Shown piece after piece: positions 1-32,349 of a DNA stretch of 32,349 nt (position 1 is its first letter; each line of letters opens with the position of its first letter). Location: NCBI GenBank assembly GCA_025056965.1, contig JANWVF010000010.1, forward strand, positions 1-32,349, in the 5' to 3' direction. The notes under the pieces are model-generated. The model saw only the letters and a list, made by a program, of their open reading frames with translations, made no database searches and was not told the DNA's origin. The position numbers and the translations under genes are program-made. Source of the stretch: Thermoflexales bacterium. GTDB taxonomy: Bacteria > Chloroflexota > Anaerolineae > J036 > Brachytrichaceae.

Positions 1-1
1 C

Positions 2-2299
2 AACGCCAACTCGGCCTGGCTGTTCGACTTTCAGGACATCCGCGGCTACGACTCGATCATCCCCAAGCAATACACCGACTTCATGCAGGCCATCGAGCCG
101 CAGGTCGAGCTGCTCTACAACCGCATCGCGCCGATCAAGAACGCGCGCAGCTTGGAATCGCCGCTGCTTGACCTGCTCGGCGTCAAGTATGTGGTGACGG
201 AAGAGGAGATCGCTGCGCCGGGCTTCGCGCTTTTCTACGACGACGGCGCAACGCGCATCTATCGAAACGAGCGCGCGATGCCGCGCGCGTTCACCTTGCC
301 GCTCAGCAGCACCGTCGTCGCCGACGACTTCGCCCAGGCCATTCAGCGTTACGACCCGCGCAAGTTCGTCCTGGTCGAGCGCGACGTGATCGGTGCGCTG
401 CAGTCCATGGGGATCGCCGCCGTGCCGTCGGACGGCGCGCCGGCGCGCTTTGCATCGGCCAACGTCACGTCGTATCGCAACAACGAGGTATGGGTGGATG
501 CGCAAATTGACGCGCCTAGCTGGTTGATCTTGGCCGACAGCTACTTCCCCGGCTGGCGCGCCTTCGTTCGGCCGCTGGGCGCGCCGGACAGCGCTGAGCG
601 CGAAGTTCCCTTGTTCAAGGTCAACGGCAACTTCCGCGGGGTGCTGCTGGGAGCCGGAGCCTCGGGCGGGAGTGCCGCTCTCCCCACGCCGGAATCTGCG
701 TCTGCCTTCACCGTGCGCTTCCGCTACTCACCTGATTCGTTTCGCATCGGCGCATTTGCCACGTTCATCGCGCTAACGGCGATGCTGTTCCTGGCCGGCG
801 TATATGTTTGGCGCAACGCTGTGCGCGAGGCACGCGCCTCCGGCGTGCGCCTGATTGCGCGCAACAGCCTGATTCTGACCGGCCTGAACATCGCGGCGCG
901 CTTGATTGACTTCGCCTTCGCGCTGCTGATGCTGCGCGTGTTGGGGCCGGAAGGCGCCGGCAACTTCTACTTCGCCGTGGTAGTCGTGGGCTGGTTCGAG
1001 ATCGTGATGAACTTCGGCCTCAACACCTTCCTCACCCGCGAAGTGGCACGCGACCCGGCCAACGCCCAGGCCTACCTATTGCAGACCAGCCGCCTGCGCA
1101 TGCTGCTGGCGCTCGGCGTCGCCCCCGTAGTCGTGCTGCTTGTGTTGATCTGGCGGACGGCCTTCAACCTAGCGCCCGAAGCAGAGATTGCCATCCTGCT
1201 GCTCGCCCTGAGCCAGATCCCCAGCAGTTTGTCTACCGGCCTGAGCGCGGTGTTCTTCGCCCACGAGAAAGCCGAGGTGCCTGCCGCGCTCACCATCTTC
1301 AGCGCGCTGCTGAAGGCAGTCGTCGGCGCGACGCTGCTGCTGCTCGGCTGGGGCGTGATCGGCCTGGCGATCACCTCCATCGTCGTCAACATCGCTACGC
1401 TGGCGCTGCTGCTCCTGCTGGCGCGGCGAATGCTACATCTGCGGCTGCGCGTCGCCGATCGTTCGCCGATCGTCAACCACCAGTCCGCGCTGATCCTGCG
1501 AGAGTCCTTCCCGCTGATGTTGAATCACCTGCTGGCCACCCTGTTTTTTAAGGTGGATGTGCCGATGCTCCAGGCTATTAAGGGGCCGGTGGCAGTGGGC
1601 TGGTACAGCGCGGCCTACAAGTTCATTGATGCGTTCAACATCATCCCGGCCTTCTTCACGCAGTCCCTGTTCCCGGCCATGTCGCGCATGGCGCTGCAGC
1701 GCGATGGATCCCTGGCGCGCTCCTACACGTTGGCGCTCAAGCTGCTGGTGATCACGGCATTGCCGCTGGCGGTGGCCACGGCCTTCCTCGCCGAGCCGAT
1801 GATCGCCGTGCTGGGCGGGCGCGAATTCCTGCCGAACGGCGCGATCGCGCTGGCCATCATGGCCTGGAGCATGCCGATCGGCTGGATTAACAGCGTGACG
1901 AACTACGCATTGATCGCCGCCGGCCAGCAGCGCGCGCTCACGCGGGCATTCATCGTCGGGCTGGCGTTCAACGTCGTCACCAACGCCATCTTCATCCCGA
2001 TGTTCTCGTTCGTCGCCGCGGCAGTCACCACCATCTTCAGCGAGATCGTCGAAGGCGCGGCGTTCTACGTCTTCGTCCGCCAATACATCGCGCCGGTGAA
2101 CTGGGTTGAGGTGCTGGCCAAGCCGTTTCTAGCGTCAGGGGTGATGGCCGGCGTTACGGCCATCTTCGCCTCCGGCGGCTTGACGCTCGTCGGCGTGTTG
2201 TTCGGCCTGGCGGCCTACGGTGCAGCGCTCTGGCTGACCCATGCGCTGGCGCCGCAGGAGCGCGACATCCTGCGCCCCCTCGTCAGGCGCGGGGCTTGA
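2..2299 (+). CDS. YfhO-type membrane protein fused to Wzx-type flippase (5' partial)
   Basis: The reading frame is open from the first base, so the gene starts upstream; the ATG at 83 is internal. The visible N-terminal part (about 260 residues) looks like the C-terminal end of YfhO-family proteins: a G-Y-D-S-I-I-P-K-Y stretch, a beta-rich domain with SYFPGWRAFV, then one membrane segment (LTAMLFLAGVYVW). Without a stop the frame continues into about 480 residues of a polysaccharide flippase of the Wzx/MATE-like type: RNSLILTGLNIAARLIDFAF, the LGPEGAGNFYFAVV stretch, GLNTFLTREVAR, and many hydrophobic helices to the end. Family knowledge: YfhO proteins are polytopic proteins linked to glycosylation of cell-wall polymers, and Wzx flips lipid-linked glycans. 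A combined glycosylation/flipping role is inference. The gene ends 49 bp before the converging phosphoesterase gene. Confidence 0.85.
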   Translation, partial: NANSAWLFDFQDIRGYDSIIPKQYTDFMQAIEPQVELLYNRIAPIKNARSLESPLLDLLGVKYVVTEEEIAAPGFALFYDDGATRIYRNERAMPRAFTLPLSSTVVADDFAQAIQRYDPRKFVLVERDVIGALQSMGIAAVPSDGAPARFASANVTSYRNNEVWVDAQIDAPSWLILADSYFPGWRAFVRPLGAPDSAEREVPLFKVNGNFRGVLLGAGASGGSAALPTPESASAFTVRFRYSPDSFRIGAFATFIALTAMLFLAGVYVWRNAVREARASGVRLIARNSLILTGLNIAARLIDFAFALLMLRVLGPEGAGNFYFAVVVVGWFEIVMNFGLNTFLTREVARDPANAQAYLLQTSRLRMLLALGVAPVVVLLVLIWRTAFNLAPEAEIAILLLALSQIPSSLSTGLSAVFFAHEKAEVPAALTIFSALLKAVVGATLLLLGWGVIGLAITSIVVNIATLALLLLLARRMLHLRLRVADRSPIVNHQSALILRESFPLMLNHLLATLFFKVDVPMLQAIKGPVAVGWYSAAYKFIDAFNIIPAFFTQSLFPAMSRMALQRDGSLARSYTLALKLLVITALPLAVATAFLAEPMIAVLGGREFLPNGAIALAIMAWSMPIGWINSVTNYALIAAGQQRALTRAFIVGLAFNVVTNAIFIPMFSFVAAAVTTIFSEIVEGAAFYVFVRQYIAPVNWVEVLAKPFLASGVMAGVTAIFASGGLTLVGVLFGLAAYGAALWLTHALAPQERDILRPLVRRGA

Positions 2300-2347
2300 A
2301 CGATGCGCGGCCCAGGGCGGCGCCGAGGGAGGTGGGCCGGACGCCGC

Positions 2348-3118
2348 TCAAGCCCAGGGCGGTTGACGTTCGCCCCGCAGGTGCGCGCTCAAGACTTGGA
2401 CTCCCGGATGGTTCATCTGCTGCAGCTGCGCAATCACGGCGTCGCGGTCGTATGCCACGCGCCGGTGTTCCAAGCGGTACCCTTGTTCGTCTGCCTCCAG
2501 CAAGTAATAGCTGGCGCGCAAATCCCCCGCCCAAGGGTTGCTCACGCTGCCCAGATTGACGACGCGGATGTCGCCGATCGTGCGGTCAAGCTGCCAGTGC
2601 GTGTGGGCGGTGAACACCAGGTCGGCCGCGCAGCCTTCGACGGCGGCCGCAAGCTGATCGTCGGTCATCGTGGGTCGAATGCCGAGGCCATCATCCGTAC
2701 CCGGCGCGGCATGCACCAGCAGCACGCGCGCGCCGTTCGGCAGGGTGAGCCGCTGTTCCAGCGGGAGCGTGGCCATCCAGCCCAGCCAGCCGGATGCAAC
2801 CAGCGCGCCTTGCGTCCAGCACAGCATAGCCAGCCGCGTAGCAACGGCCGTCGAGGACGCTGGTGAGCGCGTGATCTCGTCCGCAGCTTCCTGCGGGTCG
2901 AGCAGGCCGCACACATAGCGGTCGGTGTTGCCGCGCACGAATCGGGCGTTGGGCAGTCGGTTCAAGCGCTCCAGCGCCGCCACGGGGGATGGACCGAGCG
3001 CGGCCAGGTCGCCCAGAATCCAATACTCGTCCACCCCTCCGGCGGATGCGATATCGTCCAGCACGGCCTCCAGGCCGATCACGTTGCCGTGGATGTCGGA
3101 GAAGATCGCCGCTCGCAT
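2348..3118 (-). CDS. Calcineurin-like metallophosphoesterase (first of two)
   Basis: A 256-residue protein with the full metallophosphoesterase motif series: SDIHGN (D8, H10), GDLAALGP (D37), RGNTDR (N64, D66), LVHAAPG, and AHTHW near residue 190. These residues bind the two metals in the YfcE/MJ0936-like phosphodiesterase group. The substrate cannot be told from sequence. The start overlaps the last 40 bases of the upstream MFS gene, so it is probably translated from the same message. It is the last gene of the four-gene minus-strand run. A second protein of the same family is encoded at 20630-21373; the two share the motifs and overall plan but differ clearly in sequence, so they are not a recent duplication. 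Confidence 0.88.
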   Translation of the reverse strand: MRAAIFSDIHGNVIGLEAVLDDIASAGGVDEYWILGDLAALGPSPVAALERLNRLPNARFVRGNTDRYVCGLLDPQEAADEITRSPASSTAVATRLAMLCWTQGALVASGWLGWMATLPLEQRLTLPNGARVLLVHAAPGTDDGLGIRPTMTDDQLAAAVEGCAADLVFTAHTHWQLDRTIGDIRVVNLGSVSNPWAGDLRASYYLLEADEQGYRLEHRRVAYDRDAVIAQLQQMNHPGVQVLSAHLRGERQPPWA

Positions 3119-4371
3119 AACAGACTCGATTGTAAGGCGGCCTCAGGACTGCGGTGGCCGCACGCTACCGCCGTCGCCGCCTGCCTTCCGGCGTCGGGTG
3201 CGGACTGCGCACCGCTGCGGCGATCCGGCGGCAGGGCCAGCGCCGCGATCGCGCTGATCAGCGGCAGGGCAGCGAGCATGAGCAAGCTGCCGGTCAGTCC
3301 CAGCCGATCAGGCTCGGCTAGCGCACCGGTGATTGCCGTGCCGATGCCGCCCATGGCGAAGGCGAAGCCCAGCGCGATGCCGGACGCCACGCCCGCGTTT
3401 CTCGGAAACAACTCCTGCGCCATTACGATCAGCGGCGGCCACGACGCGCCGGCGACGAAACCGGCCAACACGGCGAACGGATATACGGCTGGTTCAGAGA
3501 CAGTGAAGAGCGCCAGCGTCGCCGGAGCATAGATCAGCCACGACGCGATCATGACCCGTCGCCTACCGAAGCGATCGGCCAGCACCCCGCCGATCAACCC
3601 GCCCGCTGCCAGGGCGAACAGGTTGGCGCTGGAGATTCGGCTGGCTGCTTCGACGCCGAGCGGCACGATTTCGGTGAAATATGCCGGGATATAAGCCGTG
3701 GTCGCCGACTGCACCCACGCACGCATGAACATGATGGCCATCAGCGCAACGATGGCGAGCAGGCCGAAGTGCCGCCCCGGCAGCGCAGCAGACGGGCGCG
3801 CCGTGTGGTCTGCTGGATGCGAGTGACCCTGGGCACTCAATACTAGTGGGATCAGCGCCAGCCCAATCGCGCCGATGACGAGGCTACCGCGCACGCCCAA
3901 GGCCGTCATCGCCGCCGCAGCGATCACCGGGCCGATGGCGTAACCGCTGTTGCCGCCCAGCATGAAGATGGACATGGCCGCTGCCTTCCGCGTGCCGCCT
4001 GACCGGCTGGCGCCGGATGCGCCGTGCGGATGAAAGGCCGCCGAGCCGCAGCCTGCCAAGCAGGCCATGCCCACCAACGTCGCGTAGTTGGGCGCGAAGC
4101 CAAGCGCTCCTTGAAAGATCGCGATGCAGGCTAGACCTAGAGCTGACTGGTAACGGCCACCGGTGCGGTCACTCAGGTAGCCGAACAGCGGCTGCGTGAG
4201 CGACGAGCTGATGGCGTAGGCGCCGATGACGAAGCCGGTTTGAGCGATGGTCAAGTTCAGCGCCTGTGCCAGATACACCATCATCACCGGCAAACTGCCG
4301 GCGCACAGATCTACGCTGAAGTGGGCGAGCGAATAGCTCCATAGCGCGCGGTTCTTGAGCAGGGTGCGCAT
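3079..4371 (-). CDS. Major facilitator superfamily transporter
   Basis: A 430-residue polytopic membrane protein with the MFS plan: two halves of about six hydrophobic helices, motif A-like GYLSDRTGGR between helices 2 and 3, and its counterpart GVLADRFGRRR in the second half. The N-terminal SYSLAHFSVDLCAGSLPVMM and overall pattern resemble the fosmidomycin-resistance (Fsr) type of drug/metabolite exporter. That is a family-level resemblance only and the substrate is unknown. The central loop has a His-rich stretch (GHSHPADH). The C-terminal roughly 45 residues are hydrophilic, and the coding end overlaps the next gene. The gene lies 24 bases after the PTS IIC-IID gene. Confidence 0.85.
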   Translation of the reverse strand: MRTLLKNRALWSYSLAHFSVDLCAGSLPVMMVYLAQALNLTIAQTGFVIGAYAISSSLTQPLFGYLSDRTGGRYQSALGLACIAIFQGALGFAPNYATLVGMACLAGCGSAAFHPHGASGASRSGGTRKAAAMSIFMLGGNSGYAIGPVIAAAAMTALGVRGSLVIGAIGLALIPLVLSAQGHSHPADHTARPSAALPGRHFGLLAIVALMAIMFMRAWVQSATTAYIPAYFTEIVPLGVEAASRISSANLFALAAGGLIGGVLADRFGRRRVMIASWLIYAPATLALFTVSEPAVYPFAVLAGFVAGASWPPLIVMAQELFPRNAGVASGIALGFAFAMGGIGTAITGALAEPDRLGLTGSLLMLAALPLISAIAALALPPDRRSGAQSAPDAGRQAATAVACGHRSPEAALQSSLLCERRSSPTSTAT

Positions 4372-4395
4372 CGTGCGGCGATCGGGATTGTAGCC

Positions 4396-6027
4396 TCATA
4401 CCCAGCCGAGCGCACGCGCGACCACGGCGCCTGCGACGGCAACGATGAGGCATCCGCCCATGAGGGCATTCGGGCTGGCCCGCCGCGAGCGCAGCAGCCA
4501 TCCCATCCCCAGCGTCGCCACCAGCGGCAGCGCGCCGGGCAGCATCGCGTCTAGCACGCGCGTCTGCACCGCCAGCTGCGTCGCGCCGATCTGGATTACG
4601 CCGGCGCCGGGCAGGCTAATCGGGACGAGCGCGACTACCAGTCCGCCTAGCACGAACGCCCCCAGGCGCATCGCGCCGAAGAGGGCCGGCCGCAGCCAGT
4701 TGTTGGCGCGCGCCCAGTCACCGAAGCGACGCACTTGCGCATAGCCGAGTTGAAAACCGGCGAACCCGACCGCCAGCACAAGCGCTGCTTGGGCGAACGC
4801 AAATATGAACGGCCCGATCAGGCTGCCGCGCTCCGCCAGCGCTGCGCCTGCGGCGACCAACAACGAGCCGACCGCGTTGAGCATGACCGTCGCACCGATT
4901 GCGTTTAGGCCGACCATAGCGCCTGTCTTGGCGCCGACGATCTCGGCGTCGTTGATCGCTTCGCCGTTGGCGCGGCGCTCCTCGATCGCGATGAGCGCGC
5001 CGACCAGCGCCGCGCCGAAAGTCCACTCGCAGTTGAACAGAGTGAGGTTGCGCCGGAGCAACGTCACGCGCTCGCTGGCAGTTTCGCACAGCCGCTTGGC
5101 GGCCGGCACGAGTGCCGCAGCGAAGCCCATGTTCTGGAAGCGTTCAAAGTTCAGTCCGGCGTCGTGGAAGAACATCCATAGGGCGAACGACGACTGAAGT
5201 TCTGCCGGCGACAAGCGCCGCTCCGCCGCGTAGGCCTCGGCTTGATTGGAGGGCAGCACGTCGGCGATGAGCGTGTCCGCACTTGCCTCGACGCGCCGAC
5301 GGGCCAGGAAGGCGTGGATGATGGCGACGCTTGCGCCGAGCAGCGTCGCTTGCACGACGCCTAGGTAAGGCGCGCTCAGCCATCCCAATAGGAAGTAGGC
5401 CACGCTGCTGCCCTGCATCACCAGCCGCAGGCTCATGGCGATGCCCAGCGCGGCGAGTAAGTCGCGGCTCCAGTTCATCGCCAATTGCACCCAGGCGGGG
5501 ATGGATGTGGCGATGCCGGCGATGGTCGGCGCGTCGAAGAGCAGGATGAACAGCGCCGGCAGGAACGACGTGAGTATCACCCACAACTGGGTGGGGACGA
5601 CATTGAGCAGTGCAACGACGTCGGCGTTGCCCTGATCAGCGAAGTAGTCGGCCCAATGCGCGACCACCGTGTTGAACATCCCGCGCGTGAAGTTCAGCAC
5701 GACTCCGAACACGACCAGCGCGCCGAACAGCGCCGCCGTCTCCGGCGCTTCCGGACGCAGGCCGCTCAGCAACATGAGCGGGACGCCGACGTAGCCGATG
5801 AGCGCGATGTCGGGGCCCACCGGCACGCGGAGCTGGCTGAGGGCGAGCACGCCCAGATTGAGCGCGCCGCCGATCTGGGCGCCGCGCAGCGGATCGCCCA
5901 GCAACGCACCCGCGATCGTGCCGGCGACGAGCGGCTGAGCCAGCACATAGCCGCCCAACCCGGCATTGAAGGCCGACCGAGCGAATGCATAGAACAAGGC
6001 GATGAGCGCAGCTTGCAGGACGCTCAT
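4396..6027 (-). CDS. Fused PTS mannose-family IIC-IID membrane protein without IIA/IIB
   Basis: A 543-residue membrane protein with two recognisable parts. Residues about 15-240 match the EIIC of the mannose/sorbose (EII-Sor) family: AQPLVAGTIAGALLGDPLRG, QIGGALNLG, VPVGPDIALIGY. Residues about 272-543 match EIID: NFERFQNMGFAAALVP (293-308), the RRNLTLFNCEW region, IEERRANGEAINDAEIVGAK, and the C-terminal VLDAMLPGALPLV (491-503). In normal PTS these are separate genes next to soluble IIA and IIB that carry phosphate from HPr; none are in this window. The EIID segment that usually reads like MGPLAGIGD is MVGLNAIGA here, so the conserved Asp is missing. A phosphorylation-independent transporter is inference. 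The gene starts 6 bases after the MBL-fold gene. Confidence 0.88.
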   Translation of the reverse strand: MSVLQAALIALFYAFARSAFNAGLGGYVLAQPLVAGTIAGALLGDPLRGAQIGGALNLGVLALSQLRVPVGPDIALIGYVGVPLMLLSGLRPEAPETAALFGALVVFGVVLNFTRGMFNTVVAHWADYFADQGNADVVALLNVVPTQLWVILTSFLPALFILLFDAPTIAGIATSIPAWVQLAMNWSRDLLAALGIAMSLRLVMQGSSVAYFLLGWLSAPYLGVVQATLLGASVAIIHAFLARRRVEASADTLIADVLPSNQAEAYAAERRLSPAELQSSFALWMFFHDAGLNFERFQNMGFAAALVPAAKRLCETASERVTLLRRNLTLFNCEWTFGAALVGALIAIEERRANGEAINDAEIVGAKTGAMVGLNAIGATVMLNAVGSLLVAAGAALAERGSLIGPFIFAFAQAALVLAVGFAGFQLGYAQVRRFGDWARANNWLRPALFGAMRLGAFVLGGLVVALVPISLPGAGVIQIGATQLAVQTRVLDAMLPGALPLVATLGMGWLLRSRRASPNALMGGCLIVAVAGAVVARALGWV

Positions 6028-6033
6028 CCGGGA

Positions 6034-7095
6034 TCACCGTCCTTTCGCTTTGCTTTTCTTGGACGCTTTGCTTTTCGAGGCCGCTTTGCGCTTGCCGGCC
6101 TTGCTCTCTTTGTCGGTCGCCTTCGACTTGGACGATCGTTTCTGCTTGGTCTTTTCCTCGTCGGACTTCGCAGAGCGCTTGGTTTCGTCCTTTCGAGCAG
6201 AAGCCGCTTTCTTATCCGTCTTCGACCCCGCGACGGCGGACGAGGCTCGCGCCCCCTCGGCGGTCCGGGCGGCCATCAGCCGGTCATACGTCGTCAGCAC
6301 GTTTGCCAGGTGAAGCGGCACCGCTGCGCCGTTGAGAAGCACGCGCGATAGGCCGCACTGCTCGATCGTGATGGCCTTGGCCTCGTCGCGGCTGCCGCCG
6401 GCCTCAATCAGCTTCTGCACCTTGTTGCGGAGGTTGTCCAAGTAATTGACCTGCCGGCGCAGCGTGTCGCGAATCTCACCGCGCAAGATGATCTCGCCGT
6501 GCCCTTGCACGATGTTCTCCAGTTGCATCGCGCCGATGGTTTCGATGGACTTTTTGAGCTGCTCCGGGTCGCCGTTGGTGATGGTCGGGATGGCCATCAC
6601 GGTGTCCCCGGAGAACAGGATGCGTTCCTCGTGGAGCAGCACCGAGACGCAATCCGGCGTGTGGCCGGGCGTGTGGATGACCTCCAGCGTCTTGCCCGGC
6701 ATGCGCAGCGTCACGCTGTTCGCCGTGAAAGTGAACGTCGGCAGCCGAAGCTGAACCGGCGCTAATTCCGGCGATTGTTCTTTGGCGCGCTGCAGGGCGG
6801 CGAAGCCGCGCTCGATCAAGATCTCGCGCGCCATTTCATGAGCGATGATCTCGGCTTTCGGGAAGAAGAATGCCCCATAAACATGGTCGGCCTCGTGGCC
6901 GGTGTAAATTACGAAGCGCACTCCGTCCGGGCAACGCTTGCGCGCAAACAAAGCAATCTGCGCTGTTTCGTTGGGGAATGGGAGGGTGTCAATCAAAACG
7001 CCCGTGCTGCCGGAGACGATTAGGCTGGCGGTTACTTGTGCGTAGCGGTCGCTAGTGAAGATGTAGATGTCCTCCGAAGCCCGTTCCCAGTGCAT
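6034..7095 (-). CDS. Metallo-beta-lactamase-fold hydrolase with lysine-rich C-terminal tail
   Basis: A 353-residue protein. Residues about 1-275 form an MBL-fold hydrolase: YTGHEADH (64-71), HTPGHTPD (H145), LFSGDT (D164), VQGHGE (H199), followed by a helical region. The first metal motif departs from THxHxDH: the two usual His positions are G66 and E68, with His offset at 67; D70 and H71 are kept. Residues about 282-353 are a low-complexity tail very rich in Lys, Ser and Ala, like the tails of histone-H1-like proteins; it could bind nucleic acid or another polyanion, but this is inference. It is the first gene of a minus-strand run with the PTS-like, MFS and phosphoesterase genes, and a 24-bp palindrome lies 3 bases before its start. 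Confidence 0.88.
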   Translation of the reverse strand: MHWERASEDIYIFTSDRYAQVTASLIVSGSTGVLIDTLPFPNETAQIALFARKRCPDGVRFVIYTGHEADHVYGAFFFPKAEIIAHEMAREILIERGFAALQRAKEQSPELAPVQLRLPTFTFTANSVTLRMPGKTLEVIHTPGHTPDCVSVLLHEERILFSGDTVMAIPTITNGDPEQLKKSIETIGAMQLENIVQGHGEIILRGEIRDTLRRQVNYLDNLRNKVQKLIEAGGSRDEAKAITIEQCGLSRVLLNGAAVPLHLANVLTTYDRLMAARTAEGARASSAVAGSKTDKKAASARKDETKRSAKSDEEKTKQKRSSKSKATDKESKAGKRKAASKSKASKKSKAKGR

Positions 7096-7098
7096 ATA

Positions 7099-7122
7099 TC
7101 ATGAGCATACCTAAGCTCATGA
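7099..7122. promoter_or_regulatory. Perfect 8-bp inverted repeat before the MBL operon
   Basis: TCATGAGC and GCTCATGA are separated by 8 bases and lie 3 bases upstream of the ATG at 7095. The surrounding 7096-7155 stretch is AT-rich in a GC-rich window, as expected for a promoter. On the minus strand a weak TTGCAT-N17-TATGCT promoter places its -10 inside the repeat. The repeat could be a repressor operator or an mRNA hairpin covering the start region; sequence alone does not decide. Confidence 0.5.
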
Positions 7123-7207
7123 CGTAATGCAAATTTGATGACATAAATATTCAAGCGCTACCCCTTGCCGCTCTGCTTGCCGTCGGAAGTGCAGACTGGC
7201 TTCACCT

Positions 7208-8083
7208 TCACGCGCTGACCAGCATCCGATAAGTGTCGGGCCGGCGTTGTTCAAGTAGGGGAAAGAGGGCGCGCCAAAACGCCATGACGCTGAAATCTAA
7301 GTCTGCGACCAGCGTAGCCGGCCGGCTGCGCGGCGCGCGAGCGATGATGCGGCCCGTCGGGTCGCAGACGAAGGATGACCCGTAGAATTGAACCAGCCCT
7401 TCGTCGCCGGTGCGATTGACTGCCGCTACGAATATGCCGTTGGCGATGGCGTGCGCGACCATCACCGTTTGCCAGCGCGGCTGCGTGTCGAAACCGGGGA
7501 AGTCCGGCTCCGAGCCGATGGCCGTGGGGTAGACGATGAGCTCTGCGCCTTTCAACGCGCAGATGCGCGCCATCTCCGGAAACCATTGGTCGTAGCACGT
7601 CGGCACGGCGACCTTGATGAACCCTAGATCGTGCACCGGATAGTCCGAGTCGCCGGGCGTAAAGTAGTAGTCCTCGTGGTAGCCGCTGCCGCGCGGGATG
7701 TGCTGCTTGCGGGTGAAGCCGAATAGGTTGCCGCGCCGATCAAAGATGACGGCGGTGTTGAAATAGCGCCCGTCCGCACGCTCGAACAGCGAGCCGATTA
7801 CGAACGCGCCGGACTCGCGCGCCAGCCCGCTGCACAGCGCGCTGGTCGGTCCGTCGCCCAACGGCTCGGCCAACGCAAAACGCGCAGGGTCTTTTATGTC
7901 GGCAAAGTAGCGATGTAGCGTGAGCTCCGGCAAGCAGATCAGCTGCGCGCCGCGCGCTGCGGCCGCCAGCACGCCGCGACGCAGCGCCTGAGCGTGGCGG
8001 GCAGGATCGGCGTGCCAGCGCTGTTGCACGAGCCCGATGCGGACGATGCGTGGGTTGGTTGGCGCGATGTTAGGCGTAGACAT
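7208..8083 (-). CDS. aguB: N-carbamoylputrescine amidase (nitrilase family)
   Basis: A 291-residue carbon-nitrogen hydrolase with the Glu-Lys-Cys catalytic triad visible: E53 in LPELTL, K126 in RKQHIP, C163 in PTCYDQWFPE. The stretch YPTAIGSEP (185-193) and the C-Y/W-DQWFPE motif are characteristic of N-carbamoylputrescine amidase, which makes putrescine from N-carbamoylputrescine after agmatine deiminase. No agmatine deiminase gene (aguA) is in this window. The N-terminal 12 residues are probably unstructured. It is transcribed divergently from thrS and separated from the MBL gene by 112 bases, so it need not share that operon. Another omega-amidase-like nitrilase function is the main alternative. 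Confidence 0.85.
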   Translation of the reverse strand: MSTPNIAPTNPRIVRIGLVQQRWHADPARHAQALRRGVLAAAARGAQLICLPELTLHRYFADIKDPARFALAEPLGDGPTSALCSGLARESGAFVIGSLFERADGRYFNTAVIFDRRGNLFGFTRKQHIPRGSGYHEDYYFTPGDSDYPVHDLGFIKVAVPTCYDQWFPEMARICALKGAELIVYPTAIGSEPDFPGFDTQPRWQTVMVAHAIANGIFVAAVNRTGDEGLVQFYGSSFVCDPTGRIIARAPRSRPATLVADLDFSVMAFWRALFPLLEQRRPDTYRMLVSA

Positions 8084-8161
8084 GCGCGGATTCTATACGC
8101 GGTCTTGAGATGGCGCGTCGCCCAATCGGGCGCCGTTGGAATGCGCGCGTCGAGGCGGGCG

Positions 8162-8167
8162 TATAAT
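8162..8167 (+). promoter_or_regulatory. -10 element of the thrS promoter
   Basis: A consensus TATAAT is followed by a T-rich stretch, and transcription would begin near 8174. The best -35 is TTGGAA at 8136, with a long spacing of 20. Its position directly before the T-box leader supports the call. Confidence 0.6.
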
Positions 8168-8173
8168 TTTTGT

Positions 8174-8424
8174 AAAGCGACGAGCGGAACATGCGCTGCG
8201 CAGCGCGGCTCTCAGCGAGCCATCGTTGAGGTGTGAGTGATGGCAGCCTGCGGCGCAACCGCACCCTCCGCGAGCGCTGGCCGAGCCGGCAAGGCCAGCC
8301 GGGTTCGCCCGTTAGCGCGACGAGAGATGCAGGAGCGAGGAAGTTGGCTTCCCCGCAGCCTGTGAAATTGGGTGGAACCGCGAGACTAGACGCCTCTCGC
8401 CCCATGTTGGGCCAGAGGCGTTTT
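8174..8424 (+). promoter_or_regulatory. T-box riboswitch controlling thrS
   Basis: The leader carries the T-box core GGGTGGAACCGCG at 8370-8382. The antiterminator can be drawn in full: GGG 8370-8372 with CCC 8401-8403, a 7-nt bulge TGGAACC that would bind the NCCA end of uncharged tRNA, and GCGAGA 8380-8385 with TCTCGC 8395-8400. It is exclusive with the terminator at 8390-8421. Known mechanism: uncharged tRNA stabilises the antiterminator and lets transcription into the synthetase gene. The specifier should be a threonine codon; ACC occurs at 8258-8260 and 8263-8265 in the Stem I region, but I could not fold Stem I well enough to choose. Confidence 0.88.
8390..8424 (+). terminator. T-box-controlled intrinsic terminator before thrS
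   Basis: ACGCCTCT 8390-8397 pairs with AGAGGCGT 8414-8421, with further GCCC/GGGC pairing inside, followed by TTTT. Its 5' arm overlaps the 3' arm of the T-box antiterminator (8395-8403), so the two folds exclude each other. Confidence 0.85.
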
Positions 8425-8467
8425 CAGTTGGTGACGCTGCACTCGAGCAACAGGAGCAGAGTTTGAT

Positions 8468-10351
8468 ATGTCACAGGTAGCTCACACTTCGTCAGACGAA
8501 ATGATTGCCTACGGCAAAGGCAAGCGCATGCCTTTGTCGCTTTATAAGCTGCGCCACTCGCTGGCGCATGTGATGGCGCAGGCGGTGACCGAGCTCTTCC
8601 CTGACGCCAAACCGACGATCGGGCCGCCTGTGGAGAACGGCTTCTACTACGACTTCCATGTGCCCAAGCCGTTCACGCCGGAGGACTTGGCGCGGATCGA
8701 AGCGCGCATGCGCGAGATCGTCAACAAGCACGTGGATTTCGTACGGCGTGAGGTGAGCGAGTCTGAGGCGCGCGAGTTGTTCAAGGCCAACCCGTTCAAG
8801 CTAGAGCTGATTGACGGATTGGTGCAAGGCGTAGCCGATGATATGGGCGACAAGCCGACAGACGCAGGACAAGCGACGGTGGGCGACGCTCGCCCAGCTG
8901 CTTCGGTGATCTCGGTCTACACGCACGACACGTTCACCGACCTGTGTCGCGGGCCACACGTGAGCAACACGCGCGAAATCAATCCCGACGCCTTCAAGCT
9001 TGCTCAGAGCAGCGGCGCATACTGGCGCGGCGACGAGCGCCGGCCGATGTTGCAGCGCATCTATGGCCTGGCTTTCTACACGCCGGAGGAGTTGCAGCAG
9101 TATCTTCACACGCAGGAAGAGGCGCGCAAGCGCGACCACCGCAAGTTGGGCGCCGAGCTGGAGATCTTCCTGTTTGACGACGAAGTCGGCCCGGGCTTGC
9201 CGCTGTGGCAGCCCAATGGCGGCATCCTCATCGAGCAGCTCGAGGCGTTGGCCAAGAAAATGGAGGAAGAGGCCGGCTACGAGCGCGTGAAGACGCCGCA
9301 TGTGACCAAGGAAGACCTGTTCCTGCGCAGCGGCCACCTGCCGTACTACGCCGAGAGCATGTATCCGCCGATGACGCTGGAGGACGGCCAAAAGTACTAC
9401 TTGAAGCCGATGAACTGTCCGTTCCACCACAAGATCTATGCTGCCAAGCCGCGCAGTTACCGCGACCTGCCGCTCCGGCTGGCCGAGTACGGCACGTGCT
9501 ATCGCTACGAGCAGAGCGGCGAGCTGTTCGGCCTGATGCGCGTGCGCTCGATGCAGATGAACGACGCGCACATCTACTGCACCGAGGAGCAGTTCGAGAG
9601 CGAGTTCCTCGGCGTGGTGAATCTGTACTTGAAATACTTCAGGATCTTCGGCATCGAGAAATACGTCATGCGCTTGAGCCTGCATAGCGACGAGGGCTTG
9701 GGCAAGAAGTATGTGGACAACAAGCCGCTCTGGCTGAAGACGGAGGACATGGTGCGGCGCGCCATGCGCGACGGCAACGTGCCGTTCTATGAGGCCGAGG
9801 ACGAGGCCGCCTTCTATGGTCCGAAGATTGACGTGCAGATCTTTAGCGCCATCGGCCGCGAGTTCACCTTGGCGACGAACCAGGTGGACTTTGCCGTGCC
9901 GCCGCGCTTCAACCTGACTTATACCGACAAGGACGGTCAGGAGAAAACGCCGTTGTGCCTGCACCGCGCTCCGCTGGGCACGCACGAGCGGTTCATCGGC
10001 TTCCTGATTGAGCACTTTGCCGGCGCCTTCCCGCTGTGGCTTGCGCCGATCCAGGCTATGCTGATCCCGATTGCTGACCGCCACCTGGATTACTGTCGAA
10101 ACGTCGAGAGGCAGCTGCGCGCGTGCGGCATCCGCGCCCGGGTGGATGACGGCCCTGACCGCATGCAGAACAAGATCCGCAAGGCGCAGAGCATGAAGAT
10201 CCCCTACATGCTCATCGTGGGCGACAAAGAGGCGCAGGCCGACGCCGTCGCCGTTCGCTTGCGCACTGGCGAGGATCTCAAGGCGATGCCAGTCGGTCAA
10301 TTCATCGCGCGCGCTCGGCAGCTGATCGAATCCTACGCGCTGACGCTGTGA
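8468..10351 (+). CDS. thrS: Threonyl-tRNA synthetase lacking the TGS domain
   Basis: A 627-residue class II synthetase. The editing domain begins almost at the N-terminus (H30-SLAH34, and C160-RGPH164). The catalytic core follows with zinc ligands C317 (MNCPFHH), H368 (NDAHIYC) and H499 (CLHRAPLG), motif 2 around RLAEYGTCYRYEQSG, and motif 3 with GTHERFIGFLIEHF. The C-terminal roughly 110 residues are the anticodon-binding domain. Only about 25 residues precede the editing domain, so the usual N-terminal TGS domain is missing. Residues about 120-147 are a low-complexity insertion within the editing domain. The gene is preceded by the T-box leader, which fits a threonine-tRNA supply gene. The ATG at 8468 follows CAGGAGCAG, a good ribosome binding site. 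Confidence 0.95.
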   Translation: MSQVAHTSSDEMIAYGKGKRMPLSLYKLRHSLAHVMAQAVTELFPDAKPTIGPPVENGFYYDFHVPKPFTPEDLARIEARMREIVNKHVDFVRREVSESEARELFKANPFKLELIDGLVQGVADDMGDKPTDAGQATVGDARPAASVISVYTHDTFTDLCRGPHVSNTREINPDAFKLAQSSGAYWRGDERRPMLQRIYGLAFYTPEELQQYLHTQEEARKRDHRKLGAELEIFLFDDEVGPGLPLWQPNGGILIEQLEALAKKMEEEAGYERVKTPHVTKEDLFLRSGHLPYYAESMYPPMTLEDGQKYYLKPMNCPFHHKIYAAKPRSYRDLPLRLAEYGTCYRYEQSGELFGLMRVRSMQMNDAHIYCTEEQFESEFLGVVNLYLKYFRIFGIEKYVMRLSLHSDEGLGKKYVDNKPLWLKTEDMVRRAMRDGNVPFYEAEDEAAFYGPKIDVQIFSAIGREFTLATNQVDFAVPPRFNLTYTDKDGQEKTPLCLHRAPLGTHERFIGFLIEHFAGAFPLWLAPIQAMLIPIADRHLDYCRNVERQLRACGIRARVDDGPDRMQNKIRKAQSMKIPYMLIVGDKEAQADAVAVRLRTGEDLKAMPVGQFIARARQLIESYALTL

Positions 10352-10898
10352 GGATCGCATAAGTTATGTTACCACCCTTCGCCGCGGTGGACAAGTTGAA
10401 GCAAAGCGCGCATCGCCGGTGAAGCTGAGCCTCCTACAAACCTGACGCAGAGGGCGAAATCCGCTTCACCATTCCCCAGCTGCGCGGATTTCGCGCCGCA
10501 TGCTCGTCCGCCCCAGCCGCCTCCAAACCGCTCCGATGGCACTGCACAGTCGCACCAATCGCTTGTGCCGCTGAGAGCCGAAACAGCCTGCTGGAGGACG
10601 CAACGTGACCTTGCTCAGGCTTCACCAGTAGTCAGCAAGGCAGGGGTAAGCGACTGAGTTGCATTGAGCAAGGGACGTTATCTGTGTTTTTGGCTTAGGC
10701 AAGTCTAAGCAACCGATCTTGCGCAGGATCAAATGGTATAGTCGCCGAGGCGGGTCGTGTTGGGACTGCCACGATAAGCAGAGGGGAAAGGCGGTTAGCC
10801 GCAAGAGAAGCTTGTTAGTTATGTAAGAGACACGAGAGAGAACGACTCTAGACGGACAGCAATTTGATCGCAAGGGGTTCCTTCTACATACGACGGCA
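10352..10898. other. Intergenic stretch between thrS and the RCC1 gene
   Basis: About 550 bases without a supportable gene. It holds a small hairpin (GCTTAG 10693-10698 with CTAAGC 10705-10710) and an extended -10 promoter candidate at 10734-10742. Short open frames here look random. I found no convincing terminator for thrS; CCACC/GGTGG at 10372-10390 is a weak hairpin without a T-run. Confidence 0.5.
10734..10742 (+). promoter_or_regulatory. Extended -10 promoter candidate for the RCC1 gene
   Basis: TGGTATAGT fits the TGnTATAAT extended -10 pattern. No good -35 is seen at normal spacing. It would give a leader of about 150 nt before the RCC1 gene. Confidence 0.35.
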
Positions 10899-12905
10899 GT
10901 GGTTGCAGGTGTGCTGGGGGTATTTGTGGGTGTGGTCAACATCGTCACGGCGCAGCCCATGGAGCGCGTCATCGCGCCCAATGAAGAAAGCGGCACAGAA
11001 AAGGGTGTAACTGTGGGCGCAGCTCATCTCCAAAGCACCGTTGTCGCGCTCGCGGCAGGCGCGGACTACAACTGCGCAGTGATGAGTGGAGGGCAGGTGT
11101 ATTGTTGGGGCTCAAACCAATACGGCCAGCTCGGCATCGGCGTAGCCACAAGCACCGCCTATCCAACGCCGCGGCTGGTAAGTTCCGTAAACGGGGTCGT
11201 GGCAATTGCTGCGGGCTGGCGGCACACTTGCGCAGCGACAAGCTCGGGGCAGGTGTACTGTTGGGGGTTGAACCACGATGGCCAGCTTGGCAACAGCACG
11301 CACTTTGGGACATACCATCCCAGTCCAACACCGACGCTGGTAGCTAACTTAAACGGAGTTGTCGCGCTCGCAGCAGGGCATGCGCACACTTGCGCACGAA
11401 CGAACACGGGACAGGTTTATTGCTGGGGCTGGAACCGATACGCCCAACTTGGCAACGAAATGATCTTCAACCCTAGTCCGACCCCGACGCTGGTGAATAA
11501 CCTGATTGGTGCTGCAGTGCTTCCTGGGGCAGGCAGCTCGCACACCTGCACAACAATAAGCTGGGGACAGCTCTATTGTTGGGGGCAGAACCATTATGGC
11601 CAGCTTGGCATCAGCCTACATGTCGATTCCTACGCTGGCGTTGCGACGCCGACGCTGGTGAGCGGCATAGGTGGAGTCACGGCACTTGCGCTGGGCGGGT
11701 CTCACACTTGCGCGGCGGCGAGCGGGCACGCCTATTGCTGGGGATGGAACCAGTATAGCCAGCTTGGCAACCATACGAACGTCGGCACGAGCTATCCCGT
11801 GCCAACGGTGACGATGGTGAGTGGTCTACCTTCTTCAGTGGCTGCACTTGCAACAGGCCGAAATCACACCTGCGCGGCAACCAGCATGGGATCGGTGTAT
11901 TGCTGGGGATGGAACCAGTATGGCCAGCTTGGGAACACGGCAAGCAACAACCACAATCCCTTTCCGAATCCGCAGCTCGTGCTCGATGTAAGCGGGGTCA
12001 CGGCGCTCGCGGCAGGAGATTACCACACCTGCGCGCTAGCAGGCGGGGAAGTGTATTGCTGGGGTTCGAACGACCAAGGCCAGCTTGGGAATACAGTGGG
12101 CGGCATTGACGCGACGCCGCGGAGGGTGGACTTCTTTCCCAACCCGCCCGGAGCATTCAGCAAGATTGGGCCTTCAAACGGGACTGTGACGCATTCGCTG
12201 CCCATAACCTTGCGATGGCAACCGGCAAGTGGGACGGTGAATCACTACCGTTTCTGCTACGATGGAATCCCCGGATGTACGCCGAACCAGCAGGCGACCA
12301 GCACGGAAGCGACCATACCTTGGATGGGAATGGGGGGGACATTCTACTGGCAGGTTCGGGCGTGCGCGAACGTGGACTGCACGATATACACCGATGCCAG
12401 CAACCCACACTGGTCGTTCGTCTTGTGGCACAGTGTCCCACCAAACACCGGGGTGGGCAACACGCCTGGGCAGGACGATGCCGATCTCGTTGCTAATCAC
12501 TTTGGCACATCAAAAGCAGCCTCGCCGACGACCGTCATGGTGAACGAGCTGGTGACCTTTACACTGACGTTGATGAATGGGTCGGCATACACAGCAGTAG
12601 TCAACGTGACCGACACGCTCCCTGTAGGAATAAGCTATGTCGGGGTAGTTGGGTCAACACCCGCACCAATAGTGGACGGACAGGTGCTGCGTTGGGAGGG
12701 GGTGAACGTGCCGGCAACCGGGATGACGCAACTGATGTTCCGCGCGCAGGCGACGACGTTCGGGCTGTTCGAGAACAGGCTCGCGATAGGTGATCAAGAT
12801 ACGGCGTGGATATGGCCGATAAGAGGGACAGCGAGGGTGGCGGTCTTGCTGCCACACCTGCGGTTCGTGCCAATTGTCTACACAGAAGGCTATGGCGGAT
12901 CCTGA
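10899..12905 (+). CDS. Secreted RCC1-repeat propeller protein with DUF11-like domain
   Basis: A protein of about 668 residues. Residues 5-19 are hydrophobic and end at A-Q, like a signal peptide. Residues about 48-410 hold seven RCC1-type repeats, each with an HTCA-type half and a YCWGxNxxGQLG half, so every blade has a conserved Cys pair that could form a disulfide outside the cell. Residues 417-510 are a fibronectin-III-like domain ending FYWQVRACAN. Residues 540-650 resemble DUF11, common in surface proteins. The C-terminus (LRFVPIVYTEGYGGS) resembles short tails on Chloroflexota surface proteins. The only usual start in frame is GTG at 10899; the frame is open back to 10827 and encodes a basic stretch (DRKG) that would complete the signal peptide, so the true start is uncertain. 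Base and codon use differ from the housekeeping neighbours, which suggests transfer. Confidence 0.8.
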   Translation: MVAGVLGVFVGVVNIVTAQPMERVIAPNEESGTEKGVTVGAAHLQSTVVALAAGADYNCAVMSGGQVYCWGSNQYGQLGIGVATSTAYPTPRLVSSVNGVVAIAAGWRHTCAATSSGQVYCWGLNHDGQLGNSTHFGTYHPSPTPTLVANLNGVVALAAGHAHTCARTNTGQVYCWGWNRYAQLGNEMIFNPSPTPTLVNNLIGAAVLPGAGSSHTCTTISWGQLYCWGQNHYGQLGISLHVDSYAGVATPTLVSGIGGVTALALGGSHTCAAASGHAYCWGWNQYSQLGNHTNVGTSYPVPTVTMVSGLPSSVAALATGRNHTCAATSMGSVYCWGWNQYGQLGNTASNNHNPFPNPQLVLDVSGVTALAAGDYHTCALAGGEVYCWGSNDQGQLGNTVGGIDATPRRVDFFPNPPGAFSKIGPSNGTVTHSLPITLRWQPASGTVNHYRFCYDGIPGCTPNQQATSTEATIPWMGMGGTFYWQVRACANVDCTIYTDASNPHWSFVLWHSVPPNTGVGNTPGQDDADLVANHFGTSKAASPTTVMVNELVTFTLTLMNGSAYTAVVNVTDTLPVGISYVGVVGSTPAPIVDGQVLRWEGVNVPATGMTQLMFRAQATTFGLFENRLAIGDQDTAWIWPIRGTARVAVLLPHLRFVPIVYTEGYGGS

Positions 12906-13286
12906 AGGCTCTGGGGCACACGAAGCCTGTTGTTATGTTTGGTTAGTTGCTCTGTAGTGGCATAGACACAGACCCGACACAGCCTCCCGCAGTCTCTAGG
13001 ACTGCGGGAGGCTTGTTGCGTGCACGTCATATGCGCAAGGATACTCTCGGCCTTCGGAAGGCTAAGCCCCAAGCCCAACCGAGCAGTTCCACCGCTGCAC
13101 TTGCCGCTTGAGTTGCCCCCTCGACACGAGGGAAGCGATTAAGCCATCACCGAATAATGCCGCCGGATGTCGCTGTTGCCCCCAAGCTGCTCGTCTGGCA
13201 CGCATCTTCTCGCGACGAACAAACGCCCGTCACAAATTCCTACGAAGTTGGCCTACTAGCTTCCAGCTTTTTGCCTCAGGGCTGGC
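12906..13286. other. Intergenic stretch after the RCC1 gene
   Basis: Apart from the terminator at 12981-13013 there are only small palindromes (GCCTTCGGAAGGC at 13050-13062; CCCTCG-ACA-CGAGGG at 13118-13132). No gene is supportable. CAGGGCTGGCTCAA at 13277-13290 overlaps the end of the transposase relic and may be its terminal inverted repeat, but I could not confirm the other end. Confidence 0.4.
12981..13013 (+). terminator. Strong hairpin terminator after the RCC1 gene
   Basis: AGCCTCCCGCAGTC (12981-12994) and GACTGCGGGAGGCT (13000-13013) form a perfect 14-bp stem with loop TCTAG, followed by TTGTTG. It lies 75 bases after the stop codon. Confidence 0.8.
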
Positions 13287-13745
13287 TCAATCTAACGGAA
13301 TACCAATGATCGAAGCAGCCCGCTCAGGGCTAAACGCAAGCGCGGCACGCGCTTGAGCGATCGAACGAGCACCACAGAAGCGCAACAAACCGATCACGAT
13401 GTCGCGCAAGACCACCCATGCACGTGGCGCCTGGCGGCGGCGCGCCGAACAGCGGTCTTCGCCAAACTCCACATCCCGCACCCAGTGCCCGCAGTTCTCA
13501 ATCTGCCGGTAAACGTGCCCCCACCCAAACGCCCGCCTCGCCGGCGCTGCCTGCGGGGTCAGGTCGGTGATGGCATAGTGCGTGTGACCGGTCTCGACTC
13601 CGCTAGCCGTCCGCAGGCTTCGCCGTTGAATGCACAGACATTGTCCGACCTTCGGCCAGCCTAATGCTTGCAGATAGGCGTTGAGTGCGGTCGTCGCCCG
13701 CACTTGATCCTGCACCACGCGACCATGCCCAAGTTTCCCAAGCTT
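13287..13745 (-). pseudogene. ISAs1-type transposase relic (C-terminal part only)
   Basis: The minus strand encodes about 150 residues that match the C-terminal part of ISAs1-family DDE transposases: GHGRVV, a THYAITDLTPQAA stretch, then IENCGHWVRDVEFGEDR and a helical LRDIVIGLLR end. Intact members are about 350-400 residues; the N-terminal half with the first catalytic Asp residues is absent, and the open frame before about 13745 does not resemble the family. No intact copy or partner end is seen. The relic stops about 10 bases before the -35 box of the rpoB promoter. Confidence 0.75.
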
Positions 13746-13753
13746 CATAGGTC

Positions 13754-13783
13754 TTGACGCCTCGGCGCAGATGCATATACAAT
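13754..13783 (+). promoter_or_regulatory. rpoB promoter
   Basis: TTGACG (13754-13759), 18-base spacer, TACAAT (13778-13783): each box is one base from the sigma-70 consensus. Transcription would start near 13790 and give a leader of about 135 nt before rpoB. Confidence 0.7.
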
Positions 13784-13817
13784 TGCGGCGATCAAAGAGG
13801 GATGATTGCAGCACCAT

Positions 13818-13843
13818 AGGCGACTAGGAAGACCTGGTCGCCT
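13818..13843 (+). promoter_or_regulatory. Hairpin in the rpoB leader
   Basis: AGGCGAC pairs with GTCGCCT, and inside it a T-G wobble and AGG/CCT close an AAGA loop, giving about 11 pairs. It is followed by TTAAATT, not a clean T-run, so it may be an attenuator, a processing site or a structural element. Confidence 0.5.
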
Positions 13844-13924
13844 TAAATTCGTCCCTAGCGACCGACGTCTCGTATCTCGTCTGCAATATCCTGTTAGGCC
13901 ACAAACTGATCTTCAAGTAATCCT

Positions 13925-16900
13925 ATGTATCAAAACGGAGCGATCAAATCATACGCCCGCGCGGCCAACATCCAACTCCTTCCTAAACTGATCGAAGTGC
14001 AAATTCAGTCGTTCAAGTTATTTCAGGACGAACTGCTGCGCGAGTTGTTCGAGGAGATTTCGCCTATCGAGAGCTTCAACGGCGAGATGGCTCTTTACTT
14101 TCCCGGCAACTACAAGCAGGCCAGGGAGTATGGCCTAACGTACTGGTTCGAGGAGCCCAAGGTCAGCATCGAGGAGTGCGTGGAGCGCGACCTGACCTAC
14201 GGCGCGCCGTTGTATGCCAAAGTAGCGCTGCACAATCGCAAAACCGACGAGCACAAGGTGGACACGATCTACTTCGGCGAGTTTCCGCTGATGACGGAGA
14301 ACGGCACCTTCATCATCAACGGCACCGAGCGCGTCGTCGTGTCGCAGCTGATCCGCTCGCCGGGCGTGTATTTCAGCGTTGATGAAGACCCCAACAGCGG
14401 CCGGCCGCTCGGCCAAGCTAAGCTCATCCCCGACCGCGGCGCGTGGATGGAATTCGAGACGCGCAAGAGCGATTACATCGTGCTCAAGTTCAACCGCAAG
14501 CGCACCATCCCGGTCACGATTCTGCTGCGCGCCTTGGCGGCGGTGGACGACGGTATCACTAAAGACATTCTGACCACGGGCACCGACGACGAGATCCGCG
14601 CGCTGTTCGCCGACGTGGATAACAACCCCGAGCACCAATACATCGAGGCGACCTTCAAGCAGGAGCCGGAGTGGTCCTATAAACCCTCGCGCCCGATCGC
14701 CCAAGAGGCGCTCATCGAGTTCTTCAAACGCATCCGCCCTGGCGATCCGCCGACGCTCGATAACGCGCGGGAGTTCATCCAGCAACAGCTCTTCGACCAG
14801 CGCCGCTACGACCTGGAGCGGGTAGGGCGCTATAAGCTCAACCAACGCCTGAACGGTGAAGGCATTATCCCGCGCACCCATCGCACCATCACTAAGCGCG
14901 ACATCGTTGAGCTGCTGCGCCACATGATCCAAATTAACAACGGTGTGCTGCCGGCAGACGATGTGGATCACCTGGGCAATCGCCGCGTCAAAACCAACGG
15001 CGAGTTGATCCAGAACAAGCTGCGCGTCGGCTTGCGCCGAATGGAGCGGATGGTCAAGGAGCGCATGTCCATGCCGGACAACGATTCACCTTCGCCGGTC
15101 AACCTCATCAACATTCGGCCGGTGGTGGCAGCCGTGCGCGAGTTCTTCGGCTCGTCGCAGCTTTCGCAGTTCATGGAGCAGACCAATCCGCTGAGCGAGT
15201 TGACCAGCAAGCGCACCTTGTCGGCGCTCGGTCCGGGCGGCCTGCGCCGCGAACGAGCTGGCTTCGACGTGCGCGACGTCCACCACAGCCACTACGGCCG
15301 CATCTGCCCAATTGAGACGCCGGAAGGCCCGAACATCGGCCTGATCGGTCGCCTGGCCACCTATGCCCGCGTGAACGCCTACGGCTTTCTGGAAACGCCA
15401 TACCGCAAAGTGAAGAACACCGTTCCTAACGTCGCAGCCCAGACCGAGGGCCGCACGCTCCGCGAGGATGTTTTGGACAGCAAGGGGGAAGTGATCGCCA
15501 CGGCAGGCACACTGATTGATCATGAGCTGGCCGTCAAGTTGCAGCGCTACAAGACGATCGAGGAGATCCCCGTCCGGCCATACGTCACCGACGAGACGGT
15601 ATACATGTCGGCCGACACGGAGGACAAGTTCACCATCGCGCAGGCCAGCGCTCGGCTGAACGACAAGGGCGAGTTTCTGGACAGCCGTATCTCGGTGCGG
15701 CGCCACCAGAAATTCATGTTCGCCAGCCCGAATCAGGTGGACTACATGGACATCTCGCCCAAGCAAATCGTCGGCATCAGCGCGGCACTCATCCCGTTCA
15801 TCGAGCATGACGAAGCCTCGCGCGCGCTGATGGGCTCGAACATGCAGCGCCAAGCTGTGCCGTTGCTCAAGCCGCACGTGCCCCTCGTAGGAACGGGCAT
15901 GGAGTCGCAAGCAGCCATGGACAGCGGCCAAGTCGTGGTCGCCGCGGAGGATGGCGAGGTCATTAGCGTGACCGGCCGACAGATCGTCGTGCAGGGCAGC
16001 AAAGGCCGCCGCGTCTACCCGCTGCGAAAGTACAACCGCAGCAACCAGAGCACGTGCATTGACCAGCACCCCATCGTGGTGAAGGGACAGCGCATCAAGA
16101 AGGGCCAAGTCATCGCCGACTCGTCCAGCACCCAGAACGGTGAACTGGCGCTAGGCCAAAACGTCTTGGTCGCTTTCCTGAGCTGGGAGGGAGGCAACTA
16201 CGAGGACGCCATCCTAGTGAGCGAACGCCTCATCCGCGAGGACTTGTTCACCTCTATCCACATCGAGAAGTTCGAGACCGAGGCGCGCGAGACGAAGCTG
16301 GGGCCGGAAGAGATCACGCGCGATATCCCGAACGTCGGCGAAGAGACGCTCAAGGATCTGGACGAGAACGGCATCATCCGCATCGGCGCCGAGGTCAATC
16401 AGAATGACATTCTGGTAGGCAAGATCACGCCGAAGGGTGAGAAGGAGCCTTCGCCGGAGGAGAAGCTGCTGCGCGCGATCTTCGGTGAGAAGAGCCGAGA
16501 GGTGAAGGACACGTCGCTGCGACTGCCCAACGGCGAGCATGGCAAAGTCGTGGAGGTCAAGGTGTTCAACCGCGATGAGCACCGCGACCTGCCCGCCGGC
16601 GTGAACCAGATGGTGCGCGTGAGCGTGGCACAGCGGCGCAAGTTGACGCAAGGCGACAAGATGGCCGGCCGCCATGGCAACAAGGGCGTGGTCTCGCGCG
16701 TCGTTCCCATCGAGGATATGCCCTTCCTCGAGGACGGCACGCCGATAGACATCATCTTGAACCCGCTAGGTGTGCCCGGCCGCATGAACATCGGCCAAAT
16801 CCTGGAGACGCACCTCGGCTGGGCTGCCGATCGCCTTGGCTTCCGAGCGATCTCGCCGGTCTTCGACGGCGCTTCGGAGGCGGAGATCGAGGCCGAGCTG

Positions 16901-17836
16901 TGCCGGGCCTGGCTGATTGACCATGCTTACCGCGACATCACCGAGCGCGCCTGGGTAGCGTTGCGCGAAAACGGCGTGGATACCGAGACGCTGCGCGACG
17001 ATCACGATGCGCGTATGGCCTACATCGCCGAATGGCTGGCCGACACGGATTACGATCTAGACCGCGCTGCGCTCGACGAGAAGTATGCGCGCCGCATCGT
17101 GCTCAACGAGTGGCTGAAGGAGAAAGGCTACAACCCGTCGGAGCTGCTGGTCTATGAGGACGACCCGCGCTCCCACAAAGAGCGCGAGGAGGCCGATCGC
17201 AAAGCCGTGAACGTCTGCCTGCGCTTGTGGATCGAGTCAAAAGGCTACCAAGCGGATAACCTCAGCGATGAGAAGCTGCGCGAGCGCGCCGATAAGGTGA
17301 GCCTGGAGACCGGCGATCCGTTGCCGACGTTGGGCAAGATGCGCCTCATTGACGGGAAGACCGGCGAGCCGTTCGATAAGCCGGTGACCGTCGGCTATCT
17401 GCATATGCTCAAGCTGGCGCACTTGGTCGAGGACAAAGTTCACGCGCGCTCAACCGGTCCATACTCGCTGGTGACGCAGCAGCCGCTAGGCGGCAAGGCG
17501 CAGTTTGGCGGCCAGCGCTTTGGCGAAATGGAGGTGTGGGCGCTCGAGGCCTACGGCGCCGCTCACACGCTTCAAGAGATGCTCACCGTCAAGTCCGATG
17601 ACGTGCAAGGCCGCGTGAAGACCTACGAAGCCATCGTCAAGGGCGAGCCGATCGAGGAGCCCGGCATCCCGGCGTCGTTCAAGGTGTTGGTGAAGGAACT
17701 GCAGTCGCTCGGCCTGGCTGTGGAGGCGATCAACGAGTCCGGCGAGGTCATCCACTTCGGCAAGGACGAAGATCGCCGCCAGGTGCCGAAGCTGGGCGGG
17801 TTCGGTTTGCCCGGCCTGGAATCGCCGGAAGCGTAG
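13925..17836 (+). CDS. rpoB: RNA polymerase beta subunit
   Basis: A full-length 1303-residue beta subunit. Visible are the N-terminal lobe ([20 protein letters not shown]), the rifampicin region ([13 protein letters not shown]), [17 protein letters not shown], the catalytic-side K912-MAGRHGNKG, and the C-terminal [20 protein letters not shown] clamp region. At the rifampicin site the positions of E. coli H526 and R529 are S428 and T431. Between the conserved [10 protein letters not shown] (about 981-990) and [20 protein letters not shown] (from about 1133) lies an insertion of roughly 140 charged, helical residues with four W-[LI]-x4-Y units. No clear Shine-Dalgarno precedes the ATG. rpoC, normally the next gene, is not downstream: a terminator and a converging gene follow. 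Upstream there is a transposase relic instead of rplL. Confidence 0.97.
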
Positions 17837-17862
17837 CCGCCGACTTTGGCAGGGCAGAAAAG

Positions 17863-17904
17863 GCGAACGCGCCACATGCTCAGGCATGTGGCGCGTTCGC
17901 TTTT
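17863..17904. terminator. Bidirectional terminator between rpoB and the Nudix gene
   Basis: A perfect 17-bp stem (17863-17879 with 17884-17900, loop TCAG) is followed by TTTT on the plus strand and preceded by AAAA at 17858-17861, so it can stop both converging transcripts. The Nudix stop codon overlaps the plus-strand T-run. Confidence 0.9.
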
Positions 17905-18478
17905 AAGCCGTGGCCGTATTCTCGCGCCTTTGTCTTGCCGATAGCGCGAGCAGCGCCAGCGCCATGCAGGCTGCCCAAGGCATGAGCTTGAACTCGCCTG
18001 CGATGAGCGCGCGCTCAACTTCGTCCCGACTGAGCAACAGTAGAGCTTGCTCTTCTAGGTCGTCGGCGTTCACCTCAGCCACCTTGTGAGCACCGAGCGC
18101 CAACCACAGGTGACCGACGCCGGCGCCACGATTGCCATCTATCGGGTAGCTGCCGAGGTGCAACCACTCGCGCGCAGCATAGCCGGTCTCCTCGAGCAGC
18201 TCGCGCTTAGCGCAGTCCAGCGAATCTTCACTGGGGTCGAGGTAGCCGCCGACGGTGGCCAACGTCGAGCCGTCTTTGACCGCGTACTTCACCTGGCGAA
18301 AGCACAGGAAAAGCCCATCATCGGTGAGGGCGGCGACGTTAACGAAGTCGGGCGTGATGATCCACGGCCAATCCGAGATCACCCGGCCGTCGGGCAGCTC
18401 GATGTCGTGATGCTCCAGGGTGATCCAGGGTGGCTGAGTAAAGAGCGTGCGCCGGGCGCGCGTCTTCCAGGGGCGCAT
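17903..18478 (-). CDS. Nudix hydrolase
   Basis: A 191-residue protein with a perfect Nudix box at residues 78-100: G, Glu 84, then KRELLEETGY, fitting Gx5Ex7REUxEExGU. The layout (beta-rich N-terminus with VNVAALTDDGLFLCFRQ before the box) is like ADP-ribose pyrophosphatases, but the specificity motif is not clear, so only hydrolysis of a nucleoside-diphosphate-linked compound is supported. It is 30 bases downstream of the class III aminotransferase gene on the same strand. No strong ribosome binding site is seen. Confidence 0.85.
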   Translation of the reverse strand: MRPWKTRARRTLFTQPPWITLEHHDIELPDGRVISDWPWIITPDFVNVAALTDDGLFLCFRQVKYAVKDGSTLATVGGYLDPSEDSLDCAKRELLEETGYAAREWLHLGSYPIDGNRGAGVGHLWLALGAHKVAEVNADDLEEQALLLLSRDEVERALIAGEFKLMPWAACMALALLALSARQRRENTATA

Positions 18479-18508
18479 AGTGATCGGCGTGGATGATCGC
18501 GCTGCGCT

Positions 18509-19846
18509 TCACTCCACGACGAACTCGTCGGCGATGTCCAGCGCGCGATCCACAATCTCCAAGCCTTCCATCAGCTCTTCTTTCGTGATGCACAGCGGCG
18601 GATTGACGAAGAAGTTATTCCAGCGGATGAAGGTGAACAGGCCATTGTCGTAGAAGAACTTCTTGATCAGATTCATCACGTGCATCTCGTCGCCCTTGGC
18701 GTTGTAAGGCGCCATCGGCTCTTTCGTGTGGCGATTCTTCACCAGCTCGAAGATGCTGAATAGGCCGATGTGACGCACATCGCCGACCGAAGGGTGCTTG
18801 GCTTTGAGCTTGTCCTCTTCCTCGGCTAGGAACTTGCCCATCTCGGCGGCGCGCTCGATCAAGTTATCTTCTTTGTAGACGTTGATGCAGGCGATCGCCG
18901 CGGCGCAGCTCAGGGCATGGCCGCCATAGGTCAACCCGGCCCATAGCACATGGTCCTCGAAATACTTGCCGATCTCTTCCGACACGATGCAGTTGCCGAG
19001 CGGGGCGTAGCTGCTGGTAAGGCCTTTGGCCATGGTCATGATGTCCGGCGCGATGTCGTAGTGCTCACAAGCAAACCACTTGCCGGTGCGCCCGAAACCG
19101 CACATCACCTCGTCGAGGATGAGGAAGATGCCGTACTTGTCGCACAACTGGCGCAGGCCCTGATAGTAGGCCTTGGTCGGGATGATGATGCCGTTGGTGC
19201 CGGTCACCGTCTCGACGAGGATGGCGGCGATGGTATGCGGACCCTCAAACTTGATGATGTCCTCGGTCTGGTTCAGGCACTCGGCCATGAACTCCTCTTC
19301 GGAGATATTGAGGCGGCAGCGATAGTAATACGGGTCGGGGATGCGCACGACGCCAGGGATGCCCGGCTCGCTGGCCCAGCGCCGCGGGTCTCCGGTGAGC
19401 GTCATCGAGCCGTAGGTGCCGCCGTGGTAGGAACGATAGCGCGCTAGGATCTTGTGCTTGCCGCTCACCATGCGCGCGATCTTGACCGCATTTTCGTTGG
19501 CCTCGCTGCCGCCCAGCGTGAAGAACGACTTCTTCAGGTTGCCAGGGGTGATTTCGGCCAGCATTTGACCGAGTCGGCCGCGGACTTCGGTCGCGGCGTA
19601 TGGGTTGGCATAGGTCAGCTTGGCGGCCTGTTCTTGGATGGCGCGAATGACGCGCTCATCGCCGTGGCCGATGTTGACGCTCATCAACTGAGAGTTGAAG
19701 TCTAGGTAGCGCTTGCCATCGGTCGTCCAAAAGTACACACCCTTGGCGTGGTCAATCGGCATCGGCGTGAAGCCGCGCTGCATATTCCATTCAAACAGGG
19801 TGTATTCCTTATTGAGGCGAATGACTTCTTCTGCGGTCAGTGCCAT
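18509..19846 (-). CDS. Class III PLP-dependent aminotransferase
   Basis: A 445-residue enzyme of the class III (omega) aminotransferase family. Seen: GGSEAN (112-117) for cofactor phosphate, SYHGGTYGS (139-147), the D245 of LILDEVMCGFGRTG that pairs with the pyridine nitrogen, and K274 in MTMAKGLTSSYAPLG that carries PLP. The sequence around these is closest in style to taurine- or beta-alanine-pyruvate and related aspartate-family aminotransferases; the amino donor cannot be settled. The frame extends upstream to 20131, but the start at 19846 is chosen because AGGAGT lies 6 bases before it and the family begins here; the extension lies in tlyA. The Nudix gene follows 30 bases on. Confidence 0.88.
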   Translation of the reverse strand: MALTAEEVIRLNKEYTLFEWNMQRGFTPMPIDHAKGVYFWTTDGKRYLDFNSQLMSVNIGHGDERVIRAIQEQAAKLTYANPYAATEVRGRLGQMLAEITPGNLKKSFFTLGGSEANENAVKIARMVSGKHKILARYRSYHGGTYGSMTLTGDPRRWASEPGIPGVVRIPDPYYYRCRLNISEEEFMAECLNQTEDIIKFEGPHTIAAILVETVTGTNGIIIPTKAYYQGLRQLCDKYGIFLILDEVMCGFGRTGKWFACEHYDIAPDIMTMAKGLTSSYAPLGNCIVSEEIGKYFEDHVLWAGLTYGGHALSCAAAIACINVYKEDNLIERAAEMGKFLAEEEDKLKAKHPSVGDVRHIGLFSIFELVKNRHTKEPMAPYNAKGDEMHVMNLIKKFFYDNGLFTFIRWNNFFVNPPLCITKEELMEGLEIVDRALDIADEFVVE

Positions 19847-19884
19847 GGTGACTCCTGATCGTGGGGTAATTTTGTGCGATTGTA

Positions 19885-20640
19885 TCAATCCGCCGTGAGC
19901 CAAGCGAGGAATTCCTTGTTGCCGTCTGCGCCGAGGATGGGGGATTCGATCACGTCGCGCGCCGGCCATCCCTGTCGCGCACAGAACGCCGTGATGCGCG
20001 CGATGACGTCGCGGTGAACTTGTGCATCGCGCACGATGCCCCCTTTGCCCACCTGCGCCCGGCCAGCCTCGAACTGGGGCTTGATGAGGGCGATGACGCC
20101 GCCGGTTCGTCGTGCGGATTGCGCGATCCACCCGAACACTTTGGGCAGGATCAGCTCAAGCGAGATGAACGACACGTCCACCGTCGCCAAGGCAACCGGT
20201 TCGGGCAGCGCATCCAAGTAACGCGCGTTGACGCCTTCCATAACGACCACGCGTGCGTCCTGGCGCAAGCGCCAGTGCAGCTGGTTGTGCCCTACGTCCA
20301 CTGCATATACGCGTGCTGCGCCGCGCTGCAGTAGGCAGTCGGTAAAGCCGCCGGTGCTGCTGCCCACGTCAGCGCAGACCCAGCCATTCGGCATGATGCC
20401 GAAGTGATCGAGCGCGGCTTCGAGCTTGTAGCCGCCGCGCGAGACATATTTAGGCGCTTGGGCAACGGTGATGACGACATGCTCATCGAAGCGCCGGGCC
20501 GGCTGGTCCACCAACTGGCCGTTGACGCACACTTCGCCGGCGCGGATGAGTCGCTGTGCCCAGTCGCGGCTCTCGGCCAGGCCGCGCGCCACCATCAGCG
20601 TATCCAGGCGGACTTTAGGCATAGCAGGCTCATCGGCCAT
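19885..20640 (-). CDS. tlyA: TlyA-family rRNA 2'-O-methyltransferase
   Basis: A 251-residue protein with an N-terminal S4 RNA-binding domain (about 9-60: RLDTLMVARG, RAGEVCVNGQ) and an FtsJ/RrmJ-type methyltransferase domain. The SAM loop is ADVGSSTGGFTD (90-101). The expected catalytic Lys-Asp-Lys are visible as K72 (SRGGYK), D155 (VDVSFISL) and K187 (IKPQFE). Family members methylate 16S and 23S rRNA cytidines and are often labelled hemolysin. The start at 20640 overlaps the upstream phosphoesterase gene by 11 bases; the ATG at 20622 (MPKVRLD) is the better match to the family N-terminus and could be the real start. Confidence 0.9.
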   Translation of the reverse strand: MADEPAMPKVRLDTLMVARGLAESRDWAQRLIRAGEVCVNGQLVDQPARRFDEHVVITVAQAPKYVSRGGYKLEAALDHFGIMPNGWVCADVGSSTGGFTDCLLQRGAARVYAVDVGHNQLHWRLRQDARVVVMEGVNARYLDALPEPVALATVDVSFISLELILPKVFGWIAQSARRTGGVIALIKPQFEAGRAQVGKGGIVRDAQVHRDVIARITAFCARQGWPARDVIESPILGADGNKEFLAWLTAD

Positions 20641-21373
20641 GGCTCAGCCGCTCGATGAGCAAGTTAGGGAAGCCAGCAGCGCGCATCTTCTCCTGGGTGC
20701 GCTTGATGGGGTACTCGGCGCGATACGAGGTCCAGATCAGCGCTTCGGTGTCGAGAAGCGCGTAGGCCGCGCGCGGGTCACCGTCGCGCGGCTGGCCCAC
20801 GCCGCCGGGATTGATAATGTAGCTGCAGCTCGGCGTAAGGATCACCGGGATGTTGGGCGCCGGCGCCACGGCCTGCACGGTGTGCGTGGCATTGTCTTTG
20901 ACAAAGATAGCCGGGACATGCGTATGGCCGATCAGCGCATGCGTTGTGGGTAAATAGCCGAAGTTCTCCTCGGCTACGCTCACGTCGAGTACGTATTCCC
21001 AGATCGGCTCGCGCGGGCTGGCATGCACCAGCAGATAGTCACCTTGGATATCCTGCTCGGGGCGTGCGCGCAGGTAGTTCAAGTTCTCCCTGGTCAAGCG
21101 CGACCGGGTCCACTCCACGACGAAAGCGGCGTTCTCGTGAAAGGTCTCGATGCCGAGTTTGCCTAACACGGCCCAGTCGTGATTGCCGGCCAAGCAGATA
21201 TGTGGCAACGTGCGCAATAAGTCAATACATTCGTTAGGGTCCGGACCGTAGCCCACGATGTCGCCCAGGCACCACACGATGTCGAATCGCAGCCGTCGCT
21301 TGGTTACATCTTGGAGCACGGCCTCGAAGGCAGCTAGGTTAGCGTGAATGTCGGAGAGGATCAGGCAGCGCAT
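20630..21373 (-). CDS. Calcineurin-like metallophosphoesterase (second)
   Basis: A 247-residue protein with SDIHAN (D8, H10), GDIVGYGPDP (D38), AGNHDW (N64, H65), LVHASP and IGHTHVP. The pattern is the YfcE/MJ0936-type phosphodiesterase group; the substrate is unknown. It overlaps tlyA by 11 bases, so they are likely co-translated. The protein at 2348-3118 has the same layout but has GNTD where this has GNHD, so the proton-donating His usual in the GNHD motif is present only here. Confidence 0.87.
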   Translation of the reverse strand: MRCLILSDIHANLAAFEAVLQDVTKRRLRFDIVWCLGDIVGYGPDPNECIDLLRTLPHICLAGNHDWAVLGKLGIETFHENAAFVVEWTRSRLTRENLNYLRARPEQDIQGDYLLVHASPREPIWEYVLDVSVAEENFGYLPTTHALIGHTHVPAIFVKDNATHTVQAVAPAPNIPVILTPSCSYIINPGGVGQPRDGDPRAAYALLDTEALIWTSYRAEYPIKRTQEKMRAAGFPNLLIERLSHGR

Positions 21374-21391
21374 GGGGCTTCAGTGAGCGAG

Positions 21392-21414
21392 CATCGCGCG
21401 CCAGGCGCGCGATG
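21392..21414. promoter_or_regulatory. GC-rich hairpin between the phosphoesterase and sufU genes
   Basis: CATCGCGCGCC and GGCGCGCGATG face each other around a single A, leaving a stem of about 9 pairs. No T-run follows on either strand. It may slow or partly stop transcription between sufU and the phosphoesterase gene. Confidence 0.4.
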
Positions 21415-21433
21415 GGATGGATGTATGTGGCGA

Positions 21434-21826
21434 TCAGGCGTGTTGCAGCTTCCACAGCTTGATGCCGGTCTTTAACACCTTGAGGCCCAACAGTGCGCAC
21501 TTGACGCGTGCAGCGGTCAACGGCACGCCGACGAGGTCGAGCACGTGCTGGGGCTCGATTTGCTCGACCTCATCTATCGGTTTGCCTACCACGTCTTCCA
21601 GCAGCATCGAAGCCGCGGCTTGGCTGATGATGCAGCCGTCGCCTGTGAAGGCCGCGTCGGCGATGCAATAGCGATCACCTTCGGCGCCGAGCTTCACGTC
21701 AATTCGGATGCGATCACCGCACAGGGGATTGCTCTCCTCGTGTGAAATGTCGGCGCGCTCGATCACTCCGTGATGACGGGGGTTCTCGTAGTGGTCGAGG
21801 ATGTGTTCGCGATACAAGTCTTGCAT
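21434..21826 (-). CDS. sufU: SUF sulfur-transfer/scaffold protein SufU, short form
   Basis: A 130-residue NifU-N/SufU-like protein with the three Cys and the Asp of the site: C36 and D38 (NPLCGDRI), C65 (GDGCIIS) and C110 (ARVKCALL). In Gram-positive-type pathways SufU holds zinc and takes sulfur from SufS. The RVKCA around the last Cys is SufU-like (IscU has His-Cys-Ser). However, the C65 to C110 distance is 45, close to IscU, whereas B. subtilis SufU has about 62 because of an extra segment. So this looks like a SufU without that insertion. The gene lies 20 bases after sufS on the same strand. Confidence 0.88.
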   Translation of the reverse strand: MQDLYREHILDHYENPRHHGVIERADISHEESNPLCGDRIRIDVKLGAEGDRYCIADAAFTGDGCIISQAAASMLLEDVVGKPIDEVEQIEPQHVLDLVGVPLTAARVKCALLGLKVLKTGIKLWKLQHA

Positions 21827-21846
21827 GGCAACCGGCGGTCGTCACT

Positions 21847-23118
21847 TCATCGCTTCAGCACACTCTTGGCTTTGTAGAGTGCCTCAATCAGCGCGTCTAC
21901 GTCGCGGCGCTCGTTGTAGATGTAGAAGCTGGCGCGCGCAGTAGCGTTCAGGCCGAGCCGGATGTGCAGCGGCTGGGCACAATGGTGGCCGGCGCGGATG
22001 GCCACGCCTTCGCCATCCAGCAGCGATGCTAAGTCGTGCGGGTGAATCCGATCCAGTGTGAACGTCACGACGCCGCCACGAATCTGTGGATCGGTCGGCC
22101 CGATGATCTTCGCACCGGGCACCTCGCTCACTCGTTCCAGGGCGTAGGCCGTGATCTCGCGTTCGTGGGTGCGGACGGCCTCCATGCCCAGCGCGCTGAG
22201 GTAGTCCACGGCGGCGCCTAGGCCGATCGCCTCGACGAAGGCCGGCGTGCCGGCCTCGAACTTGAGCGGCACCTCGTTCCAGCGCGGTCCGTCGAATCCG
22301 ACCGCGCTGATCATGTCGCCGCCGGTGAGGAAGGGCGGCATGGCCTCTAGCAGTTCGCGCTTGCCGTAGAGCACGCCGATGCCCGTCGGGCCGAGCATCT
22401 TGTGCCCAGAGAACACCAGGAAGTCGCAGTCCATCTGGCTAACGTTCACCGGCATGTGCGGCACGGATTGCGAGCCATCCACGATCACCGCTGCGCCAAC
22501 TGCGCGCGCCCGTTGGATGATTGGACGAGGGTCGGTGATCGTGCCCAGAACGTTGGACACGTGGGCGAAGCTCACCAATTTGGTGCGCGGCGTGAGAAGC
22601 TCGTCCAGCTGGTCTAAGTCGAGTTGGCCTTCGGGCGTGATGGGAATGAACCTCAGCGTCAGGCCGCGCTCTTGTGCCAGCACCTGCCACGGCACGAAGT
22701 TAGCGTGGTGCTCTAGCTCGGTGATGAGGATCTCGTCGCCTGGGCGCAGGAAGTGCCGACCGTACGAGTAGGCGAGCAAGTTCAATGCTTCCGTAGCGTT
22801 GCGCGTGAAGACGATCTGTTCTGCCGATGGCGCGCCGATGAAGCGGGCGACTTTCTCTCGCGCTTGGTCGTAGCGCGCGGTTGCTGCCTCGCTGAAGGCA
22901 TAGACGCCACGATGCACGTTGGCGTACGCACAACGGTAAACGTCATCCATCGCCTGAAGCACTTGGATCGGCTTCTGCGAAGAAGCGGCGCTGTCCAGGA
23001 AGACGACGCGCTTTCCGTTGACCTGTTGCGCTAGGATAGGGAAGTCGGCGCGGATGTGGCGCGTGTCGAGCGATTCGACCTGCCCATGCGCGACGGTCCG
23101 GCGTTCGTCGTTCATCAC
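21847..23118 (-). CDS. sufS: Cysteine desulfurase SufS
   Basis: A 423-residue class V PLP enzyme. Seen: ELEHHANFVPWQ, VDGSQSVPH, the PLP Lys K240 in SGHKMLGPTGIGVLYG and the sulfur-carrying C380 in IRAGHHCAQP. The fold and motifs are those of group II desulfurases (SufS), which move sulfur from cysteine to SufU and on to SufBCD. Its start codon overlaps the stop of the upstream gene by 4 bases (ATGA), so translation is likely coupled to that gene. sufU follows 20 bases downstream. The scaffold genes sufCBD are 3 kb away on the other strand. Confidence 0.95.
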   Translation of the reverse strand: MMNDERRTVAHGQVESLDTRHIRADFPILAQQVNGKRVVFLDSAASSQKPIQVLQAMDDVYRCAYANVHRGVYAFSEAATARYDQAREKVARFIGAPSAEQIVFTRNATEALNLLAYSYGRHFLRPGDEILITELEHHANFVPWQVLAQERGLTLRFIPITPEGQLDLDQLDELLTPRTKLVSFAHVSNVLGTITDPRPIIQRARAVGAAVIVDGSQSVPHMPVNVSQMDCDFLVFSGHKMLGPTGIGVLYGKRELLEAMPPFLTGGDMISAVGFDGPRWNEVPLKFEAGTPAFVEAIGLGAAVDYLSALGMEAVRTHEREITAYALERVSEVPGAKIIGPTDPQIRGGVVTFTLDRIHPHDLASLLDGEGVAIRAGHHCAQPLHIRLGLNATARASFYIYNERRDVDALIEALYKAKSVLKR

Positions 23119-23813
23119 TTGACTACCTCAATCTGATATTGCGCGGCACCGGCCGCACCGCAATCAACGAGCAGCGTAATCATCCCGGGCGATTCACCCG
23201 CGTCTACCGCCCAAACCCAAGCGATGACGCCGTTACTGCCGGCACGGCGCAATATGCCGGCACGCTGCGATGCATAACCGTCGGTCCGCGCCCGCTCGAT
23301 CTGCAGATGACACACTGCATCGGGCCGCGTGCGGATCGTCAGTGTGCCTGCACCACCAGCATACACCTTGTCTGAGAGCGACAACAGCGTGATGCCGGAA
23401 AGGTCGGGCAGCGGCGTGGCCGTGCGCGGCGGCTGCGCCGTCTGCTCAGGCCCGGCGCCGACCGGGCGCGGCGTTGGAACCGGGGGGAAGGTCGGCGGTA
23501 TGGCCTGCGCCGTGAGCGTTGCGATCACCGCGTTCGATGTGCTTCGCATGTCAGGCGTGGCCGTAGAGTCCGGCGCCCGCTCCGGGGTAGACACGAGCGG
23601 CGGCGTTGCCGTAGCGGGCCGGTCGGGCGGCGAAGGCGTGGGCACAGCAGGCGGTGGCGTCGGCTCGATCGGCGACTGAAGCGGCGACTGAAGCGGCGCC
23701 GGGGCAGGCCCTTGCGGCTTTTCGACGACCGCGAACAAGAACGGTCCAGTAGCCAAGAGCACGGCAATCGCGATCGCAGCATCGCGCCAGATGCGGCCTG
23801 AGTGCCTGTTCAT
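23115..23813 (-). CDS. Membrane-anchored Pro/Thr-rich surface protein, coupled to sufS
   Basis: About 232 residues from the ATG at 23813. It has one membrane segment at about 12-29 (DAAIAIAVLLATGPFLFAVV), a long Pro/Thr/Ser-rich linker (33-130) and a C-terminal beta-rich domain (about 137-232) with two Cys (VCHLQ, LVDCG). That domain resembles the extracellular Ig-like module common in Chloroflexota and Actinobacteria surface proteins (T-I-x-T-x-P-x-A-x-C, then G-V-x-W-x-W). Its function is unknown. The stop overlaps the sufS start in ATGA, which is unexpected for a surface protein. The frame extends to 23903, but the upstream part lies over the terminator-like hairpin, so the later start is used. 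Confidence 0.7.
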   Translation of the reverse strand: MNRHSGRIWRDAAIAIAVLLATGPFLFAVVEKPQGPAPAPLQSPLQSPIEPTPPPAVPTPSPPDRPATATPPLVSTPERAPDSTATPDMRSTSNAVIATLTAQAIPPTFPPVPTPRPVGAGPEQTAQPPRTATPLPDLSGITLLSLSDKVYAGGAGTLTIRTRPDAVCHLQIERARTDGYASQRAGILRRAGSNGVIAWVWAVDAGESPGMITLLVDCGAAGAAQYQIEVVK

Positions 23814-23847
23814 CGCCCGCAGAGTGTAACCGATCGAGATAGCGAGA

Positions 23848-23874
23848 GGGGCGCGCAAACTGCTTGCGCGCCCC
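23848..23874. terminator. Terminator-like GC-rich hairpin after rplY
   Basis: GGGGCGCGCAA (23848-23858) and TTGCGCGCCCC (23864-23874) form a perfect 11-bp stem with loop ACTGC, between the rplY stop and the start of the next gene on the minus strand. There is no T-run, so it may be a partial stop or an mRNA 3'-end structure. Confidence 0.5.
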
Positions 23875-23929
23875 ACCTTCGATGGGCCATGCCGAACGCC
23901 CAATGAGCGACCATCGCTCGTCCGTCCGG

Positions 23930-24583
23930 CTACTCCTCCTCTTCGCCTTGTGCTTCTTCCTTCTTGCCCTTTTCGATCACCTCGACCTCGGCGGGTTCGG
24001 CAGCGGCCTCCTCCTCCTTAGCTTCTACGAAGCGGGTCACGCGGACGACCTCATCCTCGGGGTCATCCAGCAACGTGATCCCCTGCGGCACGATGACATC
24101 TTTGACGCGCACGACGTCGTCTACCTTCATCCGGCTCACGTCAATAGTCACCGACTCGATCAGATCGCTCGGCAGGCACTCAATCTCCAGCGTGTCACGT
24201 TCCTGCAAAAGCACCCCTGCGCCGCTCCGCACGTCCTCTGGCTCACCGGCTAGGATCACTCGGATGTTGGCGGTGATCTTCTCGGTCATCGAGACCGCGT
24301 AGAAGTCAATGTGCTGGATGGCGCGCCGGATGGGATCGCGCTGCACTTCGCGGGTGAGCACCATCTGCGGTGTGTCTTTGCCCGCAATGTTCAGGGTGAT
24401 GAGCGTGTTGTGGCCGATCTTGCGCAGCGTGTTTGCGACCTCGCGCGCATCGAGTTGGATGGGGATGTTCGGCGTGTTGCGGCCATAGACGATGGCCGGC
24501 ACTTTGCCGGAGCGCCGCAGCGCGTTGACGCCACTGCCGACGGCGGTGCGGATCTCCGCATTCAGTTCGATCTTGTCTACCAT
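23930..24583 (-). CDS. rplY: 50S ribosomal protein L25, CTC type
   Basis: A 217-residue L25/TL5/CTC protein. The N-terminal domain binds 5S rRNA (KIELNAEIRTAVGSGVNALR, VPAIVYGRNTPNIPIQ, DFYAVSMTEKI), followed by the CTC-type C-terminal beta domain and an acidic tail ending in EGEEEE. The start is the ATG at 24583 because GGAG stands about 10 bases before it; the frame runs further upstream to 24628. The two-domain CTC form is the long variant of L25 found in many bacteria. It stands alone, transcribed divergently from the WecA-like gene. Confidence 0.95.
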   Translation of the reverse strand: MVDKIELNAEIRTAVGSGVNALRRSGKVPAIVYGRNTPNIPIQLDAREVANTLRKIGHNTLITLNIAGKDTPQMVLTREVQRDPIRRAIQHIDFYAVSMTEKITANIRVILAGEPEDVRSGAGVLLQERDTLEIECLPSDLIESVTIDVSRMKVDDVVRVKDVIVPQGITLLDDPEDEVVRVTRFVEAKEEEAAAEPAEVEVIEKGKKEEAQGEEEE

Positions 24584-24718
24584 TTGTTCAGTCTCCTCAG
24601 GTTTTCGATTCAGCCGCCCATCGGTCACATGGACCTACTCACGGATGGAGCATCGTTGGTCGGAGCTGATGAGATGTTCTAGGTGGCCGATGTGCTTCGC
24701 TTTCTGCGCAACCTCACA

Positions 24719-24724
24719 ATTATA
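24719..24724 (-). promoter_or_regulatory. -10 element candidate for rplY
   Basis: The plus strand reads ATTATA, so the minus strand has consensus TATAAT. It would start transcription near 24710, about 125 nt before rplY. No good -35 is seen. Confidence 0.4.
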
Positions 24725-24873
24725 CCGTCGAAACATGGGTGCGCGGCGCGTCACGCCAACGGCATCCGCAATCCTCAGCCGAAGCGCGACCGTGAAGCGC
24801 GTCCTCAGCTCCGCGCAAGCGAGCGCGCGATTCGCTTGTGCCTCTGTAGACGACCGGCGATTAGAATGTCATC

Positions 24874-25962
24874 GTGCCACTGATTGCCGCGCTCGCCACA
24901 GGGCTGATCGCCTTCGTAGTCTCGCTGCTCCTAACCGCTCTGGCAGTTCGGCTGGGTTTGAGCCTCGGCATTGCCGACGAACCCGGCGGTCGGCGCAAGC
25001 ATGCCCGGCGCACGTCACGCTTGGGCGTAGTTCCGCTGTTCGGCGCCTTCACGTTGGCGGCGCTGCTCAGCCGATCTTTTGGGGTGTCGTCGCTCGACCC
25101 GAACGAAGAGCTACGCTTTGCCGGGTTGATCGCCGGAGGTGGCGTGGTGTTCGCACTGGCTATCGCCGACGATAAGCTTAACCTCCCGCCCCGGACGCAG
25201 TTTAGCCTGCAGACGTTCGCCGCATTGGTCGCGATCACCAGCCAGATCTTCATCGAGCGTTTCACGAACCCATTCACGCGCCAAGAAGTGGTGTTGACTG
25301 CGCCGCAGACTCTTGGGCCAATCGCCGGTTATGCTGCCGTCGTAGGCCTGTCGCTGTTCTGGTTCCTGGGCATGATGAACACGGTGAATTTTCTGGACGG
25401 CGTAGATGGACTGGCTTCGACCGTCGGGGTGATTGCAGCGGGCGTCGTGGCCATCCATATGTGGCGTGAGGGGCAATACAGCGTGGCGCTGCTGCCGGCA
25501 GCGCTGATCGGAACGCTGCTCGGGTTTCTGGTCTTCAACCGGCCGCCGGCCAGCATCTTCCTCGGCGGCGGCGCGGTTTATCTCGGCTACATGCTGGCCT
25601 GCATCGGCATCATCGGTGGGGCGAAGATTGCGCTGTTATTGTTGGTGATGGGGCTGCCGATCGCCGACGTGTTATGGCAAATCCTCGATCGTGCCCGACG
25701 CCGACGAAGCCTAGCTGCCTCAGACCGCGGCCATCTGCACTTGCGTTTGACCGACCAAGGTTGGCCGGCCACGCGCATCATCGCCCTCTATGCCGGCGCT
25801 TGCGCGCTGCTGGGCGGCGCGGCACTGTTGCCGCTCTCGCCACTGGCCAAACTGCTAACCTTGCTGGCGCTATTTGCCGCCGTGATCGCGGTGATGGCGC
25901 GTTTGTCTGCGCAGACCGAGTCGCACCAAGCCGCTTCGGTTGCGCCCTCCGGCGGCGAGTAA
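24874..25962 (+). CDS. WecA/MraY-type polyprenyl-phosphate sugar-phosphate transferase
   Basis: A 362-residue polytopic membrane enzyme of the phosphoglycosyl transferase family (WecA/TagO/MraY). Seen: ADEPGGRRKHARRTSRLG, the D99-D100 motif (ADDKLNL), NTVNFLDGVDGL (169-180), and a C-terminal RGHLHLRLTDQG region (family usually HIHH or HxHH). It would link a sugar-1-phosphate to undecaprenyl phosphate at the inner face of the membrane. The usual GDxGS motif is GGGAV at 231-235, so the expected Asp is Gly. The start is GTG at 24874. A TAGAAT -10 at 24862 would start transcription near 24874, so the message could be leaderless. The product may serve the same surface-glycan route as the flippase at the window start. 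Confidence 0.82.
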   Translation: MPLIAALATGLIAFVVSLLLTALAVRLGLSLGIADEPGGRRKHARRTSRLGVVPLFGAFTLAALLSRSFGVSSLDPNEELRFAGLIAGGGVVFALAIADDKLNLPPRTQFSLQTFAALVAITSQIFIERFTNPFTRQEVVLTAPQTLGPIAGYAAVVGLSLFWFLGMMNTVNFLDGVDGLASTVGVIAAGVVAIHMWREGQYSVALLPAALIGTLLGFLVFNRPPASIFLGGGAVYLGYMLACIGIIGGAKIALLLLVMGLPIADVLWQILDRARRRRSLAASDRGHLHLRLTDQGWPATRIIALYAGACALLGGAALLPLSPLAKLLTLLALFAAVIAVMARLSAQTESHQAASVAPSGGE

Positions 25963-26014
25963 TCCTTTCTCAGCTTGCGCTTAACTGAGCCTGCTACAGT
26001 GTAGTTGAAAGACG

Positions 26015-26044
26015 TTGACAGCTCACTTCACTTCAAGTTATACT
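26015..26044 (+). promoter_or_regulatory. sufCBD promoter
   Basis: TTGACA (26015-26020), 18-base spacer, TATACT (26039-26044). The -35 box is consensus and the -10 box one base off. Transcription would begin near 26051, about 100 nt before sufC. Confidence 0.8.
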
Positions 26045-26052
26045 GCTGTCAA
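26015..26052. promoter_or_regulatory. Inverted repeat over the suf promoter (putative operator)
   Basis: TTGACAGC and GCTGTCAA form a perfect inverted repeat with a 22-base gap: one arm covers the -35 box, the other lies at the transcription start. Within the gap ACTTCAAGT (26030-26038) is a smaller palindrome next to the -10 box. The placement suits a repressor of the suf genes, but no known site (IscR, SufR, Fur) is matched by eye. Confidence 0.5.
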
Positions 26053-26062
26053 ACTAAGATTT

Positions 26063-26098
26063 GTGTGAAGTTGATGCCGTCAGCGCATCAAATCACAC
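26063..26098 (+). promoter_or_regulatory. Structured 5' leader of the suf operon
   Basis: GTGTGA-AG-TTGATG pairs with CATCAA-A-TCACAC, giving two 6-bp stems with a small internal loop and a 9-base apical loop. It lies within the predicted transcript, 54 bases before the sufC ATG. No T-run follows, so it is not an intrinsic terminator. Confidence 0.5.
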
Positions 26099-26152
26099 CT
26101 TGCATTCGATCTTAGTAGATACGCGGAAGCCTCTGCTTTGGAGCGAACACCT

Positions 26153-26959
26153 ATGGAAACATGGTTTGAGATCAGAGATTTGCACGTCAAGATCGCCGAC
26201 ACCGATCGCGAGATTCTCAAAGGGCTGAGCCTGAAGATCAACCCCGGCGAGATTCACGCCATCATGGGGCCGAATGGCAGCGGCAAGAGCACGCTGGCCT
26301 ATGCGCTGATGGGTCACCCAGGCTATGAGGTCACAAGCGGCGAGGTGATCTTCAAGGGGCAGAACATCCTAGAGATGGAAGCCGACGAGCGCAGCCGCGC
26401 GGGTATCTTTCTGGCCTTCCAGTATCCGGTTGCGATCCCCGGTGTCACGGTGGCTAACTTCCTGCGCACGGCCATCAACGCGCGCATCAAGGCCGAGGCT
26501 GCGGCGAAGAACGGCGGCGTCGTTCCACACGACGTGAAGGGTGTGCCGATCCCGGTGTTTACGAAGCAACTGCGCGAGGCCTTGCAGATGCTCAAAGTGG
26601 ACAATTCGTTCGCTGGGCGCTATTTGAACGATGGCTTCAGCGGTGGCGAGAAGAAGCGCGCCGAGATCTTGCAAATGGCGATGCTGAAGCCGGAGCTGGC
26701 GATCTTGGACGAAACCGACTCCGGTTTGGATATTGACGCGCTGCGCATCGTGAGCGAGGGCGTGAATACCCTGCACCGCGATAACCCACATATGGCCGTG
26801 TTGGTGATCACGCACTACCAGCGCCTGCTGAACTACATCAAGCCGCAATTCGTGCATGTGCTGATTGACGGCCGGATAGTTGAGAGCGGCGGGCCGGAGT
26901 TGGCGCTCCATCTGGAAGAGAAGGGCTATGACTGGCTAAAAGAGCCAGAACTGGTATAG
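26153..26959 (+). CDS. sufC: Fe-S assembly ATPase SufC
   Basis: A 268-residue ABC-type ATPase: Walker [10 protein letters not shown] (39-47), Q-loop Q90, signature FSGGEKKR (162-169), Walker B AILDET with E187, and H221. The pattern [13 protein letters not shown] is typical of SufC. It powers cluster assembly in the SufBC2D complex in the cytoplasm. A TTG at 26138 in the same frame is possible, but the ATG at 26153 follows GGAG by 9 bases and is preferred. It is the first gene of sufC-sufB-sufD. Confidence 0.96.
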
Positions 26960-26973
26960 GACGAGGTGTGACC

Positions 26974-28389
26974 ATGGCCGAGGAAAAGTCGCAGGTTTCG
27001 GTAAATGAAGAGTACTTGGAGAAGTACGGCTTCTCCGAGCCTGAGAATTACACCTTTAAGAGCCGCAAGGGCTTGGACGAAGAAATCGTCAAGGAGATCT
27101 CCTGGATGAAGGGCGAGCCGGAGTGGATGACCCGCTTCCGGCTGGCGGCGCTCGCTGCTTTCAACAGCAAGCCCATGCCCAACTGGGGCAGTGAGGCACT
27201 CAAGGACATTGACTTTGACGATATCTACTACTACATCAAGCCCACCGACAAACAGGCGACGTCATGGGATGAACTGCCCAAGGAGATCAAGGACACCTAT
27301 GACCGCCTAGGCATTCCAGAGGCGGAGAAGAAGTACCTGGCCGGCGTAGGCGCGCAGTACGAGTCAGAGGTGATTTATCACAACCTGGCCAAGGAGCTAG
27401 AGGCGCAGGGCGTGATCTTCCTTGACACCGACAGCGGTCTGCGCGAGTACCCGGAACTCTTCCGCCAATACTTCGGCACCATCATCCCCTACACCGACAA
27501 TAAATTCGCGGCGCTCAACAGTGCGGTATGGTCAGGTGGCTCGTTCATCTATGTTCCGCCGGGCGTGAAGATCGAGATGCCGTTGCAGGCCTACTTCCGC
27601 ATCAATGCCAAGAACGTCGGCCAATTTGAGCGCACGCTAATCATCGTGGACGAAGGCGCGCAGGTGCACTACGTCGAAGGCTGCACCGCGCCGGTGTATT
27701 CCAGCGACTCGCTGCACAGCGCCGTGGTCGAGATCATCGTAAAGAAGGGCGCCCGCTGCCGCTACACCACCATTCAGAACTGGTCCACTAACGTCTACAA
27801 CCTGGTGACCAAGCGCGCGGCGGCCTATGAAGGTGCGACGATGGAGTGGGTGGACGGCAATTTGGGCAGCAAGCTCACCATGAAGTATCCGTCGGTCTAT
27901 CTGATGGAGCCGGGCGCACATGGTGAGATCCTCTCGATTGCCTTCGCCGGGCGCGGCCAACATCAAGACGCCGGCGGCAAGGTTGTGCATGCTGCGCCGA
28001 ACACGACCAGCAAGATCGTCAGCAAGTCCATCAGCAAGGATGGTGGGCGCACCAGCTACCGCGGCCTGCTCAAGGTCTATCGCAACGCGGAGAACAGCCG
28101 CAGCAACGTCGTGTGCGACGCGCTGCTGCTCGACGAACATAGCCGCAGCGACACCTACCCCTATATCGAAGTGGATACCGATAACGTGGTCATCGGCCAC
28201 GAGGCCAGCGTGAGCAAGATCGGCGAAGAGCAGCTCTTCTACGCCATGAGCCGCGGCGTGAGTGAGGAGGACGCCAGCACGATGGTCGTTTCCGGCTTCA
28301 TCGAGCCGCTGGTGAAAGAGCTCCCGATGGAGTATGCGGTTGAGATGAATCGCCTAATTGCGCTGCAGATGGAGGGCACGGTCGGTTAA
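26974..28389 (+). CDS. sufB: Fe-S cluster scaffold SufB
   Basis: A 471-residue SufB. The family features are the N-terminal helical part ([19 protein letters not shown]), the right-handed parallel beta-helix core ([35 protein letters not shown]) and the C-terminal [20 protein letters not shown]. It forms the scaffold of the SufBC2D complex with SufD. The ATG at 26974 is chosen over a GTG at 26968 because GAGG lies 7 bases before it. It is 14 bases after sufC and is followed by sufD with a single base between stop and start. Confidence 0.96.
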
Positions 28390-28390
28390 T

Positions 28391-29662
28391 ATGGCAGTCG
28401 TTCATCCTGTTCTCAAACCCGCGCCGGTGGTCAAGGCCGGGCCGCTCACCCGCGAGTCCGTCTCGGCGTACTCGGCTGCGCTGAGTGATCCAACGTGGAT
28501 GCTGGAGAGGCGAATGGAAGCGCTGCGCGTCTTCCGCGACACGCCGGCGCCTAATCGGCACGATGAACTCTGGCGGCGCGTTGACCTCAGCACGTTCAAA
28601 CTCGATCAGATTCTGTCCGGCATCACGCCCAACAATACGGTGCTCGATGTACATCGCTCCGGCCTGCCCGACGACATGGCGCAACAGGGCGTGATCTTCG
28701 CCAGCCTGGAGACGGCGATCGAGAGATATCCGCGCCTGCTGGACGAGTGGATGATGACGCAGTGCGTCAAACTGACCGACGCCTACTACGCCGCGCTGCA
28801 CGCCATCTTCGTGCGCTACGGCACCGTCCTGTATGTGCCGGCCGGCATTCGGCTGGACGAGCCGCTGCGCACGACCATCCGCATGGCCGCCGATCAGCTC
28901 GCCGGCTTCAATCACACCTTGATCGTGCTGGAGAAGGGCGCCAAAGCGACGTTGATTGAGGATTTCGCCTCGCCTACAGGCCCACATCAGGCCATGTATA
29001 GTGGCGTGGTTGAGATCATCTTGGGCGAAGGCGCCGAGCTGGACTACGTCAGCATTCAGGACTGGGGCCGCAACGTCTATAACTTCACCACCGAACGCGC
29101 CAAAGTGGGGAAGGAAGCTACGTTGCACTGGGTGATCGGTGGCGTAGGCAGCAAGTTCACCAAGAGTTTGATCGAAGCCGATCTCGTCGGCCCGCGCGGC
29201 ACGGCGCTGCTGAGCGGCGTGTACTTCGCCGACGCCAAGCAGCAGCTGCACTACGACACGCAGCAGAACCACATTGCCGAGGCATGCAAGAGCGACTTGC
29301 TATACAAGGCGGCACTGCGCGATGAGGCGCGCACAGTCTGGCGCGGCAACATCCGCGTCTTCCCCGGCGCCCAGAAGACCGACGCCTACCAGGCCAACCG
29401 CAACCTACAGCTCTCCAAGCGCAGCCGTGCCGACTCGATCCCAGGCCTAGAGATCGAGGCTGACGACGTGCGCTGCACCCACGGCAGCACGGTCGGCACG
29501 ATTGAGGACGAGCCGATGTTCTACTTGCGCAGCCGAGGCATCCCGACGAATGAGGCCTACCGGCTGATCGTAGAGGGCTTCTTCGCACCGGTGATCGAGC
29601 GCATCCCGCTAGAGGAGACGCGCAACCGGTTGATCGAGGAGATCGGCAAGAAGATCGGTTGA
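28391..29662 (+). CDS. sufD: Fe-S assembly protein SufD
   Basis: A 423-residue SufD with the same beta-helix core as SufB: GTVLYVPAGIRLDEPLRT, LIVLEKGAKATLIEDF, then the C-terminal DDVRCTHGSTVGTIEDEPMF whose His corresponds to the one at the SufB-SufD interface in E. coli SufD. The start at 28391 is one base after the sufB stop, so translation is coupled; GGAGGG lies 14 bases before it, a little far. The operon ends with a terminator 26 bases after the stop. Confidence 0.94.
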   Translation: MAVVHPVLKPAPVVKAGPLTRESVSAYSAALSDPTWMLERRMEALRVFRDTPAPNRHDELWRRVDLSTFKLDQILSGITPNNTVLDVHRSGLPDDMAQQGVIFASLETAIERYPRLLDEWMMTQCVKLTDAYYAALHAIFVRYGTVLYVPAGIRLDEPLRTTIRMAADQLAGFNHTLIVLEKGAKATLIEDFASPTGPHQAMYSGVVEIILGEGAELDYVSIQDWGRNVYNFTTERAKVGKEATLHWVIGGVGSKFTKSLIEADLVGPRGTALLSGVYFADAKQQLHYDTQQNHIAEACKSDLLYKAALRDEARTVWRGNIRVFPGAQKTDAYQANRNLQLSKRSRADSIPGLEIEADDVRCTHGSTVGTIEDEPMFYLRSRGIPTNEAYRLIVEGFFAPVIERIPLEETRNRLIEEIGKKIG

Positions 29663-29688
29663 AGCTCGATTTACGACCGCGGATAATG

Positions 29689-29715
29689 AAAGACCGGGCT
29701 TGCCCCGGTCTTTTT
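29689..29715. terminator. Terminator between sufD and mce
   Basis: AAAGACCGGG (29689-29698) and CCCGGTCTTT (29704-29713) make a 10-bp stem with a 5-base loop, followed by a T-run. The A-run on the 5' side lets it act for the converging mce transcript too; the mce stop codon is at its edge. Confidence 0.9.
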
Positions 29716-30118
29716 ATTTGGGCTTCTCGTAAAGCTCCACCAACACGCCGAAGGCGCTGCGCGGATGGATGAAGGCGTAGCGCGTGCCATCCGCGCGCTC
29801 GACGGGCTGCGGGTTGATCAGCTCGCAACCATGTGCAGCCAACCGCGCCAGCACCGCTTCGATGTCGGCCACGGCTAGGCAGACATGATGCATGCCGGGG
29901 CCGTGCTTGCTCATCCACTTGACGATGCCGGTGTCGTCGCGGGTGGGTTGCACCAGCTCAAGGTGTGACGCTCCGTCGTCCAAAGACAAGAACGCGACGC
30001 GCACGCCTTCGCGCTCTACCGCTTCGACCCGAGTCAGGGGCAGGCCGAGCGCATCGCGATAAAAAGCCAGCGCCGCATCTAAGTCAGCGACAGCGATGGC
30101 GAGATGGTCGAGCTTCAT
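29714..30118 (-). CDS. mce: Methylmalonyl-CoA epimerase
   Basis: A 134-residue VOC/glyoxalase-fold protein with two beta-alpha-beta-beta-beta repeats. H5 (LDHLAIAV), H78 (MHHVCLAV) and E128 (GVLVELYE) are the expected metal ligands, and the stretches GPGMHHVCLAVADIEAVL and AFIHPRSAFGVLVEL match methylmalonyl-CoA epimerases. It interconverts the R and S forms of methylmalonyl-CoA in propionate metabolism; a mutase gene is not in this window. The start is the ATG at 30118, one base after the glgC stop, so translation is probably coupled. The longer frame to 30181 overlaps glgC and is rejected. Confidence 0.85.
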   Translation of the reverse strand: MKLDHLAIAVADLDAALAFYRDALGLPLTRVEAVEREGVRVAFLSLDDGASHLELVQPTRDDTGIVKWMSKHGPGMHHVCLAVADIEAVLARLAAHGCELINPQPVERADGTRYAFIHPRSAFGVLVELYEKPK

Positions 30119-30119
30119 A

Positions 30120-31385
30120 TCAATCGGTGGCCTCGACCAAGAAGTTCTGGCCGCTGGGGAGGAAGTCGCCGTTGAAGGCATCGTCGTTTAGGTCGCTGCC
30201 TATTACGACGTTGCGGCCAATGCGAAATTCCGGTGGAATGATCGTATTTTTGCCGACCACGCTGATGCCGGTGTTGAGGCGTAGTTCGGTGTTCTCGGTG
30301 TAATCCGAGCCGTAGCCCACACAGGCGCCGCGTCCGACTACCACATTCTTATCAATGATGCAGCGATCCACCATCGCACCCGGCTCGATCACCGCATCGG
30401 TCATGACGATTGAGTAGCGCACGACTGCGCCGCGCTTCACGCGCACGCCGGGCGAGAGCACGGAATACTCCACCGATCCCTCGACGACGCAGCCGTCGGT
30501 GATCAATGAGTGGTTGACGGTAGCGCCGGTGCGGATGTTGACCGGCGGGCGTTCCTCGGAGCGGGTATGGATCACCCATTCGCGGTCGAGCAAGTCAATC
30601 GGCGGTGTGTCGGCCAACAGGTCCATATGGGCTTCCCAGTAAGACTGGATCGTTCCGACGTCTACCCAGTAGTCGGCATAGGGGAAGGCGAAGACGCGGT
30701 AGTTCTCGGTCACCATCTTCGGGAAGATGTCCTTGCCGAAGTCGCGCGTGGAATTCGGGTTCTTGGCATCTTCGTGCAACACCTTGACCAGGGTATCGTA
30801 GTTGAACACGTAGATGCCCATCGAAGCCAGTGTGCCCTTGGGTTGCTTGGGCTTCTCCTCGAAATGGATGACGCGGTAATTCGCGTCGGTTTGCACGATG
30901 CCGAATCGGCTGGCTTCTTCGGGCGTCACCTTGAGCGTGGCCACAGTTACATCGGCGCGCTTCTCCTGATGAAAGCTAATCAGGATGCTGTAGTCCATCT
31001 TGTAGACGTGGTCGCCGGAGAGGATGAGGACGTAGTCGGCGCGGGCGTTGCGCACGAAATCCAGGTTTTGGTAGATCGCGTCGGCAGTGCCCTCATACCA
31101 ATCGGAATCCAGCCGGCCCTGATACGGTTGCAGCATCCATACGCCGCCGTTTAGCCGGTCAAGATCCCATGGCGCGCCGTTTCGGATGTGGTCTTGAAGC
31201 GAGCGAGGGCGATACTGAGTCACCACGCCCACGGTGTAGATGCCGCTGTTCACGCAGTTAGAAAGCGGGAAGTCAATAATGCGGTATTTGCCTGCGAAGG
31301 GCACGGCGGGCTTAGCGCGTTTGTTGGCCAGCACGCTCAATCGGCTGCCGCGCCCACCGGCGAGGATCATAGCCAGGATTCGCAT
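30120..31385 (-). CDS. glgC: Glucose-1-phosphate adenylyltransferase
   Basis: A 421-residue ADP-glucose pyrophosphorylase. The nucleotidyltransferase domain has [33 protein letters not shown], the WYEGTADAI loop, [11 protein letters not shown] and HFEEKPKQP; the C-terminal third is a left-handed beta-helix with repeated hexapeptides. It makes ADP-glucose for glycogen synthesis. It is followed after 1 base by mce, an unrelated pathway gene. A candidate TATAAT for this gene is at 31512-31517 on the minus strand. Confidence 0.95.
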
Positions 31386-31663
31386 GACGGTGCTTCCACT
31401 TCTTCAAGAGTAATCCGATCGTCGCGGTGGAAAGAGGATGAAACGCCGGCCGAAGACACAACGGCGATGCTACGAGCGCGTAACTGCAAAGCCAAGGGTT
31501 TCACCAATCGAATTATATGCTTGCCTCCAAGGCTCCTATTTCCGCGTTTGGAGCGGTGGAGCCACGCCTTAGACGGCGCCCTGAGATCTGCGCGCGTCCA
31601 ATCGCTGCGCGCGCTGCTGCCTGCTCGTTCAGCCCAAACGTTCGCGCGCGGAGCGCCCCCGGC
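31386..31663. other. Intergenic stretch between argF and glgC
   Basis: No gene is supportable. It contains ATTATA at 31512-31517, read on the minus strand as TATAAT, a candidate -10 for glgC with no good -35 box, giving a leader of about 120 nt. I see no T-run hairpin to end argF. Confidence 0.4.
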
Positions 31664-32349
31664 TCATTGGTGTGTGCTGACCCCCGCCGCCAGGTCGTCG
31701 GGGTCGGCGAGCGTGGCCACCATGACCGCCTTGATGGTGTGAAGCCGATTCTCGGCTTGATCAAACGCGATGTTCACCGGTGACTCGAAGACGTCATCGG
31801 TCACCTCTAGGCCGTTCAAGCCGGTCTTCGCAAAGATCTCTTGACCGACGATCGTCTTGTTATCGTGAAAGGCCGGCAGGCAATGCATGAATTTGACGTT
31901 TGGGTTGCCGGTCAGCTCCAAGGCTCGGCCGTTGACTTGATAGGGAAGGAGGAGTTTGATGCGCTCCTCCCACACGTGCTTATCTTCGCCCATGGACACC
32001 CACACGTCGGTGTGCACGAACTCGGCGCCTTTCAGGCCCTCGGCAACGTCGTCGGTCAGCGTCACACGCGCACCGCTTTGGGCCGCGAGGGTGCGGGCCT
32101 GGTCTTGGATATCCCGGCTTGGCCAGAGTGCCTTGGGGGCGATGATGCGCACGTCTGACCCCATGATCGCGCCGGTGATCAGCAGGGAGCGCGCCATGTT
32201 AAATCGGCCGTCGCCCATGAAGGCGTAGCTGATCTGGTGCGCCGGCTTGCCGGCGTGCTCGACCATCGTCAAAAAGTCGGCCAGCATCTGCGTCGGATGC
32301 CATTCGTCGGTCAGGCCGTTGTAGACCGGCACGTCTGCATACTTGGCCA
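31664..32349 (-). CDS. argF: Ornithine carbamoyltransferase (5' partial)
   Basis: The gene runs off the window end, so only about 228 C-terminal residues are seen; the frame before the GTG at 32332 is still open and reads on as A-K-Y-A-D. The sequence has the HPTQMLADF motif, [16 protein letters not shown], and MHCLPAFHD, the ornithine-binding HCLP motif, followed by [19 protein letters not shown]. It makes citrulline from ornithine and carbamoyl phosphate in arginine synthesis. A catabolic ArcB role cannot be excluded from this part. It precedes glgC by 278 bases on the same strand. Confidence 0.92.

Follow-up and report, generated by a model that had tools for sequence, protein, structure and literature searches.

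Results

Organization of the locus

The window, which is the whole stretch of DNA analysed here (32,349 nucleotides), is contig 150 of a 3.13-Mb genome (G000) that is 99.4% complete. An open reading frame on its reverse strand encodes a fused IIC-IID protein of the mannose PTS type, which we named IICD. The gene just upstream encodes a metallo-beta-lactamase (MBL)-fold protein. The features of the two genes are as follows.

4396..6027, reverse strand: orphan IIC-IID fusion (IICD), 543 aa; open reading frame with Pfam EII-Sor and EIID-AGA matches and an AF2 model with the ManYZ fold (pLDDT 88)
5317..6021, reverse strand: IIC half, residues 3-237; PF03609 (EII-Sor), E 2.9e-35
5827..5829, reverse strand: Arg67 codon, in an IIC loop with low model confidence (residues 65-71); Gly in 19/19 PTS-type sequences and Arg in 22/23 orphans
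5212..5301, reverse strand: IIC-IID linker, residues 243-272; from the alignment and low model confidence (pLDDT < 50 at residues 248-262)
4420..5211, reverse strand: IID half, residues 273-536; PF03613 (EIID-AGA), E 1.4e-49
4891..4917, reverse strand: MVGLNAIGA, residues 371-379; counterpart of MGPLAGVGD in E. coli ManZ (112-120), with Ala379 in place of Asp
6034..7095, reverse strand: MBL-fold partner, 353 aa, directly upstream of IICD with a 6-bp gap; PF00753, E 6e-22, AF2 model and fold comparison
6883..6903, reverse strand: TGHEADH, a degenerate form of the MBL motif THxHxDH; two Zn1 His lost, Asp70 and His71 kept
6037..6300, reverse strand: Lys/Arg-rich C-terminal tail of the MBL protein, residues 266-353; 33% K+R, pLDDT < 50 over residues 293-353

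Elsewhere in the window lie a gene for an RCC1-repeat protein with a DUF11 domain (10899-12905) and an ISAs1-type transposase fragment (13287-13817).

IICD is a mannose-type IIC-IID fusion

Both domains of the mannose/fructose/sorbose PTS family are complete in IICD and score over the Pfam cut-offs; under the stricter NCBIfam cut-offs the scores fall short. A phmmer search with IICD matched solved ManZ and ManY chains (6k1h_Z, E 2.7e-34; 7dyr_Y, E 6e-11). These matches to EII-Sor and EIID-AGA confirmed the first-pass annotation, made from the letters of the window, in its claim that both mannose-family membrane parts lie in one chain. It had further stressed that the chain has no phosphorylation domains. 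None is present, but this is normal, because in the mannose family the phosphorylation sites are not part of the IIC and IID chains. The fusion was ruled out as a novelty as well, given that fused genes sit in ordinary PTS operons in the class Anaerolineae and in Thermoanaerobacter. What is unusual is a genome that encodes the fusion and has no IIA, IIB, HPr or EI, rather than the fusion itself or the missing domains.

The AF2 model of IICD had a mean pLDDT of 88 and a pTM of 0.87. Its best PDB match was the ManZ chain 7dyr_C, aligned to the IID half (Z 18.9, rmsd 4.4 over 264 residues), and in a Foldseek search ManY chains came next (TM-score, by target length, up to 0.72). The model thus predicts that IICD keeps the ManYZ-like fold in full. 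The description of IICD as a channel is unsupported, since the model has the fold of ManYZ, an elevator carrier.

Search for a phosphorelay

Named relatives of IICD among 84,980 genomes belonged to Candidatus Roseilinea, Thermoflexales and other Anaerolineae/Chloroflexota assemblies; PMC8446752 uses the name Roseilineaceae for the Candidatus Roseilinea family. At the window locus no IIA or IIB gene was found near IICD. Family searches for mannose-type IIA, mannose-type IIB, HPr and the EI N-terminal domain gave no match in any of the nine genomes of genus g1 (G000 and eight congeners), and EIIA_2 was likewise not found in these genomes; the same searches were positive in controls and in sister genera. 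Most of the genomes compared are metagenome assemblies, and the absence is therefore argued on nine g1 genomes rather than on one. One of the congeners is a single 4.7-Mb contig, and the PTS parts are absent there too. The earlier observation that IIA and IIB genes are missing nearby thus holds at the locus and throughout the genome, and the complete IIA/IIB/HPr/EI set that might have spoken against a PTS-free IICD was found neither in G000 nor in any other g1 genome.

The picture differs among the other genera of the family. Two more IICD-bearing genomes, G013 (g6) and G016 (g2), were without mannose-type IIA, IIB, HPr and EI. Of these four parts, genus g3 lacks only IIB, and g5 lacks IIA and IIB and keeps HPr and EI; g7 and g8 hold a full PTS alongside the orphan copy. 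Where the orphan is the only copy, IIB was missing from 16 of 16 genomes and every PTS part searched for from 11 of the 16. Among the IICD-bearing genomes of the class that lie outside the family, HPr was found in 20 of the 22 checked. One exception, G029, carries a PTS-type IICD with GVGD (L076 9973-11715, C138); HPr, EI and mannose-type IIA were not found in it, and its IIB lies on another contig. G029 may have become PTS-less independently, or its assembly may have a gap.

IICD might still be a phosphorylating PTS permease served by a donor not yet recognised or by a cryptic IIB, as the full PTS beside the orphan copy in g7 and g8 and the HPr and EI kept in g3 and g5 would allow. We consider this very improbable, as HPr, EI and mannose-type IIA/IIB are all missing from the nine g1 genomes and from G013 and G016, and selection on IICD persists in g1 (see below). 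An interaction of the orphan IICD with the complete PTS of g7 and g8 is possible.

Phylogeny and residue changes of the orphan clade

In a tree of 42 sequences the 23 orphans formed one clade with 100/100 support, and PTS-type copies from the same family fell elsewhere. On this tree, the orphan IICD had a single origin. Two fusions are present in g7 and in g8: a PTS-type copy adjoining IIB and an orthologue of the IICD of the window. Orphan-type genes (profile score of at least about 555 bits) were confined to the Candidatus Roseilinea family, the best other member of the class reaching 363 bits.

Alignment to E. coli ManZ confirmed that the MGPLAG(V/I)GD region of IID reads MVGLNAIGA in IICD. 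The Asp of this GxGD motif was present in 19/19 PTS-type sequences, E. coli ManZ included, so that the variability in PTS members that could have emptied the change of meaning was not seen. The loss proposed earlier is therefore real for the window protein (Ala379), but it does not extend to the whole orphan family. Orphans of g2, g5, g7 and g8 have D or E at this position, which ruled out Asp loss as the hallmark of the group, and members of the g1/g3/g6 subclade mostly have A, G, N, T, R or Q. Because the loss is restricted to this subclade, it is later than the origin of the orphan clade.

Other changes run through the clade: Gly67 to Arg in IIC (22/23), Arg31 to Gln in IIC (23/23) and Asn299 in IID (23/23). 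The changes at positions 67 and 31 are better clade markers than the loss of the IID Asp. Ser207, Tyr211, Trp444 and Arg454 are conserved within the orphans. A site comparison found the membrane core glycines and the IID E-R-x-Q motif kept, together with drift at some PTS-invariant positions (ManZ D120 and N73). To go by the clade-wide Arg67 and the subsequent loss of the IID Asp, the substrate may be something other than an ordinary PTS hexose; a tie between Arg67 and an anionic substrate is only a guess, because the loop that holds Arg67 has low model confidence. A reading of the sugar pocket from D25 of L. lactis PtnC (PMC10783117) proved not diagnostic, as PTS-type relatives also have no Asp there. 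The IID residue N28 of L. lactis (PMC10783117) is kept in IICD as N293.

IICD is under purifying selection

Orphan IICD was found in 24 of the 28 family genomes, a count that includes the frameshifted copy of the congener G008. That copy (L050 3502-5280 and 4454-5065; C4) is split near residue 341, through either a sequencing error or a true break. Pairwise dN/dS among g1 congeners was 0.11-0.25 for IICD, and about as low for the adjacent MBL gene. These values indicated that IICD is under strong purifying selection. The loss of the Asp in the g1/g3/g6 subclade and the one frameshifted copy are what a decaying relic of a lost PTS might leave behind. The dN/dS values, the wide retention and the constant MBL partner described below contradict such a relic or pseudogene; we ruled it out as a working explanation and give it hardly any credence.

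A constant MBL-fold partner

The first-pass annotation contained nothing of the MBL-fold gene, which is the constant companion of IICD. It lies immediately upstream in 22 of 22 readable clade loci from seven genera, at a spacing of -4 to +6 bp (4-bp overlaps or gaps of 2-6 bp), and the other neighbours of IICD vary from genus to genus. The order is unchanged in G008, whose frameshifted IICD was left out of the spacing count, and in G022 IICD lies at a contig edge and the MBL gene at the border of a different contig. A search of the loci retrieved for PTS-type copies turned up no MBL relative. The gene itself is near-universal in Anaerolineae (74/79 genomes). Its relatives there are mostly single-copy, and in several genomes an RNase H-like gene follows. 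In G003, a long antisense open reading frame (L045 6965-7897) overlaps the MBL gene and masks it from a longest-ORF caller; the gene is at 6995-8050 on the expected strand. Behind the MBL gene of G011, a 417-aa membrane open reading frame was considered as a second transporter and set aside, as it had no resemblance to IICD by eye.

The model of the MBL protein matched MBL-fold chains with Z-scores of up to 26.9, and PqsE was among the closer ones (Z 20-21). In the family, the metal-binding motif reads TGHEADH, TQHQADH or similar in place of THxHxDH, with DH, PGH, GD and GHG kept, and the MBL partner does not match the dinuclear-hydrolase signature (HxHxDH plus downstream ligands). The MBL relatives read outside the family have an intact THxHxDH and usually short tails (exceptions L115 and L126). 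The change in the active site is not strictly tied to IICD, because the Zn1 ligands are degenerate family-wide and the gene is near-universal in the class.

Every MBL protein adjoining IICD has a Lys/Arg-rich tail of about 70-150 aa. Among family genomes with no orphan IICD, the full MBL protein has an acidic tail in G021 and G025 and a weakly charged one in G011, a contrast based on three genomes from two genera. The alignment also revealed an acidic motif in the IIC-IID linker, (D/E)-T-L-x-x-D-x-L-P-S-(D/E)-Q, which most orphans keep. The basic tail, the acidic linker motif and the gene coupling together suggest that the cytosolic face of IICD may be a docking site for the MBL protein.

Two further explanations bear on this pair. 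In the first, IICD and the MBL protein no longer transport anything; IICD would be a membrane receptor or scaffold and the MBL protein a sensor or regulatory pseudo-enzyme. The lost Zn1 ligands, the drift at the positions of ManZ D120 and N73, the closeness of the signalling protein PqsE and the known non-transport role of the mannose PTS as a bacteriocin receptor (PMC8021565) all fit this. Both halves of IICD, however, are strongly conserved, core glycines and E-R-x-Q included, and the entire ManYZ-like fold is predicted to be retained, which makes a receptor unlikely, if still the first of the alternatives that we would entertain. In the second, IICD would export or exchange an acid product released by the MBL protein acting as a hydrolase. 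Acids are common products of MBL-fold hydrolases, the gene pair is coupled, and an Arg replaces the invariant Gly at position 67. That position lies in a low-confidence loop, however, catalysis by the MBL partner is uncertain, and we know of no member of the mannose PTS family that acts as an exporter; we regard export as improbable.

Discussion

We favour, as the probable explanation, that IICD is a PTS-derived, PTS-independent elevator-type carrier that is cotranslated with a cytosolic MBL-fold partner. Its IIC and IID parts would fold in one chain like ManYZ and let a small solute cross the membrane, through facilitated or secondary transport and with no phosphorylation. IICD would be made from a two-gene unit with the MBL-fold protein, which probably docks at the membrane via its basic tail and would bind, hydrolyse or gate the transported solute inside the cell. 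The analysis established the absence of a phosphorelay in g1, the single origin of the clade, purifying selection, the conserved predicted fold and the conserved coupling of the two genes; transport itself, its direction and energy source, the docking and what the MBL protein does are inferred. A more specific version, in which IICD hands the solute to a membrane-docked, cotranslated and perhaps mono-zinc MBL hydrolase, so that hydrolysis would replace phosphorylation as the trap, is doubtful in our judgement, a shade more so than the receptor and less so than the exporter.

The central idea of the first-pass annotation, that the membrane part of a PTS has been freed from phosphorylation, is well supported, because no IIA/IIB/HPr/EI set was found and the Asp is invariant in PTS-type sequences; neither of the two findings that would have told against it was made. 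Its phrase "a new kind of transporter" was overstated, because a galactitol-type PTS-less IIC carrier had been proposed earlier in Bacteroides (PMC6281302) and the passage of unphosphorylated sugars through mannose permeases has a precedent (PMC10989795). Within the open-access literature searched, what is new is a mannose-type IIC and IID pair in PTS-less genomes, as a whole clade under selection and with a constant hydrolase-fold partner. If the carrier reading is true, IICD is a natural case of a group-translocation permease turned PTS-independent carrier. PTS-linked paralogues are present in sister genera, so the steps of the conversion can be dated and tested. The MBL-IICD pair is also a starting point for studying an MBL-fold protein found in almost all Anaerolineae genomes.

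Comparison with known systems

IICD resembles E. coli ManYZ (PDB 6k1h, 7dyr) in both Pfam families, in its ManYZ-like predicted fold, in E-R-x-Q and in the membrane core glycines. It differs in being fused, in the absence of IIA, IIB, HPr and EI from g1, in the lost IID Asp, in Arg67, Gln31 and Asn299, and in its MBL partner. The fused IIC-IID permeases of Anaerolineae and Thermoanaerobacter have the same fusion order and length as IICD; unlike IICD, those examined mostly lie beside IIA and IIB and keep GxGD.

A precedent for PTS independence is a lone galactitol-type IIC homologue of Bacteroides (TC 4.A.5.1.4), from genomes with no PTS phosphoryl-transfer proteins, which has been put forward as a secondary carrier (PMC6281302). 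That protein is of galactitol type, monocistronic and without a hydrolase partner, whereas IICD joins a mannose-type IIC to IID and is accompanied by the MBL protein. A mutant GatC carried glucose in the absence of ptsHI (PMC12089948). PMC10989795, citing Chaillou 1999 and Postma, describes mannose PTS permeases that pass unphosphorylated sugars. The facilitated diffusion described there is a side activity of an intact PTS, whereas for IICD the phosphorelay is absent from the genome.
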